Positions 1 to 64,000 of a stretch of 64,000 nucleotides of DNA are shown piece by piece (the first letter of the stretch is position 1; each line of letters opens with the position of its first letter). The notes beneath the pieces were generated by a model. It ran no database searches, was not told where the DNA came from, and worked only from the letters and a program-made list of their open reading frames with translations. The position numbers and the translations under genes were made by a program. Source of the stretch: an uncultured Ruminococcus sp. (GTDB lineage Bacteria; Bacillota; Clostridia; Oscillospirales; CAG-272); NCBI GenBank assembly GCA_902782445.1, contig CACZNC010000010.1:62001-126000 (forward strand). Reading direction: 5' to 3'.

Positions 1-1065
1 TTCATCCACATGGTGTCCGCCTCGAGCGCCGCCTCCGCCGGGTATTTCTTCTCCCTCGACGAGCTGGGGTACATCGACCCGACGAAGCCCTGGTGGGACA
101 CCGACTGCGTGGACGCCTTCACGGTCGCCGGGCACATGAAGCTCCTCTGCGGGATGCTGCTGCCGAACGCGATGCTGCGCTCCTCCTGCATGGTCTTCAA
201 CAAGAACCGCTTCGACGACCACGGCCTCGAATACCCCTATTCCCAGGTGGACGCCGGCGAATGGACCCTCGACGCCCTCTATGAGATCACGAAGGACACC
301 ACCCGGGACGTCAACGGCGACGGCGAGATCAAGGAGACCGACGACTTCTACGGCCTGACCCAGTGGTACCTCGACAGCCCGTACTCCTTCTACTACGGCG
401 CGGGCGGGACCATCGTCACCAAGGACGCCGACGGGGTGCCGGTCCTGAACGCGGATCTCGAGAGGAACACCGCCATCTACGAGAAGATCTACAAGGTCGT
501 CATCGACAACAATTCCAACTACCACACGGATATCGCGACCTACGGCCGTTCCTACGACACCTTCAACGAAGGGCGCGCCCTGTTCTGCGAGGCGTCCCTG
601 TCCCATCTGAAAAACGACGGCTTCCGGGAGATGGAGGACGATTACGGCGTGCTTCCGATCCCGAAATACGACGCGGGCCAGAGCCAGTACATGAGCTTCG
701 TCAACGGCGCGGTGTCCATGCTGGTGGTCCCCTCCGTCTGCCCGGATCCCGAACGCACGGGCATCCTGCTGGAAGGTCTCGCCTCCGAATCCTGGCGCAA
801 CGTCTACGACGCCCTGTTCGAGATCACGGCGAAATCGAAATCCGCCCGGGACCCCGACTCCTCCCGCATGATGGACCTGGTCATGGCCAACCGCGTCTTC
901 GACCTCGGCTATTCCCACCTGTACAGCCAGGGCTGGGTGCAGTTCGTCCGGGACCTCCTCGCCAGCAAGTCCACCGACGTGGCCTCCATGTGGGCGAAGA
1001 ACGAAAAGATCATGAACAAGATGCTCGAAAAGGTCATCGAGGCGTACGAGAAGAACAACGAGTAA
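1..1065 (+). CDS. extracellular solute-binding protein (sugar ABC transporter type), 5'-truncated
   Basis: The reading frame is open from the first base to the TAA at 1063-1065, so the gene starts outside the window and the signal peptide is missing. The 350-odd visible residues match the C-terminal two thirds of the lipoprotein at 2245-3759: both share an EF-hand-like DVNGDG loop, a FNEGRALF/SDGRSLF-type segment, a DDYGV(L/V) motif and a terminal NRVFDL/NRSFDL helix. Such proteins capture oligosaccharides at the cell surface for an ABC importer. No permease or ATPase lies downstream, so any partner genes must be upstream or elsewhere. The family is inferred from the paralogue and general composition; the ligand cannot be predicted. 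Confidence 0.75.
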   Translation, partial: FIHMVSASSAASAGYFFSLDELGYIDPTKPWWDTDCVDAFTVAGHMKLLCGMLLPNAMLRSSCMVFNKNRFDDHGLEYPYSQVDAGEWTLDALYEITKDTTRDVNGDGEIKETDDFYGLTQWYLDSPYSFYYGAGGTIVTKDADGVPVLNADLERNTAIYEKIYKVVIDNNSNYHTDIATYGRSYDTFNEGRALFCEASLSHLKNDGFREMEDDYGVLPIPKYDAGQSQYMSFVNGAVSMLVVPSVCPDPERTGILLEGLASESWRNVYDALFEITAKSKSARDPDSSRMMDLVMANRVFDLGYSHLYSQGWVQFVRDLLASKSTDVASMWAKNEKIMNKMLEKVIEAYEKNNE

Positions 1066-1240
1066 GAAAGTTGGAAGCGGCTGGTGGCTAGTAGTTAGCA
1101 GACCGTCAGCCGGGATTCGCTGTGCAGCGACGGACAGTCTGTTTCACGTGAAGCAAGAGATTATTCCTTATTCCTCACTCCTCACTCCTAACTCCTCACT
1201 CGTCCTTCTACCCACTAGCCGCTTTTCACTAACAACTAAA
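1066..1240. repeat. degenerate heptamer tracts with one imperfect parS-like site
   Basis: Two kinds of 7-nt tract are visible: (g/t)gctagt-type units at about 1078-1105 and ctcact/ctaact-type units (cactcct, aactcct) at about 1166-1225. An imperfect parS-like 16-mer lies at 1140-1155. No gene or terminator was seen. Confidence 0.6.
1140..1155. other. parS-like site, one mismatch
   Basis: TGTTTCACGTGAAGCA differs from the Bacillus-type parS consensus TGTTTCACGTGAAACA at one base. Confidence 0.5.
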
Positions 1241-1255
1241 ACCGGAGGCTTTCCC

Positions 1256-1921
1256 ATGGTTACCGTGCGTTCTTCCCGCATCGAGGCGGATCCTTCGGGG
1301 TTCGTCGTTCTGGCGGAATTCATTCCCCACGTCATTCAGGAGATCCGGTATTATACCACCTACAATTTCATCGGCGACCGCATCGACGGGTACGAGGAGC
1401 CCTGCGCCCTTCTGACCGCCGAAGCCGCCCGCGCCCTCCGTTCCGCCGCCTCCGAACTGATCGTGCAGGGGTACCGGCTCAAGATCTTCGACGCCTACCG
1501 CCCCGCCTGCGCCGTCAGGCATTTCGCGCTCTGGGGGCTCGAGGATCAGGATATCCGCATGAAGCAGTATTTCTACCCGGATCTGGAAAAGCAGGAGCTG
1601 TTCTCGAAGGGCTATATCGCCACGAGATCCAGCCACAGCCGGGGGAGCGCGCTGGATCTCACCCTCTTCGACATGAAGACCGGGCGGGAGGCGGACATGG
1701 GCGGCCCCTTCGACTTTTTCGGCGAGATCTCCCACCCGGACTACCGGGGACCTTGCCTTACCGACGAGCAATATGACAACCGGATGATTCTCCGGCGCGC
1801 CATGGTCCGCTGCGGCTTCGAGCCCTACGAATGCGAATGGTGGCACTTCCGCCTCGCCGACGAACCGTACCCGGAGACGTATTTTGAGTTTCCAATCTCG
1901 GCAAAGTACCTGAGAAAGTGA
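1256..1921 (+). CDS. D-alanyl-D-alanine dipeptidase, VanX/DdpX family (peptidase M15D)
   Basis: A 221-residue zinc dipeptidase predicted to hydrolyse D-Ala-D-Ala. The M15 signature is complete: SSHSRGSALD (residues 125-134; zinc ligands H127 and D134), EWWH (194-197; catalytic E194, zinc ligand H197), and the substrate-binding Arg in DAYRP (R82). The ATG at 1256 is chosen because GGAGG sits 7 nt upstream at 1244-1248; the 36 in-frame codons before it run through repeat DNA. VanX enzymes are about 200 residues, so this is full length. No vanH or vanA-like ligase is nearby, so peptidoglycan recycling or use of D-Ala is likelier than glycopeptide resistance. It lies between two solute-binding protein genes. 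Confidence 0.88.
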   Translation: MVTVRSSRIEADPSGFVVLAEFIPHVIQEIRYYTTYNFIGDRIDGYEEPCALLTAEAARALRSAASELIVQGYRLKIFDAYRPACAVRHFALWGLEDQDIRMKQYFYPDLEKQELFSKGYIATRSSHSRGSALDLTLFDMKTGREADMGGPFDFFGEISHPDYRGPCLTDEQYDNRMILRRAMVRCGFEPYECEWWHFRLADEPYPETYFEFPISAKYLRK

Positions 1922-2160
1922 GGAGGGAGGAGCGGCTGGGAGCGGCTGGGAGTGGCTGGTCGTTAGTGGCTAGCGGCTGGTAGAACCGTCCTCATTCCTA
2001 ATTTCCGTCCCCTGGCAAACCCAAACACAGATTCCTCCGTCAGGCTGTATCGGCTCGGCGGGGTTTTTGATTTCATGCGGAAGCGGAGGAAATGTAAAAA
2101 ATCTGTTAAACCAGAGGAAAATGCACGGATCCTGCACGGTTTTTTCTTCACCCGACGGGG
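1922..2160. repeat. intergenic heptamer tract (ggctggg/gtggcta type)
   Basis: Degenerate 7-nt units of the ggctggg and tagtggc type run from about 1922 to 1985, followed by unstructured sequence up to the promoter at 2170. No gene seen. Confidence 0.55.
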
Positions 2161-2166
2161 TTTTTG

Positions 2167-2175
2167 TGGTATAAT
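2167..2175 (+). promoter_or_regulatory. extended -10 promoter for the solute-binding lipoprotein
   Basis: TGGTATAAT gives an extended -10 with TATAAT at 2170-2175; the -35 region is weak (T/C-rich around 2144-2150). The start codon follows 70 nt later. Confidence 0.6.
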
Positions 2176-2244
2176 GAAGCGAATTCCAGGCGGGGACGAA
2201 ACCTGCCGGATCCCGATACGCTTTTTCGCGGGAAAGGAATCAAG

Positions 2245-3759
2245 ATGAACCGAATGAAAAAAACGCTTGCCCTGACGCTCTCCCTGCTCATGCTCCTGCC
2301 GGCGTTCGCAAGCTGCGGGGAGTCTGCCGAAAACGCGGACGAGCCGGCTGTCGAGAACGCCGTACCCGAAGCGGAAAACCCCTCCGCTGAAGGCAGCGGG
2401 GAGGCAGAGGAGGAGACCGAATCCCCCACCGCCCGCTGGGACGCCGTCGCTAAGCCCGACCTCGGCGGCATGGATATCGTCGCCACCACCAACGACTTCG
2501 ACTCCAATTTCTATAACGTCCTAGACTGGGACGAGACCAGCGGCGACGGGCTGAAAGACGCGATGTACAACCGCAACAGGGCCGTGGAAAGCGCTCTCGA
2601 CTGCAAGTTCACCGTGGTCTACGGAGGCGGGACCTCCATCCTTGAACAGTCCGCCCGGAGCGGGAGCGGGGACGTGGATTTCGCCTACAACCTCGTCAGC
2701 GCGGGCGGGGGGCTGCTCCAGAAGGGCATCCTCGCGCCGTTCAACATGCTCGACAACATCGACATGACGAAGCCCTACTGGGATCAGGGCGCCCAGAAAT
2801 ACTTGAAGATCCTCGGCAAGATGTACTTCGGCTTCGTGGACTTCGGCTTCGACCACTACGACTCCCTCGCCGTGCTCTTCTACAACGGCAAGATCGTCAC
2901 CGACTATCAGCTCGACGACCCCCAGGAACTGGTGCTGGAGGACACCTGGACCATTGACAGGATGGCCTCCATGCTCGATCAGGTCCTGACGGACGTGAAC
3001 GGCGACGGGAAATACACCCTCGCGGACGACGTCCTCGGCCTGACGGGGCGGGAATACTGGTTCCAGCCCTTCCTCAACCGCTCCGGGGAATATCTCGTGA
3101 CCTGGAACGAGCAGGACGGAGAGTTCATCCTCCACATGATGGACGACCGGTTCGTGCGGGTGTCCGAGGCGATCTCCGCGATCTACGGCGAGCAGAACAA
3201 GGCCACCGACTTCTCCGACTACGACAAGGGCCGCATCGCGTTCTCCGACGGCCGGTCCCTCTTCTACTCCCGGCTTCTCGGCGACTTCCGCCAGCTGCGG
3301 GAGGTGGAGGACGATTACGGCGTCGTGTGCTTCCCGCGGTACAGCGAGGAGATCGGCGATTCCTCCTATTTCGTGAAGAACCCCACCACCCTCTACCTTC
3401 CCACGGTGGTCTGCGACACCAACGGGGACGGGAAGCAGGACTACGACGAGATCGGCGTCTTCCTCGAAGCGGAGGGAGCCTACACCTACGACCACACCCT
3501 TGACGTCTACCTCGAGACCACCGTCATCGGCAAGGGGATGCGCGACGAGAAATCCGCCGACATGGTCCGGCTCATGATGAAGAACCGCTCCTTCGACCTC
3601 TGCGAAGCCTTCAGCCTCCACGACGTGATGGACATCTACCGCGGCTGCATCATCAAGAACGAGGGCCTCGCCTCCGGGGAAGCAAAGGCGAAGAAGATGT
3701 TCGACAAGCTGACCGATAAGATCGTGAAGAAGATCCAGGAATTTGACGAGGGGAACTGA
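2245..3759 (+). CDS. extracellular solute-binding lipoprotein (family 1-like)
   Basis: A 504-residue exported lipoprotein. The N terminus has Lys/Arg residues, a Leu-rich core and a lipobox FASC, so the mature protein starts at Cys (about residue 23) and is anchored in the membrane. An acidic low-complexity linker (residues 25-60) precedes the binding domain. Two EF-hand-like loops, DVNGDGKYTLAD and DTNGDGKQDYDE, suggest structural calcium. ATG 2245 follows GGAAAGGAAT; ATG 2254 is an in-frame alternative. It is a paralogue of the truncated gene at the left edge. It would deliver a carbohydrate to an ABC importer, but no permease or ATPase gene adjoins it. Confidence 0.8.
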   Translation: MNRMKKTLALTLSLLMLLPAFASCGESAENADEPAVENAVPEAENPSAEGSGEAEEETESPTARWDAVAKPDLGGMDIVATTNDFDSNFYNVLDWDETSGDGLKDAMYNRNRAVESALDCKFTVVYGGGTSILEQSARSGSGDVDFAYNLVSAGGGLLQKGILAPFNMLDNIDMTKPYWDQGAQKYLKILGKMYFGFVDFGFDHYDSLAVLFYNGKIVTDYQLDDPQELVLEDTWTIDRMASMLDQVLTDVNGDGKYTLADDVLGLTGREYWFQPFLNRSGEYLVTWNEQDGEFILHMMDDRFVRVSEAISAIYGEQNKATDFSDYDKGRIAFSDGRSLFYSRLLGDFRQLREVEDDYGVVCFPRYSEEIGDSSYFVKNPTTLYLPTVVCDTNGDGKQDYDEIGVFLEAEGAYTYDHTLDVYLETTVIGKGMRDEKSADMVRLMMKNRSFDLCEAFSLHDVMDIYRGCIIKNEGLASGEAKAKKMFDKLTDKIVKKIQEFDEGN

Positions 3760-3771
3760 TGCTGTTTCCCC

Positions 3772-4085
3772 TGTATGAAGCTGACTTCATGGGTTTTGAT
3801 CGCAATATGTAGAATGCGAACGACGGGGTGGGAATGCTATATATCCAAACATGACTCGGGCCATCCCACCCCCGAGAATCCCCTTTGGGAATTCTCGCAT
3901 ACGTCAGCCGTAACATTGAGCTCGCGTGCGATAACTCTGATAAGGTTGGATGACTATATGGGGGTACGGACACAGACTGAACGAAATGACAGCAGCCTTG
4001 TCCTGCCCCAGTTGAAGTTTCTTGCCGCTGAACTTGTTCAGCAGGGCTTCATTTTCAAAGAAGCCGCGTAACTCCTTAGAAGGGA
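3772..4085 (-). repeat. family-2 intergenic repeat (CTGAAC hairpin family), longest copy
   Basis: Read on the minus strand from 4085, the sequence matches the repeats at 19372, 34790 and 46171: a GGCTTC/GAAGCC hairpin, then GCTGAAC-AA-GTTCAGC, then conserved segments around AACCTTATCAGAGTTATCG and a closing AAACCCAT. This copy replaces the small ACAATC/GATTGT hairpin of other copies with a larger structured insert holding GAGAATTCCC/GGGATTCTC and GGTGGGA/TTCCCACC pairings. Reading frames through it are repeat-derived and not credible genes. Confidence 0.75.
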
Positions 4086-4096
4086 TAGAGTATGAC

Positions 4097-4930
4097 ATGA
4101 AAAAACGCATCGTGACGACGACGGCGGTGTTCGACCCGGGATATCCCGCGCACAAGGCGGCCAAGCGGCTGGCGGGACTGGGATTCGAAGCCCTCGACAT
4201 GGCCCTCGACTACTGGACGGGTCCGGGTTCCCCCTTCCTCGGGGACGATTATCTCGCGTGGGCGGCGTCCCTCGGGGAGCGGGCGGAGAAGATCGGCGTC
4301 CCCTACACCCATTCCCACGCGCCGGGGCAGGCCGGTGGGGATCCGGTGATCGGGCGGTCCATCGAAACGGCCTCCGCGCTCGGGGCGAAATACATGGTCC
4401 TGCACCCCATCTTCCGCATGAAGGACGAGGGGGGAGAAATGCGGGACATTGAAGACGCCGGGACCTTCATCCGCGTCAACGCCGAGGCCCTGAAGCCCTG
4501 GGTGGAGCTCGCGGAGAAGAAGGGCGTCGTGATCCTGTCCGAAAACCTCCTCTGGGGCGCGTCGAAGGACCCCCGGATCATCGCGGAGCTCGTGAAGGAG
4601 GTCGGATCGGAGAATTTCGGCTGGTGCTTTGACACCGGGCACGCCAACTGCTTCGGCATCCGGCCGGGGATCCTGCGGGAATGCGCGGCGGTTCCCCTGT
4701 CCCTGCACCTCCAGGACAACCGCGGGGACGGCCGGGACGACCACATGATCCCCGGGGACGGCACGATCGACTGGGACGCCGTCTGCTCCGTCCTGAAGGA
4801 GATCGGATACCGGGGCGACTGCGTCCTCGAAGCCCATCACCAGAGCCTCGACGCGCCGGACGAAGAGCGGGACGCCATTCTCGCGCGGCTCCTCGTTCAG
4901 GCGAAAATTTTGCGGGAAAAACTGTCGTAA
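4097..4930 (+). CDS. sugar phosphate isomerase/epimerase-type TIM barrel
   Basis: A 277-residue soluble protein of the xylose isomerase-like TIM-barrel superfamily. Likely metal and substrate residues lie on successive strands: HSHAPG, VLHP, ILSENL, CFDTGHANCFG, LHLQDNRG...DHMIPGDG and LEAHH. These proteins isomerise or epimerise sugars or inositol derivatives in the cytoplasm; the exact substrate is unknown. ATG 4097 is preferred because upstream in-frame codons come from the neighbouring repeat; a weak AGAAGGGA lies upstream. The SLH gene begins 22 nt downstream, so the two are probably co-transcribed. Confidence 0.78.
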   Translation: MKKRIVTTTAVFDPGYPAHKAAKRLAGLGFEALDMALDYWTGPGSPFLGDDYLAWAASLGERAEKIGVPYTHSHAPGQAGGDPVIGRSIETASALGAKYMVLHPIFRMKDEGGEMRDIEDAGTFIRVNAEALKPWVELAEKKGVVILSENLLWGASKDPRIIAELVKEVGSENFGWCFDTGHANCFGIRPGILRECAAVPLSLHLQDNRGDGRDDHMIPGDGTIDWDAVCSVLKEIGYRGDCVLEAHHQSLDAPDEERDAILARLLVQAKILREKLS

Positions 4931-4951
4931 TACGAAAGGAAAGAAATCACC

Positions 4952-6376
4952 ATGAAAAAAAGCATCTTCACCGTGTTTCTGGCCCTCCTCCTCTGCGCGC
5001 TGACCGCCGTTTCGGTTTCCGCCGCGGAGCTGACCTTCGAAGACGTCACCGAGGACAAGTGGTACTACGCGGACGTCCTCACCGCCGTGGAAGCGGGACT
5101 GGTCAACGGACGGAGCGAGACCGCCTTCTGCCCGGAGGAAAACCTCACCGCCGCGGAAGCCGTCAAGCTCGCCGCCTGCATGCGTCAGCTGGTGACCGAG
5201 GGCAAAGTGACCCTCGAAAACGGGGATCCGTGGTATCAGACCTATGCCGACTACGCCCGTGAAAACGGCATCATCGACGAGGATCCCGTCTGGAACGAGC
5301 CCATGACCCGGGCCGACTACATGGGGATCTTCGCCCGCGCCCTGCCCGACGAAAACCTCGCCCCGATCAACGAGATCCCCGAAGGCTCCCTCCCGGACGT
5401 CCCGGCGGATCATTTCCACGCGGCGGGGATCTACAAGCTCGCCCGGGCCGGAGTGGTGCAGGGGGACAACGACCGCAACGTCAAGCCGGACAGCCTCGTC
5501 CGCCGGTGCGAAGTCGCCGCCATCCTCACCCGCATGGTCTTCCCGGAGACCCGGATCACCTTCGAAGCTCCCGCACAGCAGCAGGTGCAGAAGGAGATCT
5601 ACCCGAACAGCTACGTCGGCCTCTGGAGCGATCCGCAGTTCGGCCGCGCCACCGTGAAGATCCTCCCCTCCGCCGAAGAGGGAAAGTATGAGATCACGAT
5701 CGTCTGGGGCGACAGCGCGTCCTCCTCCGGGGAGTGGAACATGAAAGCCGCCTTCGATCCCGGGACCGGGAAAATGGCCTATGAAAACGGGACCATGGCC
5801 CTCGTCACCTACGATGAGACCGGCAAGGCCGTCTCCTCCGAGGAGCGCTGGAACGACGCCGCGGGTTATTTCCTCTTCGACGCCGACGGCAAGCTGACCT
5901 GGGACGACAGCCGCGAGGAGAGAAGCCGCGAGTTCAGCCTCGAAAGAGTCGTCTTGCCCGCCTCCTCCGCTCCCACCGCGGAAGAGCTGACCGAGAGCTT
6001 CTTCGGGGTGATCGGCTCCATCGCCCCCGGGACGGCGGGATCCTCCCTCAGACAGGCCAAAGCCGCCGCGGACGTGATGGACTTCGCCGCGAAGCGTCAG
6101 ATCTGGACCGTGGACAACGAAGCCCTGCGCGCGAACATCCTCGCCGCCTGGGAGGCCATGAGCAAGGACGAGCAGTCCGCCTTTGACGAGAGCTTCATCC
6201 CGGTCCTGAGCCTCATGCGCGACGCCCTCGCCGACTGGGAGACGAACAAGCCCCTCTTCGAAGACGCCGGAGTCCTCGAACTTATGGAAGCCCTCCGCGC
6301 CGATCCCTCCGCCAAGCTGTCCTGGGACGCCCTCACGGGGAACACGCTGACGATGGGAAACTCCACTGGGGAGTGA
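4952..6376 (+). CDS. SLH-domain surface protein
   Basis: A 474-residue exported protein. Residues 1-25 form a signal peptide ending at AAE. Three SLH modules follow: about 30-80 (FEDVTEDKWYY start), 90-140 and 150-205 (LPDVPADHFHAAGIYKLARAG). SLH modules bind pyruvylated secondary wall polymer, so the protein sits at the cell surface. Residues 215-474 carry no domain I recognise; they are rich in charged residues and include FGVIGS and helical C-terminal segments. A GAAAGGAAAG ribosome site precedes ATG 4952. The csaB-like gene at 21628-23991 would make the anchoring polymer. Confidence 0.85.
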   Translation: MKKSIFTVFLALLLCALTAVSVSAAELTFEDVTEDKWYYADVLTAVEAGLVNGRSETAFCPEENLTAAEAVKLAACMRQLVTEGKVTLENGDPWYQTYADYARENGIIDEDPVWNEPMTRADYMGIFARALPDENLAPINEIPEGSLPDVPADHFHAAGIYKLARAGVVQGDNDRNVKPDSLVRRCEVAAILTRMVFPETRITFEAPAQQQVQKEIYPNSYVGLWSDPQFGRATVKILPSAEEGKYEITIVWGDSASSSGEWNMKAAFDPGTGKMAYENGTMALVTYDETGKAVSSEERWNDAAGYFLFDADGKLTWDDSREERSREFSLERVVLPASSAPTAEELTESFFGVIGSIAPGTAGSSLRQAKAAADVMDFAAKRQIWTVDNEALRANILAAWEAMSKDEQSAFDESFIPVLSLMRDALADWETNKPLFEDAGVLELMEALRADPSAKLSWDALTGNTLTMGNSTGE

Positions 6377-6480
6377 TTAGCGGCCAGCGGGTAGTAGCTA
6401 GTAGACGAGTTAGGAGTGAATGAGAAGTTAGGAATTCAGAATTCAGAATTATGAATTATGAATTGTGAATTTGGGACGGC
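6377..6480. repeat. heptamer tracts (tagtagc, aggagtt and gaattca types)
   Basis: Three degenerate 7-nt families follow one another: agcggcc/gtagtag units, then gagttag/gagtgaa units, then gaattca-gaattca-gaattat-gaattat-gaattgt units at about 6431-6470. Confidence 0.6.
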
Positions 6481-6503
6481 TTGCTTCGGCTCCTGACTGA
6501 AAG

Positions 6504-6549
6504 AAAAATCGTTCGGAATGACCTTGACGATCACGCCGGACGATTTTTG
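6504..6549 (+). terminator. rho-independent terminator of the SLH gene
   Basis: AAAATCGTtCGG pairs with CCGgACGATTTT across a 20-nt loop, followed by TTTTTGTTTT. Similar CGTTCGG-type terminators occur at 35014-35052 and 48830-48864. Confidence 0.65.
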
Positions 6550-6564
6550 TTTTGCGGGGGGGAT

Positions 6565-6580
6565 TGTTTCACATGAAACA
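6565..6580. other. parS-like site, one mismatch
   Basis: TGTTTCACATGAAACA, one mismatch to the parS consensus, just beyond the terminator T-tract. Confidence 0.5.
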
Positions 6581-6628
6581 TTCTTCCGAAATATCGGCCG
6601 CCGCACGCCCCGTTCCGCCTCCAGCTTG

Positions 6629-6754
6629 TCATTCTGACGCACCGACGCAGTCGTGCGCACCAACGCAGTTGTGCTGTCAGCGAAGAATCTCCCAGCTTCA
6701 AGGCCAACCCATCCTTCACGTGCGGAGATTCTTCGTCGCAGGCTCCTCAGAATG
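6629..6754. repeat. CATTCTGA inverted repeat, copy 1
   Basis: Outer arms CATTCTGA and TCAGAATG and inner arms GAAGAATCTCC and GGAGATTCTTC bracket a conserved spacer (caaggccaaccc). It sits between two parS-type sites, as in the other composite elements. Confidence 0.7.
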
Positions 6755-6770
6755 TGTTTCACGTGAAACA
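6755..6770. other. parS site, perfect consensus
   Basis: Exact TGTTTCACGTGAAACA, abutting the left end of a forward arm. Confidence 0.8.
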
Positions 6771-7070
6771 GTGTCCCGAAAACATGGATATACTTGATCC
6801 GCGCGGGGGTGGACGGTCAGATCCCGCCATACGGAAACGCGACAACGCCGAATGCGCGCCTGAATCTCTGCCGGAGGCCGCAGGATTTATCCTGCGCATG
6901 TTTCAGCTGCACGACCGGCGATCAAGCGTGGTTGGCTCCATGTTCAGGCTCGTCCGGCTTGTATCTTTCAAAATGCGCGGGGATCGCTTCATTTATGGGC
7001 TGAACGACCGCGCGTTCCGACGCCGAATCCTTTTCCCTCCCAAAAAACCGTAAATCCCGCGCATTACGAA
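6771..7070 (+). repeat. structured 'arm' repeat, forward copy F1
   Basis: Conserved landmarks in order: gatc-cgcgcggg, cagatcccgcc, aacgccgaatgcgcgcctgaa, the TT-loop hairpin GCAGGAT-TT-ATCCTGC (6880-6895), ggttggctccatgtt, cgcgcggggatcgc, and cgcgcgttcc near the end. Its distal end lies about 20 nt beyond the 3' end of the GH35 gene. Confidence 0.75.
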
Positions 7071-7091
7071 CCCCCGCTTCGGACGAGCCTT

Positions 7092-8852
7092 TTATCCGAG
7101 GTCAGGCGTGTCCGTGAACACGATCGAATTCCTGTCACTGGAATCCATTTCAAAGACGACGATCTCGTTCTTTCCGGATCTGAGCATCGGGGCGGGGCAG
7201 TAGAGGGTCTTCTGGGGACCGGCGTCGTTGTAGTACCGGCCGAGGTTGAAGCCGTTCACCGCGACGAATCCGTGGTGGAACCCGTCGAGGCGGATGAAGG
7301 TGTCCTTCGGCTCTCCGACGATCTCGAGGGTCCCGCGGATGAAGGAGGATTTTTTCACGCCCCCGCCCGTCTTCGGAGAGAAGGGGATCCGCGCAAGCTG
7401 CTCCGCCGTCATGGCGAGGGGGGTCATTTCCCAGCCGTAGTGGTTCTGCTGGCCGAAGCGGATGCCGACCATGCCTTTCCGGTCGTTCATCTCGGGACCG
7501 TAGTTGATCCGGCCCATGTTCTCGACGAGGATGTCCATCTTCACCTGCTCGTCCCGGGAGAGCTCCACCGTCACCCTGTCCTCCCGGCGGCTCCGCTCAT
7601 AGAGGCCCTTCGGTTCGCCGTCCATGAAGACGACGGCCCGGTCGTGGATCGCGTCGGCGCGGAGGACCATTTCCTCCCGCGGGCCCTTCACGACCGTGGA
7701 ATAGAGCGTGAAGCCCCAGTTCTGTCCGATCTGTTCCTGATACTTCGGGGCGGCGGAGCGGACGGGATCGGCCATCTTCGGGGCGGCGTCGAGGACGAAG
7801 CACTCCTCCGTCAGATCGACCTTTCCGTAGGCCGCTTTTTCGCTGTTTTTCACCGTGAGGGGCGGGAGGGGACCGAAGAACTCCTCGATGATCTTCCGCA
7901 CCGCGTGATACGCAGGGGTCAGATCCCCCGCCTCGGACAGGAGGGCGTTGTAGTCGTAGCTCGTGATGGTGGGCTCGTACTTGCCGCCGTGGTTCGCGCC
8001 GTTCATGAAGCCGAAATTGGTGCCGCCGTGGAACATGTAGAAATTCAGGGACGCGCCGCTTTCGAGCATGTCCCGGAACAGGCCCGCGATCTCCTCCGGC
8101 TCCCGGACGTGGTGCTGTTCGTACCAGTGATCGAACCAGCCGACCCAGTACTCGCCGCACATCTTCGGCTGATCGGGGCGGAATTTTTCGAGCATGGCGA
8201 AGTTCTCCTTCGGATGGGAACCGAAATTCGCCACGCAGAGGTGATCCGGGAGGGTCCCGCCGCCGAGCATCCACCAGCAGGCCCCGTCGGAGGTGAAGAG
8301 GGTGACGTCGACGCCGCACTCCCTGTATATGTCCTCCACCGCCCGGAGGTATTCCTTGTCGTTGCCGTAGGAGCCGTACTCGTTTTCGATCTGGACCATG
8401 ACGATGTTCCCGCCGTTGGTGGACAGCCGGGGAGTGAGCTGTTCGAAGAGGGCGTGATAGTAGCGCCGGACCTTTTCGATGAAGAGCGGGTCGGCGCACC
8501 GGATGTTCATGTCCCCGTATTTGAGGAGCCACGCGGGCAGTCCGCCGAATTCCCATTCCGAGCAGATATAGGGCCCCGGCCGCAGGATCATGTTCAGCCC
8601 GAGGGAGGCCGCCTCGTCCGCGTAAGCCGCCACGTCGAGCATCCCCGAGAAATCGAAGACGCCCTCCTCCGGCTCGTGGAGATTCCAGCAGGTGTAGGTC
8701 TCGACGGTGTTGAAGCCGCACTCCTTGAGCTTCGTCAGCCGGTCCCGCCAGTACTCCCGCGGGATGCGGAAATAGTGCATCGCCCCGGAGACGACGGTAT
8801 AGGGTTTGCCGTCCATCAGAAAGTTTTTCGTGTCGTAGGTGAGAATGCCCAT
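7092..8852 (-). CDS. beta-galactosidase, glycoside hydrolase family 35
   Basis: A 586-residue enzyme predicted to release terminal beta-galactose. The N-terminal TIM barrel carries the family signature GPYICSEWEFGGLPAW (residues 93-108), the acid/base in QIENEYG (E158) and the nucleophile in MCGEYWVGWFDHW (E234). C-terminal beta domains (about 390-580) include GFVAVNGFNLGRYY, typical of bacterial GH35 enzymes, which are about 590 residues. No signal peptide is present, so it probably acts on imported oligosaccharide in the cytoplasm. GGAGG lies before the ATG. It is a single-gene unit with its own promoter, flanked on both sides by arm repeats. Confidence 0.93.
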   Translation of the reverse strand: MGILTYDTKNFLMDGKPYTVVSGAMHYFRIPREYWRDRLTKLKECGFNTVETYTCWNLHEPEEGVFDFSGMLDVAAYADEAASLGLNMILRPGPYICSEWEFGGLPAWLLKYGDMNIRCADPLFIEKVRRYYHALFEQLTPRLSTNGGNIVMVQIENEYGSYGNDKEYLRAVEDIYRECGVDVTLFTSDGACWWMLGGGTLPDHLCVANFGSHPKENFAMLEKFRPDQPKMCGEYWVGWFDHWYEQHHVREPEEIAGLFRDMLESGASLNFYMFHGGTNFGFMNGANHGGKYEPTITSYDYNALLSEAGDLTPAYHAVRKIIEEFFGPLPPLTVKNSEKAAYGKVDLTEECFVLDAAPKMADPVRSAAPKYQEQIGQNWGFTLYSTVVKGPREEMVLRADAIHDRAVVFMDGEPKGLYERSRREDRVTVELSRDEQVKMDILVENMGRINYGPEMNDRKGMVGIRFGQQNHYGWEMTPLAMTAEQLARIPFSPKTGGGVKKSSFIRGTLEIVGEPKDTFIRLDGFHHGFVAVNGFNLGRYYNDAGPQKTLYCPAPMLRSGKNEIVVFEMDSSDRNSIVFTDTPDLG

Positions 8853-8885
8853 TTTGTTCCTCCGATGATCTGTCGTTCCGGGTCC

Positions 8886-8914
8886 AGTTTACCATATTTC
8901 GGGGAAGAATGCAA
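8886..8914 (-). promoter_or_regulatory. sigma-A promoter for the GH35 gene
   Basis: On the minus strand, TTGCAT (8909-8914) and TAAACT (8886-8891) are 17 nt apart, 34 nt upstream of the ATG. Confidence 0.6.
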
Positions 8915-8924
8915 GGGGGAGTTG

Positions 8925-8999
8925 TTGGGTGGGAGTGGTTAGGGGTTAGTAGAACGAGTGAGGAGTGAGGAGTTAGGAGTGAGATTCAGAATTCGGGAT
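8925..8999. repeat. heptamer tract
   Basis: gttgggt/gagtggt/taggggt units pass into gagtgag/gagttag/gagtgag units and end in an agattcagaattc segment. Confidence 0.55.
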
Positions 9000-9317
9000 T
9001 GTCCGCGGCGGGGGGCGTGCGGTGCGGGATTATCGGGTTTTTATATGGGAGCGCTTCGCTGGGATTCGAAGGCGCGCGGTTTTGAAGCCGGTGAATGGGG
9101 CGATCTTCGCGGGCTTTTGCAGATTGCGGATTTGAAGAGCCGGAACATGGCGGCAACCTGGCTTGATCGCCAACGTGCGGCTGAAACATGCGCAGAACAA
9201 GTTCTGCGGCCTCCGGCGGAGATTCAGGCGCGCATTGGGCAAAGGACGCGGTTTCGGGATTTCGGATCCGATTTTCTGTCCTCGCGCGGGTTAAGAAAGA
9301 CAAGGGGGGTTGGATAA
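9000..9317 (-). repeat. structured arm repeat, reverse copy R1
   Basis: Reverse-complement arm with the ATAAAAACCC-type end at the left, agcgcttcgctgggatt, cgcgcggtt and ccaacctggcttgatcgcc. The TT-loop hairpin (seen as AA on the plus strand) is GCAGAAC-AA-GTTCTGC at 9192-9207. Confidence 0.75.
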
Positions 9318-9333
9318 TGTTTCACGTGAAACA
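9318..9333. other. parS site, perfect consensus
   Basis: Exact TGTTTCACGTGAAACA at the inner end of arm R1. Confidence 0.8.
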
Positions 9334-9350
9334 ATTCCTTTTTCTGCCAA

Positions 9351-9366
9351 TGTTTCATGTGAAACA
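9351..9366. other. parS-like site, one mismatch
   Basis: TGTTTCATGTGAAACA, 33 nt from the perfect site. This second, degenerate site keeps the same spacing in the other composite elements. Confidence 0.55.
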
Positions 9367-9419
9367 ATCCTGCTTCTCCGTCAGACAGGCCGCCGCACGT
9401 CCCGTTTCGTCCTCACTTT

Positions 9420-9594
9420 GTCATTCTGACGCACCGACGCAGTCGTGCTGTCAGCGAAGAATCTTCGCACTGGAAAGATCAAGCCGTAGTTTGAGTCGGA
9501 AGACAGTCTTCATTACTTTTGCGGGAATCCTCCGACTATAACTGCGGCCACATAATGAAGCGCAAAGATTCTTCGTCACAGGCTCCTCAGAATG
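9420..9594. repeat. CATTCTGA inverted repeat, copy 2, with internal insert
   Basis: Same ends as the other copies, but the centre differs: after cgaagaatctt come about 110 nt that include CCGTAGTTTGAGTCGGA and TCCGACTATAACTGCGG, an imperfect inverted pair that could form a long stem. Confidence 0.6.
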
Positions 9595-9640
9595 ACAACG
9601 AGGAGCGAAACGATGGAGGTCAGCCGTCCGAAATCACGAT

Positions 9641-9656
9641 TGTTTCACGTGAAACA
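9641..9656. other. parS site, perfect consensus
   Basis: Exact TGTTTCACGTGAAACA at the inner end of arm F2. Confidence 0.8.
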
Positions 9657-9930
9657 TCACCCCGAAAACCTGCACTTTGTCCCCTTTCCATGCGCGCCTG
9701 AATCTCTGCCGAAGGCCGCGGACTTGTCCGCGCATGTTTCAACCGCACTTCGGCGATCAAGCCGGGTTGGCTCCATGTTCCGGCTCGTCCGGCTTGAATC
9801 TGTCAAAACGCGCGGGGATCGGCTGATTCACAAGCTGAACGGCCGCGCGTCCCTTCCATCCCAGCGAAGCGCTCCCATATAAAAAAACATAAATCCCGCA
9901 CCGCACAAAATCCTGCACCGCACAAACCCC
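9657..9930 (+). repeat. structured arm repeat, forward copy F2
   Basis: Shorter at its 5' side than F1. Hairpin CGCGGAC-TT-GTCCGCG at 9717-9732, then ggttggctccatgttccggctcgtccgg, cgcgcggggatcgg and the cagcgaagcgctcccatataaa end. Confidence 0.75.
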
Positions 9931-9983
9931 CACCTCGCACGCCGCCTCTTTTTGAAAAGTTCTGATTTGTTCAAAGAATATCT

Positions 9984-10012
9984 TTGAATTTTTCGGGTTT
10001 TTGCGGTATGAT
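9984..10012 (+). promoter_or_regulatory. sigma-A promoter for the dehydratase activase gene
   Basis: TTGAAT (9984-9989) and TATGAT (10007-10012) with a 17-nt spacer; the start codon is about 150 nt downstream, leaving a long leader. Confidence 0.55.
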
Positions 10013-10162
10013 GTATCTGTGAATTATTGTCATTTCATGACGCTTAGAGATGCGAACCTCCCTGCCGTTCTTTCGGGCGGGATCCGCGTCCCGGGCGCCG
10101 GATGAACATAGAACAGAGAACCAAGAACCAAGATCGCATCGACATAAAGGACTGAACATAAA

Positions 10163-13100
10163 ATGGCTGTACATCCGAACGCGGCCCGCCCCTCTTCTCC
10201 GGCCTCCCCCGTCATCCCGGCCGCGCCTGTCTCCGGGATCCCGCCCGTCTCTCCGCGGCCTGACCCGATGGCAAGACCGGTAAAGACGGATTCCCCGGTG
10301 CTCTCCCTCGGCGCGGACGTCGGCTCCACCACTGCGAAGATCGCAGTGCTCCGGGGGGACGAGATCCTGTATACCTCCTACGAACGCCATTATTCCCGCA
10401 TCCGGGAGACGCTTGTCAAGATGCTCCGGGACGCCGCCCCCGTCCTCGGAGATTCCCCCTTCACCGCCGCCGTGTCCGGGTCCGCCGGACTGGGACTGGC
10501 AGAAGGCGCGGGGATCCCCTTCGTACAGGAGGTCTGGGCGACGGGAGAGGTGGTCAAGACCCTCGAGCACGACGTCTCCTGCGTCATCGAACTGGGTGGG
10601 GAGGACGCGAAGATCATCTTCTTCAAGGGGGGAGCCGACGAGCGCATGAACGGGACCTGCGCGGGCGGAACGGGGGCTTTCATCGACCAGATGGCCTCCC
10701 TTCTGGACGTCACCCCCGACGAGCTGGACGAGCTGGCCCTGAACCATAAAAAGATCTATCCCATCGCCTCCCGCTGCGGGGTCTTCGCCAAATCCGACGT
10801 CCAGCCCCTCCTGAATCAGGGCGCGTCGAGGGAGGACATCGCCGCCTCCGTCTATCAGGCCGTTGTCAACCAGACCGTGGCGGGACTGGCCCAGGGGAGA
10901 AAGATCGAAGGGCGGGTGCTCTTCCTCGGAGGACCCCTGTCCTTCTGCCGGGGACTGCGGGACCGCTTCGTCGAGACCCTCGGACTGAAAGAAGAGGAGG
11001 CCGTCTTCCCGCCCTACGCCCGGAACGCGGTTTCCCTAGGCGCGGCCCTCTATTCCCGCCGGATCATGACCAGCGACCCGAACTGCCTCTTCACCCTGGA
11101 CGCCCTGGCCGATAAGATCGAAAACGCCAAGATCCGCGCTACCTCCTCCCGCACCGATCCCCTGTTCCGGAACCGGGAGGAATACGAGGAGTTCTCCGCA
11201 CGTCACGCGAAGGCATCCGTCCCCGCCGCTCCCATCGAGGAGTACGAGGGGGGTGCCTCCCTCGGCATCGACTGCGGATCCACCACCACCAAGCTGGCCC
11301 TCGTCGGAGAAGGCGGGGAACTGCTCTATACCTACTACGCCCCGAACCGCGGCAACCCCGTCGGGATCGTGCGGCAGGAACTGTCCTCCATCTACGCCCT
11401 CTGCGGGGACCGGGTGAAGATCCGCGCGTCCGCCGTCACGGGCTACGGGGAGGACCTCATCCGCCACGCGTTCGGCGTCGACTACGGCGTCGTGGAGACC
11501 GTGGCCCACTACACCGCCGCGAAGCACTTCCTCCCCGACGTGGATTTCATCCTCGATATAGGAGGGCAGGACATCAAGTGCTTCCGCATCCGGGCCGGAG
11601 CCGTGGACAAGATCATGCTCAACGAGGCCTGTTCCTCCGGCTGCGGGTCCTTCATCGAGACCTTCGCCCGGTCCATGCACCTCACGGCCGCCGAATTCGC
11701 GCAGCGGGCCCTTTTTGCGTCGGCTCCGGTCAACCTCGGGAGCCGGTGCACCGTCTTCATGAACTCCCAGGTCAAGCAGTCCCAGAAGGACGGCGCGACG
11801 GTGGAGGATATTTCGGCGGGCCTCTCCCTCTCGGTGGTGAAAAACGCCATCTATAAAGTGATCCGCGCCCATTCCCCGGACGAGCTCGGGGAGCGCATCG
11901 TCGTGCAGGGCGGGACCTTCTTCAACGACGCGGTGCTCCGGGCCTTCGAGCGGGAGATCGGCCGGGAGGTGATCCGCCCGAACATCGCGGGACTCATGGG
12001 AGCCTACGGGGCCGCCCTCTACGCCGCCGACCGGAAGGACAAGGAGGAAGGGCAGAACGCCGGGACCCCGGAAAAGCCCGCCTCGAAGCTGATCTCCCCC
12101 TCCGCCCTCGCCTCCTTCACCCATCAGTCGAGGACCGCGACCTGCGGCGGATGCGAGAACCGGTGCCTGCTCACCGTCAACACCTTCCCGGGCGGGCGGA
12201 AGTTCATCTCCGGGAACAAATGCGAGCGCGGCGCGGGTCAGACCCACGTGAGCGAGGACGTCCCGAACCTCCACGCCTTCAAGCGCGGTTTATTGCTGGC
12301 CGAAGCGCCGGGAACCCTGCCTCCCGCCTCCGAAATCGGACCGCGCGGAACCGTCGGACTGCCCCTCTGCCTCGGGATGTACGAGCTTCTGCCTCTCTGG
12401 ACCGCCGTCTTCCGCTCCCTCGGCTTCACCCCGGTGCTCTCCGGCATGTCGTCGAAGGAGATTTACGAGCTCGGGCAGTTCTCCATCCCCTCGGACACCG
12501 CCTGCTACCCCGCGAAGATCATGCACGGGCATATCGAAAAGCTCGTCGGGATGGGCGTGGACGCGGTGTTCTATCCCCGGATGACGTGGAACCTGGACGA
12601 ACACGCCTCCGACAACCACTACAACTGCCCGGTCGTCGCCTATTACAGCGAACTGCTCCGGGGGAACATGGACTGCCTGAAAAAAGTCCGCTTCCTCTAC
12701 CCCTATCTCTCCGTCGACAGCGAAAGCGAACTGGCGGAAGGACTGCGCCGCGCCCTCACCCCGATCTGGCCCGACATCAAAAAGGCCGAGATCAAAAAAG
12801 CGGTTTCCGCCGGATTCGCCAACCTCGCGAAGTATACCTCCGCCGTGAAGGCCGAGGGCGAGCGGGCGGTCGGATGGGCAAGGGAAAACGGCAAAAAGGT
12901 GATGATCCTCGCCGGACGCCCGTACCACGCGGACGCGGAGATCGGACACGGCATCGACAAGCTGGCGGTCTCCCTCGGATTCGCCGTGGTGTCGGAGGAT
13001 TCGATCTACCACCTGGCGAAGACGCCGGAGGACGTGCGGGTCCTGAATCAGTGGACCTATCATTCCCGTCTGTACCGGGCGGCGGCGTGGGCGGCGGAGA

Positions 13101-13282
13101 ACCCGGACGCGCAGCTCGTGCAGCTCGTGTCCTTCGGCTGCGGCGTCGACGCCATCACGACGGACGAGGTCAAGCGGATCCTCGAGAACGCCGGGAAATA
13201 CTACACCCAGATCAAGATCGACGAGATCGCAAACCTCGGCGCGGTGAAGATCCGGCTGAGAAGTCTCGCGGCGGTGCTCTGA
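10163..13282 (+). CDS. 2-hydroxyacyl-CoA dehydratase activase, double ASKHA domain (BcrAD/BadFG family) with DUF2229
   Basis: A 1,039-residue protein with two tandem ASKHA ATPase domains. The first (about 47-320) has GADVGSTTAKI, GTCAGGTGAF and SRCGVFAKSDV; the second (about 365-640) has GIDCGSTTTKL, EACSSGCGSF and SRCTVFMNSQV. The paired Cys in each domain match [4Fe-4S] ligands of HgdC-type activases, which use ATP to inject a low-potential electron into a dehydratase. A DUF2229-like region follows, with CGGCENRC (from about 660) and SDTACYPAKIMHGH. ATG 10163 has AAAGGA upstream and adds a Pro/Ala-rich 40-residue leader; ATG 10268 lacks a ribosome site. The partner domain is encoded separately at 14035. 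Confidence 0.85.
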   Translation: MAVHPNAARPSSPASPVIPAAPVSGIPPVSPRPDPMARPVKTDSPVLSLGADVGSTTAKIAVLRGDEILYTSYERHYSRIRETLVKMLRDAAPVLGDSPFTAAVSGSAGLGLAEGAGIPFVQEVWATGEVVKTLEHDVSCVIELGGEDAKIIFFKGGADERMNGTCAGGTGAFIDQMASLLDVTPDELDELALNHKKIYPIASRCGVFAKSDVQPLLNQGASREDIAASVYQAVVNQTVAGLAQGRKIEGRVLFLGGPLSFCRGLRDRFVETLGLKEEEAVFPPYARNAVSLGAALYSRRIMTSDPNCLFTLDALADKIENAKIRATSSRTDPLFRNREEYEEFSARHAKASVPAAPIEEYEGGASLGIDCGSTTTKLALVGEGGELLYTYYAPNRGNPVGIVRQELSSIYALCGDRVKIRASAVTGYGEDLIRHAFGVDYGVVETVAHYTAAKHFLPDVDFILDIGGQDIKCFRIRAGAVDKIMLNEACSSGCGSFIETFARSMHLTAAEFAQRALFASAPVNLGSRCTVFMNSQVKQSQKDGATVEDISAGLSLSVVKNAIYKVIRAHSPDELGERIVVQGGTFFNDAVLRAFEREIGREVIRPNIAGLMGAYGAALYAADRKDKEEGQNAGTPEKPASKLISPSALASFTHQSRTATCGGCENRCLLTVNTFPGGRKFISGNKCERGAGQTHVSEDVPNLHAFKRGLLLAEAPGTLPPASEIGPRGTVGLPLCLGMYELLPLWTAVFRSLGFTPVLSGMSSKEIYELGQFSIPSDTACYPAKIMHGHIEKLVGMGVDAVFYPRMTWNLDEHASDNHYNCPVVAYYSELLRGNMDCLKKVRFLYPYLSVDSESELAEGLRRALTPIWPDIKKAEIKKAVSAGFANLAKYTSAVKAEGERAVGWARENGKKVMILAGRPYHADAEIGHGIDKLAVSLGFAVVSEDSIYHLAKTPEDVRVLNQWTYHSRLYRAAAWAAENPDAQLVQLVSFGCGVDAITTDEVKRILENAGKYYTQIKIDEIANLGAVKIRLRSLAAVL

Positions 13283-13560
13283 GGCTTGTCCGGATCCGGG
13301 TGGGGTACGGCTTTTGAATCCGGTTTTGCATTATTTGGTAAAGGAATCGGCGTCGGCCGCGCGGTCCGGAAGCCGGAAAATGGGGCGATCCCCCGCGCTC
13401 CGATTCAGATTCAAGCCGGACGAGCCGAAACAGGGAGCCAACCCGGCTTGACCGCCGAAGTGCAGCCGAACCCGTGCGCGGACAAGTCCGCGGGCTCCGC
13501 CGGCAATTCAGGCGCGCATTGGGCACAGGACACGCGAACGGAATGTTGAGACTGTTTCTC
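13283..13560 (-). repeat. structured arm repeat, reverse copy R2
   Basis: Hairpin CGCGGAC-AA-GTCCGCG at 13477-13492, the same stem as F2. The terminal segment is the ggaatcggcgtcgg variant rather than the agcgcttcgct variant. Confidence 0.7.
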
Positions 13561-13654
13561 TGTCTTCGCGCACGGTTTGAGATTCAGACAGATATGCAGG
13601 CTGAACCACGCGATCGAGAATCATTCGGGCGAAACATGGAGGTTCGGCAGTATA

Positions 13655-13670
13655 TGTTTCACGTGAAACA
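13655..13670. other. parS site, perfect consensus
   Basis: Exact TGTTTCACGTGAAACA next to arm F3. Confidence 0.8.
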
Positions 13671-14000
13671 ATGTGCCGGAAGCCCGTGTCTTTCTTGATC
13701 TGCGCGAGGTTAGCCAAACAGATCCCGCCGCACGAGAACGCGGCAACGCCGAATGCGCGATTGTATTTCTGCCGACAGGCCGCCGCATTGGCATGTCGTT
13801 CAGCTGTTCTTTTCATTCATCCGGCCAATGCTACAGACCGCGCGAGGTTGGCTCCATGTTCAGGCTCGTCCGGTCTGAATCTGAAAACCGCGCGAGGATC
13901 GCTCCATTCCCCGGCTGAACACCCGCGCGTCCCATCCATCCTGCGTAGCGGGCGGAGCGCTCCCATATAAATAACGAAAATCCCGCACCGCACCTCATTT
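13671..14000 (+). repeat. structured arm repeat, forward copy F3 (type B hairpin)
   Basis: In place of the short TT-loop hairpin it has a 47-nt stem-loop closed by GCATTGG (13785-13791) and CCAATGC (13825-13831), as in R3 and R7. The remaining landmarks match the family. Confidence 0.7.
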
Positions 14001-14034
14001 TGAATTGCACTTCACCGAACGGAACTGCTGCATC

Positions 14035-15303
14035 ATGAATCAAAATTACGTTCAGTTCACAAAGGACATGAAGTCCACGCACACGATCCTGATCCCGAAC
14101 ATGCTTCCCATCCATTTCAAGCTGGTGAAGCGGATCCTCGAAAACGACGGCTACACGGTGGAGCTCCTCGAGACCACCGGGCCGCGGATCGCCGAGACCG
14201 GGCAGAAGTACGTGCACAACGACACCTGCTACCCCGCCATCCTCGTGATCGGCCAGATGCTCGACGCCCTCTTCTCCGGGAAATACGACCCGAAGAAGTG
14301 CGCCCTCATGCTCTTCCAGACCGGGGGCGGATGCCGGGCGTCGAACTATGTCTCCCTCATGCGCAAGGCCCTCGAGAACGCCGGGATGCCATACGTCCCC
14401 GTGATCCCGCTCTCCCTCGCCGGGATCGAGACGCACCCGGGGTTCAAGAACTCCATCTTCCTCTACCTCCGCATGGCCTACGGGGTCCTCTGCGGCGACC
14501 TCATGATGGCCCTCGCCAATCAGGTCCGGCCATACGAGACCGAAAAGGGAGCGGCGGACGCCCTCTGCGCGCGCTGGACCGAGACCCTCGTCCGGGAGCT
14601 TGCCTCGAAGGATATCCGCTACGGCCGGATCCGGAAGAACTACGCAAAGATCGTGCGGGATTTCGCCGCCATCCCCCGGGACGCGGAAAAGATGAAGAAC
14701 GCCGTCCGGGTGGGGATCGTCGGGGAGATCTACGTGAAATTCTCCCCCCTCGGGAACAACGGACTGGAGAAATTCCTCGTCTCCGAGGGCGCGGAGGTCG
14801 TGATGCCCGGGCTGCTCGACTTCTTCAACTACTGCGTGTACAACGGGATCATGGATTACGAGCTCTACCCGAAGACCCACTCCCGCCTGAAATACTGGGG
14901 CTCGAAGATCGCCTACCGGTTCCTGCTCGGCAAGCAGCGGGACCTGATCGAAGCGATCCGCCGGGAGGGGACCTTCCGCCCGATGACCCCCTTCGACCGG
15001 ACGCTCAGTCTGACGAAGGACTTCATCGGCTACGGCACGAAGATGGGGGAGGGCTGGCTGCTGTCGGCGGAGATGCTGGAGCTCTGCGATTCCGGCGTGC
15101 CGAACATCGTGTGCACCCAGCCCTTCGGATGCCTGCCGAACCACATCTGCGGCAAGGGGATGATGAAGCCTATCAAGGAGGCGATCCCCGGCGCGAACAT
15201 CGTGGCCATCGACTACGACCCCGGCACCTCCGCCGTGAATCAGGAGAACCGATTGAAGCTGATGCTCTCCGCGGCGAGAGAGGCCATGGAGGCCAATGGG
15301 TGA
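14035..15303 (+). CDS. 2-hydroxyacyl-CoA dehydratase-like protein (activase partner domain)
   Basis: A 422-residue protein resembling the dehydratase D-component region usually found C-terminal to the double activase: TILIPNMLPIHF, KYVHNDTCYPAILVIGQ, LMLFQTGGGCRASNY, VIPLSLAGIE and a late CTQPFGCLPNHICGKGMMK with Cys residues suited to an Fe-S cluster. ATG 14035 begins the conserved sequence; a TTG further upstream lies within the repeat end. Ribosome site is weak. It probably works with the product of 10163-13282 in radical dehydration of an (R)-2-hydroxyacyl-CoA or as a related reductase of unknown substrate. A 0.75-kb repeat element separates the two genes. Confidence 0.8.
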   Translation: MNQNYVQFTKDMKSTHTILIPNMLPIHFKLVKRILENDGYTVELLETTGPRIAETGQKYVHNDTCYPAILVIGQMLDALFSGKYDPKKCALMLFQTGGGCRASNYVSLMRKALENAGMPYVPVIPLSLAGIETHPGFKNSIFLYLRMAYGVLCGDLMMALANQVRPYETEKGAADALCARWTETLVRELASKDIRYGRIRKNYAKIVRDFAAIPRDAEKMKNAVRVGIVGEIYVKFSPLGNNGLEKFLVSEGAEVVMPGLLDFFNYCVYNGIMDYELYPKTHSRLKYWGSKIAYRFLLGKQRDLIEAIRREGTFRPMTPFDRTLSLTKDFIGYGTKMGEGWLLSAEMLELCDSGVPNIVCTQPFGCLPNHICGKGMMKPIKEAIPGANIVAIDYDPGTSAVNQENRLKLMLSAAREAMEANG

Positions 15304-15583
15304 ATCTTGTCCGGGATTTCGTTCCGGTTGAGAATGACGGTTTTATGGGATGGAAAAGGATTCGGCGTCGGGACGCGCAGAGTACAGCCGACAAATAAGC
15401 CGATCTTCGCGCGCTTTTGCAGATTGCAAATCGGACGGGCTGAACATGAAGCCAACCCCGCGCGGTCTTCAGCATTGGCCGGACGCACGAAAAAAATCGC
15501 TTAACGACATGCCAATGCGGTGGCCTTGCGGCGGTGATTCAGTCGCGCATATAAAGGGGACAATGTCCAGGCTTTCTGACGTA
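15304..15583 (-). repeat. structured arm repeat, reverse copy R3 (type B hairpin)
   Basis: Type B stem-loop closed by GCATTGG (15472-15478) and CCAATGC (15512-15518). The loop keeps the acgacat segment seen, inverted, as atgtcgtt in F3. Confidence 0.7.
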
Positions 15584-15599
15584 TGTTTCACGTGAAACA
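15584..15599. other. parS site, perfect consensus
   Basis: Exact TGTTTCACGTGAAACA. Confidence 0.8.
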
Positions 15600-15845
15600 T
15601 TTGGACGGCGCACCCCAACTCCAAGTTCCGCCCAAACGGTTTTCGATCGCGCGGCTCGGTCTGCACGTCTGTCTGAATCTATAACCGTGCGCGAGGATGC
15701 GGAAACAATTTCAGCTTCCCGTCCGCGCGTCCTGTGTAATGCGCGCCTGAAATGCTGCCGGAGGCCGCAGACTTGTCTGCGCATGTTTCGGCTGCACGAA
15801 CAGAGACCGCGCGAGGACGTGGGATGCAAGATCGAATTTCGAATC
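15600..15845 (+). repeat. structured arm repeat, forward copy F4
   Basis: Has the alternative 5' part (ttttcgatcgcgcgg, ctgcacgtctgtctgaatct, gtgcgcgaggatg). Hairpin CGCAGAC-TT-GTCTGCG at 15766-15781. It passes into the TTCG module instead of the usual 3' end. Confidence 0.7.
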
Positions 15846-16050
15846 CGATGTGAGAGGACAAGTTATGCTCTCCGGCCAAGGGACCCGCACAGGGGGCCTT
15901 CGGCCTGAGATGGTCCCCCGTGCCGCCGTCCGCGCAGGACAATAAATCCGAAACGCGGAGCGTTTCATTCCTTATTTCCCTTCGTGAAGGGATGGACAAA
16001 TCTTCCTCCGCCGACGGTCAGGAATGACCGTCGCTGCTGATTCAGAAAGG
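15845..16050 (+). repeat. TTCG/GGAA hairpin module, copy 1
   Basis: Stem GCAC-a-GGGGG (15887-15896) with CCCCCGTGC (15915-15923) around ccttcggcctgagatggt; then CCCTTC/GAAGGG and the hairpin GACGGTCA-GGAA-TGACCGTC (16013-16032), ending gctgattcagaaaggcg. It lies upstream of the ABC exporter promoter. Confidence 0.7.
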
Positions 16051-16092
16051 CGAAGTCTTTCATGTCTTGTTCAAGATTTATTTATAAATCTG

Positions 16093-16101
16093 TGTTATAA
16101 T
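16093..16101 (+). promoter_or_regulatory. extended -10 promoter of the ABC exporter operon
   Basis: TGTTATAAT with TATAAT at 16096-16101 and an upstream TG; no good -35 at 17 nt. About 76 nt before the ATPase start. Confidence 0.55.
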
Positions 16102-16176
16102 CATTGTATCTGTGATTTTGTAAAATCCATCGCGCGGGAGCGCCTTTTTCCCGCGCAGAGAGGACAGTCTGCTTTT

Positions 16177-17115
16177 ATGATTGAAATCAACCATCTTGTC
16201 AAGAACTACGGCTCGAAGTTCGCCGTGGACGACGTGTCGTTCAAGGTCGGCGAGGGCGAGATCGTCGGCTTCCTCGGCCCCAACGGCGCGGGCAAGTCCA
16301 CCACCATGAACATCCTCACGGGCTATCTCTCCTCCACCTCCGGCGAGGCGAAAGTCGGCGGCATCGACATCCTCGAAAACCCCGACGAGGCGAAGAAGCT
16401 CATCGGATTCCTCCCCGAACAGCCCCCGCTCTACGTGGACATGACCGTCAACGAATACCTGAATTTCGTCTACGAGATCAAGTCCTGCCGCCTGAACCGG
16501 GAAAAGCACCTCGAGGAGATCCGCAAGGTCACCAAGATCGACGACGTCAAGAACCGCCTGATCCGCAACCTCTCGAAGGGCTACCGCCAGCGGGTCGGCA
16601 TCGCCCAGGCTCTGGTGGGCAATCCCCCGGTGATCGTGTTCGACGAACCCACCGTCGGCCTCGACCCCAAGCAGATCATCGAGATCCGCAACCTGATCCG
16701 CTCCCTCGGGAAGGACCACACCGTCATCCTCTCCACCCACATCCTGTCGGAGGTCCAGTCCGTCTGCGACCGGATCGTCATCATCAACAACGGCAAGATC
16801 ATCGCCGACGAGCGCACCGAGAACATCACCGAGGCCGTGGACAGCACCCGCCGGTACAGCGTCAAGATCGCCGGTCCCCAGCGGGAAGTGCTCGCCGCCC
16901 TGAACGCGCTCTCCGGCGTCACCTCCGTGGAAGTCACCGGGGAGAGGGAGCTCGACAGCTACGTCTACCTGATCGAGACGGCTCGCGGCGCGGATATCCG
17001 CAAACCCCTGTTCTACGCCATGGCGGAAAAGAACTGGCCGATCCTCGGTCTCGAGAGCGTCGGCATGAATCTCGAAGAGGTCTTCGTCCGGATCACAGAC
17101 CGGGCGGGGAATTAA
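16177..17115 (+). CDS. ABC exporter ATP-binding protein, GldA-like
   Basis: A 312-residue ABC ATPase: Walker A GPNGAGKSTT, Q-loop in GFLPEQPPLY, signature LSKGYRQR, Walker B VIVFDEPT and switch His in LSTHIL, followed by a C-terminal regulatory extension of about 90 residues as in GldA/DrrA/CcmA-type exporters. ATG 16177 is chosen because the ABC fold begins there (MIEINHLVKNYG); AGAGGAC lies upstream. It forms an operon with the permease (15 nt downstream), the GldG-like protein and the DUF4340 protein. The substrate is unknown; in gliding Bacteroidetes the homologous GldAFG complex supports motility, but the set is widespread outside gliders. Confidence 0.9.
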   Translation: MIEINHLVKNYGSKFAVDDVSFKVGEGEIVGFLGPNGAGKSTTMNILTGYLSSTSGEAKVGGIDILENPDEAKKLIGFLPEQPPLYVDMTVNEYLNFVYEIKSCRLNREKHLEEIRKVTKIDDVKNRLIRNLSKGYRQRVGIAQALVGNPPVIVFDEPTVGLDPKQIIEIRNLIRSLGKDHTVILSTHILSEVQSVCDRIVIINNGKIIADERTENITEAVDSTRRYSVKIAGPQREVLAALNALSGVTSVEVTGERELDSYVYLIETARGADIRKPLFYAMAEKNWPILGLESVGMNLEEVFVRITDRAGN

Positions 17116-17130
17116 GGGAGGACAAAGGAC

Positions 17131-17847
17131 ATGCTGGCCATATACAAAAAAGAAATGCGGACCTATTTCACCACGCCGCTGGGGTACGTCTTCCTCGCGG
17201 TGTTCCTCGCGGTGAGCGGGTTCCTGTTCGCCTTCTCCACCTTCCAGTCCCAGACCTCCGACGTGTCCGGGTACTTCCAGCTGATGATCTTCGGCTACAT
17301 CGTCATCGTTCCCCTGCTCACCATGCGCTCCTTCGCCGAAGAGAGACGCACCCGCACCGAACAGCTCCTCATGACCTCCCCCGTCACGATCCCGGCGATG
17401 GTATTTGCGAAATTCCTCGCCGCGTTCACCATGTTCGGCGGGACGGTCCTGCTCTCCTGCCTCTACTACCTGCCCCTCTTCGGATACGCCGAGGAGAACG
17501 CCGGTCCCAACGTCGGGCGCGCGTTCGGCTGCCTGATCGCCATGCTGCTGCTCGGGATGTGCTTCATCGCCGTCGGCATCTTCGTCTCCACCCTCACGGA
17601 ATCCACCGTCACCGCCTCCATCGGGACCATGACGATCCTCTTGGTCTTCGTGGTGGCCGCGATCTTCAACAACCTGATCGACTCCTACGTGGTCCGGTCG
17701 GTGCTGTCCTGGATCTCCGTCTATTCCCGATACGTCAATTTCACCTACGGCATGTTCGATATCGCCGCCGCCGTCTATTACCTCTCCATCACCGGTGTGT
17801 TCCTGTTCCTCGCCATCCGCGTGTACGAGAGAAGAAGATACGCCTGA
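17131..17847 (+). CDS. ABC-2-type permease, GldF-like
   Basis: A 238-residue membrane protein with six hydrophobic segments (first about residues 15-40; others at 50-75, 100-125, 140-165, 170-190 and 205-230) and the conserved MRSFAEERRTRTEQLLMTSPV loop typical of GldF/NosY-like permeases. GGAGGACAAAGG precedes ATG 17131. It would form the membrane channel for the ATPase encoded 15 nt upstream; the GldG-like gene begins 15 nt downstream. Confidence 0.88.
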   Translation: MLAIYKKEMRTYFTTPLGYVFLAVFLAVSGFLFAFSTFQSQTSDVSGYFQLMIFGYIVIVPLLTMRSFAEERRTRTEQLLMTSPVTIPAMVFAKFLAAFTMFGGTVLLSCLYYLPLFGYAEENAGPNVGRAFGCLIAMLLLGMCFIAVGIFVSTLTESTVTASIGTMTILLVFVVAAIFNNLIDSYVVRSVLSWISVYSRYVNFTYGMFDIAAAVYYLSITGVFLFLAIRVYERRRYA

Positions 17848-17862
17848 TCGGGGAGGATCGAA

Positions 17863-19365
17863 ATGAACAGAAATTCTTTCTTCCGTTCCAGAAAATTCAA
17901 ATACGGCTCCGTCGCCACCGCCTTCACCGTCGCGTTCGTGGCGATCGTCGTGATCTTCAACATCATCTTCTCCGCCCTCGCTCAGAAGTACATGTGGTAC
18001 ATCGACATGACGAAGGAGCAGGTCTTCACCCTCTCCGAAGAGGCGAAGGAGATCATGTCCGACATCACCGAGGACGTCTACATCCATTTCGCCTCCGAGC
18101 CGGACGAGCTGATGAACGGCACCAACTCCTCCTACACCCGCTATATCTACACGACGGCCCTCCAGCTTGAGGAGGAATTCCCGAACGTCCACGTGGACGC
18201 CGTCTCGGTTCTGAAGAATCCCTCCTACTTCCGCGAATTCTACCAGACCACCGCCTCCGATATCGACACCACCAACGTGATCGTCGAGAGCGGGGGAGAG
18301 GTCCGCAACTTTGCGGCGACGGCCTTCTTCACCTTCAACGACGTGAACGACCCGTCCACCGTGTGGGCCTATTCCGGCGAAAAGCGGATGATCTCCGGCA
18401 TCATGCAGGTCACCCAGACCGACAAGCCCATCGTCTGCTTCACCACCGAGCACGGGGAGGCCCTGAACACCCAGGACGCCCTCACCCTCTTCGACCTCTT
18501 CGATTCCAACGGCTTCACCGTCATGCCCGTCAACCTGGCCCAGGACACGGTGGACGACGACTGCCGCATCATGGTGGTTTACGATCCCGCCTACGACTTC
18601 ATCGGAGCCGAGGCCGAGGACCAGAGCCGCAACGAGATCGAAAAGATCGACAAATTCCTCGACCGCTACGGCTGTCTGATCGTCTTCGGGGATCCCACCC
18701 ACGTGGACAAGCTCACCAACCTGAACGAATTCCTCGAGGAGTGGGGCATCGCCTTCGTCGGACAGACCACCGTCCGCGACTCCGAGCACGCCATGTCGGT
18801 GGACGGGTACTCCGTGATCGCCGAATACCAGAAGGACACCCTCGGCGCGTCCATCTACTCCGATCTGAACAACCTCGCCACCCCGCCGAAGTCCATCATC
18901 CGCAAGTCCGCCCCCATCGAGATCCTCTGGGAGCAGGGCGGCGGCCTGAACGGTTCCCGCGAGGTCTCCCCGGTGCTGAAATCCTACGACACCGCCGAGC
19001 TCATCAAGGACGGCATGGTGACCGACACCGGCTCCTTCAACCTCGTCACCATCTCCCGGGAGGAGCGGATCGTCTCCAACGAATATTACTACTCCTACGT
19101 TATCGCCGCGGGCAGCCCGACCTTTGCCGGCAAGAGCTACCTCGACTCCAACGCCTACGCCAACGACGACATCCTCGCCGCCTCCATGAAGGCCGTGGGC
19201 CGGGAGCGGGTTCTGGCCGTCCTCGAGCGCAAGCCCTTCGACAAGAGCGACATCACCGTCACGACGGCCGAGGCCAATCACTGGACGGTCCGCATGACGA
19301 CGATCCTTCCCGCGATCTTCGCCGTCGCCGGGCTTGTCGTCATCACCAGGAGAAAGCATTCATGA
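17863..19365 (+). CDS. GldG-like ABC exporter auxiliary protein
   Basis: A 500-residue protein with an N-terminal membrane segment (about 18-40), a long extracytoplasmic domain and a C-terminal segment (about 475-492) followed by RRKHS. The block WYIDMTKEQVFTLSEEAKE and a central VVYDPAYDF...NEIEKIDKFLDRYGCLIVFGDP region fit the GldG/ABC-transporter auxiliary family. AGGAGGATCG precedes the ATG. Together with the upstream ATPase and permease it forms a GldAFG-like exporter; the role of the extracellular domain is unknown. Confidence 0.85.
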   Translation: MNRNSFFRSRKFKYGSVATAFTVAFVAIVVIFNIIFSALAQKYMWYIDMTKEQVFTLSEEAKEIMSDITEDVYIHFASEPDELMNGTNSSYTRYIYTTALQLEEEFPNVHVDAVSVLKNPSYFREFYQTTASDIDTTNVIVESGGEVRNFAATAFFTFNDVNDPSTVWAYSGEKRMISGIMQVTQTDKPIVCFTTEHGEALNTQDALTLFDLFDSNGFTVMPVNLAQDTVDDDCRIMVVYDPAYDFIGAEAEDQSRNEIEKIDKFLDRYGCLIVFGDPTHVDKLTNLNEFLEEWGIAFVGQTTVRDSEHAMSVDGYSVIAEYQKDTLGASIYSDLNNLATPPKSIIRKSAPIEILWEQGGGLNGSREVSPVLKSYDTAELIKDGMVTDTGSFNLVTISREERIVSNEYYYSYVIAAGSPTFAGKSYLDSNAYANDDILAASMKAVGRERVLAVLERKPFDKSDITVTTAEANHWTVRMTTILPAIFAVAGLVVITRRKHS

Positions 19366-19371
19366 TTTAAG

Positions 19372-19600
19372 GAGTTACGCGGCTTCTTTGAAAATGAAGC
19401 CCTGCTGAACAAGTTCAGCGGCAAGAAACTTCAATTGGAGGTAGGACAAGGCTGCGTCAATTTCGTTTGGTCCCTGTCTTACACACCAATATAGTCATCC
19501 AACCTTATCAGAGTTATCGCTCGTGAGCTCACAATCAAAGATTGTTCGCCTTCTACGGGACGCGCTCGAAACCCATATAGACAGCCTTTATAGAAGGATA
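19372..19600 (+). repeat. family-2 intergenic repeat inside the exporter operon
   Basis: GGCTTC...GAAGCC hairpin, GCTGAAC-AA-GTTCAGC, then the conserved tatagtcatccaaccttatcag segment, ACAATC-aaa-GATTGT and a closing aaacccatatag. It separates the GldG-like and DUF4340 genes. Confidence 0.75.
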
Positions 19601-19605
19601 AACGT

Positions 19606-21204
19606 ATGAAAATAGCGAACCGCAAAAAGCTGATCATCGTCCTCGCGGTCCTCTTCGTCCTCCTCACCGTCGCGTGGTTCGCGGTCATCAAGCCCATGAC
19701 GCGGATCGAAGACAACAAGGACGTGACCCTCGATCTGCTCGACGGCGAGGTCCAGATCACCTCCCGCCTCACCAATTTCTATATCTTCCAGCCCGTCGAA
19801 CGGTCCTCGATCCAGTCCATCGAAGTGGAGAACGAATTCGGCGGCTACCGGGTCTACCGCGACGCGACGGACACCTTCCAGCTCGACGGCTTCAAGGGAC
19901 TGTCCTTCGACCCGGAGGTCTTCTCCTCCCTCGTCGTCACCTCCGGCACCCCCACAGCCATGATGCGCGTGGCGACGGATCTGGACGAAAAGGGGCTCGC
20001 GGAATACGGCCTTGACCATCCTCAGGCGTCCTGGACCCTCACCTCCACCGCGGGGGACACCTACAAGATGTACGTGGGTGACGAACTGCTCACCGAGGGC
20101 GGATATTACGTCTCCTACGACGCGCGTCCCGGCGTGGTCTACATCGTCTCCTCCACTCTGGCGGACACGATTCTCCAGCCCCCCTTCAAGCTCCTCTCGC
20201 CCCTTCTCACCGCGGGACTGTCCACCAATACCATGTATTTCGTGGACGAATTCACCGTCTGGCACGGGAACGACCTCTTCGTCAACATCCATCGCCTGCC
20301 CGACGAGCAGAAGAAGAATCCCGACGCCATCGTCGAAGTGGAGCTCCTCTATCCCCGCCCGGGCGACCGCTCCAACGGCGAGGTCTACGAGGTGAACGAC
20401 GACCAGTATTTCACCATCCTCTACAATTTCATGGCCCTCGAAGGGGAGGAGGTCGTGGCCTTCATGCCGACGGACGAGGAGCTCGCCTCCTTCGGGCTGG
20501 ACATGACGGAGGACAATCTCCCGCCCTACACCATCCGGTATAATTTCGAAAACGAAGGCCAGCAGTACGAATTCACGATCTTCGTCTCCCTGCGCCAGCC
20601 CGACGGGTATTACTACGCGATCTCGAACCTCTACGGGTTCACCACGGTCGTGAAGGTCGGCCCGGACAAGCTCGGATGGCTGGAGGACGACGCGTTCCGC
20701 TGGATCTTCCCGACGCCCTTCTTCGAGAATATCGTGAACGTGCGCCGCATCACCCTCAAGGGCGAGGACGTGGACGTGGACTACCGTCTGACCCACGGGA
20801 CCGTGAACGAGACGACCCCGACCCTCGAGGTGGACGAGGTCAAGTCCGGCGTGCACATCCCGAACGAGGAAGTGAACAATTTCCGGCAGTACTACAAGAC
20901 CATGCTCAACATCACGAATCAGGAGTACGCCGCCCTCAGCGACGAGGACAGAGCGGCCCTGATCGCGGACGAGAACCGGGTCCGGCTGACCATGACCTAC
21001 GAGGACATGAACGGGATCCAGACGGAATTCAAGTTCTACCAGTACTACGCGGCCTCCGAACAGCACCTCTCCGGCGGCAAGATCTTCGTCGTCGTCAACG
21101 GCGTCGGCGAGTTCTACACCACCAACGACCTGGTCGACAAAGTCGTCAACGACACGGCGAGAGTGCTGGACGGGCTGGACGTGGACGCTTACGGGCAGAA
21201 CTGA
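19606..21204 (+). CDS. DUF4340-domain membrane-anchored protein
   Basis: A 532-residue protein with one N-terminal membrane segment (about residues 9-27) and a long outward-facing beta-rich region. The stretch GLAEYGLDHPQASWTL and VYIVSSTLADTIL match the DUF4340 family, which often follows GldG-type genes. AAGGAT precedes ATG 19606. It probably acts with the upstream exporter at the outer membrane face. No enzymatic motif is visible. A 240-nt repeat separates it from its operon partner. Confidence 0.8.
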   Translation: MKIANRKKLIIVLAVLFVLLTVAWFAVIKPMTRIEDNKDVTLDLLDGEVQITSRLTNFYIFQPVERSSIQSIEVENEFGGYRVYRDATDTFQLDGFKGLSFDPEVFSSLVVTSGTPTAMMRVATDLDEKGLAEYGLDHPQASWTLTSTAGDTYKMYVGDELLTEGGYYVSYDARPGVVYIVSSTLADTILQPPFKLLSPLLTAGLSTNTMYFVDEFTVWHGNDLFVNIHRLPDEQKKNPDAIVEVELLYPRPGDRSNGEVYEVNDDQYFTILYNFMALEGEEVVAFMPTDEELASFGLDMTEDNLPPYTIRYNFENEGQQYEFTIFVSLRQPDGYYYAISNLYGFTTVVKVGPDKLGWLEDDAFRWIFPTPFFENIVNVRRITLKGEDVDVDYRLTHGTVNETTPTLEVDEVKSGVHIPNEEVNNFRQYYKTMLNITNQEYAALSDEDRAALIADENRVRLTMTYEDMNGIQTEFKFYQYYAASEQHLSGGKIFVVVNGVGEFYTTNDLVDKVVNDTARVLDGLDVDAYGQN

Positions 21205-21560
21205 AAACCGGGCCTTTCTTCGGAATCGGTCTGCGGCGGGATGAAGCGTTGTGCGGGATTTGCGGTTGTATTTTATGGGTAAGGAGTCGGCGTCGGACGC
21301 GCGGTTCCGTATCGAAAACCGGTTCCGCATCTTCGCGCACCCCTGCAGATCGCGGATTTGAAGAGCTGAACAGGACGCCAACCCCGCGCGGTCTCTGTTC
21401 GTGCAGTCTGTATCATGCTCGGAGCAAGCTCCTCGGCCTCCGGCAGCATTTCAGGCGCGCATTGCACGGGACGCGCGGATGGGAAGCTGAAACTGTTCTT
21501 TCATCTTCGCGCACAAACGCAGATACAAATCCGCATACAAACCGAACCATACGAACAAAA
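21205..21560 (-). repeat. structured arm repeat, reverse copy R4
   Basis: Has the ggagtcggcgtcgg end variant and hairpin GGAGC-AA-GCTCC at 21421-21432, then a second half (gcgcgcattgcacgggacgcgcgg, ttcgcgcaca). It abuts the csaB terminator and parS. Confidence 0.7.
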
Positions 21561-21601
21561 ACCGTCAGGGTTGAACTTGAAGTTCTTCTCTGACGGTTTT
21601 G
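21560..21601. terminator. bidirectional rho-independent terminator
   Basis: ACCGTCAG (21561-21568) pairs with CTGACGGT (21590-21597), with A-tract and T-tract on either side, so it can end the DUF4340 operon (+) and csaB (-). The loop contains a GAACTTGAAGTTC inverted repeat. A parS site overlaps its end. Confidence 0.75.
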
Positions 21602-21615
21602 TTTCACGTGAAACA
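21600..21615. other. parS site, perfect consensus
   Basis: Exact TGTTTCACGTGAAACA, starting at the terminator T-tract. Confidence 0.8.
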
Positions 21616-21627
21616 GCGGGACGGATC

Positions 21628-23991
21628 CTATTTCCCCAGCAGTCTTTTTATGTTCTCCATATCCTCCCGGGCGCGGGTGCGCATGGCGGCGGTGGCGGAG
21701 GCGAGGGAGGACACGATCTCGGGACGGCGGGCTTCCACCTCCCGGGCGCAGTCGGTCAGGGCGGAGGAGAGAGAAGGAGATCCCCCGTTCCCGCCGTTTC
21801 CGGAGAAGAAATCCGAGACCTTCACGCTGTACGGCTGGCCCAGTTCCTTCATCATCCCGTCCACCTTCGGATCGTAGGACAGCGCTATGACCGGAGCTCC
21901 CGCGGAGGAGGCGAGGATCACCGCGTGCAGGCGCATCCCGACGACGAACCGCGCCCCGCCGAGGACCCCGATCAGCTCCTGGGCCGACGCCGGACGGTAG
22001 AGCACCGCGGGCACGCCTTTTTCTTTCAGTTCCGACTCCGCGAGGGAGCAGATACGCCCGTCCTGGCTGTTCTGCATCGGGACGAGGACCGGGACGAGAC
22101 GGGAGGTCTTCCAGATCTCCGCGACTGCCGCGCAGACTTCCGAGACCAGGGTCCGGTCGTCCGGGGTGAGATCGGATTTTTTCTTTCCCTTCGAGAGCCG
22201 GGACAGGGGGCGGAGGGAGACGGCGATATAGTTCCCGGGCTCTTGCGGGCTTCCGGGGGAGACGCCGAGGACTTCCGACACCAGCCGGATCCGCTCCGGG
22301 GAGGCCGGGGGGATGAGGAACGCCGGATCGGCCGTCACCCGGATCTTCTCCCGGGGCACGCCGAGGGATATGAGCTCCTCAAGCGAATCCCGGTCCCGCA
22401 CGCTCACGGCGGAGGCGGCGGATACGGCTTTTCCCGCGATCGAACGGTTGGCCTCGCTCCGGATGGGTCCGATCCCGTTGGCGTAGACCGCGGCGGGGGT
22501 CCCGTGCCGCTCGGCGTAAGAGAGAAGCCCCGCGTAATACCGCAGGCTCCGGGCGGACGTTGCGTCCTGCAAAAGACTCCCGCCCCCGGAGATCAGGACC
22601 CCCGACCGCCGGATCTGCTTCCCGACGGCGAAAAGATCCATCCGGGACACGCAGGAGAGCCCGGTGCGGAGCGCGTCCTTCTTCGGATCCCGGGTGAGGG
22701 CGGCGATCCGGACCCCGGGGATCACCTCCGCCGCGGTCTGGGCGATCACGTCGAGGAGGCTTTCGTCCCCCAGATTGCCGAATCCGTAGTACCCGCTGAC
22801 CAAGAGATCCGCCGGGACCCGGTCGAGCCGGAAGGGGACGGGGGAGGCGAGGGTCCGGGCGTACATCCGGCGGTAGTCGTCGGCCATCCGCCGGGCGGTG
22901 TAGTGTTCCAGCACGAAGGCCCGGTTTTCCTCCCCCATCTTCCGCCGCTCTTCGGGGGAGAGGGAGAGCAGGGAGGAGACGGATTCGAACAGCGCGTCCC
23001 CGTCGGCGAGGGGAAATCCCCGGCAGCAGAAATTCGTGTCCACCGCCGCCTGCTTCACCCGCTCGTCGTCCCGGAAGACCCCGAGAGCCCCCTGACCGCC
23101 CGCGAGGATCACCGCTTTCCCGGCAGCCATCGCCTCCAGCGCGGACCGGGATACCCCCACGAAGACGTCGGAGGCCGCGCAGTATTCGTTCGTGTTGGAG
23201 ACCCCGCCCGTCACCCGCACGTAGTCCCGCCCGAGCTTCGGCCTGAGCGCGCGGTTGACCTCCCCGGCGAGGGACCGGATCTTTTCAAGCTCCCCGCCGC
23301 CCCCGACGATCAAGAGATCCGTGTCCGGGAAGGCGTCCGCCAGCCTCGGCGCGATTTCGACCAGCCGGAACGCCGGATCCGCCCGGTCCGCGTCCAGACG
23401 GCTGAGGGAGACGATCCGCCGCCGGTCGGGGTCCAGTCCCAGGGAGGAGAGGACGGGCGCGGGGGAGATCTCCGGGGAGAACTTCGCCGTGTCGATCCCG
23501 TTGATCGTCGTGTGGATCCGCTCCCGGGGATAGCCGTATTCCGAGACCAGATAGTCCGCGATGTCGTCGGAGACCGCCATCGACCGCTCGCCCCACCGGG
23601 AGATGCGCCGCCAGAGTGGATTCGTGTCGAAATTCAGGTGGGCCGTCGTCACGAAGCGGAATTTCCGCCCGCCCTCCAGAACGATCCGGTCGTGGAGCAG
23701 GCCCGTGATGAAGGCCGGGATCCGGGCGTGGGCGTGCACGATGTCAAAATCCCCCTCCGAGATCAGCTTTTTCAGGCCCCGGTAGGAACGGAGGACCGCC
23801 CCCGGCTTTTTGGTGTGGAGGGGCAGGGTGACGCAGCGGACCCCGGCGGCCTCGGCTTCCCCGGCATAGACTCCGCCGAAGGACGCGAGGGTCACGGAGT
23901 CCCCCCCGGCCACCAGCTCGCGGCAGAGCTCGAGGATGTGGGTCTCCGCCCCGCCGATGTTCATGGACATGGTTACCATGAGGATCTTCAT
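21628..23991 (-). CDS. csaB: GT4 glycosyltransferase fused to CsaB-type polysaccharide pyruvyl transferase
   Basis: A 787-residue two-domain protein. Residues 1-370 form a GT-B glycosyltransferase of family 4 type: glycine-rich MSMNIGGAETHIL start and a donor-site VSRSALEAMAAGKAVI. Residues about 395-787 form a polysaccharide pyruvyl transferase (SGYYGFGNLGDESLLD, VFVGV/GMRLHAVILASSAG, SYDPKVDGMMKELG) as in CsaB. CsaB adds pyruvate ketals to secondary wall polymer, the ligand of SLH modules. AAGGAC precedes the ATG. It is the last gene of a ygiQ-LRR-csaB operon and ends at a terminator. Four SLH proteins in the same window support this role. Confidence 0.87.
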   Translation of the reverse strand: MKILMVTMSMNIGGAETHILELCRELVAGGDSVTLASFGGVYAGEAEAAGVRCVTLPLHTKKPGAVLRSYRGLKKLISEGDFDIVHAHARIPAFITGLLHDRIVLEGGRKFRFVTTAHLNFDTNPLWRRISRWGERSMAVSDDIADYLVSEYGYPRERIHTTINGIDTAKFSPEISPAPVLSSLGLDPDRRRIVSLSRLDADRADPAFRLVEIAPRLADAFPDTDLLIVGGGGELEKIRSLAGEVNRALRPKLGRDYVRVTGGVSNTNEYCAASDVFVGVSRSALEAMAAGKAVILAGGQGALGVFRDDERVKQAAVDTNFCCRGFPLADGDALFESVSSLLSLSPEERRKMGEENRAFVLEHYTARRMADDYRRMYARTLASPVPFRLDRVPADLLVSGYYGFGNLGDESLLDVIAQTAAEVIPGVRIAALTRDPKKDALRTGLSCVSRMDLFAVGKQIRRSGVLISGGGSLLQDATSARSLRYYAGLLSYAERHGTPAAVYANGIGPIRSEANRSIAGKAVSAASAVSVRDRDSLEELISLGVPREKIRVTADPAFLIPPASPERIRLVSEVLGVSPGSPQEPGNYIAVSLRPLSRLSKGKKKSDLTPDDRTLVSEVCAAVAEIWKTSRLVPVLVPMQNSQDGRICSLAESELKEKGVPAVLYRPASAQELIGVLGGARFVVGMRLHAVILASSAGAPVIALSYDPKVDGMMKELGQPYSVKVSDFFSGNGGNGGSPSLSSALTDCAREVEARRPEIVSSLASATAAMRTRAREDMENIKRLLGK

Positions 23992-24035
23992 TTTTGTCCG
24001 TCCTTCATTCTGAAAGATGTTGGGAATGCGGCGCG

Positions 24036-24950
24036 TCAGCGGTTGATTTCGCTGAAAGCGTAGATTTCTCCCCGTTCTGCGAAATCGAGAAGCTGTCCGG
24101 CGGGGATCGGGGTGTTGAGGAGCGGGAGCAGATCTTCGCCGAGGGGTCCGTCTGGCTTTTCGTAGAATTCCCGCGGCTGATCCGACGAAATGCCCAGCAT
24201 CAGGATCTTGGTGTCCGGCATGGAGGCGAGAAAGGAGAGGTCATCCGCGGAGGAATCCGAGATCTGAAGGGTTTCGACGGCTGCTCCGGCCAGGGACGCC
24301 GCTTCCTTCGAGGTGACGCCCGCCATCAGGCGCAGGATACCGACGGACTTTCCGGCCAGGGGGGAGAGGTCCCATTCTCCGTCCTCCGGGGAGCGGAAGA
24401 GAGCCAGAAGGCCGAGGGGGGGATCCGTCCTCAGCGGGGAGAGATCCGTCGGATGCAGGATCGAAAGTTCCGTGAGAGAAGGGCATTCTGCAAAGCCGGA
24501 GAGGTCTCCGCCGAAAAAGACCAGCGTGTGCAGCGAATCCGGGATCCGCGCGGCTTTCACCTCTCCGTACAGGACCAGCCGGGTCAGACCCTCCGCCGCG
24601 GAGGCGTCGAGCAGATCGAGGCAGAAAGGATCTTGCCCCGAGGCGGGTTCGACGGCCGCGGAAACCGTTCCGGACGGCAGGATCAGGGTTCTCAGCGACT
24701 CCGGCGCGTCAACGTGCAGTCCGCTGGGTTCCGGGCGTTCTCCGAGAGCGGTCAGGTCTGCCGCGGCAGTTCCGTCCGGGATCCGCGCGGTCAGCACGCC
24801 GTCCGATTCGGAGAGATCTCCCTCCTCCGGTATCCAAACTGTTTCCTCCTCCGCTATCGCATTCGATTCAGCCGGGGTCTTCCCACCGCAGGAAACGCAG
24901 AGGATCATCGCGCATAAGAGCAGAGCGGTCAGAATGTTCCGTCCTGACAT
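24036..24950 (-). CDS. leucine-rich repeat lipoprotein, unknown function
   Basis: A 304-residue exported protein: short hydrophobic signal (residues 5-20) ending CVSCGGK, a plausible but imperfect lipobox, then an acidic linker. Residues about 65-290 consist of irregular leucine-rich units (LTRLVLYG, LHTLVFFGG, LTELSILHP, VGILRLMAG, VETLQISDSS, TKILMLGIS) spaced 20-25 residues, consistent with a small LRR solenoid at the cell surface. The ATG at 24950 has AGAGGTG upstream and lies 19 nt past the ygiQ stop, so the two are co-transcribed. No partner or ligand can be inferred. Confidence 0.65.
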   Translation of the reverse strand: MSGRNILTALLLCAMILCVSCGGKTPAESNAIAEEETVWIPEEGDLSESDGVLTARIPDGTAAADLTALGERPEPSGLHVDAPESLRTLILPSGTVSAAVEPASGQDPFCLDLLDASAAEGLTRLVLYGEVKAARIPDSLHTLVFFGGDLSGFAECPSLTELSILHPTDLSPLRTDPPLGLLALFRSPEDGEWDLSPLAGKSVGILRLMAGVTSKEAASLAGAAVETLQISDSSADDLSFLASMPDTKILMLGISSDQPREFYEKPDGPLGEDLLPLLNTPIPAGQLLDFAERGEIYAFSEINR

Positions 24951-24969
24951 GGGACACACCTCTTTCTTC

Positions 24970-27090
24970 TCATTTTCCCCGTTTGTCCTTCGTCTTCTTC
25001 GCGGTTTTTCCCCCGCTCGGACGGGATGCGGGCTTCCGGGGATTTTCCCGGCTTTTCTGCGGCGCGGATCTCGGACGGCCGGGACCGTTTCTGCCGGAGT
25101 TTCCCCCGGAGGATCTTTCCGCCCCCGTTTTCCCGGCTCCCGCGGATTTCCCGCTCCGGGGGGATTTTTCGTTCCGGGAGGGTTTGGAGGCCCTTCCTTC
25201 ATTATTCCCGTCCTTCCGGTCCGGCTTCCTTTCCTTTCGGTCCTCCCCTTCTTCCTTCGCCGGGGGACGGTGGATCCCGGGGGAGGCGGAGAGCAGTTCT
25301 TCCAGATCCTTCACGCCGGCGGGGGTGCAGTAGGCCATCGCCTCCCGGATCAGACGGCGGTTTTCCGGGCGTCTCCACTGGAGCAGGGCTCTCTGCAGCT
25401 GCTTTTCCCGGTAGTCCGTCGCCGCGTAGACCTCCCGCCCGGTGAAGGGATCGAGGCCCGTGTAATACATGACGGTGGACGCGGTGCCGGGTGTGGGATA
25501 GAAGTCCTGCACCTGCTCCGGGTCCAGTCCCGTCCGTTTCAGATAGACCGCCAGCCGGGCAGCGTCGTCCATCGTACACCCGGGATGGGAGGACATGAGA
25601 TAGGGCACGAGATACTGCTCCTTCCCGCATTCCGCAGACAGGGCGAAGAATTTCTCCCGGAACCGGTCGTAGACTTCCACGGGCGGCTTGCCCATCATGC
25701 GGAGGGCGTTCGGGGCGCAGTGCTCCGGGGCGACTTTCAGCTGTCCGCTCACGTGGTCCCGCACCAGCTTCCGGAAGAAATCGTCCGAGGGATCGGCCTC
25801 CATGTAGTCGAACCGGATCCCCGAGCGGATGAAGACCTTTTTGACCCCGGGGACCGCCTCGATCTTTTCCAAGAGGTCGACGTACTCGCTGTGGTCCGCG
25901 ATGAGATTCGGGCAGGGCTTCGGGAACAGGCACCGCCGGTCCGGGCAGACGCCGCGCTCGATCTGCTTTTTGCAGGCCGGGTTCCGGAAATTGGCGGTGG
26001 GACCTCCCACGTCGTGGATGTAGCCCTTGAAATCCGGCAGGGAAGCGAGCAGTTCCGCCTCCTTCACGCAGGATTCGACGCTGCGGGAGCGGACCGCCCG
26101 GCCCTGATGAAAGGCGATGGCGCAGAAATTGCATCCGCCGAAGCATCCCCGGTTGTGGGTGATGGAGAACCGGACCTCCCTGATCGCCGGGACGCCCCCC
26201 ATCGGCTCGTACATCGGGTGGTAGGTCCGGCAGTAGGGCAGATCGAACACCCGGTCGAGCTCTTCGCGTTCGAGAGGCGGCTGGGGCGGGTTCACCACCA
26301 GCATCTTGTCGTCGTAGTATTCGACGACGGCCTTTCCGTTCACGGGATCGTTGTTCCGGTACTGGATCCGGAAGGCCCGGGCGTAGGCGGATTTGTCGGT
26401 TTTCAGTTCCTCGTAGGTGTAGCCGTTCGGCTGGCCGTCCTCGTCGAACCCCTCGGCGCAGGGGAAGAAGATGCTCTCCCCCTTTTTGCAGAGGTACGCC
26501 GTCCCCCGCACGTCCCGGATCTTCTTCACGGGGACTCCCCGGTCCAAGAGTTCCGCAAGCCGCACGACGGACCGCTCCCCCATGCCGTACATCAGAATGT
26601 CCGCGCGGCTGTCCACCAGCACGGAGCGGCGCACGTTGTCCCCCCAGTAGTCGTAGTGGGCGCATCGGCGGAGGGAGGCCTCCAGTCCCCCGACGAGGAT
26701 CGGGACATCGCCGTAAGCCTCGCGGATCCGGTTGCAGTAGACGATCACGGCCCGGTCGGGGCGCAGTCCGGCGCGGAATCCGGGGGAATAGTAGTCCTCG
26801 GAGCGGCGTTTCTTCGCGGCGGTGTAGTGGGCCACCATGGAATCGAGGTTCCCGGCGGAGACGAGAAATCCGAGGCGGGGTCGTCCGAACCGGCGGAAAT
26901 CGTCCGTACCGCGCCAGTCGGGCTGGCAGAGCATGGCGACCGAAAATCCGCGGGATTCCAGCACCCGCGAGATCACGGCGGCCCCGAAGGACGGGTGGTC
27001 CACGTAGGCGTCCCCGTTGACGTAGACGAAATCGGGGGTCCCGCCGCACTCCTCGGGGGTGACGGGGAGGAATTTCGTGTTGAGTTCCAT
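24970..27090 (-). CDS. ygiQ: YgiQ family radical SAM protein (UPF0313)
   Basis: A 706-residue protein of the YgiQ group. It starts with the family hallmark FLPVTPEE...VYVNGDAYVDHPSFG, and the radical SAM cluster motif CFGGCNFC (CxxxCxxC) lies near residues 313-323. VYYCNRIREAY-like and VAPEHCAPNALRMMGKP blocks are also conserved. The last ~85 residues are a Lys/Arg/Ser/Pro-rich tail. ATG 27090 is chosen since it directly precedes the conserved start; earlier in-frame codons overlap the promoter. Reaction unknown. First gene of an operon with the LRR lipoprotein and csaB. Confidence 0.9.
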   Translation of the reverse strand: MELNTKFLPVTPEECGGTPDFVYVNGDAYVDHPSFGAAVISRVLESRGFSVAMLCQPDWRGTDDFRRFGRPRLGFLVSAGNLDSMVAHYTAAKKRRSEDYYSPGFRAGLRPDRAVIVYCNRIREAYGDVPILVGGLEASLRRCAHYDYWGDNVRRSVLVDSRADILMYGMGERSVVRLAELLDRGVPVKKIRDVRGTAYLCKKGESIFFPCAEGFDEDGQPNGYTYEELKTDKSAYARAFRIQYRNNDPVNGKAVVEYYDDKMLVVNPPQPPLEREELDRVFDLPYCRTYHPMYEPMGGVPAIREVRFSITHNRGCFGGCNFCAIAFHQGRAVRSRSVESCVKEAELLASLPDFKGYIHDVGGPTANFRNPACKKQIERGVCPDRRCLFPKPCPNLIADHSEYVDLLEKIEAVPGVKKVFIRSGIRFDYMEADPSDDFFRKLVRDHVSGQLKVAPEHCAPNALRMMGKPPVEVYDRFREKFFALSAECGKEQYLVPYLMSSHPGCTMDDAARLAVYLKRTGLDPEQVQDFYPTPGTASTVMYYTGLDPFTGREVYAATDYREKQLQRALLQWRRPENRRLIREAMAYCTPAGVKDLEELLSASPGIHRPPAKEEGEDRKERKPDRKDGNNEGRASKPSRNEKSPRSGKSAGAGKTGAERSSGGNSGRNGPGRPRSAPQKSRENPRKPASRPSGGKTAKKTKDKRGK

Positions 27091-27126
27091 GAGCGTGATC
27101 CGTTTCTCCGCAGTCGTTTTCTTCAT

Positions 27127-27155
27127 CATATCACATTCGCCCGGTCTTGTCAATT
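27127..27155 (-). promoter_or_regulatory. sigma-A promoter of the ygiQ-LRR-csaB operon
   Basis: On the minus strand TTGACA and TATGAT are separated by 17 nt, just upstream of ygiQ. Confidence 0.7.
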
Positions 27156-27193
27156 GATTCGGGACGAAGTCCAGGCGAAGTCCGGGGGACGGG

Positions 27194-27222
27194 TTGACAA
27201 AGCGGCGGGATTCCTATATAAT
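27194..27222 (+). promoter_or_regulatory. consensus sigma-A promoter for the TerB-like gene
   Basis: TTGACA (27194-27199), 17-nt spacer, TATAAT (27217-27222). It excludes the TTG at 27194 and the ATG at 27221 as start codons. Confidence 0.8.
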
Positions 27223-27250
27223 GGAAGAAAAAAACGCGGAGGACAGGAAA

Positions 27251-27724
27251 ATGGAAGAAATGGACGCCGAACTCGAAGAGATGACCGAACGGTTCCGGGA
27301 ACTGTACGCGGATTTCGCGGGCGGATGCGCCGGGGCGGAAGAGGACGGACGCTGGAACGGGGAAGAATACGGATCCATGGAGGGCTACGCCTTCGCCGCG
27401 CTGTCGGGGGCGATTTTGTCCCTGATCGTCTCGGACGGGAACGTGGGGGAGCGGGAGACCGAACTGCTCAACCGGAATTTCGGCTTCGACTACACGGTGG
27501 ACGGCCTCTTGGAGCTCTACGGCTACGCGGCGAGGGACATCCTCTCGAACGCCGCGGAGAATGCCGGGGAGTGCGCCCGCCTGATCGACAAGACCGACGA
27601 AGAGCTCGGGAAGACCTTCCGGGATCTGCTCCTTTTGGCCTGCGATATTCTCAGCCGGTGCGAGGACGGGGTGTCGGAGGCGGAATCCGATACGGTCGAA
27701 AAACTCAAAAAGGCGATTGCCTGA
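27251..27724 (+). CDS. small acidic TerB-like helical protein
   Basis: A 157-residue, strongly acidic cytoplasmic protein. The middle stretch ALSGAILSLIVSDGNVGERE followed by predicted helices resembles TerB/DjlA-type helical domains, where an acidic D-G-x-V/I-x-x-x-E motif is typical; I treat this as suggestive only. ATG 27251 is preferred because GGAGG lies at 27238-27242 and a consensus promoter ends at 27222. Monocistronic, divergent from ygiQ and convergent with the acyltransferase-like gene. Function unknown. Confidence 0.7.
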   Translation: MEEMDAELEEMTERFRELYADFAGGCAGAEEDGRWNGEEYGSMEGYAFAALSGAILSLIVSDGNVGERETELLNRNFGFDYTVDGLLELYGYAARDILSNAAENAGECARLIDKTDEELGKTFRDLLLLACDILSRCEDGVSEAESDTVEKLKKAIA

Positions 27725-27793
27725 CGAAATGCCGGCAGCCGCCTGATGGAATCGGGGCGCGGGATCCTGTCCGATCTCTGCGCCTGTTTTTGA

Positions 27794-28657
27794 TTACGGG
27801 ATATCCTCGACCACCGTCTCCGGCGGGTTGTCCAGCTGCCACGGGTCGCGGACGATCAGCTTGAGCTGGCGCAGGGCGGAGGCGTAGTAGTACCCGTCGC
27901 AGATCCGCTCGTCCAGCACGAAGGTGAAGTCAAGGTAACCCTTGCGCTTGATTTTGCCCTCCGCGTCCGGCTCGTAGACCCTCCGTTTCGCTCCGAAGGC
28001 GAAGAACACCGGGCAGGTGCCGAAGTCGTAGAGGTGGTGGTAGATCGGCGGGATCCCGAGGGAGCCCATGGACGTGATGAAATACGAGCAGTGGAAGGGG
28101 CTGACCTTCGCGATCAGCTTCGGCATGAGCCCGAAATAGTCGAGGGTCTTCATCGTCCACACGAAGAACTTGAAAAACAGCGCGGGGAAATGGGTGATGA
28201 ACGCGGCGACGGAGTCGAAATCCCCGCCCGGGTCGTTCCGGTAGTCCACGATTTCCTTGTTCACCGCGTCGTAGACCTCCCGCATGGTGGCGTTCGGCAG
28301 CAGCCATGCCTTGACGCAGGTGTCGGGGGATTCGAGGGTCATTTCCTTCTTGATGGAGAGGGAGACCTCCACGTGCTTCCGGGTCCACACCCTCTGCCCC
28401 CGGATGAAGCGGTTGAGGGCGGGACGCTGGGACACCAGCCGCACGTAGGCCGCGATCATGACGTGCATCATTGAGATATCCGTCATGCCCTCCGCTTTTT
28501 TCTCCTTGATATACTGTTCCAGCTTTTCGACGTCGAACGAATCCCGGATGAAATTCTGGGAGCCCGTGCGGTTGACCATGATGAACGGGACCACCGCCGC
28601 CATCGGGGGGATCGTTTTGACGCGCCGGAATTCTTTTTCCTTCTTCTTTCCAGCCAT
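27794..28657 (-). CDS. CAT/E2-fold acyltransferase-like protein with altered catalytic motif
   Basis: A 287-residue protein resembling the catalytic fold of chloramphenicol acetyltransferase and 2-oxoacid dehydrogenase E2. Conserved features: an N-terminal basic segment, MHVMIAAYVR, RPALNRFIRG, the SMGSLGIPPIYHHLYDFG segment and FTFVLDERICDGYYYA. In the family the last motif is HxxxDG with the catalytic His; here that position is Glu (ExxxDG). No lipoyl domain is present. It is a single-gene unit with a consensus promoter. It may bind acyl-CoA without classical transfer activity; drug resistance is not supported. Confidence 0.75.
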   Translation of the reverse strand: MAGKKKEKEFRRVKTIPPMAAVVPFIMVNRTGSQNFIRDSFDVEKLEQYIKEKKAEGMTDISMMHVMIAAYVRLVSQRPALNRFIRGQRVWTRKHVEVSLSIKKEMTLESPDTCVKAWLLPNATMREVYDAVNKEIVDYRNDPGGDFDSVAAFITHFPALFFKFFVWTMKTLDYFGLMPKLIAKVSPFHCSYFITSMGSLGIPPIYHHLYDFGTCPVFFAFGAKRRVYEPDAEGKIKRKGYLDFTFVLDERICDGYYYASALRQLKLIVRDPWQLDNPPETVVEDIP

Positions 28658-28713
28658 GTCCGTCTCCGAAAACAGGATTGGGATGGTTCCGATTCCCGAA
28701 CCGACCCGGAGGT

Positions 28714-28742
28714 ATTATAGCACAGATCCCGGCGAAATGCAA
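28714..28742 (-). promoter_or_regulatory. sigma-A promoter of the CAT/E2-like gene
   Basis: Minus strand TTGCAT (28737-28742), 17-nt spacer, TATAAT (28714-28719). Confidence 0.75.
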
Positions 28743-29010
28743 GAGGAGAGAGATAGTTGTTAGTTGGGAGTGGTTAGGGGGTAGTAGAACGAGTGGAGTT
28801 AGGAGTAAGGAGTGAGGAGTGAGGAGTTGGGAGTGGCTAGTAGAACGGTGCAGAGTGACATAATCAGGAATGAGGAATTGGGTTCCGGAGGGGGGATCGG
28901 GCGGAGGGGCGGGGCTCGCTCTTATATTAAGGAAGGAAATTCTGCTCCGGGGGCGGGTCCGCAATATTAATCACCCTTTAATATTTCACTTATATTACAC
29001 CTCGCGGAAA
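28743..29010. repeat. heptamer tracts followed by an AT-rich segment
   Basis: tagttgg/gagtggt/gtagtag and gagttag/gagtaag/gagtgag units at about 28755-28850. From 28915 the sequence turns AT-rich with repeated atatta motifs, possibly an UP-element-like region for the strong downstream promoter. Confidence 0.5.
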
Positions 29011-29014
29011 ACTC

Positions 29015-29043
29015 TTGCATAATTTTTGACCCTGTGGTATCAT
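29015..29043 (+). promoter_or_regulatory. promoter of the large SLH gene
   Basis: TTGCAT (29015-29020), 17-nt spacer, TATCAT (29038-29043) preceded by TG (extended -10), with AT-rich DNA upstream. Confidence 0.7.
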
Positions 29044-29118
29044 TTACGCACGGAACAGGGTGCGAACTGGCGCTTTTCCCTGTCCCAACAATTTATCTTT
29101 CATAAGGAGCTGAGAAGG

Positions 29119-32100
29119 ATGAAGAAAATTCTTTCTCTCTTCCTTGCCATCCTGATGTCCCTCTCCGTCGCGTCCATGATCGGCGCGGCCGAAGAGGTTC
29201 CGGCTATCGAAGCCGAGGCTACTCCTGAACTGATCGCGACGAAGGAAGATGTTTCCATCTACGACGAAGCGATCCAGTATCTGACCGAGTATGGCATCCT
29301 CCATGGTAAGGAAGACGGCTTACCCCATGCGGAAGACGCAATCAAGAGATACGAAATGGCTCTGTTCGTTGCCCGTATCTCCACCGGTTGGGTTGATGAC
29401 GCACAGTGGAAAGTCTGGTGGGTCGGTTCTGACGCCACCGTTGCCGAAGAGTGGTATGACAGAGAGCACGACGTGACCGGTTTCACCGATCTCGAAGGCA
29501 CTGCTGCCGTCAACTTCCTTGGCGCTCTTTCCTACGCTTCCCAGAAGGGAATTATCCTCGGCTACGGCGACGGTAAGTTCGGCCCCGAGGATGGCATCCG
29601 CTACGAAGACGCGCTCACCATGCTGTGCCGCGTTCTCGAGTACAACAACCTCGAGTGGCCCTGGGGCTACATCGAGAAGGCCGTCAACCTCGGCCTGACC
29701 AAGGGCATCCCCTCCACCGTTGCGTACAGAGATCGTCTGAACCGCGGCGAAGTTGCCCAGCTCATCTACAACGCTCTGTTCGCTGAAATGAAGAACGGCG
29801 GCACCCTTGCTTCCCGTTACTTCAACGGCGCTCTTGAGTGGAAGAACATCATTATCACCGGTGCCGGCTACGGCCGTCTCCTTCCTAATGATCTTCTGAA
29901 GGATGGCAAGCTCTACGACCTCGGCGACTACATCGCCTTCAGAATTGTCGACGAAAAGGACGGCAGCCTCGACGCTTCCCAGACCTACTTCGTCAACAAT
30001 AAGGACCTTAACTGGCTTGACAAGCGCTACGAGCGTTACCTCGGCTTCGCTTACAAGGCTCTCTTCACCGTTGATGAGAAGGGTTATGCCACTCTCTATC
30101 ATGTGAAGGATCTCAAGGGCGACACCGTGAAGAACAGAGGCAGACTTGCGAAGGTTGACGACGCTTATCCGATCGACACCTTCCTCAAGAACCGTACTCT
30201 CGTTTCCAAGTTCACTCTTAAGGGCACCTACCTGAACAACTACAACGAAAAGTACAATCCTTCCGCTAACGAGTTCATCCTGAGAAACGCTCTCCAGACT
30301 CCTCCGAAGGATGAAAACCAGGGCATCAAGATCGCGGTCCAGTGGGACAGCGGCAACAACAACATCGTTGAGTACGAATATCTCAAGGATGCTGACGGCA
30401 ACGTAGTAAAAGATGCTGCCGGAAATCCCATGGTCGATATGACCAAGGTTACTAACATCTGGTACTGGAACTCTGAACTGAGAGTGTACTTCAGCGTTCT
30501 GTTCGACAAGGACGGCAACTACTACGGTATCAAGGTCCTTGATCAGGACGAAATCGCGAAGCTCCTCGAGAAGATGAATAAGCACGAGTATAAGGGCGGC
30601 CTGAACATCATTGCTCCCGACAAGCCCGGCACGACTGCTTATGCCGATCTCACTCCCTTCAAGCTTCTCGACGATCCGGATTACAACTACGGTCTGTACG
30701 AACAGTACGGCATCGGTAAGTTCAACACCGAAACCAAGGCTATTGACGCTGACGGTAAGGAAAAGAACGGCTTCTCCGTTTCCGGTCTTGAATCCCTCGC
30801 TGAGTACTACTGGAACCTCAAGCTTGACGGCACGAAGGCCTATTCGTCCGATTACACCAACTACAAAGTTGGTAAGATCCCGACTGAAGGCGCCGGCATC
30901 CTTGGCTGGTATTCCGAACTGAAGCCTGAAAACGGCGACTACATCATCTACAGCTTCGACGAAGCTACCAGAGAGCTGAAAGTTATCAAGATCATCAACG
31001 ATAAGACCTTTGATGATAACAACTACATCGGCTCCGGCGTGCTCCGCGGCTGGAAGCTTGCCGACAAGAAGTTCAACATCGACGGTAAGGATTATTACTT
31101 CGATTACAACGAACTCCTCGGCAACGGCCTTAAGATTCACGGCGGTGATTCTCTCGCTGTCATTGAACAGAATGCCTTCACGAACTTCTTCAGAGGCCTG
31201 TTCAACCAGTATGTGAAGTTCCTCGTTGTGGACGGCAAGGTCGTCTACATGTGGAAATCCGGCTACACCAACGACATCATTGTTGTTGATTCCTATGCTG
31301 GTCTTTCCTCTGACGGTTACATTGTTATCAACGGTTACAACACCGCGGATATGAAGTACTCTCAGTTCAAGATCGGCTCTTACAACGGCTGGGTCAAGGG
31401 CGACTACTTCTACTATCCGGACAATGCTACTGTTGACCAGGCATTTGCCAGAGGCACTGTCTACAGACTCACCTCTGTTGACAAGAGCGGCAAGGATCCG
31501 ATCTACTACGTCTACACCATCGCTCAGGTTCTTGATGATGAAGGCGACCAAGGCCAGATCATTTACGACTTCACCAACCTTGAAAGCGCTTATGCTGACT
31601 ATGGTAAGGTCCTTGACCCGAACTGGAAGATCGAACTTGACGCCGGTTACAAGTCCATCAAGGGCGGCGACTGGGTCAAGGCGAAGTCCTCCGACAAGTA
31701 CATCTTCGTTCTCAATGATCCCTATCTGCTTGGGTTCGATTATGCTCCCATCATCGTTTACCAGGGCAAGGGCGGCAATGGCTGGAAGGCCAGCGGTACT
31801 CTTGTGAATGGTACTGGTGACGACGATCCTCACGTTGTTGTTGGCGCTTACGTTGAAGGCTTCAACATGGATGAGTGGGATATTTCCTATGTCCTCTTCC
31901 AGAGATACAACTACGACTTCGGCGCTTATGACAGCACCTATGCAGGCGACTGGTATCTCCTCGGCGCGTCCAACTTCACCGCGACCGTTCTCAACCTCTA
32001 CACTGGTAAGGAAGAGACTGTTGTCGCTGTGAACAAGGACCTCAAGAAGGGCTATGCTTATCCTTGCATCAACGGTCAGATCGTAGCGGACGGCAAGGGC

Positions 32101-33279
32101 AATGCCAAGGACACCGTCGACGGTCTTGCTCCTTACATTGCAGCCGAGCTCGACTTTGCTATCAGGAGTGCTTACCCGACCAACAGAAAGTACTTCTTCG
32201 GTTCTCACTTCCTCGTGGAAGGCACCAAGGCTTACGATCTGTTCGACAAGGAAAAGTTCTCCAAGGACGTTCTTTCCCCGGATTACAACGCCGCTACTCC
32301 GAAGCTCCTGTCTGATGCTGTCATCGCCAAGGGCGGCGCGAAGGATCTCTCCACCGGCAACACTGTCATTCTGGTTACCGCTGAGAAGATCAAAGACGGC
32401 GTTTACGGAAAGATCACCAACTGGGTGAAGCTTGACAATCAGAAGGCTCTGAACAAGGCGATCGAAGGTCTTGATCCCGCTACCGTTGAATTCTGGTATG
32501 TCAACACCATCGGCGGCGAAACCGTGATTTATGTCGCGGCTATCGGCGATGCTCCGTTTGAGGCTGAACCCATTGCGGATCATACTCCTGATGTCATTGA
32601 CTTCTCCCTCACGGATGAACTCGGCATCAAGATTCCCGCTTACGTTGTTCCTTACTTCTATGGCATGAAGAACGAAGACAACATTACCATTGATGGTATT
32701 GGTGTCCAGTTCGAAACCATCGCCAGCACGCATGCTAACATCGCAGAGCATGAGTTCTACTTCGGCGACACCGGTTACTGCGACGCAGAAACTATGGAAG
32801 CTGCCGTTAACGGTGCTATCACTGTTGATGCTGTCCACTCCAGTTACTACGCTGCTCACTCCGACGGACACGATACTGGTGCATATTGCGATATGATCAA
32901 GGGCATTAAGCTCTCGATCGATCCTGCTGTCACCATTACCGTTCCTGTGTACGATGCAGAAACCAAGGCTTACTACGATGCTAACGATACTGAAAAGGCG
33001 AAAGCTCTGACTGTCACGACCAAGGACGGCGTTGATACTGTTAAGAACGGTGTCACGTTCAAAGTCGAGATCGCAGACGATGTTTCTTCCACCTCTGATT
33101 CTCCTGTCAAGTCCACTCTGTACGTCTCTGTTTGGATTGAAGCTACCTTCACGACTGACACTGACGGCGAGAAGGTCCTCACTGGATGGGACTATGATTC
33201 TTGGCTTGAGAGCACCAGCGACTTCAGAGGCACGAAGGCGTTCGCGACCTATGTTGAGCTGACGAATCCCGCGAAATAA
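29119..33279 (+). CDS. large SLH-domain protein, probable major S-layer protein
   Basis: A 1,386-residue exported protein: signal peptide (residues 1-24, AAEE cleavage region), then three SLH modules (about 45-90, 130-175 and 185-230: YLTEYGILHG, ASQKGIILGYGDGKFGP, AVNLGLTKG...RGEVAQLIYNALF), then over 1,100 residues of Tyr-, Asp- and Gly-rich beta-type sequence without a recognised domain. TAAGGAG and GAAGG precede ATG 29119. Codon choice differs from neighbours (many GCT, GTT, CTT and GGT codons, lower GC), which fits a very highly expressed protein or acquisition. Size, SLH anchor, strong promoter and dedicated terminator support a main S-layer subunit. Confidence 0.85.
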   Translation: MKKILSLFLAILMSLSVASMIGAAEEVPAIEAEATPELIATKEDVSIYDEAIQYLTEYGILHGKEDGLPHAEDAIKRYEMALFVARISTGWVDDAQWKVWWVGSDATVAEEWYDREHDVTGFTDLEGTAAVNFLGALSYASQKGIILGYGDGKFGPEDGIRYEDALTMLCRVLEYNNLEWPWGYIEKAVNLGLTKGIPSTVAYRDRLNRGEVAQLIYNALFAEMKNGGTLASRYFNGALEWKNIIITGAGYGRLLPNDLLKDGKLYDLGDYIAFRIVDEKDGSLDASQTYFVNNKDLNWLDKRYERYLGFAYKALFTVDEKGYATLYHVKDLKGDTVKNRGRLAKVDDAYPIDTFLKNRTLVSKFTLKGTYLNNYNEKYNPSANEFILRNALQTPPKDENQGIKIAVQWDSGNNNIVEYEYLKDADGNVVKDAAGNPMVDMTKVTNIWYWNSELRVYFSVLFDKDGNYYGIKVLDQDEIAKLLEKMNKHEYKGGLNIIAPDKPGTTAYADLTPFKLLDDPDYNYGLYEQYGIGKFNTETKAIDADGKEKNGFSVSGLESLAEYYWNLKLDGTKAYSSDYTNYKVGKIPTEGAGILGWYSELKPENGDYIIYSFDEATRELKVIKIINDKTFDDNNYIGSGVLRGWKLADKKFNIDGKDYYFDYNELLGNGLKIHGGDSLAVIEQNAFTNFFRGLFNQYVKFLVVDGKVVYMWKSGYTNDIIVVDSYAGLSSDGYIVINGYNTADMKYSQFKIGSYNGWVKGDYFYYPDNATVDQAFARGTVYRLTSVDKSGKDPIYYVYTIAQVLDDEGDQGQIIYDFTNLESAYADYGKVLDPNWKIELDAGYKSIKGGDWVKAKSSDKYIFVLNDPYLLGFDYAPIIVYQGKGGNGWKASGTLVNGTGDDDPHVVVGAYVEGFNMDEWDISYVLFQRYNYDFGAYDSTYAGDWYLLGASNFTATVLNLYTGKEETVVAVNKDLKKGYAYPCINGQIVADGKGNAKDTVDGLAPYIAAELDFAIRSAYPTNRKYFFGSHFLVEGTKAYDLFDKEKFSKDVLSPDYNAATPKLLSDAVIAKGGAKDLSTGNTVILVTAEKIKDGVYGKITNWVKLDNQKALNKAIEGLDPATVEFWYVNTIGGETVIYVAAIGDAPFEAEPIADHTPDVIDFSLTDELGIKIPAYVVPYFYGMKNEDNITIDGIGVQFETIASTHANIAEHEFYFGDTGYCDAETMEAAVNGAITVDAVHSSYYAAHSDGHDTGAYCDMIKGIKLSIDPAVTITVPVYDAETKAYYDANDTEKAKALTVTTKDGVDTVKNGVTFKVEIADDVSSTSDSPVKSTLYVSVWIEATFTTDTDGEKVLTGWDYDSWLESTSDFRGTKAFATYVELTNPAK

Positions 33280-33320
33280 TTCTTCATCCTTTAAGTCCTT
33301 AACTTAAAAGATAACAGAAG

Positions 33321-33357
33321 ACCCGAGGGCCAGTTACCTCGGGTTTTCTTTTTCGGA
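33321..33357 (+). terminator. rho-independent terminator of the S-layer-like gene
   Basis: ACCCGAGG (33321-33328) and CCTCGGGT (33337-33344) with an 8-nt loop, followed by TTTTCTTTTT. Confidence 0.85.
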
Positions 33358-33375
33358 AAAATAGCCCAAAATCCC

Positions 33376-33404
33376 TTGACAAGCCCCTGCGCTTTTGGTA
33401 TACT
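33376..33404 (+). promoter_or_regulatory. consensus promoter of the polysaccharide deacetylase gene
   Basis: TTGACA (33376-33381), 17-nt spacer, TATACT (33399-33404), 46 nt before the ATG. Confidence 0.8.
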
Positions 33405-33449
33405 ATACCCGTCTCCCCATTTTTCGATCGGCCGATAAAGGAGGATCCC

Positions 33450-34778
33450 ATGAAACTGAAACGCGCGGTTTCCGCTCTTCTCTGCGCTTTGCTTGCCGCC
33501 TCATGCTGCGCGTGCGGGATCCAGAAAATCAACGCCGGAACGGGATCCGCCGGAGCCTACAACAGCGGCGGGACGCTGAAACCGGACGTCCCCGCGGAGA
33601 ACGGCGGCGTCATGCGTCTGCCCGCGGAGGAGGAAAAGCCCGAGACCTCGGCAAGCCTGCTTCTGACCGGCGAGCCGGAGATCACGCAGATCCCCGCGGA
33701 AACACCGGCCGCCCCGAAACCGGCCGAAAGCAGAACCGACCTCGAAGACGGAGCCGGAAAAACAGCGGAAGAGCCCGCAAAACCCGAACCTCAACCGGAG
33801 CCCGATCCGATCCCCGAGCCGGAGCAGGAACCCGAACCGGAATTGATCTCCGAATATCGGACGGGCGGCACGGGATCCGAGGTCCCGGAAGACTCCCTCG
33901 CTCCCTTCGGCGCATTCGCCTGGTCCCTCAGCAACGGGAAGTACGGCTACGATTTCCCGTCGAAGAACCGCGCGGGCGAATCCACGCTTTCCGAAATGTA
34001 CTCCTTCCCCACGAGCCGCTTCGAGGACAGCAACAAGCCCCCGGACGCCGACAACTGGTTCTTCGGGCCCTCCACCTACGACGAGGCGACCGGGCAGGTC
34101 TCCTATGGCTGGGACCGCTGGCCCTCGACCCAGGAGACCCTCAGAAAATACGGCGCCATTTACCGGGGCGACACCGCGCGGAAGGTCATCTATCTCACCT
34201 TCGACTGCGGCTACGAATACGGTGCGACGGAGCTGATCCTGGACGCCCTCCGGGATAAGAACGCCCCCGGCACCTTCTTCCTCACCGGTCCCTTCGTGCG
34301 GGGGGAATCGGGGCTGTTCGACAACGACTACATGACAAATCTTGTCCGCCGGATGCTGGACGAGGGGCATATCGTGGGCAACCACACGAACACCCACCCC
34401 GAAATGACGTCCCTCACCGTGGACGAGGCGATCGAGGAAATGCGGCAGGTGGAGCGGGACTACAAAGACCGGTTCCCCGACGCGCCGGATATGGTTTACT
34501 TCCGTCCTCCCCGGGGCGCCGTCAACGAATGGCTCCTGCGGCTGGAAGCGAAGCTCGGCTACCGGACCGTCCTGTGGTCCTGCGCCTACTACGACTACGA
34601 CGTGGACAATCAGTGGGAGTACGGCGACGCCCTGGATCTCCTCAAGTCCCACCTGCACCCCGGCTGCGTCTACCTCCTCCACGCCGAATCCTTCACCAAC
34701 GCCGCAATCCTGCCCGCCTTCATCGACTGGGTCCGCGCCCAGGGCTACGCCATAGAACCGATCTGCGCTATCGAATAA
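33450..34778 (+). CDS. PdaA-like polysaccharide deacetylase lipoprotein
   Basis: A 442-residue lipoprotein: signal with lipobox AASC near residue 19, a Pro/Glu-rich linker (about 80-135), then a NodB deacetylase domain (about 245-440). Motifs: TFDCGYEYG (from about 248; PdaA-type variant of TFDDG), GNHTNTHP (about 309-316, metal His pair), RPPRGAVNE (about 351) and LLHAES. PdaA-type enzymes de-N-acetylate muramic acid for spore-cortex delta-lactam; a vegetative peptidoglycan deacetylase role is also possible. AAAGGAGG precedes the ATG. Single gene with its own promoter. Confidence 0.83.
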   Translation: MKLKRAVSALLCALLAASCCACGIQKINAGTGSAGAYNSGGTLKPDVPAENGGVMRLPAEEEKPETSASLLLTGEPEITQIPAETPAAPKPAESRTDLEDGAGKTAEEPAKPEPQPEPDPIPEPEQEPEPELISEYRTGGTGSEVPEDSLAPFGAFAWSLSNGKYGYDFPSKNRAGESTLSEMYSFPTSRFEDSNKPPDADNWFFGPSTYDEATGQVSYGWDRWPSTQETLRKYGAIYRGDTARKVIYLTFDCGYEYGATELILDALRDKNAPGTFFLTGPFVRGESGLFDNDYMTNLVRRMLDEGHIVGNHTNTHPEMTSLTVDEAIEEMRQVERDYKDRFPDAPDMVYFRPPRGAVNEWLLRLEAKLGYRTVLWSCAYYDYDVDNQWEYGDALDLLKSHLHPGCVYLLHAESFTNAAILPAFIDWVRAQGYAIEPICAIE

Positions 34779-34789
34779 ATTTTGAGGGG

Positions 34790-34980
34790 GGAGACGCGGC
34801 TTCTTTGAAAAGAAGCCTGGCAAGAAACTTCAATTAGGGGTAGGACATGGTTATTCCAATCAAGTGAAGTTGAACCCGGGCACACCAATTTAGTCATCCA
34901 ACCATATCAGTGTTATTGTACGCGAGCTCACAATCATAGATTGTTCGCACTCTACGGAGAGCGATCAAAACCCATATAGT
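34790..34980 (+). repeat. family-2 intergenic repeat, short copy
   Basis: Keeps GGCTTC-tttgaaaa-GAAGCC and the distal atccaaccatatcag, ACAATC-ata-GATTGT and aaacccatatag segments, but lacks the CTGAAC hairpin. Confidence 0.7.
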
Positions 34981-35004
34981 GAGATTATTTAGGCTGAGAA
35001 TTGT

Positions 35005-35060
35005 AAAAAGAAACCGTTCGGATGCTGAACCGCAAAAGTTCGATCCGAACGGTATTTTCT
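35005..35060. terminator. bidirectional terminator between the deacetylase and SLH genes
   Basis: CCGTTCGGAT (35014-35023) pairs with ATCCGAACGG (35043-35052), flanked by AAAAAGAAA and TATTTTCT tracts. It serves the convergent genes on both sides. Confidence 0.7.
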
Positions 35061-35154
35061 ATTTACGAAAGGTCAGACAGTTCTGAGGTTTCCTGATGAT
35101 CCGATCCGGCTTTCCGCGCCGCTTTGAATGGGATGAAAGAATGGGTCACCGCTT

Positions 35155-35199
35155 TTCGGTCTACTAACCACTAGCCGCTAGCCGCTAACCACTCCTAAC
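35155..35199. repeat. heptamer tract
   Basis: ctaacca-ctagccg-ctagccg-ctaacca-ctcctaact units adjoining the stop codon of the SLH gene. Confidence 0.6.
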
Positions 35200-36756
35200 T
35201 CAGTCAAAGTTTACCCCATGCTGAATCTCCTTCCCGTCGGGGGCGGTGACGGTGTAGTACAGCACGTTGCCGTTCGAATTGACGCGGATGGATTTCAGTC
35301 TGCCCTCGTACACCGTCTGGGACGTGCCGTCGCGGAAGATGAAGAGCAGGCGGTAACTCTCCGCGCCGGAGCCGTAGAGCCCCGCGCCGTAGAGGATCGC
35401 GCACCGGTCCGCCTCATATTCGAAGAGGATCTCGGCCGCGCCCGCCTTCGCGTCGTTCACCGCGGACTTGAAGGCCTCCTGATTGACGAGGGTCGCCGCG
35501 TCCACGGAATCCCCCTGGACACCGTAGGCGGATTCCACGAGCTTCGAGAGATCGTCCAGGCCGCAGAGCTTCAAAGTGTCCGTCCCGGGCTGGCCGCAGA
35601 CGAACTGAGCCCGCGTCACGGCGGCCGGATCCAGAGCCTCGTCCAGATAGAGGGCGTAGGTCGTGTACCCGTCGTGATCCGCGTACCAGAGACCTGCGAT
35701 GGTGGCCCGTTTGCCGTTCACCCAGAGGTAGAAGAGCTCGTTGATCCGGGTGTAGACCTCGGAGGCCGGGCGGATGGCGGAACCGTTCGCGCCGACTGCC
35801 GCCTCTTCGAGCTGGGACCGGACCGCGGCGAAGGCCTCATAGCCGGATCCCTTCGCCAGCCGGAAGGAGATATTGTCCCGCTCCAGAGCCACGTGACCCG
35901 TCAGATCCAGCGAATAGGACGCGAGGACCGAAGACTTGCCGGAGGAGACGGAGACGTCCCCCGCGAATCCCGCCAGCCCCGCGACGGAGGATCCGGCGTT
36001 CTCCCCTTCGTAGAGGACCAGCACGCCGGGGGTCGCCGCGGTCTCCTGTTTCGCGGGAGCTTCGGCGGGGGGATTCTGTCCGGGCTGATGGTAGAGGATG
36101 CGGAGGGAGGGATCCACCACCCGGGTGACCACCGCGGAGATCTCGCTGCGGCGCACGGAGGAGTCCGCGTTGAAGAGTCCCCATTCGTTGCCCACCATCA
36201 CGCCCCAACGGGCCAGACGGTAGACAGAGGTCGCGTACCATGCGGAGGGATCCACGTCCGGGATATCCCCGAATTCGAGGGTGTTGATCTCGTCGGGGGT
36301 GACGCCGGCTCCCCTGACCGCCCGGGAGAAGAGGACCGCCACCATGGCCCGGGTCGCGGGAGCGTTGTAGTTCTCGTAGGTCTCCGTCACGATGTCCCGC
36401 TGGACCGCGTAGGAGACGTAGGGATCGTACCAGTGTTCCGCGCCCTCGGCGGAGAAGGTATCCTCCCCGATGGAGCCCTTCGCCAGGAGCTCATTGCTGA
36501 CGGCGGCGAGCTTGATCGTCTCGGCGATGGTGAGGGTCCCGTCGGGGTCGAAGGAATCCTCGCTCTTGCCGTTTATGATCCCGAGCTCGTAGGCCAGCGC
36601 CACGTTGCTCTTGAACCACGCGTTCTCCGGCACGTCGGCGAACTGACCGCTGTACGTCCTCACCCGCGCGTAATCGGCGGATACCGCGGCCGTCATCACA
36701 AGGACGAGCGCGAGCAGGAACGGAAGAAATACGATGCGGAATAGCTTGTTTTTCAT
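35200..36756 (-). CDS. SLH-domain surface protein
   Basis: A 518-residue exported protein: basic N terminus and hydrophobic signal peptide (cleavage near VSAD, residue 26), then three SLH modules (about 38-90 with FADVPENAWF, 100-150, 160-215 with IPDVDPSAWYATSVYRLARWGV). A Pro/Ala linker at about 225-250 leads to a C-terminal half I do not recognise. The start at 36756 has AAAGGAAC upstream; in-frame codons before it run through repeat DNA. Convergent with the deacetylase gene. SLH binding would anchor it to the pyruvylated wall polymer. Confidence 0.84.
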   Translation of the reverse strand: MKNKLFRIVFLPFLLALVLVMTAAVSADYARVRTYSGQFADVPENAWFKSNVALAYELGIINGKSEDSFDPDGTLTIAETIKLAAVSNELLAKGSIGEDTFSAEGAEHWYDPYVSYAVQRDIVTETYENYNAPATRAMVAVLFSRAVRGAGVTPDEINTLEFGDIPDVDPSAWYATSVYRLARWGVMVGNEWGLFNADSSVRRSEISAVVTRVVDPSLRILYHQPGQNPPAEAPAKQETAATPGVLVLYEGENAGSSVAGLAGFAGDVSVSSGKSSVLASYSLDLTGHVALERDNISFRLAKGSGYEAFAAVRSQLEEAAVGANGSAIRPASEVYTRINELFYLWVNGKRATIAGLWYADHDGYTTYALYLDEALDPAAVTRAQFVCGQPGTDTLKLCGLDDLSKLVESAYGVQGDSVDAATLVNQEAFKSAVNDAKAGAAEILFEYEADRCAILYGAGLYGSGAESYRLLFIFRDGTSQTVYEGRLKSIRVNSNGNVLYYTVTAPDGKEIQHGVNFD

Positions 36757-36877
36757 GGATCGACGTTCCTTTCTATATGATTTTCGGAACAGGCAGGCAC
36801 AGCCCGAACGGGTTTTGATCCCGCGGTCCGTGTCTGGCAGGGGACGAGTGGGGGCGGAGAAATGAAGAATTAAGAAT
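36757..36877. other. upstream region of the SLH gene, no clear promoter
   Basis: Apart from a short gaagaattaagaatt segment before the parS site I see no structured feature. Confidence 0.4.
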
Positions 36878-36893
36878 TGTTTCACGTGAAACA
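36878..36893. other. parS site, perfect consensus
   Basis: Exact TGTTTCACGTGAAACA, left of arm F5. Confidence 0.8.
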
Positions 36894-37110
36894 TTCGCCG
36901 AGGCTCCATGTTTAGCCCAAGCAGATTTTTGATCGCGCCGTTCTGTCTGCATACAGATCTGAATCTGAGCATGTGCGCGAGGAAGAAGAAACTATTTCAG
37001 CTTCCCGTCCGCGCGTCCCTGTGCCCAATGCGCGCCTGAATCTCCGCCGGAGGCCGCAGACTTGTCTGCGCACCATTCCAGCTGCACGAACAAAGACCGC
37101 GCGAGGACGT
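36894..37110 (+). repeat. structured arm repeat, forward copy F5
   Basis: Same 5' variant as F4 (ttttgatcgcgccg, atgtgcgcgagga). Hairpin CGCAGAC-TT-GTCTGCG at 37055-37070. It passes into the TTCG module. Confidence 0.72.
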
Positions 37111-37345
37111 GGGACGTACAGTCGAATTTCGATTCCGGGACGAGCTGTAAGGTTATGCCATACGGCCAAGGGACCCGCACAGGGGGCCTTCGGCCTGAGA
37201 TGGTCCCCCGTGCCGCCGTCCCGCGCAGGGACATTAATCCGAAACGCGCAGCGTTTCATACCTTATTTCCCTTCGTGAAGGGATGGACAAATCCTCCTCC
37301 GCCGACGGACAGGAATGTCCGTCGTTGCTGATTCAGAAAGGCGGC
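37110..37345 (+). repeat. TTCG/GGAA hairpin module, copy 2
   Basis: GCAC-a-GGGGG (37177-37186) with CCCCCGTGC (37205-37213), CCCTTC/GAAGGG, and GACGGACA-GGAA-TGTCCGTC (37304-37323), which differs from copy 1 by compensatory changes. It abuts the 3' end of the convergent ATPase gene. Confidence 0.72.
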
Positions 37346-38908
<1,563 letters not shown>

Positions 38909-38957
38909 AAGATCACTCCTTCGGGAGAGATGGATTGGGTATAAAACTCTACCCTAT

Positions 38958-38986
38958 ATTATACAATCTTCTCCGCCTTAAGTCAA
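38958..38986 (-). promoter_or_regulatory. sigma-A promoter of the HerA-like gene
   Basis: Minus strand TTGACT (38981-38986), 17-nt spacer, TATAAT (38958-38963). Confidence 0.8.
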
Positions 38987-39025
38987 GTGGGAAATGGAAT
39001 AAGGAGTCAGGAGTGAGGAGTGTTA

Positions 39026-39299
39026 GGACATATACGCGTCGGGGGACGGGCATTGCGGGATTTTCGGGTTTTGAGTGGGGAGCGCTGCGCTGGGATGGAA
39101 GGGACGCGCGGACGTTCAGCCGGGGAATGGGGCGATCTTCGCGGGCTTGGACGAATTCAGAAATCACGAGCCTGAACATGGAGCCAACCCGGCTTGATCG
39201 CCGAAGTGCGGCCAAACCCATGCGCAGAACAAGTTCTGCGGCCTCCGGCAGAGATTCAGGCGCGCATTGAAAGGGGACAAAGTGCGGAGGAGGACGCGA
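39026..39299 (-). repeat. structured arm repeat, reverse copy R5
   Basis: Hairpin CGCAGAAC-AA-GTTCTGCG at 39223-39240, with agcgctgcgctgggatgga at its outer end. Confidence 0.75.
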
Positions 39300-39315
39300 T
39301 GTTTCACGTGAAACA
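39300..39315. other. parS site, perfect consensus
   Basis: Exact TGTTTCACGTGAAACA. Confidence 0.8.
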
Positions 39316-39332
39316 ATTCCTTTTTCTGCCAG

Positions 39333-39348
39333 TGCTTCATGTGAAACA
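39333..39348. other. degenerate parS-like site, two mismatches
   Basis: TGCTTCATGTGAAACA, 33 nt from the perfect site as in E2. Confidence 0.45.
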
Positions 39349-39401
39349 ATCCTGCTTTTCCGTCAGACAGGCCGCCGCACGTCCCGTTCCGCCCTCACGT
39401 T

Positions 39402-39512
39402 GTCATTCTGACGCACCGACGCGGTCGTGCTGTCAGTGAAGAATCTCCCAACTTCAAGGCCAACCCATTCTCCACGTGCGGAGATTCTTCGTCGCAGGCT
39501 CCTCAGAATGAC
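39402..39512. repeat. CATTCTGA inverted repeat, copy 3
   Basis: Outer GTCATTCTGA/TCAGAATGAC and inner GAAGAATCTCC/GGAGATTCTTC arms around caaggccaaccc. Confidence 0.72.
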
Positions 39513-39557
39513 AAAGAAAAGCGGAACGATGGGGGTCAGCCTCCCTGAATGAAGAAT

Positions 39558-39573
39558 TGTTTCACGTGAAACA
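39558..39573. other. parS site, perfect consensus
   Basis: Exact TGTTTCACGTGAAACA at the inner end of F6. Confidence 0.8.
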
Positions 39574-39900
39574 ACAGGCCCCAAAGCCTTGTTATTCTTG
39601 ATCTGCGCGAAGATAGGCTTTCAGTTCCGGAAACACGAAAACGCGTCCAACGCCGAATGCGCGCCTGAATCTCTGCCGTGAGGCCACGGGCTTGTCCCGT
39701 GCACGGGTTCAACTGCACATCGGAGACCGCGCGAGGAAAACGCCATGTCCCGCTCGTCCGATTTGCAATCTGCAAAAGCGCGCGAAGAGAGTGAGCCGGT
39801 TTTCGATACGAGTCCGCGCGTCCCTCGAATCCCAGCGAAGCGCTCCCATATAAAAAAACAAAAATCCCCCACCCCACATCCCCACGACGCGGACAATCCC
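39574..39900 (+). repeat. structured arm repeat, forward copy F6 (decayed hairpin)
   Basis: At 39686-39700 the stem is ACGGG/CCCGT with a CTTGT loop; one base appears lost relative to the ACGGGAC-TT-GTCCCGT form of F11. Other landmarks are intact. Confidence 0.7.
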
Positions 39901-39979
39901 CCATCCACTCCTAACTCCTCACTCCTAACTCCCTTCCAATGTTCTGCCGCCCGCAAACCGCTCAATTTCTTTTTTTGCC

Positions 39980-40008
39980 TTGCAAACCGCGAAAATCTGT
40001 GGTATAAT
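39980..40008 (+). promoter_or_regulatory. sigma-A promoter of the atp operon
   Basis: TTGCAA (39980-39985), 17-nt spacer, TATAAT (40003-40008) preceded by TG; 32 nt before the atpI start. Confidence 0.8.
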
Positions 40009-40039
40009 AAAGCGATTCCTTCGGGAAGGAGGTCCTTCG

Positions 40040-40609
40040 ATGAAGCTCGATCCGGAAGTGCTGGATGAAAACCGGAAAATGGCGCGCGACTGCCTGATCC
40101 TGACTGCGGTCATGGCGGCGGGCTTTCTCGTTGCGCGGCGGTTCGATCTGTCCGTCGTCTGGGGCCTCCTGATCGGGTACGCGCTGGCGGTCGGGAACTT
40201 CTACTTCATGTCCGTCGGCCTGACGAAAGCCCTCTCGACGGGGGACGAGACCGCGGCGAAGACGAAGATCCGGCAGTCCTACCTGATCCGCACCCTCGTC
40301 ATGCTGGCGGTGATGGCTTTCTCCCTCTGGACCGAGCGGATCCACTGGGTCCCGGTGATCGCGTCGGTGTTCTACCCGCGGATCGTTCTGGCGATGCGGG
40401 GCGCGTGGACGTGGATCCGGCGGCGGCGTCACCCGGAAGAGGAACCCGAACCGGCGGCAAGGGAGATCCCCGCGGAGCCGGAGGAAGAGGAATCCCCCGA
40501 CGAATTCGAAAAGTTTGTGAGCCATTTCTCGAAAGGCCCGGTCCCCGGAGAAGAGAAGGGGAAGGCGTCCGACGAAGCGGAGAAGGATTCCGAAGGGAAG
40601 AAGGACTAA
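40040..40609 (+). CDS. atpI: ATP synthase subunit I-like membrane protein
   Basis: A 189-residue protein with four hydrophobic segments in the first 125 residues (about 19-36, 40-62, 80-98, 105-122) and an acidic Glu/Pro-rich cytoplasmic tail (130-189). AtpI proteins help assemble the c-ring; position first in the operon, directly after the promoter, supports the call. AAGGAGG is 7 nt before ATG 40040; an upstream TTG-type extension would overlap the promoter. The acidic tail makes it longer than usual AtpI (about 130 residues). Confidence 0.75.
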   Translation: MKLDPEVLDENRKMARDCLILTAVMAAGFLVARRFDLSVVWGLLIGYALAVGNFYFMSVGLTKALSTGDETAAKTKIRQSYLIRTLVMLAVMAFSLWTERIHWVPVIASVFYPRIVLAMRGAWTWIRRRRHPEEEPEPAAREIPAEPEEEESPDEFEKFVSHFSKGPVPGEEKGKASDEAEKDSEGKKD

Positions 40610-40613
40610 AAGA

Positions 40614-40795
40614 TCTTTCTGGATGCAGAGAACATAACATTATCGCCGTTCTTTTCTCCTTTATCAAGGAGAAAAGAACCAAAAGAGGAACTCCTCAGAA
40701 GTCATGGGTATTCCGAAGTCTGCGGACTTCGGGTCAGGACGCTGTCCCGACACCCTGCCACCTTTTGAAAAAGGTGGACGAAAACTTTCATTGGG
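40614..40795 (+). repeat. family-3 intergenic repeat (GGGTATTCCGA family) within the atp operon
   Basis: Stem GTTCTTTTCTCCT (40648-40660) with AGGAGAAAAGAAC (40667-40679); then tcatgggtattCCGAAGTC-TGCG-GACTTCGG (40713-40732); then CCACCTTTT-GA-AAAAGGTGG (40758-40777) and aacttTCATTGgg just before atpB. A related copy lies at 63880-64000 in inverse orientation. The first stem could attenuate transcription into atpB. Confidence 0.72.
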
Positions 40796-40802
40796 TTAGC
40801 GT

Positions 40803-41546
40803 ATGGACAACATCAACATCACCGGCGCGAAAATCTATTTCACGATCCCGGTCGGGGACGGCATCCCCGTGACGGAAACGCAGGTCAATTCCTGGATCGT
40901 GATCCTCGCCATCTTCATCCTCTGCCTCGTGCTGACGCGGGGGATCGCGGTCCGGCCCGCCTCGAAGCGCCAGCTCGTCGCGGAGTGGATCGTGGAACAG
41001 GTGGAAAACCTTGTGCGTCAGAACATGGGCGAGGAATTCCTCTCCTGGTCGCCCTTCATCTGCGCGATCCTCGGGCTCTCCGCCTTTTCCTCCCTCACAG
41101 CCCTCCTCGGGATGTACCCCCCGACGGCCGACCTCAACACCATCGCGGGCTGGTCCGTCCTCGTCTTCTCGCTCATCACCTTCTACAAGATCAAGACGAA
41201 CGGCTTCCTCGGCTATCTGAAAGGCTACACCGAGCCGATCAAGATCTTCACCCCCTTCAACATCCTCTCCGAACTGGGGACGCCGATCTCCATGACCTTC
41301 CGTCACTTCGGAAACGTGGTCTCCGGCGTGGTGATCTCCACCCTGGTCTACGCGGGACTGGCCTCCCTCTCGACCCTTCTCTTGGGCTGGCTCCCCGGAC
41401 TGCTCGGGAAGATCCCCTTCCTCCAGGTCGGCATCCCGGCTGTCCTCTCGATCTACTTCGACCTCTTCAGTTCCTGTATGCAGGCCTTTATCTTCGCCAT
41501 GCTCACCATGCTGTACATCGGCAGCGCGGCCAAAGCGGACAATTGA
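40803..41546 (+). CDS. atpB: F-type ATP synthase subunit a
   Basis: A 247-residue membrane protein with about six hydrophobic segments, forming the stator half-channels for ion flow. The essential Arg lies in MTFRHFGN (R167), and GYTEPIKIFTPFNILSELGTPISM before it is typical of subunit a. The C terminus (SIYFDLFSSCMQAFIFAMLTMLYIG) carries the conserved last helix. The ribosome site is weak; ATG 40803 begins conserved sequence. Follows atpI after a structured repeat and precedes atpE after heptamer DNA. Confidence 0.95.
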   Translation: MDNINITGAKIYFTIPVGDGIPVTETQVNSWIVILAIFILCLVLTRGIAVRPASKRQLVAEWIVEQVENLVRQNMGEEFLSWSPFICAILGLSAFSSLTALLGMYPPTADLNTIAGWSVLVFSLITFYKIKTNGFLGYLKGYTEPIKIFTPFNILSELGTPISMTFRHFGNVVSGVVISTLVYAGLASLSTLLLGWLPGLLGKIPFLQVGIPAVLSIYFDLFSSCMQAFIFAMLTMLYIGSAAKADN

Positions 41547-42111
<565 letters not shown>

Positions 42112-42157
42112 GCGCGGGCTTGCCGCATGAATCGGAAGAACTCTTTGGAGAAAAATC

Positions 42158-42652
42158 ATGGGAGATAGTCTTGAGCTCATTTCGCTTGAGGTCTGGCACG
42201 TCGTCGCCTCGATCCTCAATCTGCTGATTTTGACGCTCATTCTGAAAAAGTTCCTGTTCAAACCCGTCCACAATATGCTCGACAAGCGCAAGGAGCAGGT
42301 GGACTCCCTCTACCGGGATGCCGAACAGTCCCGCCAAAAGGCCGAGGAAGACCGCGCCCTCTACGGCGAGAAACTGGCCGGCGCGGTGGAAGAGGCCGAA
42401 ACCATCGTGCGCTCCGCCGCCCAGCGGGCAGACCGGCAGTCCGGCGAGATCCTGGCCGACGCCAAACGCCGCGCCGCCGAGACCGTGAAGCAGGCCGAGG
42501 AAGACATCGAACAGGCAAAGAAGAAGGCGATGGACGAACTCAAAAACGAGGTCGCCGGCATTTCCGTGCAGATCGCGGAGAACGTCGTCGGCCGCGAGCT
42601 CAACGGGGACGACCACAAAGAGCTCATCGACTCGTTCATCGACCGTCTGTGA
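42158..42652 (+). CDS. atpF: F-type ATP synthase subunit b
   Basis: A 164-residue stator protein: one N-terminal membrane helix (about 12-32), then a long charged coiled coil (35-150). The FLFKPVHNMLDKRKEQV segment is typical of subunit b. It joins subunits a and delta to hold the catalytic head. Its stop is 14 nt before the ATG of atpH, so translation is probably coupled. Confidence 0.93.
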   Translation: MGDSLELISLEVWHVVASILNLLILTLILKKFLFKPVHNMLDKRKEQVDSLYRDAEQSRQKAEEDRALYGEKLAGAVEEAETIVRSAAQRADRQSGEILADAKRRAAETVKQAEEDIEQAKKKAMDELKNEVAGISVQIAENVVGRELNGDDHKELIDSFIDRL

Positions 42653-42666
42653 GAGCGAGGCCCGGC

Positions 42667-43194
42667 ATGAATGAAATCGTCAGGGAATACGCCGCCGGAC
42701 TCTACGCCCTCGCACGGGAAGAGGAGATCGAGGAGCGGATCCTCACGGAATCGCAGGCCCTCGCCCCTCTTTTCACGCGCGGCTATACCCGGCTCCTGTC
42801 CGATCCCGATATCCCGAAGGCGGACCGGATCCGGCTCGTCGCGGAGGCTCTGAACGGACGGGTCCACCCCCACCTCGTCCACTTCGCCCAGCTGATGACC
42901 GAACGCGGAGCCGCCTCGGAGATCCCCGCCTGCTTCGCCGAGTACGAGGAACTCTGGTGCGCCGACCACGACGTCGTCCGGGTCAGAGCGGAGAGCGCGG
43001 TGGAACTCACCGAAGAACAGAAGGACCGCCTCACCGACCGCCTCAGCAAAAGAACCGGCCGCAGGGTGATCGTCAGTTTCGAAATAAACCCGTCCCTCCT
43101 CGGGGGAATGCGCCTCTTCTACGACAACCGCCAGATCGACGACACCGTCAAGAGCAGACTGAACGAAATCGCCGAAAGACTGAAAAGGAGTTAG
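42667..43194 (+). CDS. atpH: F-type ATP synthase subunit delta
   Basis: A 175-residue soluble stator subunit: an N-terminal helical bundle (YAAGLYALAREEE) and a C-terminal segment with KRTGRRVIVSFEINPSLLGGMRL, the conserved delta signature. ATG 42667 is preferred, with GAGCGAGG upstream; a GTG at 42649 overlapping the atpF stop is possible and would add six residues. 534 nt of repeat DNA separates it from atpA. Confidence 0.92.
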   Translation: MNEIVREYAAGLYALAREEEIEERILTESQALAPLFTRGYTRLLSDPDIPKADRIRLVAEALNGRVHPHLVHFAQLMTERGAASEIPACFAEYEELWCADHDVVRVRAESAVELTEEQKDRLTDRLSKRTGRRVIVSFEINPSLLGGMRLFYDNRQIDDTVKSRLNEIAERLKRS

Positions 43195-43300
43195 GAGCGA
43201 GGAGGTAGGAGTGGCTAGCGGCTAGTGGTTAGTGGCTAGTAGCCCGGCCTCGTGGAATTAGGAATGAGGAATGAATTCAGAATACAGAATTAAGAATTCT
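43195..43300. repeat. heptamer tracts between atpH and atpA
   Basis: gaggtag/gagtggc, tagcggc/tagtggt/tagtggc and gaattca/gaataca/gaattaa units in succession. Confidence 0.6.
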
Positions 43301-43305
43301 GGGTT

Positions 43306-43321
43306 TGTTTTTCGTGAAACT
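43306..43321. other. degenerate parS-like site, three mismatches
   Basis: TGTTTTTCGTGAAACT, at the position where other arms have a perfect site. Confidence 0.35.
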
Positions 43322-43555
43322 TTCGAAAGCCGAAACACCAATCCTCGCCCAAACAGATTTTCGATCGCGCCGTTCGATCTGCACGTCTGTCTGAATCTCA
43401 AACCGTGCGCGAAGAAGAAAGAACAGTTCCAGCTTCAAAATCGCGCGTCCTGTGCCCAATGCGCGCCTGAATCTCCGCCGTGAGGCCGAGGAGCTTGCTC
43501 CGAGCATGGCACAAGCTGTACAAACAAAGACCGCGCGAGGACGTGGGATACAAGA
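43322..43555 (+). repeat. structured arm repeat, forward copy F7
   Basis: 5' variant as in F4/F5. Hairpin GGAGC-TT-GCTCC at 43490-43501, the same stem as R4. It lies within the atpH-atpA gap and passes into a TTCG module. Confidence 0.7.
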
Positions 43556-43728
43556 TCGAATTTCGATTCCGGTACGAGCTGTAAGTTTATGCCATACGGC
43601 CAAGGGACCCGCACAGGGGGCCTTCGGCCTGAGATGGTCCCCCGTGCCGCATCACACCCCGCCGTCCGCGAGGACATCAATCTGAAACGTGAAGCGTTTC
43701 ATACCTCTTATATCGGAGATATAAAACC
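43555..43728 (+). repeat. TTCG hairpin module, copy 3 (shortened)
   Basis: GCAC-a-GGGGG (43611-43620) with CCCCCGTGC (43639-43647). The GGAA hairpin is missing; instead the module ends gaaacgtgaagcgtttcatacc and TATATCGGAGATATA, whose GGAGATATA could serve as the atpA ribosome site. Confidence 0.65.
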
Positions 43729-45279
43729 ATGGCACTTCGTCTGGACATCCGTCCTGAAGAAATCAGCAGCATCATCAAGAATCAGATCAAAAACTACGAA
43801 AATAAGGCGCAGGAAGCGGAAACCGGCACCGTCATCACGGCCGGGGACGGAATAGTGCGCGCTTTCGGCCTCGATAACTGCATGGCGAACGAGCTCGTCA
43901 AATTCGAGGGCGGCGAATTCGGCATGGCCATGAACCTCGAGGAACAGACCGTCGCCATCGTCATGCTGGACGACAGCGAGCATATCCGCGAGGGCACCAA
44001 GGTCTACCGCACCGGGACCGTCGTCTCCGTTCCCGTCGGGGACGGCATGGTCGGACGCATCGTCAACGCCCTCGGCCAGCCCATCGACGGACGCGGCCCC
44101 ACCGGATGCACCGAGACCCGGCCCATCGAATCCGAGGCCCCCGGCATCATCAAGCGCAAATCCGTCTCCGTCCCCCTGCAGACCGGCATCAAGGCCATCG
44201 ACTCCATGATCCCCATCGGACGGGGCCAGCGGGAACTCATCGTCGGCGACCGCCAGACCGGCAAGACCACCATCGCCCTCGATACCATCCTCAACCAGAA
44301 GGACACCGGGGTGATCTGCGTCTACGTCGCCATCGGCCAGAAGAACACCACCGTCGCCAACGTCGCCGAAACCCTCCGCAGAAACGGCGCGGACCGCTAT
44401 TCCGTCATCGTCGCGGCAACGGCTTCCGAAGCGGCTCCTCTCCAGTATATCGCCCCCTATTCCGGCTGCGCCATCGCCGAATACTTCATGGCTCAGGGCA
44501 AGGACGTCCTCATCGTGTACGACGACCTCTCGAAGCACGCCGTCGCCTACCGCGCCCTGTCCCTCCTCATCCGCCGGCCCCCGGGACGCGAAGCCTATCC
44601 CGGCGACGTCTTCTACCTCCACTCCCGCCTGCTGGAACGGGCCGCCCGCGTCGCTCCCGAATTCGGAGGCGGGTCCATCACGGCCCTGCCCATCATCGAG
44701 ACCCAGGCCGGCGACGTCTCCGCCTATATCCCCACCAACGTCATTTCCATCACCGACGGGCAGATCTTCCTCGAAACCGAACTCTTCCACTCCGGCGTCA
44801 TTCCGGCCGTCAACCCCGGCATTTCCGTCTCCCGCGTCGGCGGTTCCGCCCAGATCAAGGCCATGAAGAAGACGGCCTCCTCCCTCAAACTGCTCTATTC
44901 CCAGTTCCGGGAGCTGGAAGCCTTCGCCCAGTTCGGTTCCGACCTCGACGCCGATACCAAGGCCCGCCTCGCCCTCGGACGCCGCATCGTCGAAGTCCTC
45001 AAGCAGGACAAGAACAAGCCCGTCCCCGTCGCCTATCAGGTCGCGATCATCTTCGCCGTCGTCAACGGATACCTCAATGAGATCGAAGTGGACGACGTCC
45101 GCCGGTACGAGGAGGAACTCTTCCTCTTCCTCCGGGACAACGCCGACGAACTCATGAAGCGCATCGCCGAAACCGGCCAGCTTCCCGACGAGGACCGGGA
45201 CGAACTCGAGGCGTCCGTCCGCCGGTTCACCGAGAAGTTCCGCGGGGAAGTCTACGGCGTCTTTGAAGGGGAAAAATAA
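43729..45279 (+). CDS. atpA: F-type ATP synthase subunit alpha
   Basis: A 516-residue nucleotide-binding subunit of F1. P-loop GDRQTGKTT (about 169-177), [15 protein letters not shown] and [23 protein letters not shown] are conserved, and the length is normal. GGAGATATA before ATG 43729 may act as the ribosome site. Only 3 nt separate its stop from atpG. The gap upstream holds an arm repeat and TTCG module, so its leader is highly structured. Confidence 0.96.
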
Positions 45280-45282
45280 AAA

Positions 45283-47782
<2,500 letters not shown>

Positions 47783-47797
47783 CGCACGGAGGTCGGA

Positions 47798-48079
47798 ATG
47801 AAAACGTTCAGATTGCAGATCGCCGCGCCGGACGGGCTCCGGTATGACGGGGAAGCGGCGCAGATCTCGGTCCGGGGGATCGCCGGAGACCTCGCGGTCC
47901 TGCCGGGACACATCCCCTTCGTCACCGCCCTGAAAGACGGCGAATGCAGGGTCTACACCGACCGCGAAGGCGAGATCCGCCGCGCGAAATGCCGCGGAGG
48001 GATGCTGATCGTCTCAAAGGACGCCGTCCGCGTCATGTCCTCGGACTTCGTCTGGGAGGACGAAAAAACAAAGGAATAA
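47798..48079 (+). CDS. atpC: F-type ATP synthase subunit epsilon, N-terminal domain only
   Basis: A 93-residue protein covering only the N-terminal beta sandwich of epsilon (FRLQIAAPDGLRYDGEAAQISVRGIAGDLAVLPGH). Usual bacterial epsilon is about 130-140 residues with a C-terminal helical hairpin that inhibits ATP hydrolysis; here the protein ends after VWEDEKTKE. No helix-coding continuation follows the stop, so the inhibitory domain seems absent. CGGAGG precedes the ATG. Last gene of the operon. Confidence 0.92.
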   Translation: MKTFRLQIAAPDGLRYDGEAAQISVRGIAGDLAVLPGHIPFVTALKDGECRVYTDREGEIRRAKCRGGMLIVSKDAVRVMSSDFVWEDEKTKE

Positions 48080-48084
48080 GAGAT

Positions 48085-48160
48085 CCCGGAGATTGAGGAG
48101 CAGTCTGAATTCTTAATTCATAATTCTGAATTCATTCCTCATTCCTCACTTCCCGATTCT
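48085..48160. repeat. heptamer tract after atpC
   Basis: tgaattc/ttaattc/ataattc/tgaattc/attcctc/attcctc/acttccc units at about 48105-48152. Confidence 0.6.
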
Positions 48161-48194
48161 CAAAAAAATATATATCCATAAAGGAGAACCCCCC

Positions 48195-48740
48195 ATGAAA
48201 AAATGGAGATGCACCATCTGCGGCGAGATCGTCGAGAGCGACATCCGCCCCGAAAAATGTCCCCTCTGCAAGGCTCCCGGCGAGAAGTTCGAGGAGATCG
48301 TCGAAGAGGGCCTGACCTGGGCCACCGAGCATGAGGTCGGCATCACCGAAGGCGTCCCCGCCGAGATCGTCGAAGGCCTCCGCGCCAACTTCAACGGCGA
48401 ATGCTCCGAGGTCGGCATGTACCTCGCCATGTCCCGCGTCGCATTCCGGGAAGGCTATCCCGAGATCGGCCTGTACTGGGAGAAGGCAGCCTACGAGGAA
48501 GCCGAGCACGCCGCCAAATTCGCGGAAATGCTGGGCGAGGTCGTCACCCCCTCCACCAAGACCAACCTCGAACTCCGCGTCGCCGCCGAAAACGGAGCCT
48601 GCGCCGGCAAGTTCGACCTGGCGAAGAAGGCCAAAGCCGCCAACCTCGACGCCATCCACGACACCGTCCATGAAATGGCCAAGGACGAAGCCCGTCACGG
48701 CAAGGCGTTCAAGGGCCTCTTGGAGCGGTACTTCGGGTAA
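48195..48740 (+). CDS. reverse rubrerythrin
   Basis: A 181-residue peroxide-reducing protein with a rubredoxin-like Fe(Cys)4 domain at the N terminus ([13 protein letters not shown]; residues 6-28) followed by a ferritin-like di-iron domain (about 50-181) with EEAEHA and DEARHG (ExxH) motifs. In classical rubrerythrin the rubredoxin domain is C-terminal; this 'reverse' order is known in clostridia and serves oxidative-stress defence in anaerobes. AAAGGAGAAC precedes the ATG. A terminator lies about 90 nt downstream. Confidence 0.92.
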
Positions 48741-48749
48741 GAGACACCG

Positions 48750-48800
48750 GATAGGTAGAAGCGGCTAGTGGTTAGTGGCTAGTAGAACCGTTCTCCGCTC
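48750..48800. repeat. heptamer tract
   Basis: gcggcta/gtggtta/gtggcta/gtagaac units. Confidence 0.6.
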
Positions 48801-48822
48801 CGCTTCCGCAAATCCAAAAAAG

Positions 48823-48870
48823 AAAAAATCGTTCGGATTGAACCGTTAATGCTCAGTCCGAACGGTTTTT
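48823..48870 (+). terminator. rho-independent terminator after rubrerythrin
   Basis: CGTTCGGA (48830-48837) with TCCGAACG (48857-48864), followed by GTTTTT. A perfect parS overlaps its last base. Confidence 0.8.
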
Positions 48871-48885
48871 GTTTCACGTGAAACA
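48870..48885. other. parS site, perfect consensus
   Basis: Exact TGTTTCACGTGAAACA immediately after the terminator. Confidence 0.8.
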
Positions 48886-49200
48886 ATGTGCGCAGAACCT
48901 TTGATTTTCTTGATCTGCGCGGGGTCAGAGAAAACGGTTTTTGATACCCGAACACGCGTCCGTGTCATGCGCGCCTGAAACGCCGGCGGAGCCCACGGAA
49001 CTTGTTCCGTGCATGGGATTAACTGCACGAACAGAGACCGCGCGAGGTTGGCTTCCCGTTTTGGCCCGATCAATCTGCAATCTGTTCATGCGCGCGGGGA
49101 TCGGGTCGGATTCCGGCTTTCCGCCGCGCGTCCGACGCCGAATCCTTTTCCATATCAAAATCCTCCGATCCCCGCCGCACAGTACCCGGATCCGGACAAA
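48886..49200 (+). repeat. structured arm repeat, forward copy F8
   Basis: Hairpin CACGGAAC-TT-GTTCCGTG at 48994-49011 in a ...cggagccca(...)catggg frame; the distal end is the gtccgacgccgaatcctttt variant. Borders the 3' end of the SLH/Ig-like gene. Confidence 0.75.
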
Positions 49201-49212
49201 CCGATCCGCGTT

Positions 49213-51498
49213 TTACTGCTTCGCCAGTTCCGCCGGAGGCCCTACCCTCTTCTCGGGATTCATCATGCGGACCACGATCGCGGCGACTTCGGAACGCTTG
49301 ATGTTCGATTCGGGATGGAAGGTCCCCTTTGCGTCGGAGCCGTTGAGGATCCCCGCCCGGTAGAGAAGGTAGATCGACCCGTAGTTCTTCTCCACTGCGG
49401 GCCGGACTTCCGGCATGATATCGGAATCGAAATCATACTGTACGTCCGGGATGGCGTTCTCGGGGATCGTGTTGATCTCCGCGAGGGCTTCCTGCGGCAG
49501 GCAGTAGGAGAAGATCCACGCGAATCCCATCCGGGTGATCGGCTCGTTGGCATAGGCCATCACGGTGTCGTAGGAATAGCCCGAGGAGCCGGGGAAGAGG
49601 AAGCCGCCCTGCTTTCTGCCGTAGTCCGCGTAGGTCTCGTACCAGGGATCGCCGTTTTTCAGCGTCACCTCTCCGGTCGTGTAAAGCTGGTGCATGCAGG
49701 CGGCCAGCTTCACGGCTTCGGCGAGGGTCATCTTGCCGTCCGGATCGTACCAGTCCAGCCCCTCGGCGTCCTTGCCCTTGCCGTTGATAAGCCCGAGATC
49801 CACGGCGGCGTAGACCCAGTCGTGGAACCAGTCGTCCGGGTGCACGTCCTTGAAGACCACCTTCTGCTGGACCGGGATGCCCGTATCGGATCCCGTGCCC
49901 GCGGAGCCCTCCGTGACGGTGAGTTTCGCCCGGTCGGTGGTGACGGGAGTCGTGCCGGCGGGACCGGAGATCACGCACCAGAAGCTCCAGCCGGAATAGT
50001 TCCCCGTGAGATTCGAGAGGGTGAGGATGGAGGTCTTCGCCCCGCCGAACCGGTCGGAAACGGCGTTGTTGTCGAGGACGGGCGCGCTGTTCCCGCCTTC
50101 CGGAGCGTAATGCCACTGATAGCTCAGCCCCTGCCCCTCGGCGTCCACCGAGAAGAGGACGGTGCTGCCGGATTTGGCGTAAATGTCCACGGGCTGCTTT
50201 TTGATCGTGCAGGCGGGCTTCGGATCGGATTTGGCCACGGTGAACTCGGCCGCCGCGGTCAGAACGTCCTTCTTGCCCTGCACCACCCCGACGGTGGGCG
50301 CGAGCTGTCCCGTGACGGGCTGGCCGTTGGAGAGCAGGAGCGTCACCGTCACCGCCGCGTCGGACGTGCCGGATTTCTTCGACCAGGCGCATCCGTCGGG
50401 GGCCTCGATGTGGAAGATGAGATCGTAGGTGTGCTCCGCCTGGAAGGTCTCGCCGGGGAGCATGTCGTGTTCGGATCCGGGCGTCGCGTCCACCCAGGTG
50501 AAGGGGGAGACGCCGAGAAATCTGCCGATGCTCAGGGTGAATCCGCTCTTCTGGGGATCCCCTCCGGCGACGGGAGCCTTGAGCCCGCCGATGGTGACGG
50601 AGTCGAGCTTCTTCGCCGTGTCCTCGCAGGTGAGTTTGAAGGCGGCGGAGAGGATGCCGGTCTGGACGTTGACGTCCGTGTCGGACTGGGACGCGACCTT
50701 GACGGAATCCTCCCAGAGGGACACCGTGACAGCACCGGGTCTCACATCCGCGGCGGAGCTTCCTTTCGCCAGAGCCCATTCGGTGCCGGGAGCCGCCTGC
50801 AGGTGATAGATGACCTGATACTCATGCCCGCCGACGAAAGTGGAATCCGAGGAGAGGTATTCGCCCGCGGTCCAGTCGTACCAGGTGGTCTCGCTGAGGG
50901 TCGCGCCCTGGGTGGCGATGTAGTCGTCGTAATTGGGTCTCGCGCCGTCCTTCGGCTTCACGGGGATCAGGGCGTCCAGTTCCACGTCGCCGATGGCGTA
51001 GCTGGGGCAGGAGACCTGACAGCCGAGGATCAGCGTGCCGTCGGCGCGGATGTATTTCTGCTTGAGGGGGAGCTCTTCTCCTTCGTCGCTGTAGACGTGA
51101 ATGTCCATCACAGCCTCGTCCGTGCGGAAGGTTTCCCCGTCCCAGGTGTTCCACGCGTAGGTCTCCGGCGGGATCAGGAAGAGGTAAAACTCATAGCTGT
51201 GACCCGGGATGAACAGAGTGTCCTTGCCGAGCATCAGTTCCGACTCCGCCGTGTCGCTCCACATGACCATGTCCACCGTCACCGGGAGCATGGAATCGGC
51301 GCCGACGAGCCCGTTTTTCTCGGATTCTGACGGCAATGCCAGAACCTGGGCATGGTCGGACGGGGTGGAGCCCGCTTTCGGAAGAATGATTCCCGTTACG
51401 GACATGCGGGTCAGCACGTCTGCGATCGCCCCGGCGGGGACCGCGAGGACCGCGAGGAAGAAGAGAACGAGGAGGAGCGAAATCAGAGTTCTTTTCAT
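49213..51498 (-). CDS. multidomain surface protein with Ig-like and C-terminal SLH domains
   Basis: A 761-residue exported protein. Signal peptide at residues 1-25. Residues 30-400 hold repeated beta domains of similar design (each with an ASDT/VT...KAAF/FTL-type end), residues about 415-525 an Ig-like domain (GSTVLFSVDAEGQGLSYQWHY), and 550-755 three SLH modules (FKDVHPDDWFHDWVY, YADYGRK...PITRMGFAWIFSY, GSIYLLYRAGILNG). Unlike the other SLH proteins here, the anchor is at the C terminus. AAAAAGGAG precedes the ATG. Probably a surface adhesin or wall scaffold. Confidence 0.84.
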   Translation of the reverse strand: MKRTLISLLLVLFFLAVLAVPAGAIADVLTRMSVTGIILPKAGSTPSDHAQVLALPSESEKNGLVGADSMLPVTVDMVMWSDTAESELMLGKDTLFIPGHSYEFYLFLIPPETYAWNTWDGETFRTDEAVMDIHVYSDEGEELPLKQKYIRADGTLILGCQVSCPSYAIGDVELDALIPVKPKDGARPNYDDYIATQGATLSETTWYDWTAGEYLSSDSTFVGGHEYQVIYHLQAAPGTEWALAKGSSAADVRPGAVTVSLWEDSVKVASQSDTDVNVQTGILSAAFKLTCEDTAKKLDSVTIGGLKAPVAGGDPQKSGFTLSIGRFLGVSPFTWVDATPGSEHDMLPGETFQAEHTYDLIFHIEAPDGCAWSKKSGTSDAAVTVTLLLSNGQPVTGQLAPTVGVVQGKKDVLTAAAEFTVAKSDPKPACTIKKQPVDIYAKSGSTVLFSVDAEGQGLSYQWHYAPEGGNSAPVLDNNAVSDRFGGAKTSILTLSNLTGNYSGWSFWCVISGPAGTTPVTTDRAKLTVTEGSAGTGSDTGIPVQQKVVFKDVHPDDWFHDWVYAAVDLGLINGKGKDAEGLDWYDPDGKMTLAEAVKLAACMHQLYTTGEVTLKNGDPWYETYADYGRKQGGFLFPGSSGYSYDTVMAYANEPITRMGFAWIFSYCLPQEALAEINTIPENAIPDVQYDFDSDIMPEVRPAVEKNYGSIYLLYRAGILNGSDAKGTFHPESNIKRSEVAAIVVRMMNPEKRVGPPAELAKQ

Positions 51499-51547
51499 GG
51501 CGTCTGGTCTCCTTTTTCCATAAGTCTGCGGAAATGCTCTTTATCTC

Positions 51548-51576
51548 AGTATAGCACATCCCGCGCGGTTTTGCAT
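51548..51576 (-). promoter_or_regulatory. probable promoter of the SLH/Ig-like gene
   Basis: Minus strand TATACT (51548-51553) with a poor -35 (ATGCAA) 17 nt upstream. Confidence 0.5.
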
Positions 51577-51661
51577 CCCCAATTTTAAGGATTTCGGTCA
51601 AAAAACGTAAATTTTTGCCGTTTCTGTGATTTTTGGGGTCGAAAAACCTGACGAGATATGC

Positions 51662-51667
51662 TATAAT
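51662..51667 (+). promoter_or_regulatory. isolated -10-like TATAAT facing composite element E4
   Basis: TATGCTATAAT faces right into arm R6, with no gene before 52655. It could drive a non-coding transcript through the element; the -35 is weak. Confidence 0.35.
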
Positions 51668-51689
51668 GAGAGTAAGGAGTGAATGGGGG

Positions 51690-51964
51690 ATTGTCCGCAT
51701 CGGGGGGAGAGTTGTGCGGTAATTTCGGGTTTTGAGTGGGAGCGCTTCGCTGGGATTCGGGGGGGACGCGCGGTTCTGTATCGAAAAACGCTTTTCTCTC
51801 TTCGCGCAATTTTGCAGATTCAAGTCGGACGAGCCTGAGAATGGAGCCAACCTCGCGCGGTCTTCGCACGTGCTGCTGAAACATGCGCAGGATAAATCCT
51901 GCGGCCTTGCGGCGGTGATTCAGTCGCGCATTGAAAGGGGACAGAGTGCGGTCGACCGGGGTGA
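51690..51964 (-). repeat. structured arm repeat, reverse copy R6
   Basis: Hairpin CGCAGGAT-AA-ATCCTGCG at 51886-51903, the same stem as F1. Confidence 0.75.
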
Positions 51965-51980
51965 TGTTTCACGTGAAACA
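51965..51980. other. parS site, perfect consensus
   Basis: Exact TGTTTCACGTGAAACA. Confidence 0.8.
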
Positions 51981-51997
51981 ATTCCTGCTTCTGCCGG

Positions 51998-52013
51998 TGT
52001 TTCATGGGAAACA
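51998..52013. other. degenerate parS-like site, two mismatches
   Basis: TGTTTCATGGGAAACA, 33 nt from the perfect site. Confidence 0.45.
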
Positions 52014-52065
52014 ATCCTGCTTCTCCGTCAGACAGGCCGCCGCACGTCCCATTCCGTCTATACGT

Positions 52066-52158
52066 TGTCATTCTGAACGAAGTGAAGAATCTCCCAACTT
52101 TGAGGCTAACCCATCCTCCACGTGCGGAGATTCTTCGTCGTAGGCTCCTCAGAATGAC
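52066..52158. repeat. CATTCTGA inverted repeat, copy 4 (short)
   Basis: GTCATTCTGAAC...GAAGAATCTCC and GGAGATTCTTC...TCAGAATGAC. Confidence 0.72.
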
Positions 52159-52234
52159 ACAGTAAAGCGGCGGCGGACGGGTTTCAGCCTGAATGAAGAA
52201 TCGTTTCAGAAAAAAACTGAACGAAATCACGATT

Positions 52235-52250
52235 TGTTTCACGTGAAACA
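52235..52250. other. parS site, perfect consensus
   Basis: Exact TGTTTCACGTGAAACA at the inner end of F9. Confidence 0.8.
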
Positions 52251-52600
52251 ACACCCCCGAAAATCCTTGCCTTTCTTCCCCCGCGCGAGGATAGACTTTC
52301 AGATCCCGACACCCGACCGCGCGTCCTGTGCCCAATGCGCGCCTGAATCTCCGCCGGAGGCCGCAGAACTTGTTCTGCGCATGTTTCGACTGCACGACCG
52401 GCGATCAAGCGCGGTTGGCTCCATGTTCCGGCTTGTCAGGCCTGAATCTGCAAAATTGCGCGAAGAGAGAAAAGCGTTTTCGATACAGAACCGCGCGTCC
52501 CTTCCATCCCAGCGAAGCGCTCCCATACAAAAAACATAAATCCCGCACCAAAACGAAATCCCGATCCAGCCTCCCGCAAATCATTCTGCATTCTTAATTC
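52251..52600 (+). repeat. structured arm repeat, forward copy F9
   Basis: Hairpin CGCAGAAC-TT-GTTCTGCG at 52362-52379. The standard cagcgaagcgctcccatacaaa end is followed by a ttaattc/tgaatttt heptamer remnant. Confidence 0.75.
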
Positions 52601-52654
52601 TGAATTTTGAATTTCCGCATCCCCCCAGCAGTTTCCGCGAAAGGAGGTCCCCCC

Positions 52655-54349
52655 ATGCCCCCCATGAGCAAAAAGACCCGCCGGGCGATCATCGCGGCGG
52701 TGACGGCGTTTCTTTTCTTCTTCCTCCTCCCGCTCTTCTGGGATGTCCCGATCACCGGCTTCCACTCCTTCTGCTACGGGATCCTCCTCCTCGCCTGGAT
52801 GGAGACCCTCCGGGGACGGCTTTCCAATACCCTGATCCGCAGGCGGGTCGTCCCGGCGGTCTTCCTCCTCTTCTGCCTGCCCGTCCTGCGCCTCTTCCGC
52901 TATTCGATCTTCGAGGAGATCCCGGACCTCGCCCGCGCGCTCTGGTACATCTACTATATCCCGATGATCACCGTCCCCCTGCTCTTCTTCTACGCGGCTC
53001 TCTGCGTGGACCGGCGGGAGGAAGACAAGCCCATCGGAAAGGCCCGGATCCTCTGGCTCCCGGCCGGATGCCTGATGGCAGCGATTTTGACCAACGACCG
53101 GCACGGACTGGCGCTCTCCCTCGGGGAAAAAGGGGTGGTCCACGGCCCGGTGTACTGGATCTATGTCTGCTGGGCGGCCACCCTGACCTTCGCGGCATAC
53201 GGGATCCTTCTGGTGCGGTGCCGCCGGTCCGCCTCCCGGAATCTCTGGTACATCCCGATCCTGTGCACGCTACCGCCGCTGTTCCTCCTCGGCTGGTACG
53301 TGGCCTCGGGCGGATCCCCCGTCGTCTTCGGGAAAAAGTTCTATAATTTCCAGGAAGTCTACGCCCTCCTCTACTTCTGCTACTGGGAAAGCCTGATCGA
53401 GATCGGCCTGATCCCCTCCTCGGCGGACTACGACGCGATCTTCCGGCTCGGCTCCTGGAGCGCGGCTCTGGCGGACATGGGGGGAAGGGTGGTCTACTAC
53501 TCGAAGGACGTGGGCGAAATGACCCCGGCCCTGATCCGCGCGGCGGCCGAACGTCCCGTCCCGGTGGGGCGAGGCCGCTGGATCCGCTCCCGTCCCATCT
53601 CCGGCGGATCGGTGATCTGGACGGAGGACCTCTCGGAGATCGCGCGGCTGAACGACGAACTGCTCCGGGTGAACGAGGCTCTTTCCGCCGAAAACGCCGT
53701 CCTCGAGGCGGAGAACGAGATCAAGCAGACGAAAGCCCGCTACGAGGCCGCAAACCGGCTCTGGGACGGCATCGTGGACGAGATCCGGCCCCAGCTGCGG
53801 GCAATAGGGGGACTGCTCGGGGACGGGGGCGTGCCGTCGGACGAAGCTCTCGCGGACTGCGCGTTCCTCGGGGCCTACATCAAGCGGCGGAGCAATCTCT
53901 CCCTGATCGCCGAAGACGCCCCGACCCTCTCGTCGGAGGAACTGGGGCTCGCCATCCGGGAATCGCTCTCCTATCTCTCCCTGCGGGGGATGCTCTGCGA
54001 TATCCGGGAGATCGGGAGCGCGGTCCTCGGGGCGGAAGCGGTGGAGCTGGCCTACGAGATCTTCGAGGACGCGGCGGAAGGGAGCCTGAAAGAGGAACCC
54101 GGTTCCCTCCTCGTCACCCTCATGGCCGCCCCCTCCCGCTTTACCATGACCCTGCTCTTCGAGGACACGCCCCCCGCCCTCCGCTCCCCCCGGCTGACGG
54201 AGGAACGGATCGCCGCGGTCGGAGCGAAGATCTCCTCCTTCGGCGAGGACGGCGCGGGCATTCTGCGGTTTGAGGTCCCCTGCGCGGCGTCTGTGGAGGA
54301 TCCCGGCCACGCTCCGGACGGCGGAGACGGGAAAGGAGGCGCGGCATGA
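52655..54349 (+). CDS. 7TM sensor protein with degenerate kinase-like C terminus
   Basis: A 564-residue membrane sensor. About seven hydrophobic segments fill residues 10-225, as in 7TM histidine-kinase sensor regions. Then a PAS-like region (230-330), a coiled coil (NDELLRVNEALSAENAVLEAENEIK, about 335-365) and a C-terminal region where VELAYEIFEDAAEGSLKEE resembles an ATPase N-box without the usual Asn-x-x-x-His; no G-box is visible. AAGGAGG sits 7 nt before ATG 52655. Its stop overlaps the next ATG (ATGA), so it is translationally coupled to the second kinase. Probably a sensing partner rather than an active kinase. Confidence 0.68.
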   Translation: MPPMSKKTRRAIIAAVTAFLFFFLLPLFWDVPITGFHSFCYGILLLAWMETLRGRLSNTLIRRRVVPAVFLLFCLPVLRLFRYSIFEEIPDLARALWYIYYIPMITVPLLFFYAALCVDRREEDKPIGKARILWLPAGCLMAAILTNDRHGLALSLGEKGVVHGPVYWIYVCWAATLTFAAYGILLVRCRRSASRNLWYIPILCTLPPLFLLGWYVASGGSPVVFGKKFYNFQEVYALLYFCYWESLIEIGLIPSSADYDAIFRLGSWSAALADMGGRVVYYSKDVGEMTPALIRAAAERPVPVGRGRWIRSRPISGGSVIWTEDLSEIARLNDELLRVNEALSAENAVLEAENEIKQTKARYEAANRLWDGIVDEIRPQLRAIGGLLGDGGVPSDEALADCAFLGAYIKRRSNLSLIAEDAPTLSSEELGLAIRESLSYLSLRGMLCDIREIGSAVLGAEAVELAYEIFEDAAEGSLKEEPGSLLVTLMAAPSRFTMTLLFEDTPPALRSPRLTEERIAAVGAKISSFGEDGAGILRFEVPCAASVEDPGHAPDGGDGKGGAA

Positions 54350-55815
54350 GCACGATCCCGATCTTCTTCGCCCGGAGCTTCCTCTCCCAGCCCTATGCCC
54401 TTCTGCCCCTGCTCCCGCGGGTGATCCTCACGGCGCTCTCCTACCTGTCCGTCTTCGTCTTCGCCTTCGGGCTGATCCGCATGATGCGGCAGGGGACGAA
54501 GGACGCCTGGGGGTACGCGATCCTCTCCCTCGGGACCGTGTCGGGGTATGTGCTCTTCCGCGCGGGGGAGCGTCTCGCCGCCCACGAAGCCGCGGGACTG
54601 TGGCTGAAAATCGCCTCCCTGCCCGCGTCCCTCGTGATCCTGCTCCACCTGCTGACCATCGGCGGCGCGGTGTTCAGCCTCCTCGGCATCATCCAGATCC
54701 GGCGCACCCGCATCACGACCCTCTCGGTCAAGGAGAGCGCGGAGATCCTCCCCTGCGGCCTCTGCTACTACTGGACCGGCGGCTTCCCGAAGCTGACGAA
54801 CCGGGTCATGGAGGAAATCTCCTACGCCGTCCGGGGGCTGTCCCTGCAAAACGGCGAACTCCTCTGGCAGGCCCTGACCGCTCCCGAACCCGAACCTGCC
54901 CCCGCCGACGGAGACGGGACCGAGACCGACGGATCCGCAAAGCCCCGTCCCTCCGCCGTATTCCTCCGCCGGGGGGACGAACCGGTGATCCGCCTCGCCG
55001 ACGGACGGGTGTACGCTTTCCGGCGCCGGGCCCTGTCCTTCGAAGGGAAGCTGCTCTACGAGATCGTGGCCAGCGACATGACCGAGGAATACGACCGGGC
55101 CGACGCCCTCCGGGAAAAGCGGGAGCGGGCGGAGGACACGAAGAAGCGGCTGAGGGCCCTCGGGCGGGTGATCGCGGAGCTCACCGTGGAGAAGGAAGTC
55201 CTCGGCATGAAGATCCGCATCCACGACAACCTCAACCGGGCCCTCTTGACGGTCAAGCGCGCCCTCGCCAGACCCGCGCCGGAGACCGGATCGCCCGGAA
55301 CGGATCCCGCGGACGGCCCGAACAGCTCGGAAACCGCCGGATCGGAAACCGCCAGCTCGGAAACCGCCCCAGAGGGACCCGAAAACGAAGCCGTCTCCGC
55401 CCGTCTCGAAGCGGCGAGGCTGTGGCGGGAGAAGATCCTCTCCCTCGACTACCTCACCCAGAGCGAGGACAACGACGACTACAACGAACTGATCCGGTCG
55501 GCTCTGGTCCTCGGCGCGAAGATCGAAGTCCTCGGAGCCCTGCCCTCCGCCCCGCCGTACAGGGAGATCGGCGCGCTGGCCCTCGAGATCGGACTCTCGA
55601 ACATGCTCAAGCACACCGACGGGGAAGTCCTCACCGTGGACTGCACGACATCCGGAAAAATGATCCTCACAAACGACGGCACCCCGCCCTCCGGCCCCAT
55701 CGTCGAAGGAGGAGGCCTCGGCAATCTCCGCCGCCGCGTGGAAGGAGAGGGCGGCACCATGACGGTGGAATCCGCCCCGAGATTCAAGCTGACGATTGAG
55801 ATGAAAAGAAAATAG
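54346..55815 (+). CDS. sensor histidine kinase (NarL-partner type)
   Basis: A 489-residue protein. Residues 1-120 hold three or four membrane segments, 120-250 a PAS-like region (TLSVKESAEILPCGLCYYW), then a coiled coil and a HisKA_3-like dimerisation segment KIRIHDNLNRALLTVKRAL with His near residue 293. The C-terminal ATPase domain has an N-box-like LALEIGLSNMLKH and a G-box GGGLGNLRRRVEGEGG. The acidic linker at about 315-350 is unusual. Start overlaps the preceding gene's stop. It probably phosphorylates the regulator at 56298, about 480 nt downstream across an arm repeat. Confidence 0.78.
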   Translation: MSTIPIFFARSFLSQPYALLPLLPRVILTALSYLSVFVFAFGLIRMMRQGTKDAWGYAILSLGTVSGYVLFRAGERLAAHEAAGLWLKIASLPASLVILLHLLTIGGAVFSLLGIIQIRRTRITTLSVKESAEILPCGLCYYWTGGFPKLTNRVMEEISYAVRGLSLQNGELLWQALTAPEPEPAPADGDGTETDGSAKPRPSAVFLRRGDEPVIRLADGRVYAFRRRALSFEGKLLYEIVASDMTEEYDRADALREKRERAEDTKKRLRALGRVIAELTVEKEVLGMKIRIHDNLNRALLTVKRALARPAPETGSPGTDPADGPNSSETAGSETASSETAPEGPENEAVSARLEAARLWREKILSLDYLTQSEDNDDYNELIRSALVLGAKIEVLGALPSAPPYREIGALALEIGLSNMLKHTDGEVLTVDCTTSGKMILTNDGTPPSGPIVEGGGLGNLRRRVEGEGGTMTVESAPRFKLTIEMKRK

Positions 55816-56166
55816 GACGGGTCAGGAGTTATGGGGGATGTCTGTGTCGGCTTGACGTGCGATGCGGGATTTTAGGTTGTATTTTATGGAAAAGGAGTCG
55901 GCGTCGGCCGCGTGTTCCCGTATCGAAAACCGCTTCCCCCTCTTCGCGTGCTTCCGCCGATTCTGGAATGACGAGCGGAACATGGAGCTTTCCTCGCGCG
56001 GTCTTCAGCATTGGCCGGACGCACGAAAAAAAATCGCTTAACGACATGCCAATGCGGCGGCCTTGCGGCGGTGATTCAGGCGCGCATTGGGCACAGGACG
56101 CGTTTTCGTGCGGCGGGATCTGATTGTCCGGACTCGCGCAGGGGAAGAATGGCAAGGGGGGCGTAA
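55816..56166 (-). repeat. structured arm repeat, reverse copy R7 (type B hairpin)
   Basis: Type B stem-loop closed by GCATTGG (56008-56014) and CCAATGC (56049-56055); outer end of the ggagtcggcgtcggc type. It lies between the sensor kinase and its regulator. Confidence 0.7.
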
Positions 56167-56182
56167 TGTTTCACGTGAAACA
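56167..56182. other. parS site, perfect consensus
   Basis: Exact TGTTTCACGTGAAACA, inner end of R7. Confidence 0.8.
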
Positions 56183-56285
56183 ATTCTTAATTCTGAATTC
56201 ATTCCTCATTCCAAATTAATCCCGCTCTACTAGCCACTAGCCACTAACGACTAGCCACTCCTCACTACCCACTGCCAACTCTACA
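56183..56285. repeat. heptamer tracts before the response regulator gene
   Basis: ttaattc/tgaattc/attcctc units, then ctagcca/ctagcca/ctaacga/ctagcca/ctcctca units. Confidence 0.6.
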
Positions 56286-56297
56286 AAGGAGCCTTCC

Positions 56298-56942
56298 ATG
56301 CCCTATCAGGTAATCGTGGCCGACGACCAGCGTCTGACCCGGCAGGCGCTCGAGGCCGTAATCGAAAAATCCGCGGATTTCGTCCTCGCCGGAGCCTTTC
56401 CCTCCGCCTCCCTCGCGGTGGAGTACTGCCGGAGAAAGAGCGCGGATCTGGCCCTGCTCGATATCGTGATGCCCGGCGGGATGAACGGCCTCGAAGCCGC
56501 GAAGCAGATCCGGGATCTGAGGCCGAACATCAAGATCGTCCTCGCCACCTCCATGCCCGAGGTGACCTTTCTGCGGCGGGCGAGGGAGATCGGCGTCGAC
56601 AGCTTCTGGTACAAGGAGACGGAGGAGGTGCCCCTGCTCTCCTTGCTGACGCGCACCATGGCGGGGGAGAGGATCTATCCGGACAAAACGCCCGTGGTCG
56701 ACGTGGGGGATACGTCTTCCGCCGAATTCACCCCCATGGAACTGGCGGTCCTGCGGGAACTGACGACGGGCTCGACCAACAAGGAGATCTCGGAAAAACT
56801 GCATATCAGCGTCATGACCGTCAACACCCACGTCCAGAACATGCTGACGAAAACCGGCTACAAAAACCGCGTCCAGCTGGCCGTCAAAGCGCGCCTCGAG
56901 GGAATCGTCATAGCCGACGAAGACGCCGATGCAGAAGAATAG
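56298..56942 (+). CDS. NarL/LuxR-family response regulator
   Basis: A 214-residue two-domain regulator. Receiver domain residues 1-125: acidic pair ADDQ (9-10), phospho-acceptor D55 in LLDIVMP, Ser/Thr in LATSMP and Lys in WYKE. The LuxR helix-turn-helix lies at about 148-205 (LTTGSTNKEISEKLHISVMTVNTHVQNML). AAAGGAG precedes the ATG. It should be phosphorylated by the kinase at 54346; target genes are unknown. Confidence 0.92.
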   Translation: MPYQVIVADDQRLTRQALEAVIEKSADFVLAGAFPSASLAVEYCRRKSADLALLDIVMPGGMNGLEAAKQIRDLRPNIKIVLATSMPEVTFLRRAREIGVDSFWYKETEEVPLLSLLTRTMAGERIYPDKTPVVDVGDTSSAEFTPMELAVLRELTTGSTNKEISEKLHISVMTVNTHVQNMLTKTGYKNRVQLAVKARLEGIVIADEDADAEE

Positions 56943-56994
56943 TTTCCCTCCCCGCGTCTCCGTGCTCCCCCCACTGGAAGCAGACGCCAATTCC

Positions 56995-57062
56995 TCATTC
57001 CTAATTTCGCGAGGACGGTCTACTAGCCACTAACCACTAGCCGCTAACATCTACCATCCCTC
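56995..57062. repeat. heptamer tracts
   Basis: attcctc/attccta units, then ctagcca/ctaacca/ctagccg/ctaacat units. Confidence 0.6.
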
Positions 57063-57073
57063 GGAGGCTTTCC

Positions 57074-57694
57074 ATGCACTGTGTTCCCGAATCCAAAAAC
57101 GCCCGGGCGGTGGGGCGGATCGTTGCCGCTCTGCTGATCGCCGGAGGAATCTTCTACGCGGTCCCCATCGTGTCAAGGGCGGCCGGGATCCGCGTTTTTG
57201 CTCCCCTCTTCACCGCCCTCACCTTTGCCTGCGTGATCGCCGCGGTATTCCTGCTGGTGCGGTACCGGATGACCTCCTTCCAGTACATCGTGCGGCCCCG
57301 GGCGGAGGCGGAGGACAGCGGGCTCCTGACGGCATACGCGTCCGGCGCGAAGCTGAATCTCGCCGATCTGCCGCCGGAGACGCTGGATTTCGTCGTGATC
57401 CGCTCGCAGGGGGCGCGTCCCGGGGCGATGGAGTGCGTCCTCGGGATGGACGATCTGATCGAGGTCACCCCGATCCGCCGCGCGAAGAAGGACGGCACGA
57501 CCCGGAGTGAGATCGGGAAGAAATACCGTCCGGGCGGGGACTATATCAGCTACGACTACACCGTCACCCTGGCCCCCGACGACGCGCTGGCCCTGGTCTT
57601 CCGCGACGGCCCGAAAACCGTAGGGATCTTTATCGAGCCCGACGAGAAGATGAAAGCGTACTTTTTAGGGTTCGGGAAAGGGAAGAAGAGTTAG
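57074..57694 (+). CDS. small membrane protein of unknown function
   Basis: A 206-residue protein with two close membrane helices (about residues 15-37 and 43-67) and a cytoplasmic C-terminal domain of beta-rich appearance (PRAEAEDSGLLTAYASGAKLNL...YISYDYTVTLAPDDALALVF). The layout recalls PH-like domain membrane proteins, but I recognise no family motif. CGGAGG lies before ATG 57074. It follows the response regulator by 130 nt of heptamer DNA and may belong to the same unit. Function unknown. Confidence 0.7.
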   Translation: MHCVPESKNARAVGRIVAALLIAGGIFYAVPIVSRAAGIRVFAPLFTALTFACVIAAVFLLVRYRMTSFQYIVRPRAEAEDSGLLTAYASGAKLNLADLPPETLDFVVIRSQGARPGAMECVLGMDDLIEVTPIRRAKKDGTTRSEIGKKYRPGGDYISYDYTVTLAPDDALALVFRDGPKTVGIFIEPDEKMKAYFLGFGKGKKS

Positions 57695-57740
57695 GAGCGG
57701 CTGGCAGCTAGTGGTTAGTGGTTAGTAGAACCGTTCTCCG
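57695..57740. repeat. heptamer tract
   Basis: gagcggc/tggcagc/tagtggt/tagtggt/tagtaga units. Confidence 0.55.
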
Positions 57741-57759
57741 TACCTGATTCGGAAGCGGT

Positions 57760-57775
57760 TGTTTCACGTGAAACA
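57760..57775. other. parS site, perfect consensus
   Basis: Exact TGTTTCACGTGAAACA, 5 nt before a terminator stem. Confidence 0.8.
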
Positions 57776-57821
57776 AAATGCCGTCAGGGTTGAACTTGAT
57801 GTTCCGCTCTGACGGTTTTTG
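57776..57821 (+). terminator. rho-independent terminator
   Basis: CCGTCAG (57781-57787) with CTGACGG (57809-57815), then TTTTTG. The stem and the gggttgaacttga loop part match the terminator at 21560. Confidence 0.75.
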
Positions 57822-58140
57822 ATTGCGCGGTTCGGACTGCACACCGGTCTGAATCTGAGCATGTGCGCGAGGATGAAAGAACAATTTCGGCTGTCCGTCC
57901 GCGCGTCCTGTGCCCAATGCGCGCCTGAAACGCTGGCGGAGCCCACGGAACTTGTTCCGTGTATGGGTTCAACTGTACGGGCAGAGACCGCGCGAGGATG
58001 ACTCCATGTTTCGGCTCGTCGAATCCGCATTCGGCAGGAGCCCGCGGGGATCGCTCCGGCATCCGGCTGCAAGTCCGCGCGTCCGACGCCGACTCCTTTT
58101 CCAAAAAATACATCCGAAAATCACGCGCCCCGCCCCATCC
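57822..58140 (+). repeat. structured arm repeat, forward copy F10
   Basis: 5' variant gattgcgcggttcg...atgtgcgcgagga. Hairpin CACGGAAC-TT-GTTCCGTG at 57944-57961, same stem as F8; gtccgacgccgactcctttt end variant. Confidence 0.75.
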
Positions 58141-58174
58141 CGCCGCGGATTTCCTTCTCCGCGGACGGGAAAAC

Positions 58175-58204
58175 GCAAAAAAACAGGGGGAACGAATCCC
58201 CCTG
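58175..58204 (-). terminator. rho-independent terminator of the yceD-rpmF operon
   Basis: On the minus strand CAGGGGGA pairs with TCCCCCTG around a 5-nt loop, followed by seven T. Confidence 0.85.
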
Positions 58205-58229
58205 CTGACCCATTTTCGCGCATCCGCGC

Positions 58230-58418
58230 TTATTTATCCTCGTCTACCTTGACGATCTGCTTGCCGTTGTAGTAGCCGCAGGCCTTGCAGACTCTGTGGG
58301 AGAGGACGTACGCGCCGCAGTGGGAGCACTTCACCATCGCGGGCATGTCGAGCTTCCAGTGGCTGGAACGTCTCTTGTCTCTTCTCGCCTGGGATACTTT
58401 TCTTTTCGGAACAGCCAT
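58230..58418 (-). CDS. rpmF: 50S ribosomal protein L32
   Basis: A 62-residue protein with the L32 hallmark [21 protein letters not shown] and a four-Cys zinc ribbon (CSHCGAY, CKACGYY). Normal length. It lies 23 nt after the yceD-like gene in the conserved yceD-rpmF pair and ends at a strong terminator. Confidence 0.96.
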
Positions 58419-58441
58419 TTTTTCAGCCTCTTTCTGTGAAT

Positions 58442-59011
58442 TCAGTCTTCCTTCTTATCCAGAAGTTTTTGCAGGATCGCGAAGTCGGGGTTGATCTTCT
58501 TCTCCTCCCGGCATTCGCAGCCGCCGTCCTTCCTCTTTTTGCCGCATTTCGGGCAGAGGCCGGGACAGTCGGGTTCGCACAGATCGAAGGTGGGGATGGA
58601 GAGGGAAACTTCCTCCATGATATCGGCGTCGGGATTCACGCTCCCCTCGTTGATCCAGAGGATGTCGTCGGTGACGCCGTCCCATTCGCCGTCTTCGGTG
58701 AGATGGGAGAGGTCGCGGTCGAGATCCCGGTCGGTGAGGACGGTGCGCTCCATGTCGAAGGAGACAGTCTTCCTCACGGGGTCGAGGCAGCGGGCGCAGC
58801 GGGTGTCGTAGGTGACGTCCACCCGGGCGCGGAACATAAGACAGCCGAAGGAGTCGAGAGCTTCGCCGCGGACACGGATCCCGTTTGCGGGGACCGAGAC
58901 GTCCGGGGGGAGCGCGGCGCATTCATCGTCGACCTGCGTCGGGTCAAACGCGTAATCGAAGGAAATCGCGGGCCGCTTTCCGCCGAGAAGCTCCGAAAGA
59001 TCCAGTTTCAT
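58442..59011 (-). CDS. yceD: YceD/DUF177 family protein
   Basis: A 189-residue protein of the DUF177 family that usually precedes rpmF: N-terminal LDLSEL start, [33 protein letters not shown] with the conserved CxxC, and a Cys-rich C-terminal segment ([15 protein letters not shown]). In other bacteria the family is tied to 23S rRNA/50S assembly. A consensus promoter lies upstream. Confidence 0.9.
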
Positions 59012-59109
59012 CCGAACCTCCGTGCGAGTTTTGGCGTGGTATGTTCTCTGCGATTTCCGCAGGTAAGAGGCAATGCTACCTTATTCCATAGGTTTCCACA
59101 CTAAAAGGC

Positions 59110-59138
59110 ATTATACCGCGTTTCGGCGGAGATGTCAA
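59110..59138 (-). promoter_or_regulatory. consensus sigma-A promoter of yceD-rpmF
   Basis: Minus strand TTGACA (59133-59138), 17-nt spacer, TATAAT (59110-59115). Confidence 0.85.
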
Positions 59139-59164
59139 GAGGAAAATGAAAAATAGTTGGTTGA

Positions 59165-59498
59165 ATTGGGGGGATTGGGCTTGATCTGCGGCGGGATGGG
59201 GGCGGTGCGGGATTGTAGGTTGTATTTTATGGAAAAGGAGTCGGCGTTGGAACGCGCGGTTTTGTATCGAAACCGGTTCGCTCTCCCCGCGCACTTGTGA
59301 TGATTCGGACATGACGAGCCGGAACATGGAGCCAACCTCGCGCGGTTTGTGTTCGTGCAGTTTAACCCGTGCGCAGAACAAGTTCTGCGGGCTTCGCCGG
59401 AGATTCAGGCGCGCATTCGGCGTTGTCGTGTTTTCGGGATTCCGAATCTGATTGTCTATCCTCGCGCGGATCAAGAAAGACAATGGGTTTGGCGGTAA
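59165..59498 (-). repeat. structured arm repeat, reverse copy R8
   Basis: Hairpin CGCAGAAC-AA-GTTCTGCG at 59372-59389; outer end of the ggagtcggcgttgg type. Confidence 0.75.
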
Positions 59499-59514
59499 TG
59501 TTTCACGTGAAACA
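59499..59514. other. parS site, perfect consensus
   Basis: Exact TGTTTCACGTGAAACA. Confidence 0.8.
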
Positions 59515-59531
59515 ATTCCTTTTTCTGCCAG

Positions 59532-59547
59532 TGTTTCATGTGGAAAA
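59532..59547. other. degenerate parS-like site, three mismatches
   Basis: TGTTTCATGTGGAAAA, 33 nt from the perfect site. Confidence 0.4.
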
Positions 59548-59600
59548 ATCCTGTTTTTCCGTCAGACAGGCCACCGCACGTCCCGTTTCGCCCTCACTTT

Positions 59601-59693
59601 GTCATTCTGAGCGAAGCGAAGAATCTCCCAGCTTCAAGGCCAACCCATCCTCCACGTGCGGAGATTCTTCGTCGCGGGCTCCTCAGAATGACA
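59601..59693. repeat. CATTCTGA inverted repeat, copy 5
   Basis: GTCATTCTGAGCGAAGCGAA, GAATCTCC and GGAGATTCTTC, TCAGAATGAC. This copy has the simplest form of the left arm. Confidence 0.75.
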
Positions 59694-59736
59694 ACGAGAA
59701 GCGGAACGATGGGGGTCAGCCGCCCTGAATGAAGAA

Positions 59737-59752
59737 TGTTTCACGTGAAACA
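59737..59752. other. parS site, perfect consensus
   Basis: Exact TGTTTCACGTGAAACA at the inner end of F11. Confidence 0.8.
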
Positions 59753-60070
59753 ACACCCCGAAACCCGTTGTTTTTCTACACCCGCGCGAGGACAGACAAT
59801 CAGATCCCGCCGCACGAACGCGCGAACAACGCCGAATGCGCGCCTGAATTTCTGCCCCAGGCCACGGGACTTGTCCCGTGCATGTTTCGACTGCACGAAC
59901 TCAGACCGCGCGAGGAAACCTCCATGTTCCGCTCGCCATGTCTGAATCTGTCAAGGTGCGCGAAGAGAGTGAAGAAGTTTTCGATACAAGTCCGCGCGTC
60001 CCTTCCATCCCTGCGAAGCGCTCCCATATAAAAAACATAAATCCCGCACCCCCTCCCCCCGATGCGGACA
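59753..60070 (+). repeat. structured arm repeat, forward copy F11
   Basis: Hairpin CACGGGAC-TT-GTCCCGTG at 59863-59880; standard agcgctcccatataaa end. Confidence 0.75.
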
Positions 60071-60131
60071 AACGCCCATTCACTCCTAACTTCGTTCTTC
60101 CTCCCTCTTCGCTCAATTTGCTTTCTCCTCC

Positions 60132-60160
60132 TTGATTTTCCTCCGGATTTGTGGTATAAT
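60132..60160 (+). promoter_or_regulatory. sigma-A promoter of the yybS-like gene
   Basis: TTGATT (60132-60137), 17-nt spacer, TATAAT (60155-60160) preceded by TG. Confidence 0.78.
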
Positions 60161-60225
60161 ATGTAATCACAATAAAATCGGAGAACTGTCCGCAGACGCG
60201 GGCGGGACGGAAGGGAGGCGGCAGA

Positions 60226-61308
60226 ATGCAGGACAACGCAAAAGACAAGCTGTTTTCCGTCATGCGGGAACGGGACGATCTGCCCCGGATGCCCGGTCCC
60301 ATGGCTGCCGTGTTCCTCCTCCTCGCCGCCCTCGCCGCAGCCGCCGCCGCAAAACTCGTCTCCCCCGCGGAGCCCGGGACCCCCTTCGCCGCGCAGAATC
60401 TGGCCGGGATCTTCGCGTCCCTCCCCTTCCTGCCGCTGGCCGTGACCCTCTACGCGCTGACGATCCTGCTCTGGCGGAGAGTGGCGTCCCTTTTCTGCAC
60501 CCCCGTCTCCTTCGGACTCATGCTGCTCTTCGGCGCGAGATTTTCGGACGCCGCCGCCATGACCCTCGCCGTCCTGCCCCTGTCCTACGCCTTCGCCGTC
60601 TCCCTCATTTCGAAGGAGACGAGATTCCGCCGGACCGCCACCCTCGGCCTGTTCGCCGCCGCCGCCTTCGGCATTTCCGCCGTCGTGCGGATCGGACTGG
60701 ACTGCGGGAGCTTCCCCGGGATGCGGGACGCCTTCATGTCCGAAGTCCCCGCCATGCTCGGAAAAGCCCTTTCCGCCGCCGTCCCCGGTTCCGAAGCCGT
60801 GCTCGCGGACTCCGACCTCTATAACCTCGCGAGACAGATCTTCGTCATGCTCCCCTCCTTCTTCGGCGTCTTCTGCGTCGTGTTCGCCTGGGCCTCGGAC
60901 CGCATCATCCGCAGACTGTTCACCTGGCTCGGATGCCCCGACGTCTTCATCGACGAGGACGAGGACGTCAGCACCCCCTTCAGCTACGCCGCCGTGTACG
61001 CCGTGGTGTTCCTCATGACCGTGTTCACCCCCGGATCCGTCTTCCCGATGGCCCGGGTCATGTTCCAGAGCGTCCTGCTCGTCATGGGCCTGCCCTGCGC
61101 CGCCGTCGGTGTCCGGAGAATGAGCGAGAGACTGTCGGAGAGACTGTTTTACATGACAAGGGAAAAGTTCTTCATCGGGATGCTGCTGTTCGTCGCCTTC
61201 GCCGTCCTGGGAGCCTTCCCCTTCCTCCTCGTCACCTCCGCCGTCGGCACCGTCTCCATCATCAAAAGAAGATTCAGACCCGACTCCGGCCCGGAGGACG
61301 AAGAGTAA
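60226..61308 (+). CDS. YybS-like (DUF2232-type) membrane protein
   Basis: A 360-residue polytopic protein with about eight hydrophobic segments (first at about 24-43, last at about 323-348). Hydrophobicity, length and position directly before gdpP fit the DUF2232/YybS family that commonly precedes gdpP-rplI in Firmicutes; sequence motifs alone would not decide it. AGGGAGG precedes ATG 60226, and a good promoter lies 65 nt upstream. Function unknown. Confidence 0.68.
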   Translation: MQDNAKDKLFSVMRERDDLPRMPGPMAAVFLLLAALAAAAAAKLVSPAEPGTPFAAQNLAGIFASLPFLPLAVTLYALTILLWRRVASLFCTPVSFGLMLLFGARFSDAAAMTLAVLPLSYAFAVSLISKETRFRRTATLGLFAAAAFGISAVVRIGLDCGSFPGMRDAFMSEVPAMLGKALSAAVPGSEAVLADSDLYNLARQIFVMLPSFFGVFCVVFAWASDRIIRRLFTWLGCPDVFIDEDEDVSTPFSYAAVYAVVFLMTVFTPGSVFPMARVMFQSVLLVMGLPCAAVGVRRMSERLSERLFYMTREKFFIGMLLFVAFAVLGAFPFLLVTSAVGTVSIIKRRFRPDSGPEDEE

Positions 61309-61357
61309 AGCAAGACCGCCTCCGGCAGGGAAGTTCTTGAAAACCGGACCGCACCCT

Positions 61358-61373
61358 TGTTTCACGTGAAACC
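61358..61373. other. parS-like site, one mismatch
   Basis: TGTTTCACGTGAAACC, last base differs. Confidence 0.55.
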
Positions 61374-61605
61374 CCCGAACACCGAAACTCCAAGCTCAGC
61401 CCAAACAGATTTTCGATCGCGCCGCTCTGTCTGCACGCAGATCTGAATCTGAGTATGTGCGCGAAGACAGAATAACAGTTTCAGCTTCAAAACCGCGCGT
61501 TCCTGTGCCCAATGCGCGCCTGAATCTCCGCCGAAGGCCGCAGGACTTGTCCTGCGCATGTTTCAGCTGCACGAACAAAGACCGCGCGAGGACGTGGGAC
61601 GCACA
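61374..61605 (+). repeat. structured arm repeat, forward copy F12
   Basis: 5' variant as in F4, F5 and F7; hairpin CGCAGGAC-TT-GTCCTGCG at 61539-61556; passes into a TTCG module. Confidence 0.75.
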
Positions 61606-61860
61606 GTCGATTTACGAATCCGATGTGAGAGGACAAGTTATGCTCTCCGGCCAAGGGACCCTCGGGAGGGGCCTTCGGCCTGAGATGGTCCCTCCCGGCG
61701 CCTGTCCCGCGCAGAAGGGATGAACAAACCCTTCTCCGCCGACGGACCGGTCGACACAGTCACCGGAATGACCGTCAGGCTGATTTCGAAAGGCGGAGTC
61801 TTTCGCCCTTATTTCCCTTCGGGAAGGGATAACCATCACCGCACCGACGAGGAGGCACCA
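61605..61860 (+). repeat. TTCG/GGAA hairpin module, copy 4 (variant stems)
   Basis: The main stem is CGGGAGGG (61662-61669) with CCCTCCCG (61689-61696), replacing GCAC-a-GGGGG/CCCCCGTGC of copies 1-3 while the ccttcggcctgagatggt loop is unchanged. The GGAA hairpin is expanded (GACGG...CCGTC with inner CGGT/ACCG). It ends in CCCTTCGGGAAGGG and then the gdpP ribosome site. Confidence 0.72.
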
Positions 61861-61861
61861 C

Positions 61862-63859
61862 ATGCCGAAACCGAAGAAACAAAACAACGATCTGCGGGGC
61901 GTCCGCAAGGAAACCGCCGTTGTCTCCGTCGCGGGGGGCGCGGTCTTTCTCGCCCTGCTCTCCCTCGGCGTCGCCCGGCTCGGATTCGGCGCGCTGAAAT
62001 GGGGGGCGGTCTGCCTCGGGGGCTATATCGTTTTCATCCTCGCCGTCTGGCTCATCTTCGAACGCCACCGCAAAAGCTCCGGGGACGAGACCCTCGCTCC
62101 CGTCATGGGCAGGATCATGTTCGACGCCGTCGTCAAAATGGCCACCCCCGTCTTCATCTGCGACTCGGGCGAGCGCATCCTCTGGTACAACAACGCCACC
62201 GAAGCCCTCTATTCCTCCCGCAACCGGCTCTACGGCGAATCCGTCTCCGAACTCTTCGGTGTCACCCTCGACGAGATCCGGCAGGGGACCGAGGAGGGCG
62301 TCCGGATTTCCTGCGAGGGGCGGTCCTTCCTCGCTCGGTACAGCCATATCCGCACCGAGGAGTCCGACTTCGCCCTCATCCTCACCACGGAGATCACCGA
62401 ATCCGACGCCCTGAGACATGAAATGAGCGACAAGGAGCCCGCGGTCTGCTATATCATGATCGACAACCTGGGCGAAATGATGCAGTACGACAGCGAACTC
62501 TACCGCCCCGCCGCCGCGAGAGTCGACGCCGCTCTCCGAGCCTGGGCCGACAACTACAACGGCATCCTCAAGGAGTACGAGCGCGATAAATACCTCTTCG
62601 TCACCGAGGCGCAGGTCGTGGACGCCCTCGTCGCCTCCAAATTCGATATCCTCGACCGGGTCCGGGCCGTAAGGGTCAGCGACACCACCCTCCCCCTCAC
62701 CGTCTCGATGGGTGTCTGCGCGGTCCCCGGCACCTTCGAGGAGAAGGAACGGGCAGCGCACGCCGCTCTGGAACTCGCCCTCCAGAGAGGAGGAGACCAG
62801 GCCGTCGTCAAGAGCGTCGAAGGCACCGAATTCTACGGCGGCATCACCCGGTCCGTCCAGAAGCGGTCCAACGTCCAGGCCCGCGTCGTCTCGAACGAGC
62901 TCCTGACCCAGATGCGGAGCGCGTCCAACGTCATCATCATGGGCCATACCCGGGCGGATTTCGACGCCTTCGGGTCTTCCGTGGGGCTCGCCAAGATCGC
63001 CATGTACTGCGGCGCCCGGGTCAACGTCGTCGTCGACATGGCAAACCGCGACATCGTCGGCGCAAGGCGGATGCTCGAAGGGGAGGAGGAGTTCCTCGGG
63101 ATCTTCGTCGACAAGGACACCGCCCTCGACCTGCTCGAAACCGGCACCCTCGTCGTCATGAGCGACGTCAACAATATGAGGATCGTCGAATCCCCCGAGC
63201 TCGCCAACCGGGCCGAAAAACTGGCCGTCATCGACCACCACCGGAAGACCGCCGAATTCGAGAAGGAGCCCGACGTCGAGTATATCGAACCCTCCGCCTC
63301 CTCCGCCTCCGAGCTCGTCTCAGAAATGCTCGAACAGGTCCTCCCCCGGGACGATCTGAGCCCCGCCGAGGCGAACGTCATTCTCGCCGGCATCATGCTC
63401 GATACGAAGCAGTTCTCCAACAACACCGGCACCCGCACCTTCTCCGCCGCCATGTACCTGAGAGAGCGGGGAGCGGACCCCACCGCCGTCCACGCCCTCT
63501 TCAAGGAGAGCTTCGAGGATTACGCCAACGAGGCCATGTTCCGCCGCAACGTGGAGATCTACCGGAGCGTCTGCGCCATCGCCGCCGTGGAGGCCGACGA
63601 GAACGCCAATCCCGTAGCCGCCGCCAAGGCCGTCAACAGCCTCATCATGGTGGAGGGGATCCGGGCAGCCTTCGCCGCCATGCAGAGGGGCGACTCCATC
63701 AAGTTCTCCGCCCGCTCCGACGGATCCGTCAACGTCCAGCTGATCATGGAGGAACTGGGAGGAGGCGGACACTTCGACGGAGCCGCGACCGAGATCGGCG
63801 GCGTCACCATGGAAGAAGCCGTTGCCAGACTGAAAGAGGCCATCGACAAACATCTATGA
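61862..63859 (+). CDS. gdpP: cyclic-di-AMP phosphodiesterase GdpP
   Basis: A 665-residue membrane enzyme: two membrane helices (about 15-60), PAS-like domain (about 80-185), degenerate GGDEF domain (about 190-320) and a DHH-DHHA1 phosphodiesterase (about 345-660). DHH motifs include GHTRADFDAFGSS (from about 359) and VIDHHRK (about 455); DHHA1 ends with GGGGHFDGAA. It hydrolyses c-di-AMP to pApA, controlling K+ and osmotic balance. AGGAGG precedes ATG 61862. It follows the yybS-like gene; rplI is the usual next gene but is outside the window. Confidence 0.93.
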   Translation: MPKPKKQNNDLRGVRKETAVVSVAGGAVFLALLSLGVARLGFGALKWGAVCLGGYIVFILAVWLIFERHRKSSGDETLAPVMGRIMFDAVVKMATPVFICDSGERILWYNNATEALYSSRNRLYGESVSELFGVTLDEIRQGTEEGVRISCEGRSFLARYSHIRTEESDFALILTTEITESDALRHEMSDKEPAVCYIMIDNLGEMMQYDSELYRPAAARVDAALRAWADNYNGILKEYERDKYLFVTEAQVVDALVASKFDILDRVRAVRVSDTTLPLTVSMGVCAVPGTFEEKERAAHAALELALQRGGDQAVVKSVEGTEFYGGITRSVQKRSNVQARVVSNELLTQMRSASNVIIMGHTRADFDAFGSSVGLAKIAMYCGARVNVVVDMANRDIVGARRMLEGEEEFLGIFVDKDTALDLLETGTLVVMSDVNNMRIVESPELANRAEKLAVIDHHRKTAEFEKEPDVEYIEPSASSASELVSEMLEQVLPRDDLSPAEANVILAGIMLDTKQFSNNTGTRTFSAAMYLRERGADPTAVHALFKESFEDYANEAMFRRNVEIYRSVCAIAAVEADENANPVAAAKAVNSLIMVEGIRAAFAAMQRGDSIKFSARSDGSVNVQLIMEELGGGGHFDGAATEIGGVTMEEAVARLKEAIDKHL

Positions 63860-63879
63860 CCAAAGACCAGACGAACGCC

Positions 63880-64000
63880 GCAATGAAGTTTTTGATCAAA
63901 CTTTTTTCAAAAAGTATGCCGGGGATGCGCAGCTCCCCAGTCAAGGGGCAGAGCCCTTGCCGACGTCCGCAGACGTCGGAATACCCAAGACTTCCCAGGA
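63880..64000 (-). repeat. family-3 intergenic repeat, inverse copy, cut by the window edge
   Basis: Reverse of the 40614 copy: aacttttttcaaaaagt, CAAGGG-GCAGAG-CCCTTG, and CCGACGTC-CGCA-GACGTCGG at 63960-63979, then ataccc. The last stem differs from CCGAAGTC/GACTTCGG at 40713 by a compensated base pair. Confidence 0.7.

Follow-up and report, generated by a model that had tools for sequence, protein, structure and literature searches.

The 64-kb stretch of DNA analyzed here (the window) contains four composite loci in which perfect matches to parS, the nucleation site of ParB, are framed by long arms. The question raised by these loci is whether they are a mobile sequence, a means of organizing the chromosome, or both. 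The window is part of one contig, C10, of a genome assembly of 4.16 Mb in 144 contigs (93.8% complete, 0.62% contamination).

The first-pass annotation had proposed a fixed order of modules for the four loci, and examination of the window sequence revealed this order in all of them (Table 1). A perfect parS site follows the left arm, and exactly 33 nt past it lies a degenerate parS with 1-3 mismatches; next come the CCGTCAGACAGGCCGCC segment, the inverted repeat of CATTCTGA and TCAGAATG, a second perfect parS, and the right arm. The left and right arms of each composite are inverted copies, and for this reason composite 1 folds strongly as a single strand (z = -19 versus shuffles). The one-sided version that had been described upstream of composite 1 was likewise found. 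No Pfam family was matched by the open reading frames of 100 aa or more within the composites, where the earlier statement was that no copy contains a coding gene. Large predicted S-layer homology (SLH) domain proteins are encoded in the window at 4952-6376, 35200-36972, and 49213-51498.

Table 1. Coordinates of parS-bearing units and further parS sites in the window. Starts refer to the 14-mer GTTTCACGTGAAAC or its degenerate counterpart.
Feature	Position	Strand	Details
Composite 1, left arm	9000..9317	-	points away from parS; inverted copy of right arm
Composite 1, perfect parS 16-mer TGTTTCACGTGAAACA	9318..9333	.	start 9319
Composite 1, degenerate parS TGTTTCATGTGAAACA	9351..9366	.	33 nt on; start 9352
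Composite 1, CCGTCAGACAGGCCGCC segment	9378..9394	+	
Composite 1, CATTCTGA...TCAGAATG inverted repeat core	9422..9594	.	repeat starts 9422/9587
Composite 1, second perfect parS	9641..9656	.	start 9642
Composite 1, right arm	9657..9930	+	hairpin gcgcctgaatc...cgcggacttgtccgcgcatgtttc
Composite 2, left arm	39026..39299	-	
Composite 2, center	39300..39573	+	parS 39300-39315 (start 39301); degenerate parS 39333-39348 (start 39334); CCGTCAG segment 39360; CATTCTGA pair 39404/39503; second parS 39558-39573 (start 39559)
Composite 2, right arm	39574..39900	+	
Composite 3, left arm	51690..51964	-	
Composite 3, center	51965..52250	+	parS 51965-51980 (start 51966); degenerate parS 51998-52013 (start 51999); CCGTCAG segment 52025; CATTCTGA pair 52069/52149; second parS 52235-52250 (start 52236)
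Composite 3, right arm	52251..52600	+	
Composite 4, left arm	59165..59498	-	
Composite 4, center	59499..59752	+	parS 59499-59514 (start 59500); degenerate parS 59532-59547 (start 59533); CCGTCAG segment 59559 (1 mismatch); CATTCTGA pair 59603/59683; second parS 59737-59752 (start 59738)
Composite 4, right arm	59753..60070	+	
One-sided unit	6565..7070	+	degenerate parS 6565-6580 (start 6566); CATTCTGA pair 6630/6747; perfect parS 6755-6770 (start 6756); right arm to about 7070
Further perfect parS 14-mers	13656..13669, 15585..15598, 21601..21614, 36879..36892, 41690..41703, 48871..48884, 56168..56181, 57761..57774, 61359..61372	.	

The perfect 14-mer occurs 18 times in the window and 259 times in the whole genome, where the pattern read backwards gave a count of zero, and a chance origin of the window sites is thereby excluded. 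Perfect parS sites numbered 0-5 in each of 24 congeners, at most 7 in the other 34 relatives, and 0-7 in the 390 other genomes of the class (391 including this one); the runner-up among more than 440 related genomes had 7. One of the nearest congeners, G002, has none in an assembly that is 94% complete. The element core was absent from all 24 congeners. Neither the composite nor its core was matched among viral contigs, plasmids, and phages, and an origin of the element from any of these was rejected on this basis. The nearest named relatives of the ParB of this species are from Clostridia metagenome-assembled genomes of the ruminant gut.

Placement of the sites was examined in 2.27 Mb of sequence, or 54% of the genome, which held 162 perfect sites. 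These were arranged as 92 single groups and 35 pairs about 245 bp apart (range 170-342 bp). Together with the one-sided copy, the four composites account for 5 of the approximately 130 parS-bearing units in this sequence, and the commonest form is simpler, with one parS and one or two arms. The arms lie about 16 nt from parS and point outward from it in every orientable case, with none inward; a unit with two arms is thus a long palindrome. Two arms are not found in every group, and arms without parS also exist. One contig (C63, L079) has 12 arms with a single perfect parS, an indication that arms can abound without the site. The arm contains a hairpin that covaries, as 139 of 203 arms had a perfectly paired stem of 5 bp or more, with 19 different stem sequences, compared to 11 of 120 for a neighboring control stretch. 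The arm is therefore under some structural constraint of its own. Tandem repeats of GGAGT(T/G)A and GAATT(M)(W) flank the units, as at window positions 6397-6470, 8950-8985, 39005-39022, and many more; these motifs had 83 and 106 hits, respectively, on parS contigs versus 12 and 10 elsewhere.

All 162 perfect sites were located on 30 contigs, of which 0.56 Mb was read and whose full lengths total 0.93 Mb, or 22% of the genome. The remaining 1.71 Mb read contained none, compared to about 106 expected under a uniform distribution. The arms, the CATTCTGA cores, and the tandem repeats have the same confinement, which for the tandem repeats is nearly complete. The only full dnaA gene lies on one parS-dense contig (C16), with three parS sites within about 2 kb, and parA and parB, the latter encoding the only chromosomal ParB, lie on another (C18) beside a noc-type gene. 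The highest density, 7.5 parS per 10 kb, was found in the stretch with parB. Genes recognized by eye, rather than by profile search, as likely recF, mnmE, fusA, and clpC are also on parS contigs. Because GC skew was too weak to order or orient the contigs, the sites are near the origin as judged by contig content, that is, the dnaA, noc, and parAB group, and not by distance along the chromosome. Counts per 20 kb along C10 were uneven and formed no clean gradient (10, 7, 4, 5, 2, 8, and 6).

The parS sites are conserved far above their surroundings. The full 16-mer is kept in 147 of the 162 sites, all of which have the 14-mer. To avoid selection bias, a sample of units was then picked by their arms and not by parS. 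Of 71 complete arms in this sample, 45 (63%) had a perfect 16-mer and 9 had one with a single mismatch, whereas a perfect parS would be expected in 2.8% if the site had drifted as the arm has. In the 61 units with a recognizable site, column identity was 97% within parS, compared to 64% over the 16 nt next to it and 80% over the arm, and the mean pairwise identity of the arms was 70%. The second parS, 33 nt on, serves as an internal control and was mismatched in all 11 cases seen. The ratio of perfect to degenerate sites was 17:19 where arms are sparse and 137:26 where they are dense (Fisher p = 9e-6, at the level of sites); in the arm-anchored sample, the ratios of 36:17 in dense versus 9:9 in sparse places had the same direction but were not significant (p = 0.26). 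On contigs that lack a perfect parS, the units have sites with 1-3 mismatches; since these contigs were defined by that very absence, the finding is descriptive and does not amount to a test. The arms also hold well-conserved stretches along with the compensated hairpin, so that the entire repeat may be under selection.

The above considerations point to a lineage-specific, non-coding palindromic repeat, with parS at its axis, that would have multiplied parS until the origin region became one large ParB-loading domain. We give this explanation a probability of roughly 60%. The alternatives named in the first-pass annotation were a non-autonomous mobile unit and a chromosome-organizing element, and the evidence favors both at once. 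For spread speak the absence of the core from the 24 congeners and one orthologous comparison of a filled and an element-free locus, made with three relatives. The genus has a conserved gene order near parB (noc, parS, parA, parB, X195, and a MORN gene). In G006, G019, and G012, the last two genes are separated by about 35-150 bp without any element, whereas in this species the interval measures about 570 bp and contains an arm and parS. Against a fixed unit, the modules are also assembled in other ways than the composite, and a search of the genome for the REP-type Y1 transposase (Y1_Tnp, PF01797, RAYT) gave no match while positive controls were detected; the search for a trans-acting transposase covered the Y1 family alone. 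For organization speak the confinement to the dnaA/noc/parAB contig group and the conservation of parS.

An older repeat may have become the arm when it was joined to parS. Downstream of parB in the sister species G002 (L241:2516-2651), there is an arm-like sequence, ATGCGCG...hairpin...CGCATGTTTCGGCTG, with the same ends, a different hairpin, and no parS, which may be an older relative of the arm; the match, with E = 0.44, is a lead only.

Several of these observations are also those expected of a selfish non-autonomous transposon, for which parS would be a targeting or copy-control signal near ParB-covered DNA with no gain to the host. The element is limited to one species, it has the inverted arms, free of coding genes, of a MITE along with outer tandem repeats, one gap is filled where relatives have it element-free, and insertion into the ParB complex could explain the confinement. 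We nonetheless consider this explanation unlikely. The ends of the units run into GGAGT/ACTCC tandem repeats, where a target-site duplication is not discernible, and the Y1 transposase is absent. Moreover, the copies are old as judged from arm divergence, yet their parS sites are perfect, which requires selection after insertion.

We then considered which protein the sites would serve. The chromosomal ParB carries an intact GERR box and, at the R173/G201 positions, GKSR and AGHA. Residues of the GKSR/AGHA type have been tied to parS specificity (PMC7383237), and by its sequence, this ParB is of the cognate type for the sites. An alternative is that they serve the ParB paralog Noc in nucleoid occlusion, perhaps a Noc that has changed. 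The noc-type gene (L034:12493-13452; C18 about 39775-40734, minus strand) adjoins parAB, lies between two composite units, and is inverted relative to parAB when compared with congeners. Many Noc sites per genome are normal in Bacillus. Canonical Noc sites, ATTTCCCGGGAAAT, had no copies in the 2.27 Mb read, though a Noc with Noc-type recognition residues is encoded; this absence is in keeping with a changed Noc, and it is also the ground on which the window-type sites were rejected as Noc binding sites. However, the sites are parS at both discriminating positions, and Noc keeps Q173/K179/R201, which confer a preference for the Noc site over parS (PMC7383237). In addition, while the DNA-binding part of the protein is retained (SQS, NKLR, and ERHGR), GERR is replaced by GEIR and ENLHRED by ETVRREE, motifs that are intact in the Noc of a congener (L263), and GEIR in place of GERR suggests a damaged CTP switch. 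We regard a role of the sites in Noc binding as quite improbable. A second gene with a ParB domain (L021:8527-9489, on C4) is, as judged by eye, near genes for an SLH-type protein and a VirD4-like protein. It was rejected as the partner of the sites, since it is beside conjugation-type genes in a stretch without parS, and it probably belongs to an integrated conjugative element.

Another possibility is that the palindromes act as RNA, in the form of terminators or mRNA hairpins, and that the likeness to parS is incidental. This would agree with the intergenic location of 133 of the 162 perfect sites, with the covarying arm hairpins, and with the strong fold. It would leave without reason both an exactly conserved 16-bp parS beside a varying arm and the confinement to the dnaA/parAB contig group. 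An Rfam search of the window gave no family match, and a known RNA element was rejected on this basis. We judge the RNA explanation to be very improbable. Finally, that the parS-rich contigs came from another organism or replicon through a binning or assembly artifact is hardly credible despite their somewhat different tetranucleotide and codon use, because the sole full DnaA and the sole chromosomal ParB are encoded on the dense contigs, contamination is as low as stated above, and ParB with two window genes (dense) and Pnp (sparse) have the same nearest congeners, G002 and G006; a chimeric bin was rejected on these grounds.

When compared with known systems, the sites most resemble the parS clusters of chromosomal ParABS, with the same 16-bp site on dnaA/parAB contigs and a cognate-type ParB beside parA. 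Those clusters have 1-20 sites, whereas here 259 sites on a repeat family are found over about 0.93 Mb of contigs; the highest known counts are 20-23, in Streptomyces coelicolor and Listeria innocua (PMC7333895). The Noc/NBS system of Bacillus is similar in having many palindromic ParB/Noc-type sites per genome and an encoded Noc-type protein, but here the sequence is parS rather than NBS and is confined to one-fifth of the genome. With MITE-type elements, the repeat shares non-coding sequence, inverted arms, many copies, lineage specificity, and at least one element-free orthologous gap; it differs in having no transposase identified and no definable target-site duplication, and in being modular, often one-sided, and highly localized. 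REP/BIME sequences with RAYT are also intergenic palindromes with hairpins in many copies, but here there is no Y1 transposase, the arms are about 240-300 bp, and the axis is parS, and a REP/RAYT identity was rejected for want of the transposase. A literature search found neither genomes with hundreds of parS sites nor the CATTCTGA repeat. The parS site and the proteins are already known; the number of sites, the domain, and the vehicle are without precedent found in the literature.

ParB proteins nucleate at parS, spread as CTP clamps, and load SMC. In the proposed regional domain, the ordinary chromosomal ParB would nucleate at the repeat-borne parS and slide as a CTP clamp. With a group of sites every 2-3 kb, the origin region would become one ParB/SMC-loading domain, or "regional centromere." ParB loading over the whole domain is predicted from known ParB biology together with the parS-type residues of this ParB. 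Selection on ParB function would keep the sites intact, and copies far from the origin would be lost since ectopic parS is harmful, so that the permissive zone would bound the domain. Tolerance of new parS sites is limited to a distance of about 500-650 kb from native parS or oriC (PMC5815017, PMC5098823, PMC7333895), and such a permissive or competence zone has been mapped with transposons in Caulobacter and Pseudomonas (PMC5815017, PMC5098823). This zone would act as a filter on a parS-bearing repeat, and self-reinforcing growth of a centromere region through such restriction has been proposed in a review (PMC7333895). In B. subtilis, many scattered loading sites or more loading leads to more SMC collisions (PMC8357415). 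Such a domain should accordingly be costly, and unless little SMC is loaded at each site, the cell must tolerate the collisions.

How centromere-like regions expand, and what drives their expansion, has been posed as a question (PMC7333895, PMC5815017). This genome looks like such an expansion on a roughly tenfold larger scale, and one whose vehicle can be identified. The fullest form of the proposal, on which we are evenly divided, is that a self-propagating palindrome turned a point-like centromere into a regional one of megabase scale, that the approximately 260 parS sites are functional and load ParB and SMC over one-fifth of the chromosome, and that the domain edge naturally records where parS is tolerated. 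The genome would then offer a naturally occurring parallel to the transposon maps of parS-permissive zones, and it would call into question whether a large number of loading sites leads to damaging SMC collisions (PMC8357415).
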